DNA of 64,000 bases from Candidatus Hermodarchaeum yapensis. GTDB lineage: Archaea > Asgardarchaeota > Hermodarchaeia > Hermodarchaeales > Hermodarchaeaceae. Below are positions 1 to 64,000 of the stretch, in pieces. How positions within the stretch are numbered: position 1 is the first letter of the stretch; the number at the start of each line of letters is the position of its first letter. The stretch covers positions 49,174 to 113,173 of the forward strand of contig JAEOSK010000004.1 in assembly GCA_016840405.1 (NCBI GenBank), given 5' to 3'. The position numbers and the translations under genes were made by a program. The notes under the pieces are model-generated. The model saw only the letters and a list, made by a program, of their open reading frames with translations, was not told where the DNA came from and searched no databases.

Positions 1-68
1 TCAAAAAGTTCAGCTGTCGCAGAATCTTTACTTTGTGCAACTTTCCCATTCGTTTCTTGTGAATTCAT
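1..68 (-). CDS. 5' end of a CDS running off the left edge (MNSQETNGKVAQSKDSATAELF...)
   Basis: Minus-strand ATG at 68-66 with an open frame to the window edge; too short to identify. Confidence 0.35.
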   Translation of the reverse strand, partial: MNSQETNGKVAQSKDSATAELF

Positions 69-209
69 CGGGAATTACATTCTCCAATAAATCTCTCAAA
101 ACTACACCCTATTTAATTCCTCAGTTCTTGACCGCTGGTCAATACACCTCGACCAATATTTTTGTCTAAGCTATTGAGTCAATCAAGCACTTTGGTCATG
201 TAAGAAAAA

Positions 210-515
210 CTAGCTAGAGGAAGCCTTAACTTCTTCAAAAAGCCCAGAAGCGATCAAGTCGGTGTCTGAAAATGAAATAAATTGTAAAAGAGGCAATCCT
301 TCACGGATTGAACCGGAACCAGCGCCTTTCAGGTTGCACTTCGAACTGGTGGAATGGAATAGATCCAAATCATTGCTTTTTAAGGTTAGAGCAAGCGGAT
401 TTTCCAGGCGATATACGCCATTCTCTTGGGTTTCGAAGACAAATATGCCTGATATCGAACTAACGACGTGAAAGATGATTTGTTTCACGTCATATAATCT
501 TGGAAGAAGATGCAA
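210..515 (-). CDS. Small hypothetical protein, 101 aa
   Basis: ORF track; part of it (about 365-488) has a diverged second copy at about 1701-1822. Confidence 0.35.
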   Translation of the reverse strand: MHLLPRLYDVKQIIFHVVSSISGIFVFETQENGVYRLENPLALTLKSNDLDLFHSTSSKCNLKGAGSGSIREGLPLLQFISFSDTDLIASGLFEEVKASSS

Positions 516-604
516 TATTGTTAGTGGGGTTTTTAGACTAATTTTAAAATCAGGATTTTCTTCAACATTTTCACTTGTGCCTCTGTTCGCTTGTCTTCAT
601 CCTG

Positions 605-1612
605 TTACTTCTGGAGGGTTAAGCTATCAGCATAGGGTGCAAGTGTTTTATCAATTTCAGTCATTTGTTTGTTAGAGAGAGGGCCATATTGGAGTGTTTG
701 GCTGATTTCCTCGACTTGCTTTTCGGTTTTAAAGCCGGGTATTGGGATGACTTGGGGTCCAAGAGCTAAAAGCCACCCAAGGGCAGCTTGCGTTAAGGTA
801 CGTCCGCCTCTGATGAGTATGTCGTGAATCATTTCGAGCATCTCAAGTTGTTTCGCTTGTCGTCCTTCTTGCATGTCCCACGCGGCTCGAATGTCGTTAG
901 GTACCTTTGAACTCTTGCTAAATTTTCCAGTCAGCAGACCCATAGCGAGTGGACCCCGTATGATATTCGCTTGGTCGAATTCTTCACAAAGGGCTAGCAT
1001 TTCTGTATTGCGCTCAAAGATATTATAGTGGTATTCCATAGCGGTGCAATGAGGTCCTGCAATAAACGTTCTAGCCCGATCAGGATTGACTGTACTCCAC
1101 CCATAAGCACGAATCATTCCGTTATCGACGAGAGTTTCCATCATAGGTACGAGAGCTTTTGCGAGGTGGGCATCGTACGCATTACAATGAAACAAGTAGA
1201 GGTCGATATAGTCGGTGTTAAGGCGTTGGAGACTGGCTTCACAGGCTTTTCGAATCGATTCGGGTTGGATAAGATCTGGATCACCTAACCAAGTCCTAGT
1301 GTCTTCTTCGAACATGCCCCCAAACTTGGTGCATATGATGACCTCATCTCGGTAACCTTTCAAGGCTTGACCTAGAATTCGTTCACTATGACCGCCTCCA
1401 TAGGCATCAGCTGTATCAAAGAAATTAATACCTAAATTCAGAGCTCTATGGATGGCTTGGATGGAATCGTCGTCGTTCACTTGACCATAACTCAACGCAA
1501 CTCGTTTACCTTCAGTTTGATACCAAAGGGGTCCACCAATAGCCCAACAACCGAGTCCTACCGAACTGACTTCAATCCCACTTCGACCTAATTTTCGAGT
1601 ACGAGTTTTCAT
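605..1612 (-). CDS. Aldo/keto reductase
   Basis: MKTRTRKLGRSGIEVSSVGLGCWAIGG...FFDTADAYGGGHSERILGQAL; the annotated upstream start (1786) reads into a repeat, so the internal Met at 1612 is preferred. Confidence 0.9.
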   Translation of the reverse strand: MKTRTRKLGRSGIEVSSVGLGCWAIGGPLWYQTEGKRVALSYGQVNDDDSIQAIHRALNLGINFFDTADAYGGGHSERILGQALKGYRDEVIICTKFGGMFEEDTRTWLGDPDLIQPESIRKACEASLQRLNTDYIDLYLFHCNAYDAHLAKALVPMMETLVDNGMIRAYGWSTVNPDRARTFIAGPHCTAMEYHYNIFERNTEMLALCEEFDQANIIRGPLAMGLLTGKFSKSSKVPNDIRAAWDMQEGRQAKQLEMLEMIHDILIRGGRTLTQAALGWLLALGPQVIPIPGFKTEKQVEEISQTLQYGPLSNKQMTEIDKTLAPYADSLTLQK

Positions 1613-1700
1613 TTTATCATTCTTCACGTTTATGTTAATCTGATAACTATCAAACATACATTTTTTCTTATCATTGAACCATCGGCCGGCAATTTCATTA

Positions 1701-1822
1701 GCACAATATATCTTATTAAGATTAGAGTAAACGGTTTTTCTTTGATTTATGTGCCATTCTCTCGGGTTTCGAAGACATATGTGCAATTCCGATCAAATGA
1801 CGTGAAAGATGATTTGGTTCAC
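1701..1822 (-). pseudogene. Degraded partial copy of the 210..515 sequence
   Basis: Nucleotide similarity to 365-488 (both share GGGTTTCGAAGACA and GACGTGAAAGATGATTTG); its reading frame is interrupted. Confidence 0.4.
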
Positions 1823-1887
1823 ATTAAAAACTTCTAAAAATCCTTCGCCGAAGATACTAGCAAAATGCTTAGCGTGTTCTTCAAATC

Positions 1888-2994
1888 TTATGATTGCAGT
1901 TCCATGGTTTCTCTCAGCCTTTTCCCCCGTAGAGCATTCATTTTGTTCTTGATTAAGCTTAGACCAACAATTTTTCGGTCGAAGGAAATGGTCATTTGAG
2001 GTGAAAGATATGTGATGCTAGCACTGCCAATGGCATCGGGAAATTTTTCGCGATAATTCTCTTCCCACCTAAGATGACTTCCAATGCTATGGTGGTTTCC
2101 AAAGAGTAAGATGTTGTATTTTCCATGGAGGACTTTGTAGCCTATCGGAATGTAAGGATCTTGAACAATCTCACGAATGATCTTTTCTTTAGACTTTTTA
2201 ATTTCAAATAGTGAATAGGTCAATACATAATTTGGTGGTACAAAATAATTAGGAAAACGGCAAATCGGGGTAGCGAGTATATTCTTTTTTAGTAGTGATG
2301 CTATCCGCTTTTCAACCGTCTTTCGATGTAATCCAGTTTTTTCACATAAAGCAGCGTAGTTGGCTTTAATTCCATTTCCATCAACTAATTGTTTCATGAT
2401 TTCGATATCGACAATGTCGAGGGGGTGGCCATTTAAAGTCAGTTCACCCTTCGCTTTGAAATCGCTCTCAATGAGATGAATTCCGGAGTTGGGGTCGTAT
2501 TTGATTATACGTTGATTCGAAAAATAAGTCGTGCTCGAATTAAAATTCGCACCTTCCTCAGAGAGCCCATATTGCGATTTTAATATTGAAGGTAATGATT
2601 CCATGTAAATTTGGAAGTTTGTGATGTCTTTATGATAAACGAACAGTATGGTATCATAGTCTCCTTGCCGTGAACTAAAAGCTGCGAATATATATGGATC
2701 CTCTTTTACCCAGTTCTCGAATTTTTTTCGATCCTGTGGCGTTTTCGGTAGGTCTAATTGTAGATCAATGAGTAGCGGATAGTATTGATAAAGACCGGGG
2801 AATCTAAAAACGGGGCGATCGAGAATTTTATGATTAAAGAGTTTTTCAACTTTTTTCCTAATAGTATTTCTGTGTTTACCAAGAGCTCTTGAAAGATTGC
2901 TGAGGTTGACATTTACAGCCTCACCAGATACCAGACTTTGCATTAGTATCAGATCTTCTTCATTCTTTAGTAAATTTGACATAATTTCACGCAC
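1888..2994 (-). CDS. Lrp/AsnC-like transcriptional regulator with internally duplicated HTH and ligand domains
   Basis: GKHRNTIRKKVEKLFNHKILDRPVFRFPG is repeated as GLHRKTVEKRIASLLKKNILATPICRFPN; EDPYI...GDYDTILFVYH is repeated as QDPYI...GKYNILLFGNH. Confidence 0.7.
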   Translation of the reverse strand: MREIMSNLLKNEEDLILMQSLVSGEAVNVNLSNLSRALGKHRNTIRKKVEKLFNHKILDRPVFRFPGLYQYYPLLIDLQLDLPKTPQDRKKFENWVKEDPYIFAAFSSRQGDYDTILFVYHKDITNFQIYMESLPSILKSQYGLSEEGANFNSSTTYFSNQRIIKYDPNSGIHLIESDFKAKGELTLNGHPLDIVDIEIMKQLVDGNGIKANYAALCEKTGLHRKTVEKRIASLLKKNILATPICRFPNYFVPPNYVLTYSLFEIKKSKEKIIREIVQDPYIPIGYKVLHGKYNILLFGNHHSIGSHLRWEENYREKFPDAIGSASITYLSPQMTISFDRKIVGLSLIKNKMNALRGKRLRETMELQS

Positions 2995-3068
2995 TTTAAG
3001 CCAATATTAATATCTTTTTCGTAATATTATATCAACTTTGTCATTATTCGTTGTTGATTATTATCTTA

Positions 3069-3089
3069 TCAAATATGAATATTATTTGA
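3069..3089. promoter_or_regulatory. Perfect dyad TCAAATA-N7-TATTTGA between divergent regulator and gdh
   Basis: TCAAATATGAATATTATTTGA read directly in the AT-rich divergent intergenic region. Confidence 0.5.
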
Positions 3090-3237
3090 ACAAATGTGTC
3101 AATTATGTCATTTCTCTTTGCATAATAGTTAATCTATTTTGTATTTTTTCTCAAAAATTTGTAATCTATATTTAATAATATCTATTCTTCAATTTATAAT
3201 CAGAGCAAACACAAAAATTGTAAAAAAGGTGTTTATA

Positions 3238-4452
3238 ATGGAACAAACGGTTGTTGATTTACAGGAACAACGAATTTCCGTACTTGATGATTTGCTCGAA
3301 CAAGTAAACGTTACCAGCCTTCTAGATTCTTGGGGACCAGAGAAGGTCATCCAAGTCTATGACCCTAAAATTAAGATGGAGGGGATCCTCGTAATTGATA
3401 ATACGGCGCGGGGTCCTGGTAAAGGAGGATTTCGAATTAGCAGTGGTGTCACGCCTACCGAGGTCTTTAAGCTCGCGAGAACAATGACATGGAAATGCGC
3501 TTTAGCGGATCTTCCATTTGGCGGAGCAAAGGGTGCAATTAATGCAGATGCTTATTCGATTGATAAAATTCGATTCGTGAAGACTTTCGCCAGAGCTGTT
3601 TCCACTTTTTCACCCGATCAATGGGTGGCTGCTCCAGACATGAACGTGGGTGAGAAGGAGATTGAAGCGTTCGTTGAAGAAATCGGTAGTATGAAGGCAG
3701 CGACGGGGAAACCTGAACGCCTTGGAGGAATCCCTCATGAACTTGGTACTACAGGGTTTGGAGTGGGTGTATCAATTGAATCCACCTTGGAGGTTCTCAG
3801 TAAAACGGTGACAATTCAAGAGACACTTGAGAACCTAAAAGTCGTCATTCAGGGCTTTGGCAATGTTGGCTCAGAACTCACTAAGTATTTGGCGAATAGA
3901 GGCGCGCGGATTGTAGGCATTAGCGATTACTGGGGGGCAGCATATAACCCGAAGGGAATCGATGCTTCAAAAGCGTTGAAACACGCCTATGCCTGCGATG
4001 AAGCTCATTCTATTAAGGGATGTAAGGGTGCAACTGCAATTGCCAGAGATGATGTCACTTATTTGAATTGTGATATCTTGGTTCCGGCTGCGATATCAAA
4101 TGTCATCACAGGCCAAAACGCCTCGAAAATAAAAGCGAAACTTGTTTTTGAAGCTGCAAACAACCCAACAACCATCATAGCAGAACAGACCCTCTTTAAG
4201 AGAGGAGTCTTAGTCATTCCCGATTGTATAGTGAATGCGGGTGGGGTTATCGGTTCCTATGTTGAGTATATCGGGGGGAGTCCTGATGAAGCCTTCGCGA
4301 TGATTGAAGCGAAAATCTCACAAAATACACGTAAAGTGCTGAAAAGCGCAATCAACAGCGATACTATCACATTACCACGGGCCATGGCGATGAAGATTGC
4401 ACAAAAACGCGTTTCACAAGCAATGCATCGACGAGCAGGTCAAGAATTATAG
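3238..4452 (+). CDS. gdhA: Glutamate dehydrogenase (Glu/Leu/Phe/Val dehydrogenase family)
   Basis: GKGGFRISSGVTPTEVFKLARTMTWKCALADLPFGGAKGAI; Rossmann VVIQGFGNVGSE; likely ATG at 3238 (MEQTVVDLQEQR). Confidence 0.93.
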   Translation: MEQTVVDLQEQRISVLDDLLEQVNVTSLLDSWGPEKVIQVYDPKIKMEGILVIDNTARGPGKGGFRISSGVTPTEVFKLARTMTWKCALADLPFGGAKGAINADAYSIDKIRFVKTFARAVSTFSPDQWVAAPDMNVGEKEIEAFVEEIGSMKAATGKPERLGGIPHELGTTGFGVGVSIESTLEVLSKTVTIQETLENLKVVIQGFGNVGSELTKYLANRGARIVGISDYWGAAYNPKGIDASKALKHAYACDEAHSIKGCKGATAIARDDVTYLNCDILVPAAISNVITGQNASKIKAKLVFEAANNPTTIIAEQTLFKRGVLVIPDCIVNAGGVIGSYVEYIGGSPDEAFAMIEAKISQNTRKVLKSAINSDTITLPRAMAMKIAQKRVSQAMHRRAGQEL

Positions 4453-4479
4453 AGAATAATCTGGAATGGAGGTGAAAAA

Positions 4480-4764
4480 ATGGAAATTAAATTAGTTAGA
4501 ATCCTACAATGCCTAGATCGATCCTCTTCGGGTTGTCCGCTAGGTCACATAACACGACATACGAATATCCCTGAGCCATTAAGTCTCCTCGACATCTTGG
4601 AAGAAAATAATCTTGTTCAACGCTGTTCATGTGATGGATGGTCACCTACTGGTCATCCACAATTTGAGATTACATCAAAGGGTTCTCAGAAGCTAAGAGA
4701 GATTGAAGCTTCCAGTATTCATATTCCGATTCGCATTTTAGAAAAAGCTTATGTGGGGCATTAA
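4480..4764 (+). CDS. Small winged-helix-like protein
   Basis: 94 aa, wHTH-like pattern, RBS-like GGAGGTG upstream. Confidence 0.55.
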   Translation: MEIKLVRILQCLDRSSSGCPLGHITRHTNIPEPLSLLDILEENNLVQRCSCDGWSPTGHPQFEITSKGSQKLREIEASSIHIPIRILEKAYVGH

Positions 4765-4844
4765 TTCAACGCTTCTGAGAAGTGTTCGAAAATACGCATA
4801 AGCAGTAGTCTTGGGCGATGAATTATATGACGAGGGGGCTGTGG

Positions 4845-4985
4845 ATCCTCCCTTCGGCGAATTGTCAACTACCACTAATTGTAATCTATAGCTTGTATAT
4901 CGCATCCTGTGATACGGGTTCCTAGCAATGGTTGTTGCCATCGCTGGTTGAGCAACGGGAGAGGATTGAAGTCCCCTCAATCATG
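4845..4985 (+). ncRNA. Candidate structured RNA (low confidence)
   Basis: TATA-like GAATTATATGAC at about 4816-4827; ATCCTCCC can pair with downstream GGGAGAGGAT, enclosing CGCATCctgtGATACG and AGCAATGGttgttgCCATCGCT. Confidence 0.25.
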
Positions 4986-5147
4986 TTTGTGAGTGAGTTT
5001 GATGCTTAGTACTACGCCGCAGCTAGAACTGAATTTCTCTCCACCTTGCAATAAAGCACCACATGTAGGACAAGTCGTCAATACTTGTTGGTTGGAAACT
5101 CGAGTACGGGGACGGTTTTGAGTGGATAGAGACGATTGTGTTAGAGC

Positions 5148-5408
5148 TTACGTGCGGCGATCGTGGATGAATCCTATAACGAAATAAATGGAACAAACGA
5201 TTAGAAGGAGAACGAGTACCGTGACCGCGCCAACTATTGCCACAAATGGGTCGAGAAGGGGAGATAGGGACCATGATCCGTAAAATTCAAGGAACAGGTA
5301 GAAGCGTATGAAGGCAATAACGATTACTACGAGCCTGCATTGACAAAGATAACTCCTGAGCTTTGCGGAGAGAGTTTTATCTTCATTTTCAACACTCAAG
5401 TACCCCAC
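5148..5408 (-). CDS. Possible small membrane protein with two hydrophobic segments
   Basis: LVVIVIAFIRFYLFLEF and VAIVGAVTVLVLLLIVCSIYFVIGF; divergent from TBP. Confidence 0.45.
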   Translation of the reverse strand: MGYLSVENEDKTLSAKLRSYLCQCRLVVIVIAFIRFYLFLEFYGSWSLSPLLDPFVAIVGAVTVLVLLLIVCSIYFVIGFIHDRRT

Positions 5409-5503
5409 CCAACTTCAAGTTGAAGTGAAGCCTTCTCATGCGAAATGGTTATGACGTCCTTAGTTAATTGGTGTACGAGATAATTTGTGCAGGAGACTGA
5501 CTG

Positions 5504-6055
5504 ATGCCCCGACGTCCAAAGTATAAAATTGAAAATGTAGTGGCAAGCGTAGAAGTTGTTGCAAAAATCGACCTTAACCTGTTAGTTCGTAAGCAAAAAG
5601 ATGCGGAATACAACCCTGAACAGTTTCCAGGGTTGATGCTTCGGATCAAGAATCCGAAGGCCACCATCCTCGTGTTTAGCAGTGGTAAAATGGTGATCAC
5701 CGGATTACGCAGAGAGACTGAGGCCGAGGCAGCTGTTGAAAAAGTCGTTAGCAAGATTCGAAAGGCAGGCATTACCGTCACAGGCAAGCCAAAAATCACC
5801 ATCCAGAATATTGTGGCCAGTGGTGACCTTCACAGCCGCATCGATCTGGACCTGGCTCAAATGACGCTGGAACGCTGTCTTTACGAACCCGAAGTCTTTC
5901 CCGGACTCATCTACCGAATGAAGACACCAAAGGCAGTTTTTCTCATTTTTAGTAGTGGTCGAATTGTGTGTGCTGGCACGAATAAAGAATCCATTACGAA
6001 GAAGTCCATCTACCTTCTTGCAGATCACCTGCGGGAATTAGGACTCATCGAGTAA
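5504..6055 (+). CDS. tbp: TATA-box-binding protein (TBP)
   Basis: Two-repeat TBP core: NVVASVEVVAKIDLNLL...YNPEQFPGLMLRIKNPKATILVFSSGKMVITG and NIVASGDLHSRIDLDLA...YEPEVFPGLIYRMKTPKAVFLIFSSGRIVCAG. Confidence 0.97.
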   Translation: MPRRPKYKIENVVASVEVVAKIDLNLLVRKQKDAEYNPEQFPGLMLRIKNPKATILVFSSGKMVITGLRRETEAEAAVEKVVSKIRKAGITVTGKPKITIQNIVASGDLHSRIDLDLAQMTLERCLYEPEVFPGLIYRMKTPKAVFLIFSSGRIVCAGTNKESITKKSIYLLADHLRELGLIE

Positions 6056-6282
6056 TAGTGCTCCATTGAATGCTCCCACATCGACGTTCTCCACGACTGA
6101 AGCCGAGGGAGTTCTCGCTGCCTACTCTAAAAAAATCAGCAACCGTTGCAGCAGGACATTTTTCGGGGTGTGATCTGCCCCACGTTACGAATATCGAAGA
6201 CGTTCCTGAAATGTTTACACCTATGGAGAATTAATCCACAGCTGCTTATATTAAACCGAGATCTCTGCTCCTTCGGTGATAG

Positions 6283-7053
6283 ATGGTGAACAACAGCATC
6301 TGTATCAAAACCGAAGGCTTGACGAAAATCTTTGGGTCCGTTCAAGCCATCAGAGAGCTCGATTTAGAGGTGAAATCGGGTAGTCGATTTGGTTTTTTAG
6401 GTCCGAATGGGGCTGGAAAGACCACGACGGTTCGCATTCTCTCAGGGCTCTTAAAACAGACGAGTGGCACTGGCACGGTCTGTGGATATGACGTATCTAC
6501 CCAGCGTAATTCGATCAAGGCTGTAACGGGTCTTCTCCCCGAAACACCTGGCCTCTACTCCAAGCTTTCTGCCGTGGAGTTCCTCGAGTTTATTGGAGCC
6601 CTGAATGGTCGTAATGGAGACTCGCTGCATCAGCGGATTGACCGCCTTCTGGCCATTCTGGGACTGGAAGGTCGCCAAGAGGATTTACTCGAGTCATATT
6701 CGTCTGGGATGAAGCAAAAGGTTCTCATGGCTTCGACGTTACTGCATGATCCGCAACTCGTGTTTTTGGATGAACCAACGTCACGTCTCGACCCCGCGGC
6801 TTCAGCTCTAGTAAAGGATTTGATACTCCTTCTCGCCGAGGAAAATGAAACGAGCTTTTTCATCTGCACGCACATTACCAGCTTCGCTGAGGATGTGTGT
6901 GATGTAATTGGTATTATCAATGAAGGGCAATTAGTGATCGTTGATTCGCCTCATCAAATAATTGAATCAACAAAAACGAGGAATCTTGAAGAAGCGTATC
7001 TCAAAATCGTCGGTGGCAAGGTCGACCGCCAGACCTTACTTACATGGAGGTAG
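6283..7053 (+). CDS. ABC transporter ATP-binding protein
   Basis: Walker A GPNGAGKTT, signature SYSSGMKQKV, Walker B LVFLDEPTS. Confidence 0.95.
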   Translation: MVNNSICIKTEGLTKIFGSVQAIRELDLEVKSGSRFGFLGPNGAGKTTTVRILSGLLKQTSGTGTVCGYDVSTQRNSIKAVTGLLPETPGLYSKLSAVEFLEFIGALNGRNGDSLHQRIDRLLAILGLEGRQEDLLESYSSGMKQKVLMASTLLHDPQLVFLDEPTSRLDPAASALVKDLILLLAEENETSFFICTHITSFAEDVCDVIGIINEGQLVIVDSPHQIIESTKTRNLEEAYLKIVGGKVDRQTLLTWR

Positions 7054-8744
7054 CGGAGATGGAGTGTAGATGGCTTCAGATCGCGAAGGCAGAATTTTTC
7101 GTCTTGACTGCGAGATTCAAGGGTCACCGGAAACTCTTCATGGGCTTAGTGCTTAGCCTTGGATTGCTCTGGGCAGTTTATTTTGCCCCATTAGTAGTGG
7201 GGCTCGTGATGGAGGTCCTTACTCCCATAACGCCAATTCGTGTAATTCTCCAAGTCATGTTTCCGGGGCTGATGCGTGCAGTGATGCTATTACTGTGGAT
7301 GCTTCTCCTTATCATCCCCTTAGGTCAGGCACTTTCAGAGATTAAGATTGGGCAATGGGAGATTCTCCTTGCCAGTAATGTCACAACCCGCGATATCCTC
7401 GTTGGAACCTTTCTTGGCAAGATACCTAGCTATACGTTGTACGTCCTTGTTTTGGCACCACTCTTACTCTCACCTTTTCTACTTGCCCTTCAGGTCTCGC
7501 TTCTAGGGCAGCTACTAATTTACACAATCCTTACACTGATGATTCTGACCATTAATTGGCTGTCCAACATCATTTGTGCGGCTCTTCAAGCAAAACTAGG
7601 TGAGTCCTCACGCGGTAACGATATCGCCAAAGCCCTCGCCCTGCTAATGGGTTTGATAGCGATTATTCCAGTATTGGGTCTACAGCTCTTCGCCACTCAG
7701 TTCTCTGTGATCTTAGGGCTAAACGTCTTCTTGGTGTTTCCCTTCACCTGGAGTGCTGACCTCGTTAGCTGGCTCGCTATCACCTTCAACGGTATTAACC
7801 TTACTGCTTCACAAATAGCGCACTTTCAGAATGTCCTGCAATTCGATTTACTCACAAATGGGCTACTCATAGTGGTCTTCGGCGTGGTGTGTATTGGTAT
7901 TGGTCTCCTATCCGCTGAACGTCTCTTTACATACCAGATAGGGGCGCGAAGCGAAACGGTGAGAACTGTAAAGCGTGAAAACATCCTTCTACGGGGTCTG
8001 CGAAAAATCAGTCCTAGTTCCTTTGGGTCCCTAGTAGTGACCTGTTTTAAGACCTTCTTCCGACAGGTTCAGAACCTCTCTAAGATCGCGATGGCACTTA
8101 CCCTTTCAGTGATCCTGCCGTTTCTTGTGATTCTTGTATACGGACAAGGTTCTCCGATAACGTTGGACTCTCTTTTACCAATAACGGGATATGGTCTGGC
8201 ATTTATGGGTATCATGGCTTTTAGCGGAACTTCTTTTCTTGAAAGCAAGGATCAGCTTTGGATGATCCAAGCAGTTCCACGGGGGACGTCACGGTTTGTT
8301 AAGGCTCGATTAGTAATAGCAGTTCTCATTGCTTTACCGCTTAGTCTTATTCCCACAACTGTATTGACCATCATGATGGGGTTGGAGCTATTCCAATTCT
8401 TCTGGCTTTTCGGGTATGGCTACGCCATGGTGTGCGGCGCTGCATTGTTCGGCACCGGAATCACAGCCTTGAATCCGAACTATGAGGACATAAAATCACC
8501 AGTATATACGACGAGTATGATGATCGCAAATATGATTTGCTTATTCGTTACTATGGCCAGTCCCTTCATACTCAGTGTCATCACAAGGTTCTTCATCGGC
8601 GTCTCTCTTGATACTCTTCTTGTGACATGGGGTTTCTTGAGCGCAGGAGTCGGTCGAACAATAATCACAGCAGTATTTCTGCTGGTACTCGGTGCACTAG
8701 TTGTGTTGGTGGGAACTCGAAGGCTGGGTCGACCTGGCACTTAA
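7044..8744 (+). CDS. ABC transporter permease
   Basis: Polytopic, overlaps the end of the ATPase gene. Confidence 0.8.
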   Translation: MEVAEMECRWLQIAKAEFFVLTARFKGHRKLFMGLVLSLGLLWAVYFAPLVVGLVMEVLTPITPIRVILQVMFPGLMRAVMLLLWMLLLIIPLGQALSEIKIGQWEILLASNVTTRDILVGTFLGKIPSYTLYVLVLAPLLLSPFLLALQVSLLGQLLIYTILTLMILTINWLSNIICAALQAKLGESSRGNDIAKALALLMGLIAIIPVLGLQLFATQFSVILGLNVFLVFPFTWSADLVSWLAITFNGINLTASQIAHFQNVLQFDLLTNGLLIVVFGVVCIGIGLLSAERLFTYQIGARSETVRTVKRENILLRGLRKISPSSFGSLVVTCFKTFFRQVQNLSKIAMALTLSVILPFLVILVYGQGSPITLDSLLPITGYGLAFMGIMAFSGTSFLESKDQLWMIQAVPRGTSRFVKARLVIAVLIALPLSLIPTTVLTIMMGLELFQFFWLFGYGYAMVCGAALFGTGITALNPNYEDIKSPVYTTSMMIANMICLFVTMASPFILSVITRFFIGVSLDTLLVTWGFLSAGVGRTIITAVFLLVLGALVVLVGTRRLGRPGT

Positions 8745-8910
8745 TTTGAATAAGGAGGAACAAAGCAACTTTATACAGGCTACAACTCCTGTAGACTTTG
8801 AATCGGTCATGACCTTTCATACCGGTTCATCGTCTTCAGGAATATACTGGTCAATGAGTGAAATGGATTTCCGAATGAAGCTGTTGGTTGATGGAAGGTG
8901 AACGAGTGGA

Positions 8911-9642
8911 TTGAAACAGGCGGAATTCAGTGCAAACGGTGTACTTAGTAGTCAAAGAGAGCTGTTACCACGGTTGTATCAGAGCCATCGCCTTTTCGTA
9001 ATTAACTTCTTTGCCTCACTATTGATGGTTCCTCTCTGGTTTCTCTGGGTAATCTTCTTCGCAGCAGTGATTGCAGAATCTTTTCAGTGGTTTCTCCTAA
9101 TAACTGCGCCAATATGGATTGCAATACCACTTACTGTTTTTATTTTTGGATATAGCGGGAAAGCATTTTTTGTTTATATGCGATCTGCAAAACACTTCTT
9201 AGATAATGCAAAAGTGGATGTCAATGCCTCTAGGACTGCTGAAGATTTCACTACGTATATGAATCTCCTTTTCCCAGTTCTTCTCCCTTCGATGACATCG
9301 ACACCCAATTCTACGCAGCAAGAACAGGAGCGAATCCACAAAATAATTCGAAACTTAAAGAGGGCACCGATCATAGAAGGGGCGATTCTTGGAATCCTTA
9401 TCTTTAGCTTTGTCAGTTTCTTCGTCAGACATCCGTATCTCCTTCCCCGCCTTCTTCTTACACTGATTATTCCATTTCTCTGTTTCAACTTCGCTATTAT
9501 GGTAATCCGACTTGGAATTTTCCTTAGGTGGCGACAATATGTTAGCCGCTGGCTGAATCTTTATGACAGCCTCACCACTTGGCAGGCAAATCTTGAGTTA
9601 AAAATCCAACAAAACGCGAACAGTATCCAGAGGGAGATTTGA
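8911..9642 (+). CDS. Membrane protein of unknown function (TTG start)
   Basis: Several hydrophobic segments; overlaps the start of the next gene. Confidence 0.6.
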   Translation: MKQAEFSANGVLSSQRELLPRLYQSHRLFVINFFASLLMVPLWFLWVIFFAAVIAESFQWFLLITAPIWIAIPLTVFIFGYSGKAFFVYMRSAKHFLDNAKVDVNASRTAEDFTTYMNLLFPVLLPSMTSTPNSTQQEQERIHKIIRNLKRAPIIEGAILGILIFSFVSFFVRHPYLLPRLLLTLIIPFLCFNFAIMVIRLGIFLRWRQYVSRWLNLYDSLTTWQANLELKIQQNANSIQREI

Positions 9643-10082
9643 TGCCAAAAACATCTACCGCCTCTGATAAAACAAGTTACAAGGCACCTCGTCGAGGGAA
9701 ATTCGAGATATGGTCAGCATTATTAGAAGCGTGTCTTCGAATCCCGCGAACACAAAGTTGGCTCATGCGGAAAGTTGGCCTCAACACAGCTACCGCCAAA
9801 GAAGCACTGAGTAGTCTCACCAGGGGAAGACTTCTTGAGCAAGAAAGTGAACCCAAAGTGGGTATTTTTGAATATAAGACCACTGAGAAAGGAAAAGCCG
9901 CTCTAGCCCAATATTACCAACTAATTACATCCTTCTTCGGAACCAGCCACAAAAGCCGAGTGAAGCAATATATGATCGTCTTGCTTTTCGCCCTCTCCTC
10001 TTGCTTTGTCTATGGGCAAATCGTTTTTCGGCAAGTGTACAGTTTCCTTGCAGGGGGAGACTCGGATCATACTCCTATTTGA
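9639..10082 (+). CDS. Winged-helix transcriptional regulator with C-terminal TM segment
   Basis: LMRKVGLNTATAKEALSSLTRGRLLEQE...YKTTEKGKAAL, then a hydrophobic segment. Confidence 0.65.
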   Translation: MMPKTSTASDKTSYKAPRRGKFEIWSALLEACLRIPRTQSWLMRKVGLNTATAKEALSSLTRGRLLEQESEPKVGIFEYKTTEKGKAALAQYYQLITSFFGTSHKSRVKQYMIVLLFALSSCFVYGQIVFRQVYSFLAGGDSDHTPI

Positions 10083-10121
10083 AAAATAAATTTTCGTGCA
10101 ATTCTTTTGAATTTCGAAGAC

Positions 10122-10685
10122 TTACTTTTCGTTGCTTTTTGCCATGCTTTTTTCGTAAAAACAGCTCTCTTTGTGTGTAGCTGCGAGCTTGTAACCACAA
10201 GAGTCGTATAATATGCGTGCGGCTTTATTCGATTCAATTACGTGTAGCCCGATGAGTTTCAGACCCTCACTCCTTGTCCACTCTTCGATTTTTTCCAAGA
10301 GTAATTTTGCCAGACCCTGTCTGCGAAATCTAAGCACAACATGCAGATTATAAATCCACGTTAATGGTTCCTTAAATCGCCAAAATGGCCCACGATGGCA
10401 CACCCATACTAGCCCAACTGGTTGTCCTTCACTGGTTTCTCCAATGAACACCACATGATCTGGACTAGACATATCCACCGGATCGTTCTTATCGAATTCC
10501 TCATATTTTCGCTTTATTTCTTCTTCTGATAAGGAATCTGCGTCTGTGAGTGTCCCTTTATATGATTCAAGTTGACAGTAGTCGAAGAACGCTTGATCCG
10601 TTTGGCGATTCCATTCTCGAATATGAAATTTCAAAGAGAGACCTTCTTCTGCATTGATTTCTATGTGTTCGTGTATCTTATCCAT
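10122..10685 (-). CDS. GNAT family N-acetyltransferase
   Basis: LHVVLRFRRQGLAKLLLEKIEEWTRSEGLKLIGLHVIESNKAARILYDSCGY. Confidence 0.88.
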   Translation of the reverse strand: MDKIHEHIEINAEEGLSLKFHIREWNRQTDQAFFDYCQLESYKGTLTDADSLSEEEIKRKYEEFDKNDPVDMSSPDHVVFIGETSEGQPVGLVWVCHRGPFWRFKEPLTWIYNLHVVLRFRRQGLAKLLLEKIEEWTRSEGLKLIGLHVIESNKAARILYDSCGYKLAATHKESCFYEKSMAKSNEK

Positions 10686-10817
10686 TTTTACATCAAGTGT
10701 TTATGAGTAATGATTTAATGGTGAGGGATATTTGGCTAATAGTGTGACAAGTCAGAAGTATCATTCTGATGTTTAATGTCAAACAAGTTCTACGTGTCAA
10801 AAATATTAAGTGAGAAT

Positions 10818-11423
10818 TTATTCAACTGTGTCGTTTGATTTTTCCTGAAGAACTTCAACGAGTTTGTACGAGTCCCAGAGATCACCTTGGAATCTAGCAA
10901 AAGGAATAATTAGTATAAATTGGACCGCAAACATGACTAATAACCGGATTATTACGATTGCTAGTGGACCCCAGAGAAGGATTATTGCGTTTTCTATCAG
11001 GACAAATGTTGGAGCGAAGAGTTTTGAAACTGTGAAAGACGCGAGGTTAATGAGGAATAATCCAAAGCTGAATATGAAGTACAAGAGCAGTTGGAGCGTG
11101 CTTCGTAGACTTCGGTGAGAATTATGTCTGAGTTCAACGAATTTTTCTGCAGGGAATTCTTCAGTTTTAACCTTGAGCAACTCTTTCGCCAAATAGAAAT
11201 TAATTTCGTGACTGATGATAGAACCCATAATGGCTAGTCCTAGAGCGTAGGTGATTGTGAGAAACATCATCAGGGGCATCCCCCAGGCTGTGAGAAATTC
11301 ATGGGGGTATTCAAGGATGTAAATCACGACAACGAATAAGAAACCCAGTAGAATCCCAACCAGTGCGAGAATCGCGTCAAAATGGACATCTGGTCGTTGA
11401 AGTTTTGTAGGTTTTGTCGTCAT
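10818..11423 (-). CDS. Polytopic membrane protein of unknown function
   Basis: Hydrophobic segments, 201 aa ORF. Confidence 0.65.
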   Translation of the reverse strand: MTTKPTKLQRPDVHFDAILALVGILLGFLFVVVIYILEYPHEFLTAWGMPLMMFLTITYALGLAIMGSIISHEINFYLAKELLKVKTEEFPAEKFVELRHNSHRSLRSTLQLLLYFIFSFGLFLINLASFTVSKLFAPTFVLIENAIILLWGPLAIVIIRLLVMFAVQFILIIPFARFQGDLWDSYKLVEVLQEKSNDTVE

Positions 11424-11633
11424 TTGAAACCTTCCGATTGGTTCAATTTGATTTTAATTCTTAAAAACTTGAATCGGGGAGATATATTGAATTTGTTCTT
11501 AAGAATGAATTCTTTATGATGGTGTGAAGAATCTAACTTTACCTACTAAGACGTACAAACAGACCGGGTCGGTTGAAGATCACCTCGAAGTGAGTAAATT
11601 CTGAATTAATAGTGTTTGTGATGGTGTCGTGGT

Positions 11634-11828
11634 TTATTCTAGTTTGACCTTGACGGCTTTGAGGCCGCGGTCGCCTTCTTCAACTTCAAAGGTGACTTTG
11701 TCGCCTTCGTTGAGGACCTTTTCGCCTTCGACTTCGCTTCCGTGAACAAATACGTCTGTTCCGGATTCTCGTTCGATGAAGCCGTAGTTTCGGTCGCGGT
11801 TAAACCATTTGACAGTTCCTTTTTCCAT
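11634..11828 (-). CDS. csp: Cold-shock domain protein
   Basis: [33 protein letters not shown] (RNP1/RNP2 motifs). Confidence 0.95.
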
Positions 11829-11900
11829 ATGATTCACCTCGATTGTCTTCAGTTAGGTGAGGTTCCCTTTCGGGAGGTTTGGCTGTGTCACGCAGCCGTG
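11829..11900 (-). promoter_or_regulatory. Structured 5' leader of the cold-shock gene
   Basis: Minus strand: GGCTG...CAGCC hairpin, UCCC-GAAA-GGGA hairpin, and TCACCT/AGGTGA pairing over the RBS. Confidence 0.45.
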
Positions 11901-12101
11901 CTTTTCCCACGAATAGTATTCTAGGGAATTGCTGCATAGCACGATAAGTAAAATTTCTGATAAAAAACGAAATTGTCCTATTTGCTACTATGCAATGCTA
12001 CAAATATGTGCTATATAGGGGTTTCGATGGTGTATAATGTTGTAAGTAGACTATGCCTCATTCAAACAATTTGGTAAACGATTGGGAAAGAGTATTGAGA
12101 A

Positions 12102-12950
12102 TTAAAAATCCATTACGGGTTTAGGAACCACGATTTCTTCTTTCGGTGCGGCTAGTTTCAAGGCTTCATTGATGATATCTAGAGCTTTTTCGCGGTTATT
12201 GGGATCGATAGCGACCATTCCGTAGGCTTTGATGCCCAGAATCCGTTGCACTAGCTGGGGAGACAAGGCGCCGGGTAGATCTTGTTTATTGGCAATAGCG
12301 AGGAGCTCTGCTGCAATGTCTTTGCGGCGGATTAGATCGATGATATCTTTACTGTTCAGGACATTTTCAAGGGTCGAGTCAGTAACGAGGAGGATAATTC
12401 GGCTGCCACGGAAGTAGAGTTCCCAGAGTTTACGGAAGCGGTCTTGTCCAGCAAAGTCCCAGGTGGAGATTTCGTAGGTGCCAATACGAGCGCCTTCGAT
12501 TTTTTGGATGTCAATGGCGATGGTCGGGACATAGCTTGTGGGAGGAACGCCGCCATTTAGAAGAGTAACCAGGGTGGTTTTCCCGACGCCACCGTAGCCG
12601 ATGATGCTGACTTTTAAAGTAGTGACAACGTAGTCGTCAACCTTCGCCATGAAGTCTTCGTATTCGACCTCGTAGCTGATAACACGACGAAATTCATAAG
12701 TAACACGATCGAGCTTTTCGCGGAGGGTATCATCGTCGTCTACACTTTCTGCACAAAGTACGACCACACCGCGTCCTAGGGGTTTACCGATGTATTTGAT
12801 GGGACCAATTTCCTCGATAAGGGAATCTTGGGCCTCTTGGACGCGGCCAGCGAAATCTTGCATTTCACCTTGATTGATGGTGATAATCCAGAATTTCTTC
12901 TGAACGACGATTTCGTCTCGTGCGTCAATGATGAAAACGTGGTGTATCAT
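12102..12950 (-). CDS. Arf/Ras-superfamily small GTPase with about 110-aa N-terminal longin/roadblock-like domain
   Basis: G1 GYGGVGKTT, G3 WDFAGQ, G4 NKQD; N-terminus MIHHVFIIDARDEIVVQKKFW... resembles longin-like openings. Confidence 0.85.
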   Translation of the reverse strand: MIHHVFIIDARDEIVVQKKFWIITINQGEMQDFAGRVQEAQDSLIEEIGPIKYIGKPLGRGVVVLCAESVDDDDTLREKLDRVTYEFRRVISYEVEYEDFMAKVDDYVVTTLKVSIIGYGGVGKTTLVTLLNGGVPPTSYVPTIAIDIQKIEGARIGTYEISTWDFAGQDRFRKLWELYFRGSRIILLVTDSTLENVLNSKDIIDLIRRKDIAAELLAIANKQDLPGALSPQLVQRILGIKAYGMVAIDPNNREKALDIINEALKLAAPKEEIVVPKPVMDF

Positions 12951-13091
12951 CCAGTATCCCCTGGTGAGAGCATCCGCTATTGTCTTTTGTGTATTTCGGG
13001 TAAAGCTATTTCAACTTTCCGCACCAAAACGGAGAAGGAAGGTTTATGTTTACTTTTGCATAAGGTTCATATGGTCGACAATTAAAGCTCT

Positions 13092-13862
13092 GTGGAGTCG
13101 ATTTCGGTGGAAGTTACAATTCTAGGCAGTGGCGCATCGCTACTTTCTCCAGACCGTGTTTTATCTGGCTTAATGATTGAAATTGCTGGTGAACCACTTA
13201 TTTTTGATATGGGTGCCGGCGTGTTACATCGTTTGTCGTGCAGTTTAGTTGAGTTAACACGGATTGAGCATTTGTTCATCAGTCATCTGCACGTGGATCA
13301 TTGTTCAGACATTGTGGCGCTAGTCCAAAGCTTATGGTTGATGGGTTATGATAAGACGCTCAATGTGTATGGACCAAAGGATATCCTGAAGATGGGAGAA
13401 GCGATTGGTGAGGTGTTTCCCTATCTAATTGGAAAAATCAAGATAAAATCTCACACCATTTCTCCTGAGTTTCAGGTAAAGTCAAAGAACTGGACAGTCA
13501 AGGCGTTTCCAGTGAATCATGGCGACTTTGAAGCCTATGGCTACCACCTCGAAGCCGAGGGAAAGCGAATTGTTTATTCAGGTGACACTGCACCAAGCGA
13601 AAACTTGGTGAAGGCCGCTAAGGACGCGGATCTTCTGATTCATGAATGTTCCCTTCCGGACCGTATGAAAGGTATGGCTCCAAATCATTCCACACCTGGT
13701 GAAGTCGGGAAGGTGGCGGCGGAGGCGGATGTCAAAACCTTGGTGATTACCCATTTGTATCCTGAGCTGATAGAAGAACTCGGTGATGCCCTCCGTAGTA
13801 TTCGAGCGACTTTTTCTGGGAAAATCATCGTCCCACGTGATACTCAAATCATTACCTTATAA
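13092..13862 (+). CDS. Metallo-beta-lactamase fold hydrolase (RNase Z-like)
   Basis: FISHLHVDHCSD, YSGDTAPSENLVKAAKDADLLIHECS, VITHLYPE. Confidence 0.9.
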   Translation: MESISVEVTILGSGASLLSPDRVLSGLMIEIAGEPLIFDMGAGVLHRLSCSLVELTRIEHLFISHLHVDHCSDIVALVQSLWLMGYDKTLNVYGPKDILKMGEAIGEVFPYLIGKIKIKSHTISPEFQVKSKNWTVKAFPVNHGDFEAYGYHLEAEGKRIVYSGDTAPSENLVKAAKDADLLIHECSLPDRMKGMAPNHSTPGEVGKVAAEADVKTLVITHLYPELIEELGDALRSIRATFSGKIIVPRDTQIITL

Positions 13863-13898
13863 TGTTGGACCGAAACATCTTTGAACGGCTAATGATTT

Positions 13899-14384
13899 TT
13901 GGTGGGTTTTATGAACAAGCGAGATTTCCAAGATATGCTAAACCGGGCTGTTCCTATCGAACAATATATGCGTGAGTGTTCAGCAGATTGTAAATCGAAA
14001 TACGAGGCCTGTCGAGCGGATTATACACTGAAACCTGACATACTCGAATCGATCAAGGCATTTGATAACCAGTTTATTGTTGTAACTATTAGTGCTGATT
14101 GGTGTAAAGATTGCATAGCCAATGTACCAGTGCTTGATTTGGTTCACGAGGCGACAGGCCTTCCTGTGTATATCTTGGGTGGTGTGAAAACAGACCCCTT
14201 GAACCCCGATCGACAATGGGCAGTTCCACCAAGTCCTCCCGAAGTAAATACGCTAAACATCAAAGCGATTCCAACGATTCTCATTTATGCAAAGAATGGA
14301 AAAGAAATAGGTCGAATCATTGAGAACCCATCGATAAAACCCACACTGGAAGAAGAACTCCTTTACTTCTTGGAAAAAGCGTAA
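13899..14384 (+). CDS. Thioredoxin-like protein
   Basis: VVTISADWCKDCIANVPVLD...IKAIPTILIYAKNGKEIGR. Confidence 0.85.
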   Translation: MVGFMNKRDFQDMLNRAVPIEQYMRECSADCKSKYEACRADYTLKPDILESIKAFDNQFIVVTISADWCKDCIANVPVLDLVHEATGLPVYILGGVKTDPLNPDRQWAVPPSPPEVNTLNIKAIPTILIYAKNGKEIGRIIENPSIKPTLEEELLYFLEKA

Positions 14385-14411
14385 TTGTGTACTCACTGTA
14401 TTGTGATTGCT

Positions 14412-14765
14412 TCATAATTTTTCTTCGTCAATTTCTGGTCGATGTGGAGTAGGACCAGAACCTTCGAAGTGGATAAGCCCTTTCCCCCCACCACCATGGC
14501 CTCCAATAAAATGAGCCCGGCGATCAGCATCTCTTTTTCTTCTTTCCAAATCTTTAGGGCGTTTATCGGGGGGGATAAGGAATAGGAGGAGGAATAGACC
14601 AAGGAGCGCCCCATAAAAAGCTGCAAAGAAAAGATTCGTTATTAGCAGGAAAAAGAAAATTGAAACTAGCGCAATTAGGAGTGATGCCACACAATATCGA
14701 CGTCTTTTTTGATTTTGGGTGAGTTTTGGCTTTTGTGGATTGGTCGTGCTTGAAACCCCAATCAC
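14412..14765 (-). CDS. Small membrane protein
   Basis: Two adjacent hydrophobic segments, Gly/His-rich tail (FIGGHGGGGKGLIHFEGSG). Confidence 0.5.
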   Translation of the reverse strand: MIGVSSTTNPQKPKLTQNQKRRRYCVASLLIALVSIFFFLLITNLFFAAFYGALLGLFLLLFLIPPDKRPKDLERRKRDADRRAHFIGGHGGGGKGLIHFEGSGPTPHRPEIDEEKL

Positions 14766-14768
14766 CTC

Positions 14769-17543
14769 ATGTTCACTAGGAAAATTGGGAGTTATATAGT
14801 TATTTCGAGAGTAGACACTTATCGTTTCGTCCTTCCTAAAGCCTTTAAGTTAAGTGAAGAATCTTCGGGGTGGGAGCGAACATTGTCTTTCCGGATTTGT
14901 CCTCGTTGTTCAGGATTTGTGGAAGTGCGACCGCTGGGTAAGCATTTCCAGATTCGGTGTTCGCAATGTGGAGCCAGTTACAAAACTAAACCTGGCGAGG
15001 TAGGTGATCCTGTTGCAGCATATCTGCGTTTCATGGACGTTATGGAGAGTGGTGAGCCAGCTCAGAGAGCTGATGTGAAGTCCAGACGACCTCCCTCACG
15101 ATATGACCGAGAACCGAAACGTCGACCGCGGTCTAAGGAAGAGTGGAAGAAAGTGTTGAAACAAGCGGGAGTTGAATCGGTTGAACAGCTCCCGGAGGTT
15201 GTACAGCGTATTCTTAGTGATTCTGCGTTTCATTTAGTAAAATATCGCCAATTTCCTGAAACTGCACCTGAATCCGGTTGTCAGGTCAAGGATGCTCCAT
15301 TGAATGACCGATTGAAAGCGGTCCTCGAACAACAGGGCGTTACTCAGTTGTTCAAGTTTCAGGAGGAAGCTTTACAGCATATTCTTGCAGGGCGGGATGT
15401 TGTCATTTCAGCTCCTACAGCGACGGGGAAGACCGAGGCATTTGCCCTGCCCATTATCGAGCAGATTTTAGCCCGACAGAAGGGTTGGGGGCCATTACGA
15501 GCGGCAGAAAAACGGGCAGTACAAGCCGTGTTCATCTATCCTACAAAAGCATTAGCCCGTGATCAAGCTGGAAAACTTGCCACTCTAACTTCCAGCGTCG
15601 GATTGGATGTAGCCGTGCTAGATGGTGACACACCCAAATCTGAGCGGGGTGCAATTTACCGGCAGCCTCCTGATATTCTCATCACAAACCCGGATATGTT
15701 ACATGTTCACCTAATACGCCCTCGAGACCCTATTCGGCGACTGATTCGAACGGCCCAACATGTGGTGTTAGATGAGTTGCATGTGTACGTGGGAGCCTTC
15801 GGATCGAATGTGCATTTTCTTTTACGTAGGTTACAGCGGATTTGTCCCCCGCTCCAATTGATTGGGGCATCGGCGACAATTGCCAATGCACAAGAGTTTG
15901 CTGAGCTCCTCTTTGGAAGGTCTGTGGTTGCGATTCATTGTGCCACGGGGAAGAAAGGGATTATTCATTTTATGATGTTATATCCTGAGCGGGTAAGCCA
16001 AAGCACAATGATTGCTAGCGTGGCTCAAGAACTGGTTCGAAGCGATATGAAAACGCTAGTGTTTGCAAATACCCACAAGAACGCTGAAGTCATTAATCTG
16101 ATTGCGCGACGGACACGGATGTCTAGTGCTGTACATCGGGCCGGGTTACCAATGTCATATCGTCGGAAAGTGGAAGATGATTTCAGGCGAGGCGAATTGG
16201 ACTTGCTTGTTTCGACCCCAACTTTGGAGCTAGGGATTGATATTGGTGACCTGGAAGGTGTTGTGTCGATGTTGGTGGGGATTACTCGCCTGACTCAGCG
16301 GATTGGTCGCGCTGGGCGAAAAGGTCAGGATAGTATTGCTGTGTTAGCTCTCCGAGCGAATGATGCCATCAGCACGTATTATCGCGAACACCCAGATGAC
16401 TATTTCACAGATATTGATCCTGCCTATGTTGAACCCCATAACGAGGTTGTGGCGCATCATCAACTGATAGCAGCAGCCTTGGATATGCCATTAGTTCAGG
16501 ATGAATTTGCTGAGTTTGAACCAGTCATAGAACAATTACTCAAAGAAGGGTTGTTTTCCGAATCACGTGGGAAACTGCGACCGAATATTATTGCAACACG
16601 TCGGATACTCGCGCGGTATTCCATTCGAGGGATTGGTGATACCGTTCAAATCGTTCACAAGGGGAAAATTATTGGTGAGCGCCAGATGCCCATGGCGATG
16701 GGTGAACTACACCCTGGTGCTTTCTATCTGCATGGAGGAACAACCTATGAATCACTGGAATTCGAGTATCGCCATGGCGTGGGGAGAGCCGTTGTGGAGC
16801 GCCTTCCTGTAGGTCACCGTGAGATGACCCAGCCACTCCGTCATGTTGATCCGGAGGTCATCCGAGTATTAAACACACGTCAAGTGTACGGTATCACTGT
16901 CCATTATGCTGACCTACGTATGACAGAAGTTGTAACAGGGTATGCGATAAGAGACATCTATACCGATAAGATACTCAAGATTGAGAGTTTAGATCAACCC
17001 TTGGAATTCACCTATCCCACGAAAGGCTTCTTTTTTACTGCCCCTCATCCCGTGAAAGCCATCACAGCGACGTTGGCAAGCAAACAAATCAAATCTAAAC
17101 CCGAACGAGTTCTAAAAGGAGCTGATGAGGACGAAGAGATTACAGAAGAAGACCTTCTGATTGGAGGATTCCACGCGTTGGAGCACACTCTGATTGAAAG
17201 TAGTGACATGTTAACAGGTGGCGGAAGCCATGGGATTGGTGGTGTATCCATGGGTTCGACGGGACTCATTTTCATATATGATGGGAGTCCTGGCGGGAGC
17301 GGATTATCCAAATTGCTTTATGATCGTCTGGAAGAAGCGTTCCGCCGGGTCACAGTTATCATTAAGGAGTGTACTTGCGAGGATTTGGATGGATGTCCTG
17401 CATGCACCTACTCGTATCGGTGTGGGAACAACAACTGGCCCCTCTTCAAAGATGGTGCATTTGAGGCGGCAGATTTAGCTTTGAAAGGTGTAAAGGTGAA
17501 CACCGCAGTAAGTCCTGAACTCACAGAAGAACCACTAGTTTAG
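14769..17543 (+). CDS. SF2 DEAD/DEAH helicase with C-terminal DUF1998-type Cys module (Hrq1/MrfA-like) and N-terminal zinc ribbon
   Basis: SAPTATGKTEAFALP, LDELH, RIGRAGRKGQ; C-terminal CTCEDLDGCPACTYSYRCGNNNWPLFKDGAFEA; N-terminal CPRCSG...CSQCGA. Confidence 0.93.
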   Translation: MFTRKIGSYIVISRVDTYRFVLPKAFKLSEESSGWERTLSFRICPRCSGFVEVRPLGKHFQIRCSQCGASYKTKPGEVGDPVAAYLRFMDVMESGEPAQRADVKSRRPPSRYDREPKRRPRSKEEWKKVLKQAGVESVEQLPEVVQRILSDSAFHLVKYRQFPETAPESGCQVKDAPLNDRLKAVLEQQGVTQLFKFQEEALQHILAGRDVVISAPTATGKTEAFALPIIEQILARQKGWGPLRAAEKRAVQAVFIYPTKALARDQAGKLATLTSSVGLDVAVLDGDTPKSERGAIYRQPPDILITNPDMLHVHLIRPRDPIRRLIRTAQHVVLDELHVYVGAFGSNVHFLLRRLQRICPPLQLIGASATIANAQEFAELLFGRSVVAIHCATGKKGIIHFMMLYPERVSQSTMIASVAQELVRSDMKTLVFANTHKNAEVINLIARRTRMSSAVHRAGLPMSYRRKVEDDFRRGELDLLVSTPTLELGIDIGDLEGVVSMLVGITRLTQRIGRAGRKGQDSIAVLALRANDAISTYYREHPDDYFTDIDPAYVEPHNEVVAHHQLIAAALDMPLVQDEFAEFEPVIEQLLKEGLFSESRGKLRPNIIATRRILARYSIRGIGDTVQIVHKGKIIGERQMPMAMGELHPGAFYLHGGTTYESLEFEYRHGVGRAVVERLPVGHREMTQPLRHVDPEVIRVLNTRQVYGITVHYADLRMTEVVTGYAIRDIYTDKILKIESLDQPLEFTYPTKGFFFTAPHPVKAITATLASKQIKSKPERVLKGADEDEEITEEDLLIGGFHALEHTLIESSDMLTGGGSHGIGGVSMGSTGLIFIYDGSPGGSGLSKLLYDRLEEAFRRVTVIIKECTCEDLDGCPACTYSYRCGNNNWPLFKDGAFEAADLALKGVKVNTAVSPELTEEPLV

Positions 17544-17559
17544 TACGTCCTTTTTGTCA

Positions 17560-18807
17560 TTAGAAATCTGGAGTAAGTTGGGCTCGTATTTTCGGAAAAA
17601 GCACTCTCACAAGTTGTAACTTCACCGATTGGGCTCCTGCATCGGGGTATATTTGGTATAATTCGTCAATAGTTTTGTAACCCATGAGCAGCTGATAGAT
17701 CACAGGAAAAGGCACTGCCACATGCATGTCCTTAATTTCTTCACGTTTTATATAAGTGATTTTCTTAATCTTCCCATTTTTGAAGACTAATTCAATTCCT
17801 GCGCGGAACCAGTTGATGCGCAACGAATCGGACAATTGGGTAAAATCGGAGTGGGCTAACCGGTTTTCAAGAACGGGTGTAATTGTTTCCATGAAGTGCT
17901 TCACTGATGGAATTCGTACGTACCAGGCATAAGGTCTCGTAAATTTTGACTGGCTTAAGCCCTCAAGAACAGGTTGAATGGCGGGTCGTGATGGGAGATA
18001 TATTCGGATGGGCAATTTGCGACGTCTTGCAATGGTTTTCATGTAGCGAAGTATTGATGGGATGTGTGTAAGATCCTTTACCCAGAGTTCATGCATTTCA
18101 AGAAAGCCCCAGCCGATTGACAGGATAAAGGATCCTACGGTCTTAGTGTTGCGTTTTACGACATAGAATCGGTAAACGGAATCATCTCCAAATTTACCAT
18201 GGGTGAGGTAGGGATATTCTGCTGGTGTGATAATCCGATAGAAATCGAGATACGAATTCCGGTGTTTTCGTGCAGTGAGATATTCATCAAAGGTTTGCTC
18301 TGTAATCTCTTCAATGGTGACAGGTTCTTTCTCATTCTTTTTGAGGCGAGGAATTAGTTCATTGGGTATGGTTAGGGTTCCATCAAAGTTTATGGCGAAT
18401 TCGTAGCCGAGGGTTCGGTAGAAGAAGGGAATTCCAATAATTACGAGTAATGGGAGTTTGTATTCGGCTACCCGTTGTTCAAAGAGGTCATTGAGTTTGC
18501 GAATTAATCCTCGGTGACGATATTCAGGGAGGGTGGCAACGATTTCCATGTGCCCAACGGGAAATTGTGTGCCATTGAGAATACAGGTTGTTCGTGAAAG
18601 GCAAAAGTAAGAAACGACCTTCTGTTTTGTTGTATCCATTATTAGGAAGTGATCAGAAGGTGGGGAATCGTGGTGATAATTAAACAGGCGGTCAATCATT
18701 GAGCTGACTTCTTTTCCAAAAACGACCTTCACTACTCTCTCAATCGCCTTCTCATCAGCAGTGGTTGCGGTTCGCATGATAAGACTTTCGCCTAGATCGA
18801 CTTGCAT
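17560..18807 (-). CDS. GNAT acetyltransferase (Eis-like size)
   Basis: VATLPEYRHRGLIRKLNDLFEQRV...IIGIPFFYRTLGYEFA. Confidence 0.82.
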   Translation of the reverse strand: MQVDLGESLIMRTATTADEKAIERVVKVVFGKEVSSMIDRLFNYHHDSPPSDHFLIMDTTKQKVVSYFCLSRTTCILNGTQFPVGHMEIVATLPEYRHRGLIRKLNDLFEQRVAEYKLPLLVIIGIPFFYRTLGYEFAINFDGTLTIPNELIPRLKKNEKEPVTIEEITEQTFDEYLTARKHRNSYLDFYRIITPAEYPYLTHGKFGDDSVYRFYVVKRNTKTVGSFILSIGWGFLEMHELWVKDLTHIPSILRYMKTIARRRKLPIRIYLPSRPAIQPVLEGLSQSKFTRPYAWYVRIPSVKHFMETITPVLENRLAHSDFTQLSDSLRINWFRAGIELVFKNGKIKKITYIKREEIKDMHVAVPFPVIYQLLMGYKTIDELYQIYPDAGAQSVKLQLVRVLFPKIRAQLTPDF

Positions 18808-18983
18808 AGTGGAATCCCTTCGATATTGGTGGGTGTTCGAAGTGCCGCTTCCTCAAATGCTTATTGGTGCCTTTTTGTGATATCATGGTGAGTGAAGTGC
18901 ATCAGAGAACCCAACACTTTAAGACGACCAGTTCCCTCACTCTACGTGTTGTCGCCTAAAGATGGAAGAAGGCTGAGATTGCT

Positions 18984-19235
18984 GTGGCGCGATTTAAGTA
19001 TTATACCATTTACCGCTGCAAGCATTGTGGCGAACGCATTCGTGTCCATGGCAAACTCGCGTCGAAACTTGTTTTGCCTTCCGGTGTTCAGATGTGTTGT
19101 ACTCGTCCACGATTAGTTCGAGAACGGCAAGTTTTAATTTCAGACTATGAATCGGATAAACACACTAAAGGGAAAGAAGAGCCTCGAGCCGAAAAAGTGA
19201 CACAGAAGAGCTTGTCTGAGTATTCAAAGAAATAA
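18984..19235 (+). CDS. Small zinc-ribbon-like protein (GTG start)
   Basis: CKHCGERI...MCCTRPR. Confidence 0.6.
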   Translation: MARFKYYTIYRCKHCGERIRVHGKLASKLVLPSGVQMCCTRPRLVRERQVLISDYESDKHTKGKEEPRAEKVTQKSLSEYSKK

Positions 19236-19253
19236 TCGTTCTCTTTTTTCAGT

Positions 19254-20198
19254 TTAGAGAATCGTATAGCGTGGATGATTCCGTGTTTTGGGAGTGGGAG
19301 CTGGGTAGGAACCCTCGGCAGAGGTGTAGGCAAGGAGGGCATCAGTGACTGCGGTTGCCGTGAAGAAGCGGGGGGCGCGGCGGAGTGGTCCAGCGAGAAT
19401 GAAGTTGGCTCCATGACATTGAAGATAAGTGCAAAGGGCTGGAGAAAGGTATCGTTTTGCGGCTGGCGAGATGAGTTTCGCGCGACGCCATATGGCAACA
19501 CTATTCGCTGATCCAGCACCAACAGGATAACCCAATTCAGCTTTGACAAATTGCATTGCAGACGCAGCAATACTGAGACCCGCAAGATCGAGCGCAACAG
19601 TATCGATGAGCAATTTTGTGAGTTTAGCTTTTTTGGCTTTTGTTAGCAAACCTTCTTCATCTGAAGAACCCTTTAATGCGTCTAATCGCCCTTCAGGGCG
19701 AATATCGAGTGGATTATGAGCGAGGACAATTGCAGCTTGGATTTTTGCGCTTCGAAGTGCTTCGAGTTCTTCGTTAGAAGTATGATGACTAATAGCATCA
19801 TAGATAGCGAGATTCGTTCGACCAGTCTGTTCAACGTAAGAAACCCCTGCGAATCGTGCTTCCTGTGAACTACTATCAATGAGGAAAGGAATTGTTTCAG
19901 CAACTTCCGTGAGATAGGGTAGGTAGTTGTTCATCGCCTCTGGTGTTTCTGCAAGGACATCGAGGATTAGAGGATTGCCAGTTGTTTGACTGAGTTTGAT
20001 GGCTCGGTCAATGTATCGTCTGGCTTTTTTCTTATCAAAGCGACCAACGCGATGATCTGTGACTAGACGATCACCGCGATGGAAAATGGATAGCATCAGA
20101 GTTGTGGGATATTCTCCGCGACGACCGCCTAGGATAACGTCACCAATCTGAACGGTCTTGGGATCAACAGGGGAGGATTGCTGGATCATTGAGTTCAT
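19254..20198 (-). CDS. mtrH: Tetrahydromethanopterin S-methyltransferase subunit H-like protein (MtrH family)
   Basis: VQIGDVILGGRRGEYPTTLMLSIFHRGDRLV...NPLILDVLAETPEAMNNYLPYLTEVAETIPFLIDS...YPVGAGSANSV. Confidence 0.88.
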   Translation of the reverse strand: MNSMIQQSSPVDPKTVQIGDVILGGRRGEYPTTLMLSIFHRGDRLVTDHRVGRFDKKKARRYIDRAIKLSQTTGNPLILDVLAETPEAMNNYLPYLTEVAETIPFLIDSSSQEARFAGVSYVEQTGRTNLAIYDAISHHTSNEELEALRSAKIQAAIVLAHNPLDIRPEGRLDALKGSSDEEGLLTKAKKAKLTKLLIDTVALDLAGLSIAASAMQFVKAELGYPVGAGSANSVAIWRRAKLISPAAKRYLSPALCTYLQCHGANFILAGPLRRAPRFFTATAVTDALLAYTSAEGSYPAPTPKTRNHPRYTIL

Positions 20199-20330
20199 CT
20201 CATTAGGTGAATTTTCCTATTTCCTAGAAGGGGGTTGAATGGCATTTTAAGTTCTACTTCAACGGATATTACCGAACACGCGAATGCTTTTTAGGAACCT
20301 TCACGCCCAGCATGGTCTTCATAGAATGCG

Positions 20331-21674
20331 GTGAAGCCTATTTTAAAACCAACTCCCACTAATGAAAGCTTTGAATCAAGACCTTACTTAGGTCAAATCC
20401 TTCTCTTGGCAGCCGCACAAGCAATTCTAATGTTGGGCTATGGAGCCGTCCTGCCCATCTTACCCTATTATCTCATTGAATTTGGGGCAGGCGCTTTTGA
20501 ATACGGACTGCTTGTTGCTACCTTTTCGATTTTCGCCTTCATTGCTGCCGGTCCATTGGGAACTCTTTCTGATCGAATTGGACGGAAACCCGTCATCATG
20601 ATTTCCCTCGCCGGTGCAGGCCTCTCACTGGTCGTGTTTAGTCTGTCGAATTCTCTCATTTTACTTTTCATTACTCGAGCAGCCGAGGGTTTTTTTACTG
20701 CAGGGTTATGGCCTTCGGGCGATGCCTTGGTCTCTGATATTGTGCCTCCCAAGAAACGCGGAAGCGCTTGGGGGAACCTTTTGGCCGGTCGGACTACGGG
20801 AATGATTTTTGGACCCACCATCGGAGGCATCCTTGCGTTTTATCTCGGCGTTCGAATTCCGTTCATGATTTGTGCAGCCCTTGCCTTCGTTGCCCTGCTT
20901 CTGAGTGGTCTTTTCATCCGCGAACCACCACGTACTCGGTCCAAAGAAGATCTTCTCCACGATCAGATCAGTCAACCGTGGTGGGATAGATTCTATCTAG
21001 CTCTCAAAGCCTATTGGAATGTGCTGCTAACTGGTGGGCTGCTGCTTGTGGTTGCTATGATTGTGAGGTTCACCCGTATCCTTTCGATTGCCACGGTAGA
21101 ACCCATGTTTGCCATTTACACAACTGATCCGCGAACTTTCGGATTAACACCCTTAGAGTTAGGTCTATTTTTCTTCTGCTTTGCAATCACTAATGCAATT
21201 TCTCAATTAGTGTTCGGACGACTTGCCGATCGAATAGGACATGGTAGCCCGATGGTTCTTTCCGGCTTTGTGACAGCATTTGGGTTGTTTCTTGCCATTA
21301 TTGCCACATCAACACTTCAATTCTATCTCGTCGCAGTTTTCTTGGGATTGGGTGGTGCGATGGCATTACCCTCTACGGTAGCTGTTGCAGCGGAGGCTGC
21401 TCCTCCAACTGAACGAGGACGGGTTATGGGATTATTATCCATGTCTGGAAGCTTAGGACGAGCGACGGGACCGATTGTTGGAGGTTTCTTGTATGCTAGT
21501 ATTCTCGCCTTGACTGATAATCCCTATCTTGCCGCATTGCCACCCGTAACAATTGCTTTGATTGTTGGGATTCTTGGAAGTTTTGCTGCAATTCCGTTAT
21601 TCCTTAGAGTCCGGAGAACTGCGATGAATAAAAACACTGGAGAGGAAAAGCCTTTGAAGACCGATGAGGGCTAG
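20331..21674 (+). CDS. MFS transporter
   Basis: GPLGTLSDRIGRKPVIM motif, polytopic. Confidence 0.92.
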   Translation: MKPILKPTPTNESFESRPYLGQILLLAAAQAILMLGYGAVLPILPYYLIEFGAGAFEYGLLVATFSIFAFIAAGPLGTLSDRIGRKPVIMISLAGAGLSLVVFSLSNSLILLFITRAAEGFFTAGLWPSGDALVSDIVPPKKRGSAWGNLLAGRTTGMIFGPTIGGILAFYLGVRIPFMICAALAFVALLLSGLFIREPPRTRSKEDLLHDQISQPWWDRFYLALKAYWNVLLTGGLLLVVAMIVRFTRILSIATVEPMFAIYTTDPRTFGLTPLELGLFFFCFAITNAISQLVFGRLADRIGHGSPMVLSGFVTAFGLFLAIIATSTLQFYLVAVFLGLGGAMALPSTVAVAAEAAPPTERGRVMGLLSMSGSLGRATGPIVGGFLYASILALTDNPYLAALPPVTIALIVGILGSFAAIPLFLRVRRTAMNKNTGEEKPLKTDEG

Positions 21675-21690
21675 TCCTAGCTTGATACTG

Positions 21691-22509
21691 ATGACATCAC
21701 AAGTTCTCCCCCATGTCAAGAAACCTGCAACGATTCTTATTGTGGAAGCACATCCTGACGATGCTGCAATTTTTGCTGGTGGAACTTTGGTTAGGCTAGC
21801 TGAGGAGGGGCACACCCTAGTTAATCTGTGTTCGACGTATGGTGAAAAGGGCACTTTAGACCGTTCAATGACTCGTGAAAAAATGATTGATATTCAAAAA
21901 AGTGAATCCCTACGAGCAGCGGATGTGATAGGGATTAGCGAGGTTATCTTCCTAGGAATTCCGGATGGTGAGCTACAACCGGAGCTAGAACTGCGTCAGC
22001 AGTATACAGAAATCATCCGTCGCGTCCAACCGGATTTTGTATTTAGTTTTGACCCGCATATTCCCTATGATCCCCATCCTGACCATCAAGCAACGAGCCG
22101 AACAATCTATGAAGCCTGTTTGAATTGCCACTTACCATTGGTGTTTCCTGATCAGCTTGCAGATGGACTAAAACCACATTATGTGAATCGATTCTTTGGT
22201 TGGGAGTCTTCGAACCCGAACACCTATGTTGACATTACTGCGTCCTTAGAGACGAAACTACGAGCCTTAGAAAAATATGAGAGCCAAATGCAAATGATAC
22301 TCGATGAAACGCGGAATCGCTCTTCACGTGCAGGAATTGATGTTCCGATAAGTAGAGAAACAACATCGAAAGAATTCATTCGCGAGTGGATTACGACGGA
22401 AGCACAAAGAATTGGCAAACATGCCAATTGCCAACATGCAGAAGCATTCAATAGCATCGGGTTTAGTGCCGTTAGAATTATTGTAGAACAATTAGAAACC
22501 GAAGAGTAG
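21691..22509 (+). CDS. PIG-L family deacetylase
   Basis: ILIVEAHPDDAAIFAGGTL...PHIPYDPHPDHQATSRTIYEA. Confidence 0.92.
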   Translation: MTSQVLPHVKKPATILIVEAHPDDAAIFAGGTLVRLAEEGHTLVNLCSTYGEKGTLDRSMTREKMIDIQKSESLRAADVIGISEVIFLGIPDGELQPELELRQQYTEIIRRVQPDFVFSFDPHIPYDPHPDHQATSRTIYEACLNCHLPLVFPDQLADGLKPHYVNRFFGWESSNPNTYVDITASLETKLRALEKYESQMQMILDETRNRSSRAGIDVPISRETTSKEFIREWITTEAQRIGKHANCQHAEAFNSIGFSAVRIIVEQLETEE

Positions 22510-22582
22510 TGAAGGTCTGTATTCCCGGAAAATGCTAAGCCTTTTAGGTAACTTCATTTCCGGAAGTGACCGGTGATTACCC

Positions 22583-23134
22583 GTGAATGGTTGGGACCAC
22601 GTCTTCATTACAACGATTGTATTTTTTGTGAGTTGGATAGCCATTTACTTCCTTGCTCTCTATGGCTTTATCGCATTCCCAGCATACCTTACTCTCTGGT
22701 TTATCTTCGTCGCCTGGGTTGGTGGAATCTTTCCAGATTTCGATATTCACTGGAAACCCCTTCTCGGACATCGGTCTGTCATTACTCATAGTGTCTTAGC
22801 GCCACTCCTAATTGTTGGCATCTTCTACCTTCCGATACTCATTGTTCCTGAGTTATGGATGGAAATTGATCGCTATTTCATCGTCATCTTCTTACTGGGA
22901 TGTGCCCTACACTTACTCCTCGATTTAATTCCTAGCTCTCGCTCAGTACTCAATCGATTCATGAAAAATCCGTTGGAAGCCTTTGCCTATATTGAGAAAA
23001 ATCAAACATCAGCACCTGGAAACATCACAAGAATCCCTGAAAAGTATGAAAGAGGATGGCTAATCGGTAATGCCGTTGCCCTTATCTTCTTTGCTGCGTT
23101 TCTCTGGTGGTTCTTTGTTACCTTCTTTCCTTGA
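22583..23134 (+). CDS. Membrane-bound metal-dependent hydrolase-like protein (YdjM/DUF457-like)
   Basis: GGIFPDFDIHWKPLLGHRSVITHSVLAPLL...GCALHLLLDLI. Confidence 0.7.
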   Translation: MNGWDHVFITTIVFFVSWIAIYFLALYGFIAFPAYLTLWFIFVAWVGGIFPDFDIHWKPLLGHRSVITHSVLAPLLIVGIFYLPILIVPELWMEIDRYFIVIFLLGCALHLLLDLIPSSRSVLNRFMKNPLEAFAYIEKNQTSAPGNITRIPEKYERGWLIGNAVALIFFAAFLWWFFVTFFP

Positions 23135-24323
23135 GCACCTGCGCTAGTATTTCCATTAAATCCAAAATCTTGAGATCAGTCTCCTTTACCTGATTCTGGG
23201 TTTCGGTGAAGTGGAGTTTACAGTTTGGACAAGCTGAAACCAAGTATGAGTTCGAAGCTGATGGTGTATCAGCTAGTCGGGTCCGGGTAATTTCCTCAGC
23301 TAGAGCCGGAAAGGTTTTGGGTAAGGCGCCGCCTCCACCGCAGCAATCCGCATATTCTCGATTGTGAGGAAATTCCATTAGGTCGGCTCCTGGGATAAGT
23401 TTGAGAAGCTGTCGGGGGGGTTCGTAAATGCCTAGTTCTCGTCCTAAATGGCAGGGATCATGGTATGTCATTGTTAAAATTGAACCAGTTTGCTTCGTCT
23501 GTAAAGGGGATTTGATCAGTGGAGCGAGTTGTTCACTTTGCTTGACTAAAAATTCGACCATGTGAAGTACTTTAACTTTCTTGGGTAGGTGTATACCTAG
23601 TTGTGGATAGTCGAGTTTAAGGGCTCTGGCGCACCCGGGGCACGTTGTGAGTATTGTCTTTGCACCGGATTCTTTGATGGCTTTAACGTTTTGTTCTGCC
23701 AAGGATTTGGCACTTTCGATGAACCCGGCTCGGATAAGGGGTGATCCACAACAGACTTCATTTTTCTCTCCATTGAGAAAGGTGAAATCAATTCCTAGTC
23801 TAGCTAGCACTGTATGAGTTGCTGAAGCGATTTCTGGATGTCTGTATGCTGTAGTACATCCAACAAAATAGGCAATCTCGGCTGTGGATGTTTGATTCTT
23901 CAAAATACTTTGAAGTTGTGCAAACCGCTCATCATGTGGTTCGCCATAGACGTTGAAGAATTCACTGGTGTTCTTATCGAGCTCAAGAGTTCCAGCAGGA
24001 GCTCGGTGTTCAGCTACTACGCGTTCACGACTAAGTTCGATGATGCGTGGAAGTTCATGACGAGGCATACACCAAGCCTTGCACGCCCCACAGAGATTGC
24101 ATTGATACAAACGATCCACCGCTGCTTCTGTGAGCGCACTTTTTCCTCCCCGATACAGTTCAATGATAAGGGCTCGACCAACAGGACTGCAGGCATCAGA
24201 ACGAGTAACCAAATGAGTGGGGCAGGAATGGCGACACATACGGCTGCAGAGACTACATAGACGACTAATTTTAGCGAAATCATCCAACGTGTTTGATAGG
24301 GCGGTTGAATTGGGTGGTGTCAT
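23118..24323 (-). CDS. (Fe-S)-binding CCG-domain protein (GlpC/HdrD-like)
   Basis: CSLCSRMCRHSCPTH, CNLCGACKAWCMP, CCGSPL and YADCCGGGGALP. Confidence 0.9.
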   Translation of the reverse strand: MTPPNSTALSNTLDDFAKISRLCSLCSRMCRHSCPTHLVTRSDACSPVGRALIIELYRGGKSALTEAAVDRLYQCNLCGACKAWCMPRHELPRIIELSRERVVAEHRAPAGTLELDKNTSEFFNVYGEPHDERFAQLQSILKNQTSTAEIAYFVGCTTAYRHPEIASATHTVLARLGIDFTFLNGEKNEVCCGSPLIRAGFIESAKSLAEQNVKAIKESGAKTILTTCPGCARALKLDYPQLGIHLPKKVKVLHMVEFLVKQSEQLAPLIKSPLQTKQTGSILTMTYHDPCHLGRELGIYEPPRQLLKLIPGADLMEFPHNREYADCCGGGGALPKTFPALAEEITRTRLADTPSASNSYLVSACPNCKLHFTETQNQVKETDLKILDLMEILAQVLKERR

Positions 24324-25798
24324 TGTGAAGCTCCCTCTTTAGGAAATTTCGAGGTTTCATTCCCAAATCCCAATTTGCCAGGGTTCATGATATTATTGGG
24401 ATCCAAATACTGTTTGATGGCTTGTAGAAGCGCAAAGCCGGTTTCTCCATGTTCGATTGGCATCCAAGGGGCTTTGAGAAGCCCCACGCCATGTTGATGG
24501 CTGAGTGTGCCGCCTGCACGATGTGCAGCTTCTAAGCCTGCATCCCAGATTTGTTGGTATTTTGTCTCAACTTCTTCTGGTGAGTTAGCGTGACCGACGA
24601 AGATGACGTAGATGTTACCACCGTCGGGGTAGAAGTGGGAGAAGTGACTCATAGTGCCAACTCCGAAGGCTTCGATGGCTTTCCGCATCTCCCAGTACAT
24701 CTTCTCTAAATTGGCATAGCTAGAAGCCACGTCTAAAACATCGTAAAGCATGCCTGGACCCATGTTCATGCTCGAAGGATAATAGAGATCGAAACGGTTG
24801 TTCCACCAGTGCTTTGAAGGCCCCGGTCCTAAATCCTCAGCACCTCCTTCTAAACAAATCTTGGTTACCGTGCGTTTTTCCAGTCGAACAAAGTCTTTTG
24901 TTGCCCGATAAATGAAGTTCAGGACGCAAGCGCCGTCTGAAGGTGGTTTGAACCGGCTGAGCACGAAACGTGTTTCGTTTTCATCGTATAGACGGATGAG
25001 CGCAGGTTTCAGGTCTTGGCGAAATACCTGTTTGACAGCATTCATCCCTGAATGTAGGTCGGGAAAGAGAAAGGAAGCAAACTGTGTTTCCTCGGGGGAT
25101 GGAGCAATTCGAAGCGTGAGTTCAGTGATGATTCCATAGGTTCCTTCTGATCCGATGAAGAGTTGTTTGAGATCGGGTCCCATTGAGGAACGAGGCACGG
25201 CTTTAGTCCGAAGTAACTCCCCGGTAGGAAGCACGACTTCTAATCCAGTAATCATATCTTCGATTTTCCCATACTTGGATGAAAGAACACCGGCTGACCG
25301 GGCAGCAGCGAATCCACCAAGGGCAGAGCTGTAGATGGAGGAGGGAAGATGTCCAGTAGTGTACCCTCGTGCCTCTAGATACTCTTCTAGCTCATAACCT
25401 AAAATACCCGGTTCTACTGTCACGGTGAATGATTCTTCATCAAGAAATAGCACCCTGTTCATTTTCTTGACATCAACGATGATTCCCCCAGTTGTGGCTA
25501 ATATCCCACCAGCAACACCACCTGCTCCAGATACAGGAATAATGGGTATGGATTCTTGGTTGGCGAGTTTGACAATTCTTTGAATTTGCTCAACAGTTTG
25601 TGGCCAGACAATCAAATCCGGTTTAGCCTCGATGATTAACCGCCCCAACCGTAGCAGACGGAGAGGCCATGCATCTCGCGAATAGTTAATTTTGTCCACT
25701 TCTGCATCAGATACATTCTCTTTACCTAACCAAACTTCCAGTTGGCGTTTTACTCGATTGACATTGAAGGCAGTTGAAGCGGCAGACACGGATAACAC
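24320..25798 (-). CDS. FAD-linked oxidase (GlcD/D-lactate dehydrogenase family)
   Basis: PDLIVWPQTVEQIQRIVKLANQESIPIIPVSGAGGVAGG...LSHQHGVGLLKAPW; overlaps the CCG protein gene. Confidence 0.92.
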   Translation of the reverse strand: MLSVSAASTAFNVNRVKRQLEVWLGKENVSDAEVDKINYSRDAWPLRLLRLGRLIIEAKPDLIVWPQTVEQIQRIVKLANQESIPIIPVSGAGGVAGGILATTGGIIVDVKKMNRVLFLDEESFTVTVEPGILGYELEEYLEARGYTTGHLPSSIYSSALGGFAAARSAGVLSSKYGKIEDMITGLEVVLPTGELLRTKAVPRSSMGPDLKQLFIGSEGTYGIITELTLRIAPSPEETQFASFLFPDLHSGMNAVKQVFRQDLKPALIRLYDENETRFVLSRFKPPSDGACVLNFIYRATKDFVRLEKRTVTKICLEGGAEDLGPGPSKHWWNNRFDLYYPSSMNMGPGMLYDVLDVASSYANLEKMYWEMRKAIEAFGVGTMSHFSHFYPDGGNIYVIFVGHANSPEEVETKYQQIWDAGLEAAHRAGGTLSHQHGVGLLKAPWMPIEHGETGFALLQAIKQYLDPNNIMNPGKLGFGNETSKFPKEGASQ

Positions 25799-25914
25799 CC
25801 ACCATTCGAACTATGAATAGGAATTATTACATAAAAGCCACCTTGAACAACGAAATCCCTGTCCAGAATAAACAGGAGAGGGGTTGGTCTAGATGGAACA
25901 CAGATACTGTTGAC

Positions 25915-26667
25915 TTAGATGGGTTCTGAGACAAAGATTGCTCGCTCAGCTTCAGGGGTCCAAGGTGCGCGAGTGAAGGAGGAGTAGATAGTTTCTACTT
26001 GGAACTGCATCTCAGCTAGCAGAAATTTCACATCTTCGACTGTCATGATGGCAAGTTGCGACCAGTCATAAAAGGTGTCGGTGATACGCCCTGTTTTGTC
26101 ATGGACATCGAATCGGAGTACTGTATCGATAATCCCCTTTGATTCTTGAGCACGGGTTGAGATGGAACGGGTTACAGCGCCACCTTTGGGGAGGGAAACG
26201 GTTTCCAGTCGTCGCCATGTGCCTGTTGGGTCTGAATCACCCACCCAGATGTCAAACACAAAGGAGCCTTCGGAGTGTAAATGGGCTTTCACACTTTTGA
26301 GACAGCCCAACTGCTCTTTGCGGGTTGTAAGGTATTGGAAACTCCCCGATGGGACATAGATAAATCGAAATTGCTGATCGAGTGAAAAGTCACTCATATC
26401 CCCAGCAATGAAAAGAAGTCGTTTGGCAATTTCGGGTGGGGCTTTTTGCAGCTTTTTCCGGGCTTCCTGAAGCATCTCGCGGGACTTTTCGAGCCCAACC
26501 ACCGTGATACCATCTTCAGCTAAATGGAAGGCAAAGACACCAGTTCCGACGCCTAATTCTAGTGCCGGTGATCCTACCTCTTGAGCAAGGAGCTGATAGA
26601 AAGCCTGTTCCTCTTCTTTGCCAAGGGTAAAGAGATCATAGAACTGTGCACTCGCTTGATACGCCAT
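25915..26667 (-). CDS. SAM-dependent methyltransferase
   Basis: ALELGVGTGVFAFHLAEDGITVVGLEKSREML. Confidence 0.88.
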   Translation of the reverse strand: MAYQASAQFYDLFTLGKEEEQAFYQLLAQEVGSPALELGVGTGVFAFHLAEDGITVVGLEKSREMLQEARKKLQKAPPEIAKRLLFIAGDMSDFSLDQQFRFIYVPSGSFQYLTTRKEQLGCLKSVKAHLHSEGSFVFDIWVGDSDPTGTWRRLETVSLPKGGAVTRSISTRAQESKGIIDTVLRFDVHDKTGRITDTFYDWSQLAIMTVEDVKFLLAEMQFQVETIYSSFTRAPWTPEAERAIFVSEPI

Positions 26668-26749
26668 ACGAAACCATCACACCTGAATGCATTGGGGATT
26701 GTGGACTATTTGAGGGTTTTTGTCTAGCAATCTGTAGTCGCGTTCCACA

Positions 26750-27592
26750 GTGGACTGTGTTTCCTCCCACCTTTACACCGGGAAGGATGATGTCATGTTT
26801 CAAACCGCGTTCTCTATGGCACAGCAAACCCAGAAAGCGAAGTGTTCCACTGGTATCACTATCCTCGATGATCTATTGGAAGGTGGCTTTGAACCAGGAC
26901 TAAGCTACTTGCTATACGGTAGCCCGCACTGTACACAAATGATGCAGCAGTCAGTGGCGAGTGCATTGGAACATACCTCCAGTGAACAGGGAGTGGCCGT
27001 CATTGATGCCAATAACGGCATTCGCCCCGACAAAATCATTAGTCACCTCCGGGCAACCTCACAGCAGACCCCACCAACAAAATACCTCAACCGACTTTAT
27101 GTGGCACGAGCCTTTACAACAGACCAGTTTCTTTCTCTACTCGATGATGCTGTAAACGCCATCCAAGAACAGAGAGCTCCGATTCTATTCGTCAACGGTT
27201 TGATGCACCTCGTTCAAGAAGAAGAGGAGGGGGGACCCACTCCACCCTCGCCTAGAGCCTCTCCTGACCCTCGCGTCTTTCGTCGCGCTCAACTTGCGGC
27301 ACACCCGAAACAACTTGCCTTCACGCAGCAAATCGCCGTTGTGGTTAGTGCAGATGGGCCCAAACGCTCCTCTCAGCCACCCCTCCGATTGGGTCAATTC
27401 ACCCGTCACCGGTTCCATGTCTTGATACACCATTCCCGCCAAGACACTGTTGAAACATTCACCTTGGAGAAACATCCAAGTCGTCCCTGGCTTCAACGGA
27501 GTAGAGTGATACCACGAATTCGTCGCTATCCGGGTACTCAGCAGACAACACTCCTTGATAGTGCAAATCCCAAAGCTAGATTGGTTCCGTGA
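26750..27592 (+). CDS. RecA/KaiC-fold-like protein with degenerate Walker A
   Basis: STGITILDDLLEGGFEPGLSYLLYGSPHCTQMMQQSV matches the start of archaeal RadA/KaiC-type domains but lacks GxxGxGKT. Confidence 0.6.
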   Translation: MDCVSSHLYTGKDDVMFQTAFSMAQQTQKAKCSTGITILDDLLEGGFEPGLSYLLYGSPHCTQMMQQSVASALEHTSSEQGVAVIDANNGIRPDKIISHLRATSQQTPPTKYLNRLYVARAFTTDQFLSLLDDAVNAIQEQRAPILFVNGLMHLVQEEEEGGPTPPSPRASPDPRVFRRAQLAAHPKQLAFTQQIAVVVSADGPKRSSQPPLRLGQFTRHRFHVLIHHSRQDTVETFTLEKHPSRPWLQRSRVIPRIRRYPGTQQTTLLDSANPKARLVP

Positions 27593-27672
27593 GTGTGAAA
27601 GACCTTACTCAATACTAGCATTTTTACCAGCGTTCATGTAGAGAAGTTGCTCACAAGAGGAGCCATTTGGGC

Positions 27673-28596
27673 ATGAAACTCGGTTCTTGGAAATACTATA
27701 TTCTGCTCATCCTAGCCATGGTGTTTTGGGGTGGGAGCTGGGTTTCCGTGAAAATCGTTGTCTCAAATGCTCCACCGATGACTGTGGGATTCTTCCGTTT
27801 CTTAACGGCAAGTCTGATTTTCATTCCCATTTTACTCGTAACCCATCGAGAAGATATCCAATCCTATACTCGACGTGATATTGGTCTGTTTTTTGTTTTG
27901 GGATTAGTGGGTGTATTGGGGTACGGTGTTCTCTTCTTGGTGGGGATGCAGTTTACCTCATCAGCGCAGGGATCGATTATCGCAGGAGTCAATCCTATCA
28001 CGGTAAGTCTCCTAGCGTTTCTGCTGTTAAACGAACGCCTAGCTCCGAAATGGAGATACTTGGGATTTCTTTTCAGTTTTCTCGGTATTTTCTTCGTCGT
28101 GGGAGTCCAATCCTTCCTTGAATTTCGACCGGACTATTTGATTGGAAACCTCATTCTTTTGTGTGGGATGTTAACGTGGGGACTCTACTCTGTTCTAGGA
28201 AAAAAGGTGATGACTCGGTACTCATCCTTGGAAACTACCGCGATAGGTATTTTCTTTGGTACAGTGCTCTTCTTTGGTGCAGCACTTACAGAGCAATTTT
28301 GGACCCTTCCCATAATGGCTGATCCAGCGTTTTGGCTTCATATCCTGTATTTGGGTATCTTTGTCACAGTCGTGGGATTTCTATTCTATTTTATCGGTAT
28401 CGAGAATCTCGGAGCAAGTCGGGCGGCTGTTTTCATATCTTTGGTTCCTGTATTTGGCACGCTCTTCTCTATCCTGATACTCAGTGAACCGCTCTATTGG
28501 ACATTTATTGTTGGCCTAATTCTGGTTGTTATAGGAATATTGGTGATTAATTATCCACGAAAGGAAAAAACCACAAACACTGCAACTAATCCTTAG
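27673..28596 (+). CDS. EamA/DMT family transporter
   Basis: MVFWGGSWVSVKIVVSNAPPMTVGFFRF; two-EamA topology. Confidence 0.9.
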   Translation: MKLGSWKYYILLILAMVFWGGSWVSVKIVVSNAPPMTVGFFRFLTASLIFIPILLVTHREDIQSYTRRDIGLFFVLGLVGVLGYGVLFLVGMQFTSSAQGSIIAGVNPITVSLLAFLLLNERLAPKWRYLGFLFSFLGIFFVVGVQSFLEFRPDYLIGNLILLCGMLTWGLYSVLGKKVMTRYSSLETTAIGIFFGTVLFFGAALTEQFWTLPIMADPAFWLHILYLGIFVTVVGFLFYFIGIENLGASRAAVFISLVPVFGTLFSILILSEPLYWTFIVGLILVVIGILVINYPRKEKTTNTATNP

Positions 28597-29245
28597 ACGA
28601 CTTACGCGGATAAGGACAATTACGATTCAGAGGACATTCTTGGCAGCTAGGTTTTCGAGCGGTACACACGGTTGCACCAAAGTCGAGGAGTGCTTGATTC
28701 ATCGTATAGGCTTGCCCTGGCGGGATAACCCTTTCAGCTAGATGCCACAGCTGCTTCTTCGCCGGCTCACGCATCGGGTCGCCTTGGATCTGAAAATACC
28801 GTTGTAGTACACGTCGTACGTTTGTATCAAGAATGGGAGCATCTTTATGATACGCAAAGCTAAGGATGGCGCCTGCAGTATATCGTCCGATTCCTCGTAA
28901 AGCCATCAATTCTTCTAATGTGTTAGGGAGACGGCCATTGTACTTCTTAACGACAAGTTTGGCAATCTGTTGGAGGCGTCCAGGACGAAAATTATACCCC
29001 AAGGGACGCCACAACTGTTTAACCTCTTTTTTTGGTGCAGCAGCCAGAGCCTCGAATGTTGGATAGGCTTCCAGGAATTCGTGATACTTGGGAACCACCC
29101 GATCGACTTGAGTTTGATGAAGCATGATTTCAGAGACAAGAATGTGATAAGGATCCTTGGTGCGACGCCAGGGAAGGTCGCGTCCATTAAGGGCATACCA
29201 TTTGAGCAGCATTCGTTGAAACGTCTGAATCTGCTTGCGGCTCAT
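28586..29245 (-). CDS. mutY: A/G-specific adenine glycosylase-like HhH-GPD protein
   Basis: RDLPWRRTKDPYHILVSEIMLHQTQVDRVVPKY...LMALRGIGRYTAGAI...LDTNVRRVL, FeS CTARKPSCQECPLNRNC. Confidence 0.93.
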   Translation of the reverse strand: MSRKQIQTFQRMLLKWYALNGRDLPWRRTKDPYHILVSEIMLHQTQVDRVVPKYHEFLEAYPTFEALAAAPKKEVKQLWRPLGYNFRPGRLQQIAKLVVKKYNGRLPNTLEELMALRGIGRYTAGAILSFAYHKDAPILDTNVRRVLQRYFQIQGDPMREPAKKQLWHLAERVIPPGQAYTMNQALLDFGATVCTARKPSCQECPLNRNCPYPRKSSKD

Positions 29246-29319
29246 AGTCTAGCACGTCCTCAGTGAATTAAAAAAGCCATGCATTTTCATCTTCTAAGTA
29301 AATGGGCTTCATTTTGGGT

Positions 29320-30231
29320 CTAATATTTCTTGACGAAATAATATTCTTTGATCGGTTTTGGATAACCATCGGAGACTCCAAAGATTTCGTATCCGAGTTT
29401 CTGAAAGAATTCCGGGGCTTGGAAGGAGTACACCATTGCGAGACTTGAGATGCAACCTTCCTTTCTGGCAATTCCTTCCGCGACCATCATGAGCTCCTTA
29501 CCATAACCTTGACCACGGTATCGCTCATCAATCCAGAGTTGATCAATATACAAAGCTTTGAGTATTGAACCCCCATTTAATCCCCCAATAACTTGTCCTT
29601 CCGCATTTTTGATAATCAAGTTAATTTGAATTCTAGGATTCTTTTTTCGCAATTCGCCAATATGCTCAAGGACATATTCACGAAGACCTGTATGAAGAAC
29701 ATTCATTGACTCTTCAGACGAATCTTCAGAAATCGAGAATTCAGCTTTCCCCTGTCTGGTAGTTTCATTGAGTGTATCATGAGTTGTATCTAATCTTTTC
29801 ATGAGAACATATTCTGTGATACCACTGGTGTATCCATCGAATATTCCTAAGACTTTGTATCCAATACTTTGGTAAAATTCGGGGGCCTGAAAAGAAAAGG
29901 TCCATGTTTGGGCAGCGGTATAGCCTTTTTTCTTTCCGATTCTTTCTGCTTCCAATACGAGAGCTCTTCCGTAACCCTTTCTCCGATGCGTCTTATCGAC
30001 CCAGAGAACCTCAAGGTGCATGACTCCAACCAACATGCTTGTAATTACTCCACCAATAATTTGGCCAGCCTTATCTTTCAAGACCAAACTGATATCAGGT
30101 GTAGGAATGTCTAATTCGCCGTTAGGGTGCTTTTTGTTATGCTCTTCCAATCCCTTCTTGACACTCTCTATCTCTTCCTTGGAGGGATTCGTAATGATGG
30201 CAAATCGGTTGGAATGCTTGCAACTATTCAT
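29320..30231 (-). CDS. Tandem-duplicated GNAT acetyltransferase
   Basis: Two copies: LWVDKTHRRKGYGRALVLEAERIGKKKG...FQAPEFYQSIGYKVLGIFDGY and LWIDERYRGQGYGKELMMVAEGIARKEG...FQAPEFFQKLGYEIFGVSDGY. Confidence 0.88.
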   Translation of the reverse strand: MNSCKHSNRFAIITNPSKEEIESVKKGLEEHNKKHPNGELDIPTPDISLVLKDKAGQIIGGVITSMLVGVMHLEVLWVDKTHRRKGYGRALVLEAERIGKKKGYTAAQTWTFSFQAPEFYQSIGYKVLGIFDGYTSGITEYVLMKRLDTTHDTLNETTRQGKAEFSISEDSSEESMNVLHTGLREYVLEHIGELRKKNPRIQINLIIKNAEGQVIGGLNGGSILKALYIDQLWIDERYRGQGYGKELMMVAEGIARKEGCISSLAMVYSFQAPEFFQKLGYEIFGVSDGYPKPIKEYYFVKKY

Positions 30232-30300
30232 CCAATCAGCTCCGGGTTTGAATACTAGTAAGAGTAGAAATTTTGGATATAGTTCTGAGCAGGAACCTCT

Positions 30301-31641
30301 TTGCTCTCTATTAATTTTGTTGAACGGGTAGCATGGACATGTATGGGCATACGAAGGTTTATCAACAGGATGAATCCAAGGCTGCCCATGGTGGCGCCTG
30401 AAACAGAGATTACTGAATCCCCCACGCCATTAGTACCCCGTCGGTATATTTGGGGGCTTTTCCTTGGTTTTTCACTGTTTCATATAGCACAAGCAATTTT
30501 CTGGCAGTTTGGCTCCTACTATCTCTTCGTTGGAATTGGTGAAACCCAATTTCTCCTGATTGGATTGGTGGGCGGATTACCTGTTCTTATCGGACTAACT
30601 GGAGTTTACCTTTGGGGATCAATCTCGGATAAATTGCATCGGCGTCTCCCTTTCATCATATTCGGATTCCTCGGTCAAGCGATTTCTTTTCTGCTCTACA
30701 TCTTCATCCAAGACAGTATAACATTCCTAATCGTTACTTGTGCAGCCTATTTCTTCTCTCTAGCGGCTGTTCCTCTAGCCAATGCTTATCTCACTGAAGC
30801 TCAGACTCAAAAAGGAGGAGCCGTGGGTTTACTCCTTGCCACGAGCAGTCTAGGTTGGGCAGTGGGAGCGTTTTCAGGTGGATTCTTATTCACTCTCATT
30901 GGCATGGAGGGCTTGTTCCTACTCGGTGCTATTGCATACTTTATCGCCATTTTCACTATTCTCATATTAGTCCGTGAACTTCCAGCGCCCGCCCAAGGAT
31001 CAATCATTGACGAGGAAACAATGAGTGAACCATTAAATCCTGATAGAAAATGGATGACCCCACGTATTATACTCCTATTGATAGCTACTGCTGTGGCTAT
31101 TGGCAGTGTTGGAGTAAATGCCCTATCTTTCTTTTTTGGGATTTTCTTAATTGAAGAACTTGCAGGAACAGCAATCATGCTTGGATTAGCCAACGGATTT
31201 GCGTCTCTCACCGGTTTTGCCGTTACCTTAGTTGCAGGACGGGCAACGGATCGCTTAGGTCGAAAACCTATGCTCCTCATGGGATTTGGTAGTTATGCAA
31301 TTTTTATGACGGTTTACCTGTTTGTGGTGGATCCCTGGGTTGCAATGATTCTTTGGATTGTCCCCTTCTATCCCCTGATCTTTACAGCAAGCTATGCAGC
31401 AGCCGCGGATTTAAGCAAAGTGGCACGTCGAGGACGCGCGATGTCAACCATCGCTACGGCAAATTCCTTGGGATCTGGAATAGGTCCAATAATTGGTGGA
31501 GCCTTAGTTCAGTTTGTATTCATCTCAATTCGGGGAAATATGGTCTTCGCTGTTTTGATGAACATAATCGCCTTGACGTTGGTGCTTCTATTCGTACCTG
31601 AAACGCTGCGACGGTTAAGGAATCGTACCGATTCACAATAA
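30301..31641 (+). CDS. MFS transporter
   Basis: LWGSISDKLHRRLPFI and GRATDRLGRKPMLLMG motifs, polytopic. Confidence 0.9.
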   Translation: MLSINFVERVAWTCMGIRRFINRMNPRLPMVAPETEITESPTPLVPRRYIWGLFLGFSLFHIAQAIFWQFGSYYLFVGIGETQFLLIGLVGGLPVLIGLTGVYLWGSISDKLHRRLPFIIFGFLGQAISFLLYIFIQDSITFLIVTCAAYFFSLAAVPLANAYLTEAQTQKGGAVGLLLATSSLGWAVGAFSGGFLFTLIGMEGLFLLGAIAYFIAIFTILILVRELPAPAQGSIIDEETMSEPLNPDRKWMTPRIILLLIATAVAIGSVGVNALSFFFGIFLIEELAGTAIMLGLANGFASLTGFAVTLVAGRATDRLGRKPMLLMGFGSYAIFMTVYLFVVDPWVAMILWIVPFYPLIFTASYAAAADLSKVARRGRAMSTIATANSLGSGIGPIIGGALVQFVFISIRGNMVFAVLMNIIALTLVLLFVPETLRRLRNRTDSQ

Positions 31642-31654
31642 ACGGGCTCGCGTG

Positions 31655-32116
31655 TTATGCGTTATTGTTCTCTTTCTTCTTTCGTCCAGCGCCAATCATG
31701 TCCCCAATGATAATTAGAATGACAGCTGTGACTCCGATTCCACTTGTTAGGAAGTAGAAGATGATATCTTGTATTGGCAGACTGAAGATACCTAATCCGA
31801 TTATTGAGAGGATTTGGAGGGCCAGGTAGTAGAAGGCTGAGAATGTAGCGAGCATGACTAAGATTTTACCGATGAGGGCGAAGATACCTTCGCCAGCGGC
31901 ATACCAGAGAATAGATCCGACAATGACGAAGATTCCACCGAGACTAGTAAAATATAATAAAATCCCGACGAGAAGGTGGCCATTGGGTGCTCCGATAATC
32001 GTGTTTAGAAATTCGCCTAACGCTAATGCTGTTCCAACATCAATAGCGATGGAGGTGCCCGAATAGAGTAGGATACCGCCACCTGCGAGGAGGAGGATTA
32101 ATCCAATTAAAGCCAT
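31655..32116 (-). CDS. Membrane protein of unknown function
   Basis: Four hydrophobic segments. Confidence 0.6.
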   Translation of the reverse strand: MALIGLILLLAGGGILLYSGTSIAIDVGTALALGEFLNTIIGAPNGHLLVGILLYFTSLGGIFVIVGSILWYAAGEGIFALIGKILVMLATFSAFYYLALQILSIIGLGIFSLPIQDIIFYFLTSGIGVTAVILIIIGDMIGAGRKKKENNNA

Positions 32117-32298
32117 AGTGTGTCAACATCCAGAAATGTGTATAGATACCCCCAAAGATATGCCCTTATAGTTTACGTGAAGGATGTCAGAGAACGGTTT
32201 TCACGTTGTTTTCCGTAATTTTGGGGGATGATTAGTTTTTTATCATCGCGCCATTGTGTAGTGGTAGAAGCCTTTCTCGACGATTTTATGGGTGTATT

Positions 32299-33630
32299 AT
32301 GTTGAATCTTGGAGAAACCATTAAGACACTCCCTTCAGAAGCGTGGCAAGCCTTGAAAAAGTACTTCGCGGGTTTGCGACTATTCTTCAATCGGGAAAAT
32401 TGGTCTCACAGCATTGTCTTTTTGGGCACAATGACATTTTTCCTTATATTCGCGATGTTTCAAAGACCGATACGGAATCTTGTAATTGAAGCAGGACTTA
32501 GTGGTGGGATCTTTATTGTCAATATCGTTACGGTTGTTTATCTCGCCGGCATAGGGGCTTTCATCGGGTTTCTTCTCCTAGGTTTCATTGGCGTGTTTGC
32601 TCAAGGGCGGAAAGTTCTCTATGAATCTAGGATTCGCCACTTCATGTCCCCACTCCTCATTGGTGGTTTTATCATCCTTTTCGTCTTCATCCTTCCACAA
32701 CTACTCCGAAACAACGGTATCTTTTGGTTTCTCCTTCATGGTCAAGAGGGAAGTTTAGGCGTTTTTCAGATGATCTTCCTCGGATGTTGGGTGGTTTTCG
32801 TCTTCCTCCAAGTCATCCTCCTAGGATATACCGTCGTGAAATCAATCAAGTGGCTTTCAGGATACCTCCAAGTTCCTGAAACCAAAAGGAATATCAGAAA
32901 ATACTGGGTGCCTCTCATCATTCTTGTTATTCTAATTCCAATCGCCATTTGGGGGTGGTTTCCAATCATGTATACTCTCATGATTATGCCTCGACCTCCT
33001 CCCGTGATTCCTGCGATTCCCATTCCATCGTATGTGAGACTATTGTTAGAGCAAAGCCCGCTGGATTATCTTTCATATTTGCTCATGGTGTTCCCCATTG
33101 TTGCCATTGTGGCAGCAATTGTACTCTGGCGGCGCCTCCCACAAGTTTCTCTTGCCCTGGCTAGTTTCGGTATTTTCTATCCTGTTTTAGTGTATTACTA
33201 TCGGTTCCGTGTTATCCAATATTTTCACAATTGGTCAGACATCATTGCAGCTGTAACCTCACCCGTCCAAGGGTCAGTCTTTGTTGAGATGGCACTATTG
33301 ATAATTACATTTGCTCTAGCGTTGTTAGGAGCTGCGAAACTGCAACGGGGTGTCTCACCGAATCCTTTTGGACTCTTCGCAGTAATGATTGGTGTGCTAG
33401 TGTTTGTGCTATCTTGGGTTCTCTTCGTAGATGTTCCCGTATTTGGGCTAGAATATTATGGAATGATTACGGCAGCTCTTTCTGCACTACTCGCCGTTTT
33501 CGTCTTTGTCATTCTCCCCATTGCTTACAGCATTTACCGATGGAAACATTTTCCATCAACTACGGAGGAGAAATCTCCAACCTTCGAATTGTCAGAAGAG
33601 ACTCTAATCGATGAAACAGGTGAATTGTAG
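32299..33630 (+). CDS. Polytopic membrane protein of unknown function
   Basis: About 10 hydrophobic segments; internal ATG at 32299 preferred. Confidence 0.65.
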   Translation: MLNLGETIKTLPSEAWQALKKYFAGLRLFFNRENWSHSIVFLGTMTFFLIFAMFQRPIRNLVIEAGLSGGIFIVNIVTVVYLAGIGAFIGFLLLGFIGVFAQGRKVLYESRIRHFMSPLLIGGFIILFVFILPQLLRNNGIFWFLLHGQEGSLGVFQMIFLGCWVVFVFLQVILLGYTVVKSIKWLSGYLQVPETKRNIRKYWVPLIILVILIPIAIWGWFPIMYTLMIMPRPPPVIPAIPIPSYVRLLLEQSPLDYLSYLLMVFPIVAIVAAIVLWRRLPQVSLALASFGIFYPVLVYYYRFRVIQYFHNWSDIIAAVTSPVQGSVFVEMALLIITFALALLGAAKLQRGVSPNPFGLFAVMIGVLVFVLSWVLFVDVPVFGLEYYGMITAALSALLAVFVFVILPIAYSIYRWKHFPSTTEEKSPTFELSEETLIDETGEL

Positions 33631-34271
33631 TGGATGCATCCTTAGTCCAGGCGATTGAAAAATTCGCTCGCAATGCTCTTCAAGTTGGGAAAGGGGGAGC
33701 CCATTCGTATGAACATACTCTTCGGGTGCGTCAACTCTGCATGCTAATAGGCAGAACTGAAAATGCTGATCTTGAAGTGTTAGAGGCTGCTGCCTTGCTT
33801 CATGATATTGGTCGTCCTGAAGAAGAGGTAACAGGAGAATCACATGCAATCGTTGGAGCGAATATGGCTGTCACCTTCCTTGCCACGACTTCATTTCCCC
33901 CGGAGAAACTTCCATTGGTTGCGAGTACCATTCGGACGCACCGGTTTAGTGAAAACTTGACGCCTGATTCCTTAGAGGGAGAGATTCTAAGTGATGCTGA
34001 TAAGCTCGATGCGATGGGAGCCTTAGGGTTAGCTCGGACCATTGCTGAAAGCTTGATGCAAAAACGTGGACTCCAGGGAACGATTGAGCACTTGGACCGA
34101 AAGCTACTGAAACTTCTCAGCAGGATGTATACTAATACTGGGAAACGATTGGCTGCACCACGTCATCAATTACTAGTTGAATTCATGGAACAGCTGGCCG
34201 CCGAATTCCAAGCAATTGGAGAACTCCTGCCACCCGAACTTCGTCCGTTTGATTCTAAAGAGAGTAAGTGA
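33630..34271 (+). CDS. HD-domain phosphohydrolase
   Basis: HSYEHTLRVRQLC...AALLHDIGRPEE...LSDADKLDAMGALG. Confidence 0.9.
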   Translation: MDASLVQAIEKFARNALQVGKGGAHSYEHTLRVRQLCMLIGRTENADLEVLEAAALLHDIGRPEEEVTGESHAIVGANMAVTFLATTSFPPEKLPLVASTIRTHRFSENLTPDSLEGEILSDADKLDAMGALGLARTIAESLMQKRGLQGTIEHLDRKLLKLLSRMYTNTGKRLAAPRHQLLVEFMEQLAAEFQAIGELLPPELRPFDSKESK

Positions 34272-34332
34272 TTTAACACTCCTCAATACAGAGGACTGTT
34301 CCTATTGATATCTGTAAATTGGTTGTGAGGAT

Positions 34333-35016
34333 ATGACTTCAAAATCAACAGAATCACAGGAAGCTTTCCCAGAAAGTTTCCTATTTTCATCAAGGTTAGG
34401 TGCCATCTGTGGCATCCTGGGACCGTTGATTGGCTTTGCCAGCATCGCCATTGCGATTGGTCTTTCTCCTACGTGGTTCAATTGGTGGATCAACGCCCTA
34501 AGCGATCTTGGTCATCCAGCAATGCTAGGTGGCCTTAATGGCACTCCTGGTCTCAATCCTGCTGCCCCATACTTTAACGGAGGACTCATCCTCACTGGAA
34601 TCGTTACGATAATCTTTTGCACGCATTTGCTCATGTTCTTCTATTTGCGTAAGAACATCATTGGCATGATTGGAACCTTTCTCTTCATGATTTCCATGGC
34701 GTTTCTTGCTCTTGTGGGTGTCTATCATGAAGCCCTCCTTTTTCCACATGCGATTGCCGCGTTAGGCTTCTTCTTTACTCTTTTCATCTGTTCGATTATC
34801 CTTGGAATTGCTTTCGTCCGAAATCCATCCACTCGAATCGAAGGAATCATCGCTTTGATCATGGGAGTGATTATTACGATTACCCTCTTTGTAGGATTCA
34901 GTAACCTGGTCCCGTGGACTGGGGCTGCAATCCCGGAAATGATTATGGCCATTGCAGGATTCATCTGGATCATTCCAGTGTGCATTAGGATGTACCGGTA
35001 TGGATATGAAATGTGA
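34333..35016 (+). CDS. DUF998-like membrane protein (copy 1)
   Basis: GAICGILGPLIGFASIAIAIGLSPTWFNWWINALSDLGHPAMLGGLNGTPG. Confidence 0.75.
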   Translation: MTSKSTESQEAFPESFLFSSRLGAICGILGPLIGFASIAIAIGLSPTWFNWWINALSDLGHPAMLGGLNGTPGLNPAAPYFNGGLILTGIVTIIFCTHLLMFFYLRKNIIGMIGTFLFMISMAFLALVGVYHEALLFPHAIAALGFFFTLFICSIILGIAFVRNPSTRIEGIIALIMGVIITITLFVGFSNLVPWTGAAIPEMIMAIAGFIWIIPVCIRMYRYGYEM

Positions 35017-35034
35017 AGAGATTCTGGAATACGG

Positions 35035-35772
35035 TTGAGGCACAAGTCTTATTTGTCTCATAATGGCTTAGGTGGGTTTCCAGAGGAGTTGACTCTTGTG
35101 TCAAATGACGAGGAGGCTCAAAAAATCCATCCTGCCCGAGAATTCATTTTTTCGTCTCGGTTTGCAGGATTATGTGGAATTATTGGTCCGTTGATTGCCA
35201 TCTCAGGTATTGCCCTCGCAATTTTAGTCTCACCCTGGTTTAACTGGTTTACAAACGCGTTAAGCGATCTTGGTCATCCATGGATGCTTGGCGGCTCAAA
35301 TGGTACGCCCGGATACAATCATGCAGCGCCCATTTTCAATTCTGCTCTCTCCTTAACTGGGCTCGTTACCCTCGTGTTGACAATTTGGCTTATCAGGTAT
35401 GAATACTTTGAACTTTCGACCTTTGGAGTGATTGCCGCGGTTCTGCTGACGGTTTCCCAATTCTTCCTCATCGGAATCGGGATTTTCCATGAGGGCTATG
35501 GTGAACTTCATTTCATTGTATCGTTGGGTTTCTTCGTACATCTGATAATTGCTGGAATGCTGTTTGGAATACGGTTAATACTCGAAAAGAAAATGCGAAT
35601 CTTTGGAATATCAGCATTCATCCTTGCCTTCATCAGCATGATAATGTGGGTTTTGTACTATCTTGATTTGACAGTGTTTACTGGTGTAGCTATTCCTGAA
35701 ATCATTTCAGCCATCGCGGCCATGATTTGGGTCTATCCACTCTGTATCCGAATCATCCTTCAGAAAAACTAG
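35035..35772 (+). CDS. DUF998-like membrane protein (copy 2, tandem paralogue)
   Basis: GLCGIIGPLIAISGIALAILVSPWFNWFTNALSDLGHPWMLGGSNGTPG. Confidence 0.75.
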   Translation: MRHKSYLSHNGLGGFPEELTLVSNDEEAQKIHPAREFIFSSRFAGLCGIIGPLIAISGIALAILVSPWFNWFTNALSDLGHPWMLGGSNGTPGYNHAAPIFNSALSLTGLVTLVLTIWLIRYEYFELSTFGVIAAVLLTVSQFFLIGIGIFHEGYGELHFIVSLGFFVHLIIAGMLFGIRLILEKKMRIFGISAFILAFISMIMWVLYYLDLTVFTGVAIPEIISAIAAMIWVYPLCIRIILQKN

Positions 35773-35791
35773 CTCAACTACCTAGCGCCCT

Positions 35792-37255
35792 TCAAACATG
35801 CTTGAGAAGTTCCTGGAGATTCTCCATTACCAGGGTTTGGAACTTTGAATACCCTTGGTTGTAGACCTCAGCATTCTCAGGATTCGGAGAATGAACTTCA
35901 GTCTGATGAACCATAGCGTCCACAGCCTTCTCAACCGTCGGATACTGATTCATACCCACTGCAGCTAAAATTGCCGCACCCAAAGCGGTCCCCTCATCCA
36001 CACCTGTTTTTATGCAGGATCGGCTAGTGATGTCACATTGAATTTGTCTCCACAAGGCTGATCGGGAGCCCCCGCCATCCAGACGCAACTCCTCAACAGT
36101 AACACCTGCAGAAAACATCACATCAATGAGAAATCGAGGAATGTACCCCCCAGCTTCGAGAATCATTCGAGCAACATCTGCACGTGAGTGATGAAATCCC
36201 AACCCTTTGATAAGTCCCATTCCAAAACTGAAGAATGGAAAAAGAACCAAACCTTTACTTCCCGGAGGTGATTGGGCGGCCTGTTCCACGATATAATCAT
36301 ACGGATCACGGCCCAACCGTTCAGCCACTGCTGACTCGATATGCCCAAAATTATCCCTAAACCAGCGAAGAATAGTCCCAGTCCCGGGAACGACTCCTTC
36401 AATAACCCATTGATTCGGCAAAACGTGGGGAACGGAAAACGTGATTCCCATAGGATCCTTAGTTTCTTTCTCTACAGGTGTGACAACAAAGGTTCCAGTT
36501 CCTGTGGTTACTTTTGCAACCCCTTGCTTCAGGACACCTAATCCCACTGCCGAACATTGTTGATCTCCGCCACCAGTCACAACTGGTGTTCCTGCAGCTA
36601 ACCCGGTTTGTTTGGCGGCTTCTGTTGTTAGCTCACCTATGATATTACCGGAGGGTACTATTTCGGGCCACATCAGTACTGGCAAATCAAGTTGTTCAGC
36701 GATTGTATCCGATAACTTGTAAGTTTCAGTATCAAGGAGTCCATAGGAATGATTTGTATAATCAGAGGCTAGCTCTCCAGTGAGTCGGTGATAGATGAAT
36801 GCATCCGGTGTAGCAAACTTCTCGGTTTTTTTGAACACCTTTGGCTGCATGTCCTTAAACCACAAGGCACGACGCAAACTTGTACGCTGTTTAACAATCG
36901 CCTCATGCGCTTCAGCAGAAGGTGAGGTACGGAAATCCATCCACGTAATTGCATTAGCTAAAGGGTTCCCATCCTTATCCAAGGGCACAAGGGTCACACG
37001 TTGAGTAACCACCGAGATGGCAAACACATCAGCCGGATTAATATTCCCTTTTTGTAAGACCTCTTGCATGGTTTCTTGAGTGGTCCGCCACCAATCCTCA
37101 ACATTCTGTTCTGCTTGTTTCTCAACCTCAGCGATGGTCGGAAATTCTCGGTATGCTTTCACAATTTCAGACCCTTTCAAATCGAAGAGCACAGAGCGAT
37201 TTCCGGTTGACCCTAAATCAATGACAGCGATGAATTGTCCTTTTACCATACTCAA
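35792..37255 (-). CDS. FGGY-family carbohydrate kinase (xylulokinase-like)
   Basis: FIAVIDLGSTGNRSVLFDLKG...ITWMDFRT...LDGGGSRSALWRQIQCDI. Confidence 0.92.
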   Translation of the reverse strand: MSMVKGQFIAVIDLGSTGNRSVLFDLKGSEIVKAYREFPTIAEVEKQAEQNVEDWWRTTQETMQEVLQKGNINPADVFAISVVTQRVTLVPLDKDGNPLANAITWMDFRTSPSAEAHEAIVKQRTSLRRALWFKDMQPKVFKKTEKFATPDAFIYHRLTGELASDYTNHSYGLLDTETYKLSDTIAEQLDLPVLMWPEIVPSGNIIGELTTEAAKQTGLAAGTPVVTGGGDQQCSAVGLGVLKQGVAKVTTGTGTFVVTPVEKETKDPMGITFSVPHVLPNQWVIEGVVPGTGTILRWFRDNFGHIESAVAERLGRDPYDYIVEQAAQSPPGSKGLVLFPFFSFGMGLIKGLGFHHSRADVARMILEAGGYIPRFLIDVMFSAGVTVEELRLDGGGSRSALWRQIQCDITSRSCIKTGVDEGTALGAAILAAVGMNQYPTVEKAVDAMVHQTEVHSPNPENAEVYNQGYSKFQTLVMENLQELLKHV

Positions 37256-37360
37256 ACCTCCGAGAATCCGTATTCTAGCCTGTGTTTGACTAGATGTCCC
37301 TCAAAAGGCTTTACCAAATGGTTTCAGAGTCAATATTGCCAGGTAAGCAAAATGGTGAAT

Positions 37361-37735
37361 CTAACCTTTGACAATTAATCGATCTAAGGCACCTGAGGCG
37401 GTCAGCTTATCAATAGCTGTCTGGTATTGATCTTCGTCGTTAATCATCGTGTTACATGCCTCTTCCCGCATATGTGTTCCAGACTTCACCGTAACAGTAA
37501 CCTTCTTGTCAGGAAATTCATCCTCTAACGCCTTCCGAATAATTATCCCAATAACAGCGCCCATTGGACACATGGGACTGGTTGGAGCAAATTCAACGCG
37601 AATGGTCTCATCGGTGATTGTTACATCTTCATTTTTCACCAAACCCATCTCAACAACATTAACCGGATGTTCAGGATCAAGCACCCGACGAAGAACCACT
37701 AGAACCTCTTCAGTTTTCATATGCTTCAGCTTCAA
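37361..37735 (-). CDS. DUF59/MIP18 family (SufT/PaaD-like) protein
   Basis: VLRRVLDPEHPVNVVEMGLVKNEDVTI...VEFAPTSPMCPMGAVIGIIIRKAL. Confidence 0.88.
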   Translation of the reverse strand: MKLKHMKTEEVLVVLRRVLDPEHPVNVVEMGLVKNEDVTITDETIRVEFAPTSPMCPMGAVIGIIIRKALEDEFPDKKVTVTVKSGTHMREEACNTMINDEDQYQTAIDKLTASGALDRLIVKG

Positions 37736-37837
37736 TTTAGTTCGTTGTTTTGTTGATAGCGGTGTTCCCTTTAAACACTAAGGTTACTAAATTCATAGAC
37801 TACAAAGAGGGCTCGATTTAATCCTTAGTTGTACATC

Positions 37838-39367
37838 TCATCTTTTTCGTTGAAGAAGCCTTAGTTTGGGATTCATTACGGTATTGATTCCATGACCAAA
37901 AAACACCCAACCAAGAGCAAATAGAGTAAGGCACAATCCAGCTGGCACAAACAACCACCACTCACCACCACTAATTGCACCATTATAATAAGCAGCACCA
38001 AGCATACGGCCCCAAGAGACATAGTTGATTGGCAAGAATAGGGGTGAATCTACTGTGCCTCGCCACTCGTCGAAATTGTGCAGATAGTCAAAGAACCCCA
38101 AGTTCGCTTCAATAACAACAGCTGTGGCTGCAGTAAGGGCGAATTGCACAAAGAAAATTGTCATAACACTGGGAACTAAAGTACGAAATATTATATAGAA
38201 TGAAGAGGCCCCTGATGCCCGGGCAGACTCCACATAGAGCTTCTCCTTTTCCACCAAAACTTGGGAACGAACCATACGAGCAGTACGAGGCCACCAAAGG
38301 ATTGAGAGAATAAGAATAAGAAATGAATAACTTGCGCCTTGAAGGAGGACCATCAGTACCATCAGAACGGGTATAACGGGAATAATTAGGAAAAATGTTG
38401 AAATCCCCATTAGTAACTCATCAAGAAAGCCTCCGACATATCCTGCTGTAACACCAACAGCAAGCCCTATCACTGATGTTAATACAGCCGTACAGACGGC
38501 AATGAAAATCGTCACATGTGTGCTCCAAAAAATCTGTGCAAGAACATCGTTCCCATATTGTGTCGTTCCTAACAGCCCATAGGCTTTTCTTTCCCCCAGA
38601 ATTTCCATTTTGTCAAACCAGACTTCAATCATCCCTGTACAGTTGGGATCGGATTCCACGAGCTTCACACCAAACTCCATTTTTATTTCTGCCCCGGGTT
38701 TAAAAATGAAAAAACTTAGAAATTCAGGGATATACCCTTCATAGATTTCCCAATAATCGGCATAGGTAAGAAACGTGAAATGGTGGAAACGGGAGTCAAC
38801 ATTGATGTGTTCCGGAACGTCAATTCGGACATAAGGCAAAAAAGAGTATTTCGTGAAATTCCCCGAAAAAAGGGATTTCATTGCTAAATTAATTCGGATA
38901 TTCGCGGGAGCCCGATAAGAAAAAGGAAACGCCATTTTAGCGCTGACATTCTCGTGAAAAGCCATGCTATCATCAGAATCGATAAATCCCAGACGAACCG
39001 ATTGATTCCCAAAATAAACTTCATTTTCATCATAAGAGAAAAAGCCTACATCTGGGTTAGATGTGTTAAATTCTAAATTGGTATCACCATAAAAGTAAGG
39101 GTCAGGAACATAGTTACCAGTTGGGGCCCATAGCGGATCGAAAAATGCCTGCCAAGCTGGTGGAGATGCATTCGGTCCCACCCCATACACAAAACGCAGA
39201 CCAGGATAAACTGGAAACAAAATTGGAGCCAACAAAGCCATCGCAAAAAAACCACTCAGTATAATTAATCCAATTACACCAAACTTCACTCTTCGAAAAT
39301 CCTTCAGAAACTGGATTAAACGCTCTTTCCGAGTTTTTCGATATCTAAGCTTTTGCCGGCTCATCAA
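37838..39367 (-). CDS. DppC/OppC-like ABC permease with large extracytoplasmic insertion
   Basis: LGTTQYGNDVLAQIFWSTHVTIFIA...YVESARASGASSFYIIFRTLVPSV; about 200-aa soluble insert after TM1. Confidence 0.85.
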   Translation of the reverse strand: MMSRQKLRYRKTRKERLIQFLKDFRRVKFGVIGLIILSGFFAMALLAPILFPVYPGLRFVYGVGPNASPPAWQAFFDPLWAPTGNYVPDPYFYGDTNLEFNTSNPDVGFFSYDENEVYFGNQSVRLGFIDSDDSMAFHENVSAKMAFPFSYRAPANIRINLAMKSLFSGNFTKYSFLPYVRIDVPEHINVDSRFHHFTFLTYADYWEIYEGYIPEFLSFFIFKPGAEIKMEFGVKLVESDPNCTGMIEVWFDKMEILGERKAYGLLGTTQYGNDVLAQIFWSTHVTIFIAVCTAVLTSVIGLAVGVTAGYVGGFLDELLMGISTFFLIIPVIPVLMVLMVLLQGASYSFLILILSILWWPRTARMVRSQVLVEKEKLYVESARASGASSFYIIFRTLVPSVMTIFFVQFALTAATAVVIEANLGFFDYLHNFDEWRGTVDSPLFLPINYVSWGRMLGAAYYNGAISGGEWWLFVPAGLCLTLFALGWVFFGHGINTVMNPKLRLLQRKR

Positions 39368-39601
39368 ACAATACCCTCAATTATACTGACGGCCCTTAAC
39401 AAAGAATCAATTTAGAGAACTATTTCCATTAAGTAAAAAGCATTTGCATTACAACACCAAATTAATTGATGCATATTCTCAAGAAGAACTGGATTTCTTT
39501 CATACAAACTTATGAATTTTGGCTTTTGGGAGCAAACCTTATCTAGGTTCGTCTGCTCAGACTAGAGTATTCAGGATTCTTCCCAATTTAAGGTGTGTTC
39601 A

Positions 39602-41110
39602 ATGGCACAAAATGCAGCAGATAAAGCCGCAAAATCTGAGGAATTGAAACGTCAAATCGAAGCGCTAACCACGGATCTCGTCGATGCCATTGACGTGTTA
39701 ACCCGTGATTTACAGCGTAGCCTCCTCATGTTAGCTGACCGGGTTGAGCAGCGTATGGAAGCCATTGGCTTCGGACGTCTTTCCGGACCGGTTGTGAACG
39801 ATATTCAGGAGGGTGTAACAGCAGAGTCGAAGCGGTTTAGTGAGCAGGCCCGTGCTAAGATTCAAGAGATTACCCGGGCGAAGGCAGGGCTTGCTGGGGC
39901 AGCAGATGAACTCAGTGCTTTAGCATCGATGACGGAAGCAGAGCGAGAAGAACTGCGGAAGCGGCTGCAGGATGAGATTGCGGCATCACAGAAGACGCGT
40001 GAGGAACTGGAGAAAGAATTGGCAGATGCGAAGGTGCGAGTTGCGGATTTGGAGAAGCGTTTGCAGTCGCAATCAACGCGTGATGCACGTCGTGTTGATA
40101 AGTTAAAGGAAACGAATAAGCAGCTATCAGAATCGTTGAAGCAGGCTGAATCTGAGCTTATCAAAGTGCGGGAAGAGAGTCAGAAAGCATTGAGTGAACG
40201 TGATACTGCGGTGAGCCAAGTCAATGAGTTGAATGCAAAATTGGCATCAGCAACAGCAGCAGCCGAAACAGCATCGGCAACAGCAGCATCTTCGAAGAAG
40301 GAACTTGAAGCCCAAGTGAAGACATTAACGGAGCAGTTAGAGCAAGCACAGCTAGCAGAGGCAGCTGCGAAGAAAGAGCTAGCAGAAAAAGTAACCACGG
40401 TTGAGGAGAAACTTCAGACATCAGAACAGGAAGTTGTAGAGCTTCGACAATCGGTACAGAAGCTAGAAGAGGTCAAGACGCAAGCAGCACAGGATTCAGC
40501 ATCCCTTGCGGAACTCCAACAGGAATTATCTACTTCAAAAAGCCACCTTGAAACAGTGAATAAGCAGGTAGCCGATCTTGAAGCACAAGTTCAAACACTA
40601 ACGACATTGAAGGAATCACAGGAGCAGAAGATAGCAGCTTTAGAAGAAGAGCAACTGGGTTTGAAGGAGCTTACCAAGGATCGTGAAGCGATTAGCAAGG
40701 ATAAAGAAGATCTTGAAAGGCGGTTAGAGGAAGCCCTTGCTGAAATCGAGAAGATGAAAGAGGAGTATGCCCGGTTTGCTGAAATCCGGGATCGCCTGGA
40801 AATGTTGGAAACACGGGTTAGCATTCAGGATATTCTCTTACAGAAGAACCAGCAGTATCTTGTCTTGACAGCATTTGCCACCAAGATTGTGGAAGGCAAG
40901 TCTCGTGTGGGAGCCAAGGAGATTGGGTTTGCAGCCGCTTTGGGTATCTCGCTTGCAGCGTGGTTGGATACTCACTTTTTGGATCTACAAGAAGAAGGTG
41001 TAGTGTCCATTCATCGCACCGCTGGTCGTGGATTACCATCCGCAGATATCGAAGTGAGTAAGAAGGGTCAACAGCTTTTTGAAGAAGCAAAGCAGAAAGC
41101 TGCACTCTAG
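39602..41110 (+). CDS. Long coiled-coil protein with C-terminal globular (wHTH-like) domain
   Basis: About 370 aa of Glu/Lys/Gln/Ala heptad sequence, then YLVLTAFATKIVEGKSRVGAKEIGFAAALGISLAAWLDTHFLDLQEEGVVSIHRTAGRG...VSKKGQQLFEEA. Confidence 0.8.
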   Translation: MAQNAADKAAKSEELKRQIEALTTDLVDAIDVLTRDLQRSLLMLADRVEQRMEAIGFGRLSGPVVNDIQEGVTAESKRFSEQARAKIQEITRAKAGLAGAADELSALASMTEAEREELRKRLQDEIAASQKTREELEKELADAKVRVADLEKRLQSQSTRDARRVDKLKETNKQLSESLKQAESELIKVREESQKALSERDTAVSQVNELNAKLASATAAAETASATAASSKKELEAQVKTLTEQLEQAQLAEAAAKKELAEKVTTVEEKLQTSEQEVVELRQSVQKLEEVKTQAAQDSASLAELQQELSTSKSHLETVNKQVADLEAQVQTLTTLKESQEQKIAALEEEQLGLKELTKDREAISKDKEDLERRLEEALAEIEKMKEEYARFAEIRDRLEMLETRVSIQDILLQKNQQYLVLTAFATKIVEGKSRVGAKEIGFAAALGISLAAWLDTHFLDLQEEGVVSIHRTAGRGLPSADIEVSKKGQQLFEEAKQKAAL

Positions 41111-41131
41111 CATTTGCTTGGAGAGCCCTTC

Positions 41132-41875
41132 ATGTCAAGGATATCTGAACGGTATCAACGGTTTGTTGTGCTACGTGATGTTGGCAAAGAAGGATTGCAA
41201 CGAATCCGAAAATCCAAAGTCGCTGTAATCGGGATTGGTGGATTAGGCAGCATTTCCGCAACAAAACTGGTCACACTAGGTGTTGACCACTTGCGTATTG
41301 TTGATCCCGATGTTGTGGATGCGACAAACCTTCAACGTCAATTTTTGTATCGTGAAAAAGATATTGGCCAGCCAAAGGTTCATCTGGCCGCTCGAAGATT
41401 ACAACCCCTGAATCCCGAGGTTACGATTGACTCTATTGAGGTCCAATTGACCAAAGATACAGTCGATGACCTCGTCAAAGACATGGATGTAATAATTGAT
41501 GGACTGGATCGTTTTGCCCCACGTTATATTCTGAATGATGCCTGTTGCCGATACAACGTCCCTTACATTTTTGCCGGTGCACTTGGAGCCACAGGGAATT
41601 TAACAACGATTCTTCCCGGAAGAACCGCATGCCTAGAATGTATCTATGGTGGAGTTGACGACGCGCAACAACCTACTTGTCACTCGATTGGTGTTTATCC
41701 AACACTCTTAGGTGTGGTGGCGAATATTCAGGTGCATGAAGCGCTCCGGATAGTTTTGGGTCATTCGCCCCGACTTGCAGGCCATCTCTTATTTGTCGAT
41801 CTGAACAGTTTGCGGTTTGATCAGTTTCCAATTGCTCGCCATGAGGATTGTGTGGCATGCAAAAATTGTAAGTAG
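41132..41875 (+). CDS. E1-like adenylyltransferase (ThiF/MoeB/HesA family)
   Basis: VAVIGIGGLGSISATKLVTLGVDHLRIVDPDVVDATNLQRQFLY...DIGQPKVHLAARRLQPLNP; C-terminal CVACKNC. Confidence 0.94.
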   Translation: MSRISERYQRFVVLRDVGKEGLQRIRKSKVAVIGIGGLGSISATKLVTLGVDHLRIVDPDVVDATNLQRQFLYREKDIGQPKVHLAARRLQPLNPEVTIDSIEVQLTKDTVDDLVKDMDVIIDGLDRFAPRYILNDACCRYNVPYIFAGALGATGNLTTILPGRTACLECIYGGVDDAQQPTCHSIGVYPTLLGVVANIQVHEALRIVLGHSPRLAGHLLFVDLNSLRFDQFPIARHEDCVACKNCK

Positions 41876-41887
41876 TCTAGGTGACTG

Positions 41888-43162
41888 CTAGCCGGCCAGG
41901 GTCTTGAGGGCTTCAATAAGGGTGTCAACTTCTTCGATTAAGTTAAAGTAATGGAAACTAGCTCGCACATTTCCAGCGTAGGTATCCCAAATGTTAAGCA
42001 GGCGCATGAGAGGCTGACAACAATGATGTCCAGCCCGGGTTAGTATCTTCCATTGGGAATCTAACGCCAGACTCAAGTCATGAGATGCCCAGCCTTCAAT
42101 GTTGAAACAGACGGCACCCACCTTCCAAGTCATATCTTCTTTGGGTCCATAGATGACAAGGTTTGGAATTTCCCGTAAACCATCGAGTAGGTGTTTGGTT
42201 AATTTGTGTTCATGTTCCACTATTCGCTGGGTTCCTATTCGGTTAAGATATTTGACCGCAGCGCCTAATCCAATAAGTCCGATGATATTGGGTGTTCCGG
42301 GATCCCACCGTCGTGCACGGTGATCGCTGCGAAGCATATAGTCGTTGGCTGTGACATCTGCGATAGCCCCGCCTCCAACTTCTGCAGGTTCCATTCGTCG
42401 GAGGAGTTCATCACGAACATACAGTCCTCCTGTTCCAGGTGGTCCGAGGGGTCCTTTGTGACCAGAAAAGGAGTAGAAGTCACAGCCCAGGGTTTTGACA
42501 TTAACAGGCATGTGACCAGCGCCTTGGGCACCATCAATAAAGACCAGACATTGAGGGTTAGCGGCTTTAATCGCTCGGATAATAGCTGCCACATCGTGTT
42601 TTGTACCCATGGCATTGGATGCATGTTGGAAAGCGACTAACTTGGTGTGTTCATCGACGACCTCAGTGAACATTTCTGGTAATAACCGTCCTTCCTCGGT
42701 GGGTGTAATGCTGTGAAATTGGGCATCGACATGTTTGGCTAGACGCAACCAGGGCAGATAATTTGAATGATGTTCGATAAGCGTGGATACAATTTTACTC
42801 TCAGGGGTCCACTTCACGAGCGGTTGAGCGAATTTGAAACCGGTGCTCCAGCGATTCAGAAATGGATGTTCTAATGAATATGCAACGAAGTTTACAGCTT
42901 GAGTCTGATTCCGTGTGAAAATGAATTCGTCCAGATCACAATGGAGCAACTGTCCTGCGATTTGTTTGCGTGCGTCATCACAAACTTGAGATGCTTTCGC
43001 TGCTATAGAATACGCTCCCCTTTCGATGTTGGCACAATATTCTTCGAAATATTCAATCATTTCATCGATAATCGGGCTAGGGACTGGGGTGGTTGCAGCA
43101 TTATCCAAGTAAACATATTGTTGGGTGATGGAAAGATCTCGTCGCATGTCTTCAGGCATCAT
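41888..43162 (-). CDS. Cysteine desulfurase (SufS/class V aminotransferase)
   Basis: YLDNAATTPVPSPIIDEM...LVFIDGAQGAGHMPVNV...SGHKGPLGPPGTGGLYV...RAGHHCCQPLM. Confidence 0.93.
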   Translation of the reverse strand: MMPEDMRRDLSITQQYVYLDNAATTPVPSPIIDEMIEYFEEYCANIERGAYSIAAKASQVCDDARKQIAGQLLHCDLDEFIFTRNQTQAVNFVAYSLEHPFLNRWSTGFKFAQPLVKWTPESKIVSTLIEHHSNYLPWLRLAKHVDAQFHSITPTEEGRLLPEMFTEVVDEHTKLVAFQHASNAMGTKHDVAAIIRAIKAANPQCLVFIDGAQGAGHMPVNVKTLGCDFYSFSGHKGPLGPPGTGGLYVRDELLRRMEPAEVGGGAIADVTANDYMLRSDHRARRWDPGTPNIIGLIGLGAAVKYLNRIGTQRIVEHEHKLTKHLLDGLREIPNLVIYGPKEDMTWKVGAVCFNIEGWASHDLSLALDSQWKILTRAGHHCCQPLMRLLNIWDTYAGNVRASFHYFNLIEEVDTLIEALKTLAG

Positions 43163-43371
43163 GATTAATCACCAGAAAGTTTTAGACCGTAAGGGCATTG
43201 ACTAAAGAACCTAAAGATATTACCCTTCAAAACCTTCATGCTAATAACAAATTTTCCGAGTATCTCTTCACAATAATCAGAAGTAACCTCGCAAAATTGT
43301 CACGAATTTCATCTCTGTGGAATTGCCATTAGGACGTGGCTAATACTTATATTAATGACATTGACTATGAC

Positions 43372-43384
43372 TTAACGTTGTTAA
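43372..43384. promoter_or_regulatory. Dyad TTAAC-GTT-GTTAA overlapping the expected start site of the HTH gene
   Basis: Perfect dyad about 25 nt downstream of a TATA-like ACTTATATTAA at about 43346-43356. Confidence 0.4.
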
Positions 43385-43419
43385 TTCCCACTAACCCCCA
43401 TTAACGAGGATTCTGAGCT

Positions 43420-43770
43420 ATGGCATTTCCTTGTCAGACCGTTGCTAGAGAAGCGTTGCCTGCTATTAAAGCAGCGTTAGCGAGGGCTCTAGTAAAAGAG
43501 GGAATGACGCAGGTTGAGATTTCCAAACTTCTTGGAACTACAGAGGCGACGATTTCGCATTATATGAAAGGGGAACGGGGAACCGCTGTTGTTTTGGGTC
43601 AACATATCGTAGATGATATCGATCAAGTGGCACACAAAATCAAGGAAGGTAGTTTAACAGAAAAACAAACATCCCAAAAGTTGTGTCAAATCTGTCTAAA
43701 AGCCCGAAACACCTGCGCAGTGTGTGGAGCAGAGACAACCCAAGATTGTAATCATTGCACTCACACGTAA
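43420..43770 (+). CDS. XRE-type HTH regulator with Cys-rich C-terminus
   Basis: MTQVEISKLLGTTEATISHYMKGERG; CQICLKARNTCAVCGAETTQDCNHC. Confidence 0.85.
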   Translation: MAFPCQTVAREALPAIKAALARALVKEGMTQVEISKLLGTTEATISHYMKGERGTAVVLGQHIVDDIDQVAHKIKEGSLTEKQTSQKLCQICLKARNTCAVCGAETTQDCNHCTHT

Positions 43771-43854
43771 CTTGGCTCAGAAGCCGAAATCTTTTGAATA
43801 GCTACTTACAAGTAGTGGAGAATAGAACACACCGGTTAGGGTGAATACTTCACC

Positions 43855-45063
43855 GTGGCATCCATCCCCAATGTCCTTCGTAAAGAAGGCGTCTTTAGCT
43901 TCGTTGTTCTTCTTTTCGTCTGTAGCATAATTTGGGCTATGTTTTTGTCCATTTCGTGGGGTGCACATTTCGCACCGCGTATCGCGTTAGACGATGATAC
44001 GATGCACAAGACGGTTATCTATTACATGTTGAATGGTGAAGATTTCTATACAGCTTGGCGACATGCAGCACAGGCTACTGGAGATTTAGGTGATTTACGT
44101 ATCTATCGGACGCCCCTCATCTTCTATCCAGTCGTATTTCTTACTGGTTGGGCAGGTGCAGGCTTTATTTTTCCGTTAAGTGTACTTTGTGTTTGTGTCG
44201 CTGCATTGAATCTCATCCTTACATTTTGGACTACTCGGACCATTACGGGATCGGGTTGGGCAGGCTTGGCGGCAACGGGTGTTCAATATACCTTCTTTTT
44301 CAACGTCATTCCCTTATTCCAAATCTCCCTCTTTGCAATGCCCTTCCTCATTCTAACCATCTATTGGGCGTGGACTGACCGACCATGGTTGGCAGGAGGG
44401 TTCCTGGCCATGGCATTTCTCATCAAAGAAACCTTTGCCTTTGCTCTCCCTGCGATTGTTATCTTCTTCCTGATGAAACGACAAGGACGACACGCCCTGA
44501 TCATCCTTGGGATTTTCATGGGAGCATTGAGTATCTATTTTCTGCATACAATAATTGCACAACCAGTTTCAGGGCTCGAATTATTATTTGGTGCAAGTCT
44601 TCCAGTTTTCATTTCAAACCTAGCAGGATTTCTCTGGTTTGGTTTTGGAGCCCTATACTACAATGTCTTGGCTCCGGCGACATTTGAGGGCTATTACCCC
44701 TCCAACCCAGTTCCTGTATTTATTCCCTTACCCGTCTTCTATTGCGTGTTGTGTCTTCAGATTATCTTGGTGTGGGGAACCTTCCTATGGTGGACCGTGA
44801 GATATATTCGGACCCGACAAACACCTCCCAAACCCCTTCTGGTAATGGCTCTAATAATGTGGATTGTACCCCTTGTATTTACAGCGACTACTACGGTCTG
44901 GGATTTTCCATTGTTCTGGATGGAGTATGCCATTTGGCGATGGTTTGCCGCCTCCTATGTGGGATTCCAGTTACTCGTTGCATTAAGCTGGACTAATCTA
45001 AAACCTGCGATAAAAAGGACCTTGGCAGGACTTGTATCATCTACTCCCATTTTTTCTTCGTAA
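43855..45063 (+). CDS. Polytopic membrane protein, possibly GT-C-type glycosyltransferase (GTG start)
   Basis: Multi-TM, ...YRTPLIFYPVVFLTGWAGAGFIFPLSV. Confidence 0.6.
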   Translation: MASIPNVLRKEGVFSFVVLLFVCSIIWAMFLSISWGAHFAPRIALDDDTMHKTVIYYMLNGEDFYTAWRHAAQATGDLGDLRIYRTPLIFYPVVFLTGWAGAGFIFPLSVLCVCVAALNLILTFWTTRTITGSGWAGLAATGVQYTFFFNVIPLFQISLFAMPFLILTIYWAWTDRPWLAGGFLAMAFLIKETFAFALPAIVIFFLMKRQGRHALIILGIFMGALSIYFLHTIIAQPVSGLELLFGASLPVFISNLAGFLWFGFGALYYNVLAPATFEGYYPSNPVPVFIPLPVFYCVLCLQIILVWGTFLWWTVRYIRTRQTPPKPLLVMALIMWIVPLVFTATTTVWDFPLFWMEYAIWRWFAASYVGFQLLVALSWTNLKPAIKRTLAGLVSSTPIFSS

Positions 45064-45139
45064 TCGGTTACTCAAAGAAATGCTGAGATGTGCCCTCAAT
45101 TACACAAGCAGTATAAAAAGCAACATACGCCCCATACAA

Positions 45140-45360
45140 GGTTAGTTACCGGCAATCAGAATATTAGACCACCCTTGAGTTAATGCCTCTTGGTGGAGGG
45201 CGGTGTTGTTTATTCGGCACCTGCCCTCCGAACTGTCCGGTAACCGCAGCAGATGCTTGGGAAGCATCCGGGGAGTATTGATGACCCATCTAGACGGATG
45301 GCGAGAAGAAACAGGACCCCCATATTTGGGGAGCAGAGTGGGAGGGGGGATTCATTTTTT
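45140..45360 (+). ncRNA. Candidate novel structured RNA gene
   Basis: TATA box GTATAAAAAGC at about 45111-45121; GTTACCGG (45145-45152) pairs with CCGGTAAC (45237-45244); GGAGGGCGGTG (45195-45205)/CACCTGCCCTCC (45218-45229) with one bulge; GATGCTTgggAAGCATC; CCATCtagacGGATGG; CCCCcatatttGGGG; T6 at 45355-45360. Confidence 0.55.
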
Positions 45361-46341
45361 CATCGGTGGTTTCCGGATTTGCCATATACGGACCAAACCA
45401 TCAGCTGATCCCACTGCCAGCCAACGCCTAGTTGGTGATACCGACACAGTATACACCCCTTTAACAGGTAGTTCATACTGCTTGTGAATCTCACCAGATC
45501 GAATGTCCCACATACGAACACCATAATCGATGGCCGCAGCGACCTTCTTGTTGTCTGAAGTAAAATCGAGGTCACTGGCCCGAGATTCCAAAGATATTGA
45601 AAGATGTTCTTCCCAATCTTTTGTCGACCGAATTTTCAGGGTTTGTTCATAGCCTATTGAGCCTAGCCACTCACCATCTGGGGAAAAAGTCACGGCGGAA
45701 ACTGCAGTTTCGTGTCCTGTTATTTGTCTGATGAACTCACCGGAGGGAAACTCCCAGAGAAAAATATCATCGCCTAATCCCCCAGCCACTAAGAATTTTC
45801 CATCAGGTGAGAATGAAATGGAAGCAATATTCCGTCTCAAATTCGTAAGTGTCAGCTGCTCTGTTCCAGATGTCACATCCCAAATCTTGACATGCCCATC
45901 ATATGAACCAGAAGCAACGTATTCACCAGTCGGCGAAAATGCCACAGTTGCGACAGTCTTCCTATGTCCACTGAGCGTGTGTTCAAGCGTTCCAGAGGGA
46001 TACTGCCAAATCTTTACAGTGGCATCTGTGGATCCCGTTGCCAAGAAGTCACCCTTAGCGGCTATTGCCACTGAATTCACACTGTTCGTATGTCCAAAAA
46101 GTGTGTTGAGTTGGTTCCAATCGTTTACAGACCAAATTTGGGTGAGATTATCCATTCCACATGTGATTAGTACACTATTATCTAGAGAGAAGAGGATATC
46201 AGACACATGGCGAGTATGAGCATCGATAACGATGGGCGGATCCATTTCGAACGACACCTTCTGAATTCTCTTTTTGGCTTGGAGAGAACGAAGATGTCTA
46301 TATTGTAGTGTTAGACAGGTAAAAAGCCTAGCTAGTTGCAA
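45352..46341 (-). CDS. WD40-repeat beta-propeller, about 7 blades
   Basis: Repeated GH...V..V.FSP.G....SGS.D...KIWD units; likely start near 46247 (MDPPIVIDAHTRHVSD). Confidence 0.92.
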   Translation of the reverse strand: MQLARLFTCLTLQYRHLRSLQAKKRIQKVSFEMDPPIVIDAHTRHVSDILFSLDNSVLITCGMDNLTQIWSVNDWNQLNTLFGHTNSVNSVAIAAKGDFLATGSTDATVKIWQYPSGTLEHTLSGHRKTVATVAFSPTGEYVASGSYDGHVKIWDVTSGTEQLTLTNLRRNIASISFSPDGKFLVAGGLGDDIFLWEFPSGEFIRQITGHETAVSAVTFSPDGEWLGSIGYEQTLKIRSTKDWEEHLSISLESRASDLDFTSDNKKVAAAIDYGVRMWDIRSGEIHKQYELPVKGVYTVSVSPTRRWLAVGSADGLVRIWQIRKPPMKK

Positions 46342-46359
46342 ACAAAGAGAACCTTGAAT

Positions 46360-47724
46360 TTAAGGCTCATATCCGAGATTGTGGTATAACTGTTCAACCT
46401 CTTTTTTCCAATCAGGAAATGCAGCCATCGATTCGGGAAAGCTACGGTAAAGGTTCAGCATTTCTGCCATTGCCCTTGAGACTTTCTGGATCCGTCGGAG
46501 TAAGCCAAGTCGTCTTAAACCACGGAGAAATCGCCCCGCCTTATCAGAGGCTGAGAGTTGAATGCCCTCTCCTGCGTTTGCACGAAGTAAATCTTCTGTG
46601 GTGATGATTCGATTGTTGATGACAAATTCGAATTCTTCGTTGCCTACTTCTTGGAGTAATCGTCGCATAAGATCCAATGACGCGATTTTTTGACCATAAT
46701 GATGACGATTATACTCCACGTTGAATCCCCACAGACCTTCAGCAGAGATGTCACCGGCTTCGATCGCATCTTTGATAAATGGGGTGGCAACGTGACCTGC
46801 TTCAATGGCCGAGCCTATCCCGCCTCCATGAATGGGATTAACATGGCACCCACTGTCTCCAACAAAGATGATACCATCAGCAACGTAGCTCCACAATGGT
46901 CGTCGGATGGGAGCAGCTCCGCCACCACCATGGATAACCTTGGCATCTTTGAAAATGGGATTATTTGCGAGGAATTGTTGATAGAGTTCCTTAGGTTTGT
47001 ACCCATGACCACCTTGGGTGCCCAACCCGACATTCGCGATTTTCCCTCCTCTGGGAAAAATCCAGACATAACCCCCAGGGCTATATCGATCGTCCATGAT
47101 TATCCAGCAGCGATCGGTGGGTTCAAAGGGAGCTTGTAATTCCAAAACCTCACGGTAACAAACGGCTTGATCATGGAGCGCAATGGTCCTTTCGATGAGA
47201 CGATGTTTAATGCGGCGACGGAGGCTAGCGGACATCCCACTCGCATCAACAGTAACCTTGGCTCGCGCTTCTTTCATGGTATTGGATGACGTGTCTTTGT
47301 ATTTCACTCCAATAACCCTTCCATTGTCTAAAAGGGGTTCAAGGACGTGGGCATGGTCGCGGATTTCAGCACCGGATTTTTCTGCGTATCCAAGGAGGCG
47401 TTGACCGAAGTAGAGACGGTCCACGGTCCATCCTTGGCAGGGCTCGCCTTCGACAAGTTGGCTCACGGTAACATAATTTTGCATACTAGGAGGGTAGATA
47501 TCGATGCCATTGATGGGCGTCCCAAGTTCTTTCCCTTTGGGATAGGGGATTCCGGCATTCTTGAGATGATGTAAGGCGATGCCTTCGCCACAGACTTTAT
47601 CCCCGACGCGATCCCGAGACATCCGTTCCAGAAGTAAGACATTGAGTCCAAGTTTTGCTGCCTGACTAGCGAGGTGAGCTCCTGCGGGACCTGCACCCAC
47701 AACAATAAGGTCATGTTCGGTCAT
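46360..47724 (-). CDS. Geranylgeranyl reductase family FAD protein
   Basis: DLIVVGAGPAGAHLASQAAKLGLNVLLLERMSRDRVGDKVCGEGI...FVGDSGCHVNPIHGGGIGSAIEAG. Confidence 0.93.
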   Translation of the reverse strand: MTEHDLIVVGAGPAGAHLASQAAKLGLNVLLLERMSRDRVGDKVCGEGIALHHLKNAGIPYPKGKELGTPINGIDIYPPSMQNYVTVSQLVEGEPCQGWTVDRLYFGQRLLGYAEKSGAEIRDHAHVLEPLLDNGRVIGVKYKDTSSNTMKEARAKVTVDASGMSASLRRRIKHRLIERTIALHDQAVCYREVLELQAPFEPTDRCWIIMDDRYSPGGYVWIFPRGGKIANVGLGTQGGHGYKPKELYQQFLANNPIFKDAKVIHGGGGAAPIRRPLWSYVADGIIFVGDSGCHVNPIHGGGIGSAIEAGHVATPFIKDAIEAGDISAEGLWGFNVEYNRHHYGQKIASLDLMRRLLQEVGNEEFEFVINNRIITTEDLLRANAGEGIQLSASDKAGRFLRGLRRLGLLRRIQKVSRAMAEMLNLYRSFPESMAAFPDWKKEVEQLYHNLGYEP

Positions 47725-47774
47725 TTGGATTCCTCTCTGAGATTATGTGTCTTCCTTGAAGTGTTACTTAAAAT

Positions 47775-48512
47775 TTAGTCTGTTCTATGGAGTGGTTGGA
47801 TTTTTAGGCTATCATCACAAGGTACTCGGGAACCAACAGGACAGACACAGGAGCAGCGTGTACACCAGAGCTCAGCACCCGGTGATAGGGGTCGTTTGTG
47901 ATCGGGACTTGTCAAGCACCGTTCTTTGTTGTATTTTCCGCCTTGCAGTGCGTTTACGGGACAAGCTTGAATGCATCGTTCACAGGTAGCGCACCACGGA
48001 TTATCGGTCATCATTCGGCTGGTGGGGAGTGTTTCTGATATGGCAATGGCTCGAAGACGAATACGTGGTCCGAAATCCGGTGTGATGAGGAGGTTGTTTT
48101 TTCCAATAACTCCGAGTCCTGCAAGGACTCCTGCATCTTTTAGATAGATGAACCCGTTGTGTTCTTTTTCCGGTGTCGGTCCATAGGGGAGGACTTTTGC
48201 TTCAATCCGCCGTTTAAACAGGGCAAGGGCTAGTCGGTAACAAACCACTCGGAGAATTTCATCCTCAAATGCTCGACCCGTTGAAAATCGACCTGCACCA
48301 GTTGTGGGCGGGGCATGAAGCCACAAATCAAGGAGTGGGTCTACCATTTGCAGTCCTATTACGATGACCGTTTGGGCAGAGGGGAGAGTATAGGTTGGAC
48401 GATTTTCTGCGGGAAACCGATCAAACTGTTCTATGGAGGCAAATCCTACCAAGTCTGCGCCCCATTTCATGGACATTTGGCGGATTTCTTGTCCTAAGGA
48501 TGCCTGCATACA
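47775..48512 (-). CDS. 4Fe-4S protein, QueG/epoxyqueuosine reductase-like
   Basis: WGADLVGFASIEQF...NPWCATCERCIQACPVNAL...CTRCSCVCPVG; likely start about 48512 (MQASLGQEIRQ). Confidence 0.8.
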   Translation of the reverse strand, partial: CMQASLGQEIRQMSMKWGADLVGFASIEQFDRFPAENRPTYTLPSAQTVIVIGLQMVDPLLDLWLHAPPTTGAGRFSTGRAFEDEILRVVCYRLALALFKRRIEAKVLPYGPTPEKEHNGFIYLKDAGVLAGLGVIGKNNLLITPDFGPRIRLRAIAISETLPTSRMMTDNPWCATCERCIQACPVNALQGGKYNKERCLTSPDHKRPLSPGAELWCTRCSCVCPVGSRVPCDDSLKIQPLHRTD

Positions 48513-48600
48513 TATTCCTCGCTTTTCAGATTGATTATGGTTGTACCCTGAGTTATTGCGTAAGATTCTTTTGGGTAAACAGGAACGTTTCAATCTTAAA

Positions 48601-48623
48601 TATAGAATCTATAGAGACTATAG
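48601..48623. promoter_or_regulatory. Triple CTATA half-site cluster between divergent QueG-like gene and pit
   Basis: TATAGaatCTATAGagaCTATAG. Confidence 0.35.
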
Positions 48624-48680
48624 TCTTAATCATAAAAATGACCCAAAACCGCACTAGGATTCATAGGAGACGCAGAAATC

Positions 48681-49724
48681 GTGTCATTAGAGCTTATCAT
48701 CGCAGTCATTCTCCTCATCGTCTTAGTGTTTATTGTTGCCATGGCCATTGGTGCAAATGATGAAACGATGGCAAGTGTTGTTGGTGCCAAGATTGTAACT
48801 TTGAACGCGGCAATTCTTTTGGGTGCTTTTCTCCAAATCATTGGAGCTCAGCTTCTTGGAGTTGATGTGTCAAAAACCATCGGCTCGGACATGGTGAATA
48901 TCGATTTACCTCTGGAAGTTGTCCTCATTATCGCCATTGCCATGACAATTTGGCTGTTTTTAGTTTCAGTGAGAGGGTATCCAATTTCTACGACCCATAG
49001 TATCGTTGGGTGTGTATTGGGGATTGGGTTGTGGTTAGAGTTTCGTTTAGTGCTGCCAGTTATTAATTGGCTTACGATGCTGGAAATTGTCATCGGATGG
49101 GTTCTCAGCCCGGTTTTTGGACTAGTAATTGCGTTTTGTCTTCAGTACGTGATTAGGAAATTTGTGTATCCTCGGGCGACGGGTTTGGATCGTCTGAAGC
49201 GCATGGAGTGGATTTTTGGAATATTGCTCTTAGTGATGGTTATCATCACTGGACTGAGTCGCGGAGGGAATGATGTGGCAAAAGCAGTGGGGATCTTGGT
49301 GTTAGCATTTCCTGATCCAACAGCGCCACTATTTGGGATTCCATTGATTCGTTGGTTTCTTCTGCTAGGTGGTGGAGGGATGGCAATTGGTTTGTTCCTG
49401 ATTGGGAGGCGAGTAGTGGCTACCGTGGGTCGGGAAGTCACCGAGTTGCGTCCGAGTTCAAGTTTCGCTGCCGAGTCAGGTGTGGCTCTTGTTATGTTAA
49501 TTGGAACACTGGTAGGACTTCCGTTGTCAGGAACACATGTTCTGGTCACTGCAGTGATTGGTGTGGGGTTGGCAAATCAAACACCGATTGGAGGTCCAGC
49601 AGTAAAGAAGATTGCTTGGGCATCGATTTTGACCGTGCCGATTTCTGCAGCAATGTCACTGGGATTATTCTTTCTTTATGCTTGGCTGGCACCGTTGTTT
49701 CCGTTACTATTACCTGTTCCCTAG
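48681..49724 (+). CDS. pit: Inorganic phosphate transporter, PiT family
   Basis: AMAIGANDETMASVVGAK...YPISTTHSIVG...GLSRGGNDVAKAVG...LSGTHVLVTAVIGVG. Confidence 0.92.
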   Translation: MSLELIIAVILLIVLVFIVAMAIGANDETMASVVGAKIVTLNAAILLGAFLQIIGAQLLGVDVSKTIGSDMVNIDLPLEVVLIIAIAMTIWLFLVSVRGYPISTTHSIVGCVLGIGLWLEFRLVLPVINWLTMLEIVIGWVLSPVFGLVIAFCLQYVIRKFVYPRATGLDRLKRMEWIFGILLLVMVIITGLSRGGNDVAKAVGILVLAFPDPTAPLFGIPLIRWFLLLGGGGMAIGLFLIGRRVVATVGREVTELRPSSSFAAESGVALVMLIGTLVGLPLSGTHVLVTAVIGVGLANQTPIGGPAVKKIAWASILTVPISAAMSLGLFFLYAWLAPLFPLLLPVP

Positions 49725-49738
49725 TCCCAATGCTAGGT

Positions 49739-50647
49739 TTAGGTGGTAGGAAGAGCGAGGTCAGGAAGTAGCTTGTTTAATACTGGATTGACTTTAACTC
49801 GATGTAGATTGAAGCCCATCTTGTCTGGTGAAATTCCTAGGGCTAGATTCAGTAGCTCGGGGTAGTAAAAAACTGGGAGTGGTGTTTTATCTTCTGTATC
49901 GCGGAGGGCAAGACGTTGCATGAGATCAAACTGCAGTGTACAGGCTGGGCAAATTACTACTAAGGCCTCAGCACCTGCAAATTTCATGTTTTCTAGCTTG
50001 TTACCTGTCATTTTGAGAGCCATGTCTTTGTCTGCTGGACGGGTACCATATCCGCAACAATCCATTTCATCTGGATATTGGACAGTTTTGGCTCCTAGGG
50101 CGCGAACAAGTTGGTGAAGAATGGTTGGTCGTTGGGCATCATCAACGTTGAGGAGGTTACTGGGTCGAAGAATATGACAGCCAATATGAGTGGCGACCAC
50201 GAGGTCATTTAAGGGAAGGGCCACTGACTCGGCGATGGTTCCCAAGCCAATGTCTTCGAAGAGAAATTGGATGAAGTGCTTGACCTGAATGGTTCCCTTG
50301 TATTCATGTCCAGTTTTGGAAAGAATAGTGTTGACTTTTGCGCGGAGTTCTGCGTCTTCCTGGAGGCATGCTGCTGTTCCTTTGAGCGCTTCAAAACAGC
50401 CGTTACATGGTGTGAGAATGTTAAGTCCCTTTTCTTCAGCAATGGCAAGGTTTCGGGCGGAGATTGCTAGAGCTGCTTCATGGTCAATATGAGAAAGGGT
50501 TAAGGGATTTGGGCAACAGGTGAAACCAGAGATATCTTGGGTGGAAATCTCAAAATAACTAAGCGTTTCACGCATGGCTACTTCCATGTAGGGTAATCGG
50601 TTGGGGATAACACAACCCATGTAAAGTGCCCACGGTGTATCTGCCAT
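49739..50647 (-). CDS. hdrB: Heterodisulfide reductase subunit B-like
   Basis: YMGCVIPNRLPYMEVAMRETL...FTCCPNPL...ATHIGCHILRPSN...DCCGYGTRPAD. Confidence 0.95.
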   Translation of the reverse strand: MADTPWALYMGCVIPNRLPYMEVAMRETLSYFEISTQDISGFTCCPNPLTLSHIDHEAALAISARNLAIAEEKGLNILTPCNGCFEALKGTAACLQEDAELRAKVNTILSKTGHEYKGTIQVKHFIQFLFEDIGLGTIAESVALPLNDLVVATHIGCHILRPSNLLNVDDAQRPTILHQLVRALGAKTVQYPDEMDCCGYGTRPADKDMALKMTGNKLENMKFAGAEALVVICPACTLQFDLMQRLALRDTEDKTPLPVFYYPELLNLALGISPDKMGFNLHRVKVNPVLNKLLPDLALPTT

Positions 50648-51204
50648 TAAGCTTCCCCTCCTTCTTGAATGGCTTCATCAGCTGCCTTCAGGGCAGCCTT
50701 GTGTTCTTTGATTTTTTTCAATCGTGATAACAATTCGGTTGCCTTTGCGATTGTATGTAAATCCTTCTTACCCTTCTCTTCCAGCGGGATCGGGGGAAGT
50801 CCCAATTCAACACGGCGTTTATTCGCTGATTCGCTTGGTGCAAGGGCCCACCCGGTGGCAATAATGTTCTCAACTTCAGAGACGATATCGTCGGGCGTCA
50901 CCCCCAATTCACTGGCTAGATTCTGCAGGTCTTGGACGAGTTCAGAAACGGGGACCTTCTGAGGACAGTGTTCCAGACAAGCATGACAGCTCGTGCATAA
51001 CCAGAGGCTAGGCTGCTCGAGTAACTTGGAAGCCTCACCTTCCAACGTCGCTCGAACAATTCGGCGAGGATGATAGAGTTCACCGTCGGTAATTCGGGAT
51101 ACGGGACAGGCACTGACACATGAACCACACTGGAAACAGCTTTTCGTGTCAACCCGTTTGGCCAGTTTCTGGGCTATCTCCTCAAGGCGTTCTTCCACAT
51201 CCAT
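50647..51204 (-). CDS. hdrC: Heterodisulfide reductase subunit C-like
   Basis: SCFQCGSCVSACPVSRITDGELYHPRRIVRATLEG...LWLCTSCHACLEHCPQ. Confidence 0.95.
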   Translation of the reverse strand: MDVEERLEEIAQKLAKRVDTKSCFQCGSCVSACPVSRITDGELYHPRRIVRATLEGEASKLLEQPSLWLCTSCHACLEHCPQKVPVSELVQDLQNLASELGVTPDDIVSEVENIIATGWALAPSESANKRRVELGLPPIPLEEKGKKDLHTIAKATELLSRLKKIKEHKAALKAADEAIQEGGEA

Positions 51205-53750
51205 TACGCCTTCACCTTCGCTGATTTGGTTTTTGCCTTCGCTTTCGGCTTTGGCTTGGGCTTTTCTCTTTTTGTGAGCCGGGTAATACGCTTCTCAATC
51301 TCCGGGCGAAGTCGTTCATTCTCTTCAACGATAAAATCGCGTCCCATTTCTTTGAGTTGTTCAGCCATCTCCGTTGTGACTGTTGCCCATTTGTCCCCTT
51401 CTGCAGCGGAAACCCACTCCAATCGGAACCGTCGTGGATCCATGCCAATCCGCTCCAGATACGCTGACATCCGGTTTGCGCGCTTCTCAGCCCATACATT
51501 CCCCGTAATGTAGTGGCAATCGCTACCAGTTTCGGTGAGACGACACCCAGACATTAACACCATTCCAGCTCCAAGCCGGAAAGCTTCCAAAATGAATTGA
51601 TCCGACATACGCCCTGAACACATAACGCGAATGCCACGCACGTTTGTTGGATAATTATAACGACTAATTCCGGCTAGATCCGCCCCTGCATAACTACACC
51701 AGTTGCACAGCATGGCGAAGATTTTGTCTTCAGGATTGTCTTTCAATAGCGCTCGAATTTGGTCCATAATCTGAGCATCGGTGAAATGCATCTGTGTAAT
51801 TGCATTCGCAGGGCATTCAGCTACGCACGTTCCACAGCCATGGCATTTTGCGGGGGTGACGTAGGCAGCGGTTCCGGGATCAGCGGTGATAGCACCATAG
51901 GCGCAGCGTGATACGCAGATACCACACTTTCCAGTGGCGCTTCGGCATAACTCCGGATTGACGACTGCTACAATGGGTTCAATTTCCCATTCATCTTGAG
52001 TAATAATTCGAAGGGCACGAGCAGCAGCGGCGCTTCCTTGGGCGACGCTTGCGGGAATATCTTTGGGTCCTTGAGCAGAACCGCAGAAAAAGACACCTTC
52101 GGTGGCTGCGTCGACAGGTTTGAGTTTGGGATGAGCTTCCATGTAGAAACCAGAGGGGCCAACGGGAACATTGAGAACTCGTGCAAGATCCTCTGTCCCT
52201 CGACTGGGTACTGCGGCTGTGCTGAGGATGACCATTTCAAATTCGCGCTTAGTGGGCTTCCCAGTTGCCATGTCTTCAGCGCGGACCCATAGGTTGTGGG
52301 TCTTGGGATCTTCTGTGATTTCTGCAGGACGTCCTTGTTGGAAGCGGATACCGGCGCGTCGGGCTCGTTGATAAAATTCTTCATAGTCTTTGAAGTTGGT
52401 GCGGATATCCATGTAATAGATTGTGATTTCTGCGTCGGGGTATTTTTCGTGGAGGAGGAGGGCGTTTTTGATGGTGTACATGCAGCAGAAGCCAGAACAG
52501 TAAATGTTGGATCGTTCGTCGCGGCTTCCAACACATTGGATAAAGGCAAAGCTGTGAGGTTTAGCTTCATCTGAGGGTCGAATGACTTTGCCCTCAGTTG
52601 GTCCTGCGGCATTGATGAGCCGTTCCAGCTCCATTGCCGTAATCACATTGGGATAGACACCATAACCATATTCTGTGATGGGAGTAGGGTCGTAGGGTTC
52701 GTAGCCAGTGGCTACAATGATTGCACCGATGTCAAACTCATGGATTTTCTCGGTGTCATCGGGGAGAATGGCTTCTTGTCCTGCTTTGTTACAGGCATCG
52801 TAGCACATCATGCACTCTTTGGGGCTTAAGCCGAGGCAGTGGTCGGGATCAATCATGTAAGCTGCAGGCACAGCCTGTGGGTAGGGGATGTAGATGGCGT
52901 GTCGCCATCCGAGGTTGGCATCAAAATTGTTGGGAACTAATACCGGGCAGACTGTTTGGCAGTCACCACAGCTGTTGCATTTATCAATGTCCACATATCG
53001 GGGTCGTTGATTAACTTGCACCTTGAAATTACCAACAAAACCCTCAACTCGAGTAACTTCTGCATTAGTAATGAGTTCAATATTGGGATGCCGAGCTGCT
53101 TCTGCCATTTTTGGACCGAGAATACAGATTGAGCAGTCGAGGGTGGGAAAAGTCTTATCAAGCAAAGCCATGATGCCACCGATTGTGGGTGACCGCTCTA
53201 CTAAGTAGACTTTGTAACCAGCATCAGCAATATCAAGTGCAGCGTGAATACCTGAGACTCCACCACCGATAACAAGCGCTGTATGGGTAACCGGAACTTT
53301 GAGCACTTCAAGAGGTTCTAGGTGGTGGGCCTTGGCGACAGCACTGGCAATTAGGTCAGCAGCTTTGACTTGGCAACCTTCAGGATCGCTGGCATGACAC
53401 CAGGTTCCTTGATCGCGAATATTCGCCATTTCAAAGAAGAATTGGTTAAGTCCTGCGTCTTCGGTAGTTCTTCGGAAGGTGGGTTCATGCATTCGAGGTG
53501 TACAAGCAGCAACAACCACGCGGTCAAGCTTTTCTTCTTTCACTATACGCTTGATTTCTTCTTGACCGGGGTCTGCACAGGTGAATTTGTTCACTTTCGT
53601 TGCTACGACACCGTCGAGTTTTGCTGCACCTTCTGCTAGCGCGTTGCAGTCAACGACACCCGCGATGTTGCGTCCGCATTCACAGACAAAAACGCCAATT
53701 CGGGGTTTCTCTTCTATAGGTTTCTTAGCTTTTGCGATGGCGGCCACCAC
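51204..53750 (-). CDS. hdrA: Heterodisulfide reductase subunit A with C-terminal MvhD-like domain
   Basis: IGVFVCECGRNIAGVVD...GGGVSGIHAALDIADAGYKVYLVERSPTIGG; C-terminal FAMLCNWCSYAGADLAGISRYNYPTNVRGIRVMCSGRM...GAGMVLMSGC. Confidence 0.95.
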   Translation of the reverse strand: MVAAIAKAKKPIEEKPRIGVFVCECGRNIAGVVDCNALAEGAAKLDGVVATKVNKFTCADPGQEEIKRIVKEEKLDRVVVAACTPRMHEPTFRRTTEDAGLNQFFFEMANIRDQGTWCHASDPEGCQVKAADLIASAVAKAHHLEPLEVLKVPVTHTALVIGGGVSGIHAALDIADAGYKVYLVERSPTIGGIMALLDKTFPTLDCSICILGPKMAEAARHPNIELITNAEVTRVEGFVGNFKVQVNQRPRYVDIDKCNSCGDCQTVCPVLVPNNFDANLGWRHAIYIPYPQAVPAAYMIDPDHCLGLSPKECMMCYDACNKAGQEAILPDDTEKIHEFDIGAIIVATGYEPYDPTPITEYGYGVYPNVITAMELERLINAAGPTEGKVIRPSDEAKPHSFAFIQCVGSRDERSNIYCSGFCCMYTIKNALLLHEKYPDAEITIYYMDIRTNFKDYEEFYQRARRAGIRFQQGRPAEITEDPKTHNLWVRAEDMATGKPTKREFEMVILSTAAVPSRGTEDLARVLNVPVGPSGFYMEAHPKLKPVDAATEGVFFCGSAQGPKDIPASVAQGSAAAARALRIITQDEWEIEPIVAVVNPELCRSATGKCGICVSRCAYGAITADPGTAAYVTPAKCHGCGTCVAECPANAITQMHFTDAQIMDQIRALLKDNPEDKIFAMLCNWCSYAGADLAGISRYNYPTNVRGIRVMCSGRMSDQFILEAFRLGAGMVLMSGCRLTETGSDCHYITGNVWAEKRANRMSAYLERIGMDPRRFRLEWVSAAEGDKWATVTTEMAEQLKEMGRDFIVEENERLRPEIEKRITRLTKREKPKPKPKAKAKTKSAKVKA

Positions 53751-53954
53751 CAGTTCTCCTCAAATTCACTCCACAGTCGCTAAATATCTTTGCAACTTTC
53801 ACAATCAAGTTGCGAAACAGCATAGGAAGTTTTTCAAAAAGGTATAGGAATGTTGACATTTCGGTAGAGCCCATGCTAAAAATCAAGGGACTCGAAAAAT
53901 GGTTGGCTCGAGTTTCGATTAGCAGTGACTAGTTGAGAAGCGATTTCAACAGAT

Positions 53955-54506
53955 TCAAAAAGTCCTGGCGGCTGACTCGGGAGTGGGATATCGTTCAGCG
54001 AGGATTTCTGTAACGATTTCGAATATTTCTTGCACCCCATCTCCATCTTTGGCTGAAGCCTCTACAAAGGGGGCACTATATCTGGCAGCATATTCGATTC
54101 CCTCTTGGAGTGTTACTAGTGGTTGACTTCGCCCATAGGCTGTACGGAGATCTGCCTTATTTCCCACAATAACGATGGGACAATCCGTCACTGATTGTTT
54201 CAAATGCCTGATCCAGTCGTCGAGTCGTTCCATAGTGTATCGACTCGAAATGTCAAAAACGGCAATAGCGAGCCGAGCCCCTCTAAAATAGGACATGGCA
54301 AGATCTCGGAAGCGAATTTGTCCTGCAAGGTCCCAAATCTGGAGTGTTGCTTTCCATTTGCCATATTCAATGTTTTTTGCGGCGAAGTCCACACCCACTG
54401 TGAGTTTCATATTTTCGTCAAAAGTGTTCCAGGTGTATCGTCTAAGGAGGCTTGTTTTGCCCACACCGCCTTCGCCGATAAATAAAATTTTGAGTATCCC
54501 AATCAT
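53955..54506 (-). CDS. Rab/Ras-like small GTPase
   Basis: GEGGVGKTSLLRRY, WDLAGQIRF, VGNKADL, EASAKD. Confidence 0.95.
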   Translation of the reverse strand: MIGILKILFIGEGGVGKTSLLRRYTWNTFDENMKLTVGVDFAAKNIEYGKWKATLQIWDLAGQIRFRDLAMSYFRGARLAIAVFDISSRYTMERLDDWIRHLKQSVTDCPIVIVGNKADLRTAYGRSQPLVTLQEGIEYAARYSAPFVEASAKDGDGVQEIFEIVTEILAERYPTPESAARTF

Positions 54507-54685
54507 TGAATATTATCCCAAGTTTTAGTTCCCCGCGTGATGGTTATTTTTCGCTTATGTTGAAATTTCATTTAATATCTTTCTCTCACTTCAACCTGAA
54601 ATTTGTGAATCTGCGGAAACTTGTGTTTGAACTCATAGTGCTCTCTGCTTTTCGGACTCTCGTTAGAAGAAAGTGGTTTGTTGTG

Positions 54686-56065
54686 TTATAAAACTGAGAG
54701 ATTCTTCAGTGCAGCATTGAGGGATTCTTCGAACACATCAACGGCGTGATTGGCTTGCTCTTCAGTAATGGTTAGGGGAGGTTTGACTTTGACTACATTT
54801 CGGACGAACCGCATATCACGGTGGTGTGCCATGCTCAAATCGAAAATGACGTTTCGTTTCAGTCCTTCGTGAACAATGGCATCAGCTAAAGAATTGGCTG
54901 GCACTTTGTCCTTTTTGTCACGAACCATTTCTACACCAATGAACAGCCCCGGTCCTCTTACATCTCCGATGTGTTCGTTCTTTTCTTGGATTTCTTGTAA
55001 TCGTTTGGTAATGAGGGTGCCCAGTTTTTCAGCGCGACGTGGGAGGTTGAGTCGTTGGATGACTTCGATATTGATTAGGGTTGCAGCCATGATCAGGGGG
55101 CTTGCCCCGAAGGTGGAGTGTTCCTCTGTGTACCGGAAGTGTTCTTTGAGGTCATCACGGGCTAGTGTGGCTCCGGCAGGGAGTCCTCCTCCGAGAGCTT
55201 TGGTGAGGCACATCATGTCGGGGACAACGTTGTAGATTTCGGCAGCAAACATTTTTCCAACGCGTCCAAATGCGGTTTGAGCTTCATCCCAGATCATGAA
55301 TACGTTTTCTTCATCACAGAGTTTCCGTAGTCCCTCAATATACCGTTGTGGTGCAGGAACTTGTCCTCCTGGACCCTGCATGGGTTCAATTATGACACCT
55401 GCCACTGGGGCATTGGTTCCATAGATTATCGTGTTTCGAAGCAGTTCCAGACATTCCATGTCACAGTCTTTGGGATCTTGGCCTTTTCGACACCGGTAGC
55501 AATAGGGGTAGGGGGCTTTAACGAAGTGTTCTTGTCCGAATCCCCGGAATCGGATGAGTGGGCTGGGCATCCAATTTGATGCGGTAATGGTGGCGAGGGT
55601 GGCGCCGTGATAGGCCATCCAAGTGGTGATGAATATGGATGCGTCCGGTTTGTTGAGAAAAGCGAGTTTCATGGCGGCTTCAATGGCTGTGGACCCGCCT
55701 TGATTTTGGATGGTTACTTTCTTTAAATTGCCTGGGGCGATCTGGGCGAGTTTATTGATGAGTTTGATACGCGGAATGGTAGGATAGCTGTAGCGAACAT
55801 GAGTGAGTCGTTCTGCTTGGAATTGGGTTGCATAAACAACATCGGGGTTGACGAAGCCGACATTTAACGTCCAAGCTTGGCTGGTACAATCCAAGTATTC
55901 GTTTCCTTCAGTATCTTTTACCGTGGCACCCCCAGGGGTTCCGGTGGCTAGGATGGTGTCCTTCAGATGAGTAAGTGAGTATGATTTGTACTCGCTGATT
56001 TCGTCCTCAGTGACTTTGGTGAGCATTTCAGCAATTTCATTTTCTGTCAGTACTTTAGGTTTCAT
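54686..56065 (-). CDS. Class III aminotransferase (PLP)
   Basis: VFMIWDEAQTAFGRVGKMFA...PDMMCLTKALGGGLPAGATLARDDL. Confidence 0.93.
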   Translation of the reverse strand: MKPKVLTENEIAEMLTKVTEDEISEYKSYSLTHLKDTILATGTPGGATVKDTEGNEYLDCTSQAWTLNVGFVNPDVVYATQFQAERLTHVRYSYPTIPRIKLINKLAQIAPGNLKKVTIQNQGGSTAIEAAMKLAFLNKPDASIFITTWMAYHGATLATITASNWMPSPLIRFRGFGQEHFVKAPYPYCYRCRKGQDPKDCDMECLELLRNTIIYGTNAPVAGVIIEPMQGPGGQVPAPQRYIEGLRKLCDEENVFMIWDEAQTAFGRVGKMFAAEIYNVVPDMMCLTKALGGGLPAGATLARDDLKEHFRYTEEHSTFGASPLIMAATLINIEVIQRLNLPRRAEKLGTLITKRLQEIQEKNEHIGDVRGPGLFIGVEMVRDKKDKVPANSLADAIVHEGLKRNVIFDLSMAHHRDMRFVRNVVKVKPPLTITEEQANHAVDVFEESLNAALKNLSVL

Positions 56066-56145
56066 TATTGCTGCACCATTCCCTCATATGTCAGATACCT
56101 GCGTAAAAGAATGCCCATTGGTATTCGAATTTTTATTTTCACTTA

Positions 56146-57039
56146 ATGGTCATAGGGAAATGGAGGAAGGCTGAAATACACAAGGAATGCCTAAAAGATG
56201 CGAGGGACCTGGCATTGAAAATAGCAGCCGCACAAATTCACCCCCAATTTGCCCAGCCAGATAAGAACCGAAACATAATTCGACGGTATTGTAAACGGGC
56301 AGCTCAACAAGATGTTGACCTCATTGTGTTCCCTGAACTGTGTATCAGCGGATACAATTTCTCGTCTAAAGAGCAGGTGGACTCTTTTGCAGAACCGGTT
56401 CCAGAGGGTCCGACAACGCAACTATGGATTGAGCTAGCTAAAGAGCATAACATGATTATTGTTGGGGGATTAGCCGAACAAGGGAGGAGCGAGGGTATCT
56501 ATAATAGTGCCGCCATTGTGGGCCCAGATCAGTTTTTAGGCTGCTATCAAAAAATCCATCTCTTCGCGAATGAAAAAGACTGGTTCCTCCCAGGTTCACA
56601 ACCACCCCATGTCTGGAAGCTCCCTTCGGCAGCTATTGGTGTACTGGTGTGTTTTGACTGGGCGTTTCCTGAGGCGTCACGGATTCTAATGCTTGAGGGA
56701 TGTGAAATCTTATGTTTACCCTCCAATCTAGTGCTTCCCTACGCTCAACGGGTGATGGTTGCACGGAGTATTGAAAACCGCATATTTACGGTGTTAGCTA
56801 ATCGTATTGGCACAGAACCCTCCACTGGTTGTAAACCCATCACTTTCACTGGTAGTAGCCAAATCACGAATCCGTTAGGTGAAATCCTTGCTCGAGGTTC
56901 AAGGACTCGATCTGGACTCGTTATTGCTGAGATTCAACCTCAAAAGGCCCAGGATAAATTTCTCACTGGTCAGAATCACATAATTAATGATAGACGAGTG
57001 GAACTCTACCAGCGACTCTGTAACGGAGACCAGCGTTAG
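56146..57039 (+). CDS. Carbon-nitrogen hydrolase (nitrilase superfamily)
   Basis: LIVFPELCISGYNF...YQKIHLF...IGVLVCFDWAFPEASRIL. Confidence 0.93.
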   Translation: MVIGKWRKAEIHKECLKDARDLALKIAAAQIHPQFAQPDKNRNIIRRYCKRAAQQDVDLIVFPELCISGYNFSSKEQVDSFAEPVPEGPTTQLWIELAKEHNMIIVGGLAEQGRSEGIYNSAAIVGPDQFLGCYQKIHLFANEKDWFLPGSQPPHVWKLPSAAIGVLVCFDWAFPEASRILMLEGCEILCLPSNLVLPYAQRVMVARSIENRIFTVLANRIGTEPSTGCKPITFTGSSQITNPLGEILARGSRTRSGLVIAEIQPQKAQDKFLTGQNHIINDRRVELYQRLCNGDQR

Positions 57040-57692
57040 ACCAGCGTGAAAGTCTCGCCTACAGAAATGGATATTGGAATGATTGTAGACTCTTTGGTTT
57101 TCATTAGTGATAGATAACTCTTGGTTTGATCCGCGGTTCCACTAAGGGGAAGGACAAACCGGGGTTTGATGGCTAAGGTAGCAATGACTGCTCCTTCGGA
57201 ATCGAATGATCCCTTTTTCTTTCCCGCTATGGGAATGCAAAGAAGGTCTGGCTTGGAATCCGCTAAAGATCCAATTTCGTTTGTATGACCCAAATGAAGA
57301 ACTGAACCTTGGTCGCTTTCAACGAGTAAAGCCAAATTGTGTGGCGCGAGAAATCCACCACGTCGTAATTTGAAGCCTCGAATTTTGATGTTCTTTCCTA
57401 CGTCCAGTTCTTTGCCATTTGTCAAGGTTTCTAGATAGTAGCTAGGAGTCCCATCTTTTCGGAGAATATTAATGACCTGACTGTTGCTGACAATGACACT
57501 TCCTTTCTTTCTGGAAAACAGCAAAGCATTCCCAAGATGCTCATCGGATTGGCTACTCACGAGCACATATGATGGTTGAACTTGATTAAGCTCAACCAGT
57601 ACCTGTGCTTCGACGATACCGGGATTGAAGAGTAGGTGTTTTTCAAAAGAAACTAGCACTGCTGCGTATCCGAAGTAAGTCAATGTAAACAC
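57036..57692 (-). CDS. Metallo-beta-lactamase superfamily-like protein (UlaG-like, catalytic His motif not conserved)
   Basis: LTYFGYAAVLVSFEKHLLFNPGIV...VLVSSQSDEHLGNALLF; no HxHxDH. Confidence 0.65.
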   Translation of the reverse strand: MFTLTYFGYAAVLVSFEKHLLFNPGIVEAQVLVELNQVQPSYVLVSSQSDEHLGNALLFSRKKGSVIVSNSQVINILRKDGTPSYYLETLTNGKELDVGKNIKIRGFKLRRGGFLAPHNLALLVESDQGSVLHLGHTNEIGSLADSKPDLLCIPIAGKKKGSFDSEGAVIATLAIKPRFVLPLSGTADQTKSYLSLMKTKESTIIPISISVGETFTLV

Positions 57693-57762
57693 CGGACCGG
57701 CACCTCGTGAGACATCCTCTAAATGAGCCTCATTTGAGTTTATACTTTCCTCTTCGCAGACC

Positions 57763-59094
57763 TCAGGAATGCTGCCTTAGATGTGTTGCTGGAACAGGTC
57801 TCCCGTGGATAATTTTCTCTAAGGTTCCGGGTTGACGAATATCCGTGATGAGAACCTCACAATCATCGGGTAGGCCCTTGAAAATTTCATCAAGTTTTCC
57901 CCGCATTCCTTCGGTGACATCTGCTGCTTCACTGGAAGCACCAACCGCGATTTCGTTAAAGATCACATCTAGCGTGTCGGGTGTAATCAAATCAATACGT
58001 TTTGCGTCAGGGTGTTCCTTTGGGTCAGCAGAATATAGGCCATCAACATCAGTGGCAAAGACTACTTGTTTGGAATGTAGTAATCGTGCGAGATACATTG
58101 CAATTTGGTCACCACTGACGATAGTAAATCCTCTCACCGTATCCGCAACTACGTCCCCAGAGAGGATGGGGATGAAACGTTGCCGAAGAAACTCACGGAG
58201 AGCTTGGAGATCCATATGGGAGATACGTCCATCAATAGCTACAATAATCGACGATGACCGAATAGGCACTGCTGGTCGCCCCGTTTTCAAGAAGGCGCCA
58301 TGAATCAAGTGACCAAGCCTAGTCATCTCAGAGGCAGTTTTTGTAACCCCAATCTTCTTTTCCTGACTCCGACCACCCTTTCGGAGCTGATAGTCTTTTG
58401 CTAGAAAATGACCGAATGAACCCCCGCCATGAATAACAACGACAGGATGGGATTCAATTGCCACAATTTCTGAGATTAATTGTTGAATCGTTTCTATGCG
58501 TGGTGTCGAACGTTGTGTCTTATCCGAGATGACGCTTCCACCAAGTTTAATGATAATTGGGGGTTTTAGGGATGCGCGGTGTTTCCGTCGCCATTTTGGA
58601 CGCCAATTTCGCAGCTTAGTTGGCCAATTTTTCCACCCAGTCTTGGCATATCGTTCCCGATGTTCAAGATCATCTTGTATCCACTCAAGCTGCCGAAAGA
58701 ACCGTTCCTTCCCGCTTACACGAGGTATGTCCCGAATCCCCATCTGTCGTAATGATTCCACAAAATTGGCTTCAACAAGCTCCTGTAACTGGCCTTCGAT
58801 TTTTGTCGGAATAACCTCATACCCTTTAGCATTCAATCCCTCACGAACTCCATCAAGCACCACTCCCCGACATACTTGAATCGGTTCATCCAAGGTTACT
58901 CCTAAACAGTTGAAAGCTTCCAGAACCAGCTCCAATCCTCGGGCAAGAAAGGTTTTGTTATCAAAATTTGGTTCTTGAAAATGTACGACCTCAATCTCTT
59001 TCACGACGTATTCATTGGTATCCACTCGGAAGACACCTAAGAACACGCCTCCGACGGGGTCACCCCATCCGGCATCATCGACCTGGATGGTCAC
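57763..59094 (-). CDS. Isopentenyl phosphate kinase with about 170-aa N-terminal extra domain
   Basis: PPIIIKLGGSVISDKTQRSTPRIETI...VVIHGGGSFGHFLAKDYQL...FATDVDGLYSADP; N-terminus MTIQVDDAGWGDPVGGVFLGVFRV. Confidence 0.92.
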   Translation of the reverse strand: MTIQVDDAGWGDPVGGVFLGVFRVDTNEYVVKEIEVVHFQEPNFDNKTFLARGLELVLEAFNCLGVTLDEPIQVCRGVVLDGVREGLNAKGYEVIPTKIEGQLQELVEANFVESLRQMGIRDIPRVSGKERFFRQLEWIQDDLEHRERYAKTGWKNWPTKLRNWRPKWRRKHRASLKPPIIIKLGGSVISDKTQRSTPRIETIQQLISEIVAIESHPVVVIHGGGSFGHFLAKDYQLRKGGRSQEKKIGVTKTASEMTRLGHLIHGAFLKTGRPAVPIRSSSIIVAIDGRISHMDLQALREFLRQRFIPILSGDVVADTVRGFTIVSGDQIAMYLARLLHSKQVVFATDVDGLYSADPKEHPDAKRIDLITPDTLDVIFNEIAVGASSEAADVTEGMRGKLDEIFKGLPDDCEVLITDIRQPGTLEKIIHGRPVPATHLRQHS

Positions 59095-59371
59095 GTCAAG
59101 AATTCACCTGCAGGGACCTACTGTCTTTTCAGCTTAAATATATCGCAAACATAATCTTCCATGCTCATCAAGAGTGTTTAGCGCCAATAAGTCACAATGA
59201 GCCAGTAATTTTGAAGATTAAAACCACGTTAGAATCTTCCAAAATGCCGACTTTAACCGAGGAAAAGTGATTTAGGGGATATGAGATTTTGTGTAACACC
59301 ACAGAATATGATTTAAATTTCCTCTCTTAACCCCATAGGTAGGAGAAGGTTACTGCAGAGAGCGACCCCCC

Positions 59372-59947
59372 ATGTCACTAAACGAACACACGTTCAAACT
59401 CGTTGTCATTGGGGACCCCATGGTCGGTAAAACAAGCATAATTAATCGATTTATCACAAAGACATTTAATCACGAATATTTGCAGACTCTCGGCACCCAA
59501 CTCAATTGCCATGAGGTAGTTGTAGGTGATGTGCTGATTCGATTAATCATCTGGGACCTGGCGGGACAACCGCGATTTGAGAGTGTGCGGAAGCTCTATT
59601 TTCTGGGGAGTGACGCGGTATTAGTCGTGTTTGATTTAACCCGGGCAGAGACTTTTGATAACATTGAGGGATGGTTACAAGCCTTTCGAACTGCAGTTCC
59701 GGATGAAGCACCAAGTGTTCTTGTGGGAAACAAAGTAGATTTGGATTCAAGACGGGTGATATCCAGGGCGGAGGCGTATCAACGGCACATCAATTTGGAA
59801 TTTGACAACTACTTTGAGTCGTCGGCTCGTTCGGGGGAAAATGTGGGAGAGCTGTTTGACCAGGTTACACGGTTGTTGATTTATAATCGGTTGGCGGAAC
59901 TTCGTGAACGTTTAACGCCTTTCATCTATTCATCATTCGCATCCTAA
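59372..59947 (+). CDS. Rab/Ras-like small GTPase
   Basis: IGDPMVGKTSIINRF, WDLAGQPRF, VGNKVDL, ESSARSG. Confidence 0.95.
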   Translation: MSLNEHTFKLVVIGDPMVGKTSIINRFITKTFNHEYLQTLGTQLNCHEVVVGDVLIRLIIWDLAGQPRFESVRKLYFLGSDAVLVVFDLTRAETFDNIEGWLQAFRTAVPDEAPSVLVGNKVDLDSRRVISRAEAYQRHINLEFDNYFESSARSGENVGELFDQVTRLLIYNRLAELRERLTPFIYSSFAS

Positions 59948-59974
59948 ACAAGAGGAAATGTTGAACAGCCTCGA

Positions 59975-61534
59975 CTATCGAGTTTTTATTTTGATGTTGA
60001 ACTTGTTTTCAACTGAGGATTTTTCCCCATGATAGTTGATGAGCCAGAGATTGGATTCTGGAAATTGTTCAGCACAGTCTAAATTACTCAGAGCATTCTC
60101 TTTATCTTTGTAGAGGCGTTTGAAATCAAATCTAGCAAGCTTCTTTGCTTGTTCACGCGTGTAGGGAATATCCCAGAGCTCAGAGTCCGAGTCATGGAAG
60201 ATGGCATCCATCAGTGTTATCTTTTCGAGGGTGGTTGTGAAAAAGCCCGCTTCAGTTGTGACTGGAACTGGACGCCCCCATTCCTGCAATTCATCGGCAA
60301 CAGCCAAGACAAACAGTAAAGGATATTTCTCAAAGGGGATTTTTCCTAATTCAGGAATGAAGTTATGTAGGGCAATTGCACGAGCAGCTTCGATTAATGG
60401 ACGATCCTCAGCTAGTTCCTTTTCTACGTGATCAGGTGATCCCAACGTTCGCAGAAGGGTAACTGCAGCCACAACTCCGTGATCCATTTTTGGACCTTTA
60501 ACCTCATAGAGGGGAGGTGGTTGATCTCCCGATGTGTACACAAAAACATCTTTGGATAACTCAGCACTTCCGAGCCCATTGTGGATGAGTGTTTGCCATG
60601 ATTTGGGTAGTCCTTTCGAGAGTATTTTCAGATAAGCTTCATTTCCCAAATGGGGGTTACTCAGGTCAATTCGTAAGGGCGAGATTTCCATATCCACAGA
60701 AGGATAACAGCGGAGCATCTCGTTTACCAGCGACCAGTTGACAGAGGTTACTAGCTTGGCAAGCGGTGTGCCAATATCATGAAGTAATCCTGCTAACCAC
60801 CAGGTCATCTCAGCCTCTTCTGGGTTAAAGTCCAAGTTCTCTTCCATTATTCCTCGTAATCCTCCGGAGGCTCCTGTCTTACTAAAGATATAATCACTTA
60901 GAACAGCTACTCGAAGAGAATGGGCTGTATGGTCACGGTAAAATTTTCGCACATTCATGAAGTACATTAACGCTTCAAATTCAGGCAACATTTGAATTAG
61001 GTTGAGTACCCCTTCATTAGTGACTCCTTGTTCTTTAGCAGCCTCAATTAATGCCTTAGCTAACGAGTCTGTGTTTGGGCCAAATAGTTTGAATGCAATG
61101 TTTTGTCCAACGGTATCGCCCATTTGATCTAATTCTTTGTCGAGTTGCGCGAGTCGCTCTTCAAGTTTTGATAGCTTTTCTTCTCGCTTCTTCTGTGCTT
61201 TTTCTTGTTTTTTCTGAGCAGCTTCCAGTTTTGCTTTAACACTCTTTTCTGTCTTCGCCAGTTCCGATTCTATCTTTCCTTTAACCAATGGTTCCAATTT
61301 ATCCCCAAGAGCATCGAGAATGTCGGACACCATTGGTTGGACAAAACTTGGAATACCCAGTTCTGCTTGCCCTTTTTTGGTGGTTAATGATCTGGCGATA
61401 TCTAATCCTGTTTGAATCTTCATCGAAAGATCCATGCCACCAGTTACTCCAGTAAGAAAATTAGAAAAACTTGAACTCGCATATCCAGCACGTTCAAGCA
61501 CCCAAGAATCGTTTATTAACAGCCGCTTAGTCAT
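59975..61534 (-). CDS. HD-domain protein with N-terminal coiled coil
   Basis: Coiled coil KSVKAKLEAAQKKQEKAQKKREEKLSKLEERLAQLDKELDQ; DHTAHSLRVAVLSDYI...WWLAGLLHDIGTPLAKL. Confidence 0.82.
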   Translation of the reverse strand: MTKRLLINDSWVLERAGYASSSFSNFLTGVTGGMDLSMKIQTGLDIARSLTTKKGQAELGIPSFVQPMVSDILDALGDKLEPLVKGKIESELAKTEKSVKAKLEAAQKKQEKAQKKREEKLSKLEERLAQLDKELDQMGDTVGQNIAFKLFGPNTDSLAKALIEAAKEQGVTNEGVLNLIQMLPEFEALMYFMNVRKFYRDHTAHSLRVAVLSDYIFSKTGASGGLRGIMEENLDFNPEEAEMTWWLAGLLHDIGTPLAKLVTSVNWSLVNEMLRCYPSVDMEISPLRIDLSNPHLGNEAYLKILSKGLPKSWQTLIHNGLGSAELSKDVFVYTSGDQPPPLYEVKGPKMDHGVVAAVTLLRTLGSPDHVEKELAEDRPLIEAARAIALHNFIPELGKIPFEKYPLLFVLAVADELQEWGRPVPVTTEAGFFTTTLEKITLMDAIFHDSDSELWDIPYTREQAKKLARFDFKRLYKDKENALSNLDCAEQFPESNLWLINYHGEKSSVENKFNIKIKTR

Positions 61535-61717
61535 TTCCGTCCACTTGCTTCATCTTTTGTGTATTGACCATTACCTTCTTTCCTAATATCAGATTCGGTG
61601 AATGAAGTTTCAGATATTTGTAACTATTTCTGGAGAAGTTCGACTGAGTGTTGAAACCATCAAGTTTAAGACGTGGCTCTTCACAGAAAGCGATTGTATT
61701 CGTCATGAGGGGCTTTC

Positions 61718-62776
61718 ATGTCAAATGTCGATCAATCTTTACAATCTAGCCTCTCAGAACCATCTCTTACTGGCGCTATGAATCACCTTCAGTCACCGAG
61801 TGATTGGTTGGGGGAAGCATCCTTCGGTCAAGGATTACAGAGAAGCATCTCTTTGCTCAAACACCAGTTCCGCTGGTTTGTCCTAGTGTTCTTTATGGGT
61901 GGAATCCTCATAGCTGTTGCAGCGTTTCCCATAGCCGCGATTATCACCAATCTTAATACATTCATTTTGAATGAAATATTTGCAATACAACCAGATATTT
62001 TCTTACTGTTTAGTTTGCTAATGCAAAGTCTAGTTTTGGGACTGTTCCAGAATTTCATCATGTTATTTGGCGTCTTTGTCCTTAGTGTGAGTGCTGTGCA
62101 TCGTGTATTAAACACCGAACCAAGCTTACGTGTCTTGAAGAACCAACAAGAAGCTCTTCGTTTTCCCATCTTCAAAACGATTGCTGTGGGTCTCGTGTTT
62201 GCAACGATTTTGACACTGGCAGGTATTATCCCCTTTGTCGGGTTGGTTGTTTACGGACTTCTTTTCTTCGTTCCAATATTGCTGGTTCTTGAAAGTACTT
62301 CTATTGGTGGTGCGTTTTCATTAAGCGCTGGATTACGTCGCCGTCACTGGCAGCGAATCCTTGGAGCAATAGTGCTAGGCTACTTACTGGTTTTGTTCGC
62401 TGGAACCTTGGGTCAAACATTTTACCTAAACATTGAAGCTATAGCTACACTGTATGGAATTCCGTTAGGCGTACTTGGACCCGTTCTGCTTATTTTGTTA
62501 ACACAGTTCACCATTGCCATGGTAGCCCCTATTCCCCCCCTCTTTACGATTGCATTCTATGCTGGAGCGATGGGGGCACGCCGAGAGACGCAGCATAAGC
62601 AGTACATGCGTCGCATCCAGAGACAACAATGGGCTAAAGCTAGATTGATCTCTATTGACGAACAGCGTTCTGAGAGTGCTATGAATTGTCCCGAGTGTGG
62701 AACCCCAATACGGCTTGACACGCGATTTTGTACCCGTTGCGGAACCAAAATCGAAGATACGGGCAAATCATCTTAA
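61718..62776 (+). CDS. Polytopic membrane protein with C-terminal zinc ribbon
   Basis: Multiple TMs; CPECGTPIRLDTRFCTRCGTKI. Confidence 0.75.
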   Translation: MSNVDQSLQSSLSEPSLTGAMNHLQSPSDWLGEASFGQGLQRSISLLKHQFRWFVLVFFMGGILIAVAAFPIAAIITNLNTFILNEIFAIQPDIFLLFSLLMQSLVLGLFQNFIMLFGVFVLSVSAVHRVLNTEPSLRVLKNQQEALRFPIFKTIAVGLVFATILTLAGIIPFVGLVVYGLLFFVPILLVLESTSIGGAFSLSAGLRRRHWQRILGAIVLGYLLVLFAGTLGQTFYLNIEAIATLYGIPLGVLGPVLLILLTQFTIAMVAPIPPLFTIAFYAGAMGARRETQHKQYMRRIQRQQWAKARLISIDEQRSESAMNCPECGTPIRLDTRFCTRCGTKIEDTGKSS

Positions 62777-63390
62777 GAGAGGATAATTCGACGGGGAAGA
62801 AACTGCAAAATCAACGTTGCAGGTTCTGCTAGTATAGCAGGGACAACGGCTTCGACTCGATGAAATTCACGACCCCCAAAATCGGAAACAACCACGGCAT
62901 AACCCATTTGAGCAAATAGCACAGCTGCCTCATATTGAAATTTTAGAGCCTGTGCCGACTGTTTCACGCCACCTCGCATTCGCCCGAACAACCCCGAAGG
63001 ATCCACAACAAAAAGCACTGGAGGTTTACGCTTTGACGGAGTGCGCCGCTGTAAACGCATGAGCTCATTGAGGGCATGGTCTTCATCGAGAATCACTCGA
63101 AAATTAAGATTCTTATATTCTTGAACAGATTTCTTTGATTTTTGTTGAAGTAGTGTTTGGAGATAGACTTGTTTTATTCGCCGATGATAATCGAAGACAT
63201 GAACCTGCCGCTTAGTGAATACAAAATGACTAATCAGTTTATGGAGAAAAGGAAGGTAATCACTGTTTCCAGCATGGATTATGGTGAGGAAACTCCTTGC
63301 GTCCATTTGGGCCTGGGCTAGTGATTCAATGCAGGTTAATGCATTTTGATAGAGTTGTTGTTTCTCTGAAAGGGTCGATGGTAAAGACAT
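62773..63390 (-). CDS. RecA-fold-like protein lacking canonical Walker A
   Basis: FLTIIHAGNSDYLPFLHKL, PPVLFVVDPSGLFGRMRGG (Walker B-like), YAVVVSDFGG. Confidence 0.45.
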   Translation of the reverse strand: MSLPSTLSEKQQLYQNALTCIESLAQAQMDARSFLTIIHAGNSDYLPFLHKLISHFVFTKRQVHVFDYHRRIKQVYLQTLLQQKSKKSVQEYKNLNFRVILDEDHALNELMRLQRRTPSKRKPPVLFVVDPSGLFGRMRGGVKQSAQALKFQYEAAVLFAQMGYAVVVSDFGGREFHRVEAVVPAILAEPATLILQFLPRRIILS

Positions 63391-63518
63391 TCAATCCAAT
63401 TTCCAAACACATCATCAGTCTGACGTCTTAATACTCTTTATTTCGATAAAACTAAAACATAAACACAATCCTCATATGAGCTCCATTCCCTCACTTATCT
63501 TATAAGGGACACTTTGCG

Positions 63519-63587
63519 TTAGGAGGAGCTTACAAGTCACCACCTATTTTCATAACACTTATAGAATGCGGTACAAGCTCCTCCTAA
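63519..63587. repeat. 13-bp perfect inverted repeat with 43-nt spacer
   Basis: TTAGGAGGAGCTT (63519-63531) and AAGCTCCTCCTAA (63575-63587). Confidence 0.7.
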
Positions 63588-63601
63588 TCAGGTAGAAGAA
63601 G

Positions 63602-64000
63602 ATGGAGAACAGGAGGGATTCATCAAATCCTAAAAGGACAATGAGTTGTGCAGGATTTCTGACAATCACTGGTGTGTCATTGCTTTTTGAAACGAATCTG
63701 TATTGGGTATTTCAGGAACTTAATCGCTGGGCTGCTTCCCCTGAGGCTTGGATAGACCCTATTTATCCCCTATATCCTGTACCAATTAGTTGGATATTAA
63801 TCGGAATCGGCATAATATTGTTCATCAAACAAGCAACAAAGGCTTGGTCGCAAAAGGAGCAAAGAGAAGTCACTTACTGGGGAGTAGTAATAATTAGCGC
63901 AATGGTAATTGTAACTGGACTTATAGTGTTCTTCCTTCCTATTCTTTACATGCTGAGTCATCTGTTAAGGCTAATGTTGATTTCAAGTGGAGTGTTATTC
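63602..64000 (+). CDS. Membrane protein, truncated by the window edge
   Basis: Open frame from ATG 63602 to the end: MENRRDSSNPKRTMSCAGFLTITGVSLLFETNLYWVFQEL...PISWILIGIGIILFIKQ. Confidence 0.7.
   Translation, partial: MENRRDSSNPKRTMSCAGFLTITGVSLLFETNLYWVFQELNRWAASPEAWIDPIYPLYPVPISWILIGIGIILFIKQATKAWSQKEQREVTYWGVVIISAMVIVTGLIVFFLPILYMLSHLLRLMLISSGVLF

Follow-up and report, generated by a model that had tools for sequence, protein, structure and literature searches.

A predicted longin-GTPase fusion in a Hermodarchaeote belongs to a separate, widespread Asgard GTPase family often encoded beside a conserved partner gene

We analyzed a 64,000-nucleotide stretch of DNA (the window) on contig 58 of a 2.7 Mb, 86% complete genome of the Hermodarchaeota, an Asgard lineage. 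An open reading frame on the minus strand (12102..12950) starts with ATG, is open under translation table 11 and encodes a 282-aa protein, here labeled P0001. The preliminary description had placed an ORF here without giving its strand, and the gene proved to be real. Orthologues were found at 91-93% identity within the genus and 72-76% within the family, and homologues from other Asgard families, at about 36-41%, could be aligned from residue 1. Since such orthologues and cross-family homologues exist, the ORF is not a chance one. The genome itself contains five family members including P0001 (100, 69, 43, 49 and 33% identity). Within the chain, a predicted longin domain at residues 1-108 (12627..12950, minus strand), delineated by an AlphaFold (AF2) model, profile matches and hhalign, precedes a small GTPase domain at residues 110-270 (12141..12623, minus strand), delineated by Pfam and by Foldseek/VIA matches. 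P0001 orthologues and conserved neighbors were present on four Hermodarchaeota contigs. The divergent neighbors kept beside the orthologues encode a metallo-beta-lactamase-fold protein, a thioredoxin-like protein and a helicase, none of which suggests a function. By eye, we also noted, downstream of the longin-GTPase gene, a small ORF of cold-shock-domain-like type (about 11634-11828, minus strand) and, at 49739-53750 (minus strand), three adjoining ORFs resembling the heterodisulfide reductase subunits HdrB, HdrC and HdrA.

The motifs of the GTPase domain were read from the sequence and compared across 58 aligned homologues. The G1 motif (P-loop) is GYGGVGKT at residues 118-125 (12576..12599, minus strand), with G118, G123 and K124 invariant. 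Switch I reads PT(143)I, and its T143 is likewise invariant. G3 is WDFAGQ at residues 164-169 (12444..12461, minus strand), with G168 and the catalytic-type Gln169 invariant, and G4 is NKQD at residues 221-224 (12279..12290, minus strand), with K222 and Q223 invariant. The G5 position holds instead the family-typical VAIDP (246-250). With G1, the switch-I Thr, G3 with its Gln and G4 NKxD all present, P0001 has the defining features of a small Ras-superfamily GTPase; the G1, G3 and G4 motifs previously noted in the C-terminal 170 or so residues were all recovered, and the switch-I Thr can be added to them. Since K124, T143, Q169, K222 and Q223 are invariant, established GTPase chemistry implies that P0001 should bind and hydrolyze GTP, and by its motif set it should be a hydrolysis-competent enzyme. 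A paralogue elsewhere in the family (L005:132-1139) keeps the longin domain and has a decayed G1 (GYEGTGKTD) and a G4 of AYKQEQ in place of ANKQDL; judged by these motifs it is likely a pseudo-GTPase.

Several features of the GTPase domain resemble Arf. Pfam matched residues 111-242 best to Arf (E 3e-19), followed by Roc (2e-16) and Ras (1e-13), and the motifs NKQDLPGA, PTI and R-x-LW are Arf-resembling. The best Foldseek/VIA matches of the whole model were Arf and Rab structures (Z about 22, rmsd 1.8-2.4), and the Asgard ArfR1 structures 8oum and 8ouk were among the fold matches. P0001 thus shares its best Pfam family, NKQDLP, PTI, LW and the fold match to 8oum/8ouk with Asgard ArfR and with eukaryotic Arf, Arl and Sar proteins, as these are presented in the available text of PMC12554972 (citing Vargova et al. 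2025). If P0001 were a true Arf/ArfR relative, it might recruit coat-like complexes, and its adaptin-like longin domain would descend from an ancestral coat adaptor and survive as a fused remnant; the Arf-type Pfam match and motifs, as well as the adaptor sigma chains that are the best matches of the longin domain, speak for such an origin. Strongly supported branches nevertheless part the GTPase from Arf/ArfR, the G3 motif is WDFAGQ and not WDVGGQ, and a longin domain stands in place of the N-terminal amphipathic helix of Arf. We therefore regard the coat-adaptor origin as very doubtful.

The phylogenetic position was drawn from two trees, in which human sequences served as reference points only. 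In the first tree, which comprised 64 G domains with RagA as the sole Rag, Arf, ArfR, Ras and Rab were set apart from almost all longin-GTPases by a 98/99 branch, and RagA fell inside the longin-GTPase family on a branch of length 5.2. This placement was an artefact, because it was gone once RagC and nine Asgard Rags joined RagA in the second tree. There, the longin-GTPases and their single-domain cousins formed one clade (100/99) and the Rags a separate one (99/96), with Arf/ArfR, represented by few ArfR rows, and Ras/Rab lying apart. The P0001 GTPase is a member of its own well-supported Asgard clade, outside Arf/ArfR, Rag and Ras/Rab, and the term Arf-like therefore denotes a likeness in motifs and Pfam score, not membership. 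The earlier designation as an Arf/Ras-type GTPase holds for the motifs and the best Pfam family, but it does not hold for descent, as the trees put the domain outside both groups. Arf/ArfR membership was rejected on the separating branches and on the longin domain whose last helix precedes the G domain. Rag membership was rejected on the separate Rag clade and the lack of a C-terminal roadblock domain, the AF2 model of P0001 ending about 12 low-confidence residues past the G domain. P0001 did not match PF04670 (Rag/Gtr) in the Pfam search, whereas some homologues do. A scan of viral contigs returned only four distant GTPases, with three closely eukaryote-like Arfs (L118-L120), one of which was used as a tree reference. 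Two Lokiarchaeal Arf-type GTPases (L123, L127) carry a different N-terminal extension of about 160 aa and cluster with Arf/ArfR, and the window itself encodes two Ras/Rab-like single-domain GTPases (53955-54506, minus strand; 59372-59947, plus strand).

The fold of the N-terminal domain was assessed on an AF2 model of P0001 built from 60 Asgard homologues (mean pLDDT 88; about 88-96 across residues 1-108). DSSP assigned E2-8, E14-19, H27-40, E44-48, E51-58, E61-68, H73-91 and H97-107, that is, the order b-b-a-b-b-b-a-a, which opens with strand 2-8 and has no N-terminal helix. According to the available text of Tran et al. 2024 (PMC10933270), roadblock domains have an N-terminal helix, whereas longin domains lack it and have a second C-terminal helix. 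The preliminary description had proposed a longin/roadblock-like domain in the first 110 or so residues, and the modeled topology is that of a longin; a model resembling neither fold, the outcome named there as refuting the proposal, was not obtained. Residues 1-109 of P0001 itself reached no Pfam family above its cut-off, Clat_adaptor_s included. A profile of 26 longin-GTPase N-domains from Asgard archaea (A2) matched AP-3 sigma (2.3e-5), AP-2 sigma (1.4e-4) and delta-COP (2e-3), with weaker matches near 0.1 to mu chains, zeta-COP, VAMP7 and MglB, while a reversed-sequence control covering most A2 sequences matched nothing better than unrelated helical proteins (E 0.013). A profile of the Hermodarchaeal N-domains alone (A3) reached PDB longins at E about 0.1 only; adaptor sigma/mu chains made up 11/15 of its matches, aligned from residue 1. 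Comparison by hhalign tied the N-domain of the P0001 group to those of other Asgard longin-GTPases (E 1.7e-14, probability 98%; reversed nulls below 1%). Two N-terminal regions unlike longin (L054, L094) were excluded from the N-domain sets. Pfam searches with the 26 single A2 members gave Clat_adaptor_s for 10, Fuz_longin_1 for 6, Longin for 3 and Sybindin for 2. Fold searches with the whole model were occupied by GTPases, so the absence of longins from those lists is uninformative, and single-sequence AlphaFold on residues 1-108 alone (pLDDT 46) was too poor for a fold search.

Because the N-terminal helix is missing, two C-terminal helices are present, the profile matches sigma chains and the reversed control is negative, residues 1-108 are predicted by model and profiles to be a longin rather than a roadblock domain. 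The comparison with longins and adaptor small chains, which had been proposed as a check, came out in favor of AP sigma and against roadblock. Some observations would fit an MglB-like roadblock domain, making the protein a Rag/MglA-like switch: MglB appeared in the profile search (E 0.07), a roadblock profile from the same genome aligned to the longin core (E 3e-4), and Tran et al. 2024, in the available text of PMC10933270, rate the structural class as most similar to Rag. That alignment, however, began only at profile residue 31, no roadblock match in the genome fell on a longin-GTPase gene, the 25 families with the most A2 members matching did not include Robl_LC7, and the Rag GTPases form their own clade. 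The topology already mostly refutes a roadblock/LC7 identity for the domain and the switch built on it, which we consider scarcely credible. P0001 resembles Rag/Gtr in that its GTPase is fused to a domain of the longin/roadblock superfamily, and the two are grouped by structure in Tran et al. 2024 (PMC10933270, available text); it differs in that Rag has its roadblock domain C-terminal and in lying outside the Rag clade. With the longins of adaptor sigma/mu chains and of delta- and zeta-COP it shares the element order and the best profile matches from residue 1, although these eukaryotic longins have no GTPase in the same chain.

Longin-GTPase fusions as such are not new, and P0001 is a further member. 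Such fusions with an Arf-like GTPase were reported in Lokiarchaeum by Klinger et al. 2016, as summarized by Dey et al. 2016 (PMC4917890, available text), and 26 longin or roadblock fusions were counted among 74 GTPases of MK-D1 in the available portion of Tran et al. 2024 (PMC10933270). The forms longin-GTPase, roadblock-GTPase and longin-GTPase-roadblock are already listed for Asgard archaea in what is available of these two sources. Like the Lokiarchaeum and MK-D1 fusions, P0001 has an N-terminal longin followed by an Arf/Rag-like GTPase in one chain; unlike them, it comes from a Hermodarchaeota host. What is new is a separate, widespread Asgard GTPase family that often adjoins a conserved, undescribed partner gene. 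Neither the pairing with a partner gene nor a clade separate from Arf, Rag and Ras/Rab was found in the accessible portions of the literature searched, which was mostly open-access and lay outside Klinger 2016 and Vargova 2025, and the sigma-adaptin-like signal of the longin domain was not found in the available text of PMC4917890 and PMC10933270.

Sampling of 18 Asgard family groups turned up proteins bearing the N-terminal domain in 12 (f1-f7, f9, f11, f12, f14, f18) and single-domain cousins alone in three more; f10, f15 and f17 had no member at the threshold used, and it is the f17 genome whose ArfR genes are clearest. Near the homologues, a gene recurred that encodes a protein of 360-430 aa with no Pfam family, whose N-terminal domain (MPxGxxVxRWD...) is conserved and which gave weak winged-helix matches. 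Among its 60 copies from 39 genomes, this partner gene was within 2 kb of a longin-GTPase gene in 24, which span nine Asgard families, within 200 bp in 17 and on the same strand in 22 of the 24; copies include L011:2568-3861, L039:2512-3822, L045:2368-3450, L049:193-1269 and L007:5749-6861, among others. By a rough estimate, with about three longin-GTPase genes per 3-Mb genome, well under one pairing is expected by chance, and beside the 26 single-domain relatives the partner gene was found in no case. The partner N-domain may be longin-like, as hhalign aligned it with longin weakly but in register (E 0.0019, probability 15%, better than the nulls at 0.12-0.16). In one Asgard family (f3; L078-L080), the chain continues past the GTPase into a second longin domain (hhalign E 1.7e-5). 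P0001 has no adjoining partner gene and its orthologues are likewise solitary, whereas its paralogue on contig 14 of the same genome (L011:1501-2370) does adjoin one. One Hermodarchaeal longin-GTPase paralogue has immediately upstream of it a second conserved protein, of 300 aa (L011:562-1479, L068:1363-2262, L067:1002-1937, L069:4732-5649), whose gene overlaps the longin-GTPase start by 4 bases in L066-L068 and whose N-part shows a weak likeness to the partner family.

Platforms of longin or roadblock type control small GTPases, as in MglA-MglB, TRAPP-Rab1 and Ragulator-Rag, and they do so throughout eukaryotic trafficking. By analogy, we lean towards P0001 being a GTP switch that carries its own longin platform for dimerization or effectors. 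The longin domain sits where true Arf proteins carry their membrane helix. It would dimerize either with a second copy of itself or with a partner's longin-like domain, for example that of the longin-like/winged-helix protein; the longin pair would form a platform seating the GTPase domain, and the GTP state would control assembly of the complex. Partner adjacency and the second longin domain in relatives point to such longin-longin pairing. Counting against the platform are the lack of a partner gene beside P0001 itself, the weak longin likeness of the partner N-domain and the E of only about 0.1 at which Hermodarchaeal N-domains by themselves reach PDB longins. A longin/roadblock dimer holding a small GTPase is common to the three known systems and would operate likewise in P0001; in those systems the platform and the GTPase are separate chains or are otherwise joined.

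Longin domains are also known to fold back on SNARE motifs, and in the foremost alternative the domain could act as an intramolecular lid that blocks effectors until GTP is loaded and needs no partner. P0001 and its orthologues are solitary, and the interdomain linker is very short, helix 97-107 running into strand 110-117 in the AF2 model, both of which would suit a lid; yet many family members adjoin the conserved partner or bear a second longin domain, and we consider this arrangement unlikely. The longin could instead be a mere localization or oligomerization tag on a protein that works away from membranes, for instance in gene regulation or polarity. Winged-helix-like regions in the partners (weak matches) favor a tag, and so does the lack of a visible membrane anchor in the P0001 sequence, where neither a prenyl cysteine, an N-terminal glycine nor an amphipathic helix was seen. 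The winged helices of ESCRT-type proteins need not bind DNA, however, and nothing found links P0001 to DNA, so that a tag seems quite unlikely. Returning to the longin platform, the family may, more tentatively, be a dedicated Asgard two-component longin module: a longin-GTPase of its own clade and a longin-like/winged-helix protein, their genes adjoining in many lineages and partly fused in a single lineage, would form a heterodimeric longin platform with a built-in GTPase, in a layout comparable to TRAPP or Mon1-Ccz1, and P0001 would be a solitary paralogue with partners encoded elsewhere.

Domain content by itself suggests, as had been proposed, a relevance of the fusion to the origins of eukaryotic trafficking, and a trafficking or membrane role of P0001 would be conjectural; Dey et al. 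2016, in the available text of PMC4917890, caution against inferring a trafficking role from such fusions. The family joins an adaptin-like longin to a GTPase and so bears on the question of where eukaryotic longin/roadblock platforms came from. Together with its partner it offers a concrete protein set for testing how GTPases are regulated in archaea closely related to eukaryotes. Among the Lokiarchaeal members are longin-GTPases of 620-660 aa (L082:115-2106, L058:394-2325, L081:519-2390) whose linkers are long and proline-rich and whose C-terminus is helical; one of them gave a CdvA-like coiled-coil match below the threshold (E 2.8e-5).

Follow-up and report, generated by a model that had tools for sequence, protein, structure and literature searches.

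The familiar RNPs of archaea are four: those of the box C/D and H/ACA sRNAs, the SRP and RNase P. Box C/D sRNAs carry box C (RUGAUGA) near the 5' end and box D (CUGA) near the 3' end; H/ACA sRNAs are built of a hairpin with a guide pocket and a 3' ACA box. A kink-turn consists of a bulge of 3 nt with G.A and A.G pairs after it, set between C and NC stems, and both kinds of guide contain one, formed by RUGA and GA strands and dependent on L7Ae. L7Ae is a general archaeal kink-turn binder and binds the kink-turn of SRP RNA (PMC5539422) as well as, according to a study of Pyrococcus furiosus RNase P RNA, the two kink-turns of that RNA (PMC4245976). In Gram-positive bacteria, OLE RNA is the product of an orphan gene with highly conserved nucleotides, and one report describes recognition of its kink-turn by OapC (PMC9723947). 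A survey of the open-access full-text literature yielded no paper describing Asgard-lineage-specific non-coding RNA genes, nor the RNA reported here.

Here we describe a new RNA family, represented in a stretch of 64,000 nucleotides (hereafter, the window) of contig C58 in the source genome G000, a 2.7 Mb MAG of Candidatus Hermodarchaeota. This lineage belongs to Asgard, the archaeal group nearest eukaryotes. The RNA is encoded in the gap at 45064-45351 between a membrane-protein gene (43855-45063, + strand) and a convergent WD40 gene (45352-46341, - strand); the strands of the two ORFs confirm that both neighbours are oriented into the gap. The predicted gene is flanked by its own promoter and T-rich DNA; its 5' end is placed at P1, whereas the 3' end is uncertain, at about 45320-45360. 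The features of the locus are as follows.

45089-45106, + strand: conserved element just ahead of the TATA box, reading TGTG...CACA in the majority of homologues, from the alignment of homologues
45112-45120, + strand: TATA box TATAAAAAG, identical in six genomes
45145-45321, + strand: predicted RNA gene of about 177 nt, with R1/R2 model matches in six genomes and no Rfam family
45145-45152, + strand: P1 5' strand GTTACCGG, pairing with 45237-45244; 98% of cells paired, with both partners altered in three pairs
45186-45193, + strand: unpaired segment CCTCTTGG; CCTCTTG invariant in six of six, last G altered in G001 only (A2 and A6 alignments)
45195-45205, + strand: P2 5' strand GGAGGGCGGTG, pairing with 45218-45229 with one bulge; 96% of cells paired
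45218-45229, + strand: P2 3' strand CACCTGCCCTCC, partner of 45195-45205
45237-45244, + strand: P1 3' strand CCGGTAAC, same pairing, 98% of cells paired
45246-45251, + strand: near-invariant linker, GCAGCA in five sequences and ACAGCA in G005
45252-45268, + strand: P3 hairpin GATGC-TTGGGAA-GCATC, loop NTGGGAA invariant; 93% of cells paired, with both partners altered in two pairs
45270-45273, + strand: P4 5' strand GGGG; GGGGA invariant, partner CCCC, UUCC or CCUC in homologues, read from the sequences
45278-45306, + strand: kink-turn-like element UU-GAU-GA-C [CCAUC uagacg GAUGG] C-GA-GA, same arrangement in G001 and G007
45317-45320, + strand: P4 3' strand CCCC, pairing with 45270-45273; alternative partner here 45327-45330

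Thus, P1 encloses P2 and the invariant CCUCUUG and is followed by GCAGCA, P3 (loop NUGGGAA) and P4.

A preliminary description, made from the window alone, had proposed an undescribed structured RNA gene in this gap, and all the sequences it named are found at their places, including the TATA region (GTATAAAAAGC, 45111-45121). Its long-range helix is P1, with strands 92 nt apart start to start, and its single-bulge hairpin is P2, the helix of which covers GAGGGCG/CGCCCTC of the homologues; the CCACC/GGTGG pairing, by contrast, is not conserved. Of the three 3' hairpins in that description, GATGCTTgggAAGCATC (45252-45268) is supported as P3 and CCATC..GGATGG (45286-45301) is present, but CCCCC..GGGG (45317-45330) is not conserved. 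The sequences of the 3' part stand, but not as separate hairpins: we rebuilt this part as one helix with a kink-turn-like element, in which CCCC at 45317-45320 more likely pairs with GGGG at 45270-45273 than locally. The T6 run (45355-45360) is where it was reported, but inside the last codons of the WD40 gene. The gap is richer in GC than its surroundings, as claimed (0.54-0.57 inside vs about 0.38-0.50 around). Folding against shuffled controls proved only mildly unusual on the single sequence (221 nt, z -1.23; 153-nt core, z -2.70); single-sequence stability is therefore no proof of an RNA, and it is the comparative data that provide one.

The locus matches no catalogued RNA family. Rfam 15 (4227 families) gave 0 hits in the 64 kb at gathering score, and relaxed E-values produced chance hits only, with no credible match in the window or the homologous loci. 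The only G000 match to archaeal SRP RNA (RF01857) is at C24:22360-22699 (120.8 bits) and the only one to archaeal RNase P RNA (RF00373) is at C17:9705-10091 (166.2 bits), with none to either at the RNA locus. Because both RNAs are encoded elsewhere in the same genome, the faint likeness to SRP domain IV in the preliminary description is not meaningful. The new RNA resembles archaeal SRP RNA in being encoded by an independent structured RNA gene but matches it in neither sequence nor structure, and resembles archaeal RNase P RNA in being structured but has no match to RF00373. In its RUGA/GA strands, the probable kink-turn resembles that of the H/ACA and box C/D guides, but neither terminal C/D boxes nor guide arms, a pocket or an ACA box were found in the RNA, which has a separate conserved P1/P2 domain. 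The only candidate for a C/D pair in the RNA is an internal GAUGA...CGA closing a 16-26 nt hairpin; by eye, the loop from the C-stem to GGGG/CCCC measures about 3/3 nt in G007 and 4/10 in the window, and no ACA box follows CCCC in G005 or G007. OLE RNA, compared here by general description alone, is likewise an orphan with highly conserved nucleotides and has a kink-turn, a probable feature of the new RNA, but is about 600 nt long and bacterial.

Another RNA gene of the source genome is unusual in its own right. The 16S rRNA gene (C71, L195, match 619-4212, - strand) is about 3.6 kb long, rather than 1.5 kb, and contains three ORFs (194, 211 and 157 aa) that by eye resemble homing endonucleases. 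Given these ORFs and the span, the gene probably carries several introns.

A DNA search with the locus gave matches in three genomes of the same genus, with separate promoter matches in two of these; when the homologues were aligned, the promoter and the RNA were conserved and the 3' tail was not. A search with the membrane protein led to an RNA copy in another genus, in Ca. Hermodarchaeota YT1_014 (G007). A covariance model built from this sequence and those of Ca. Hermodarchaeota FT1_005 (G001) and YT1_028 (G002) recovers the sequences left out of it, namely, the window (75.9 bits), archaeon H03M_Hermod_104 (G004; 100 bits) and G005 (92.5 bits). By covariance-model search, the RNA is single-copy in six of the eight Hermodarchaeia genomes searched; the six represent two genera. 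In G006, the contig stops 180 nt past the membrane-protein match, short of the place of the RNA in G007; in G003, both the membrane-protein gene and the geranylgeranyl reductase gene are absent, which means that either the assembly or the genome lacks this locus. The R2 covariance model, run with stricter filters on 228 Asgard genomes, found the RNA absent from the other 220, the remaining hits being weak. Those inspected (all but L176, L177, L180, L181 and L184-L190) were rejected as chance hits: L178 (G136, 31 bits) lies inside an acyl-CoA dehydrogenase-like ORF, L052 (G001) appears by eye to lie inside an alanyl-tRNA synthetase-like reading frame, and L050, L051, L179, L182 and L183 lack P2 or have many pairs broken. 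A scan of 85,000 genomes for the pattern GCAGCAKATGCNTGGGAA returned 105 matches, about as many as chance predicts; of 13 scan loci tested with the R1 model, four were strong hits, all on Hermodarchaeota contigs (G001, G002, G004 and G007). The RNA is so far known only from Ca. Hermodarchaeota.

Synteny is conserved as well. All six homologues adjoin the same membrane-protein gene, with the RNA downstream on the same strand. In genus g1, the RNA is separated from the geranylgeranyl reductase gene by the WD40 gene. G005 and G007 lack a WD40 gene at this place yet retain the RNA, which is therefore independent of it. This WD40 beta-propeller gene was gained or lost between the two genera. The membrane protein is polytopic, with weak similarity, below the Pfam cut-off, to glycosyltransferase family 87, and is encoded in seven genomes of the host's family; the other Asgard genomes searched do not have it. 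Nothing in the gene neighbourhood of the RNA points to a process, nor does any other finding, and hence we name no specific one.

The fold itself is conserved. In the Infernal alignment A6, 95.1% of cells are paired; displacing the partners by 1-3 columns lowers this to 34-54%. Six pairs, in P1, P2 and P3, are changed on both sides (column-shuffle mean 2.7), a small count with partly shared ancestry because the six sequences come from one class and four of them from one genus; the observed covariation score was reached in 0 of 500 shuffles. P1 shows concerted replacement of C-G by U-A and of G-C by A-U. Because A6 had been fitted to the model, the fold test was repeated with MAFFT: for the consensus energy, z reaches -5.7 with the model alignment and lies between -4.8 and -5.2 with the structure-blind MAFFT alignments, none of 200 shuffles doing as well. 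Scores are slightly lower for the reverse strand, on which the G-U pairs would turn into A-C mismatches; this supports the + strand. The six sequences are unlikely to be coding: no frame is open in all of them, indels are not multiples of three, and lengths vary from 115 to 147 nt. Candidate pseudoknots CCUCU/GGGG and UUCC/GGGAA were rejected, having no supporting covariation. The compensatory substitutions sought in homologues are thus present and, together with the Rfam negative, support the original proposal; judged from these alignments, the locus is almost certainly a genuine RNA gene.

An archaeal TATA box is centred near -27. In six of six genomes, the first base of TATAAAAAG precedes the first G of P1 by 30-33 nt, which places the transcription start at P1; transcription probably starts at the first nucleotide of this helix. 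On sequence evidence, all six RNAs have a promoter of their own, as expected of an RNA gene. The TGTG-N-CACA-like element at 45089-45106 is a possible operator or a site for an activator or regulator. The promoters of SRP RNA and RNase P RNA in these genomes show no visible copy of it, and a promoter-pattern search of the source genome for sister genes matched exactly only the RNA locus.

Inside P4, G001 and G007 carry the arrangement CC-GAU-GA-C [hairpin, 16-26 nt] C-GA-GG; in the window, the UU/GA C-stem is weaker. A scan by strict kink-turn rules accepted G000, G001 and G007, that is, both genera, against a chance rate of 3-14% per sequence in shuffled tails; in G005 the strands are present but the stem is weaker, G004 fails, and G002 has a perfect plain hairpin, then TATTTT, in place of the kink-turn. 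The P4 element, carried by three or four of the genomes, is a probable kink-turn but not an essential feature of the RNA. Published rules, under which C at position 3b favours ion-induced kink-turn folding, predict that the element, with 3b = C, folds in Mg2+ (PMC5061560).

Taken together, the gene and the fold are well supported. Computation shows the strand, fold and conservation, the synteny and the promoter position, and that the RNA has no known relatives; its partner and function we infer. The reading that we favour, with moderate confidence, is that this single-copy gene encodes a stable, structured trans-acting RNA of about 180 nt that serves as the scaffold or targeting part of an RNP, probably one with L7Ae. 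TBP and TFB would bind the TATA box at 45112, RNA polymerase would start at or beside the first G of P1 (45145), and transcription would terminate in T-rich DNA past P4, although the exact ends are predictions. In the predicted fold, P1 would close the domain containing P2, with hairpin P3 next and the long hairpin P4 last, and the invariant unpaired CCUCUUG, GCAGCA, NUGGGAA loop and GGGGA would probably be the surface that a protein or RNA partner contacts. L7Ae would bind the kink-turn-like element of P4, as in other archaeal RNPs; such binding would make a scaffold or targeting part of a small RNP the most likely role. Against this stand the failure of the strict kink-turn test in G004 and G005, the absence of the kink-turn in G002, and the competing local hairpin available to CCCC of P4 in the source genome. 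On balance, assignment to an RNP appears reasonably probable. We suggest only tentatively, as an unlikely but distinct version, a lineage-specific housekeeping-type Hermodarchaeota RNP, like SRP or RNase P, assembled on L7Ae and built around an RNA without relatives elsewhere, which would be a new functional class of archaeal RNA.

The main rival, in our estimate unlikely, is a trans-acting antisense regulator in which the unpaired pyrimidine-rich CCUCUUGG, along with CUCCUUUUCC in most homologues, would pair with purine-rich or Shine-Dalgarno sites in mRNAs, with P4 being a mere stabilising 3' hairpin. The pyrimidine-rich segments are conserved and unpaired in the model, G002 swapped the kink-turn for a plain hairpin followed by TATTTT, and GGAGG-type sites are expected from the canonical anti-Shine-Dalgarno at the end of the 16S rRNA. 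However, CCUCUUGG is a poor anti-Shine-Dalgarno match, and the CUCCUUUUCC segment is not conserved in the source genome, which has GAACTGTCC there. Complementarity between the unpaired segments and the 16S locus, also considered, was dismissed as only 7-8 nt matches at chance level were found.

That the RNA always follows immediately after the membrane-protein gene, in the same orientation, and that its 3' end may overlap the end of the WD40 gene could indicate a cis-acting element, either a processed 3' UTR of the membrane-protein mRNA or an antisense to the end of the convergent gene; we find this improbable given the identical TATA box of its own at near-fixed distance in six of six genomes and the retention of the RNA in G005 and G007 without the WD40 gene there. 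Membership in a known guide family (H/ACA or box C/D) or highly diverged kinship with SRP or RNase P RNA, which the likeness of the kink-turn-like element to C/D and H/ACA kink-turns might suggest, seems very improbable: Rfam gives no match even when relaxed, SRP and RNase P RNAs are present elsewhere in the genome, and terminal C and D boxes, a pocket of the usual size and an ACA box after P4 are lacking. That the structure arose by chance in an ordinary intergenic spacer is scarcely credible; the ordinary single-sequence folding energy would fit, but sequence, promoter, structure and synteny are kept across two genera, and the covariation test already disfavours it.

To return to the proposed L7Ae RNP, the family can be aligned, and its covariance model, invariant residues and predicted 5' end allow a direct search for the transcript and its partner. 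If the RNA forms an RNP with L7Ae, it would add an RNP beyond the familiar four to the archaeal group closest to eukaryotes.
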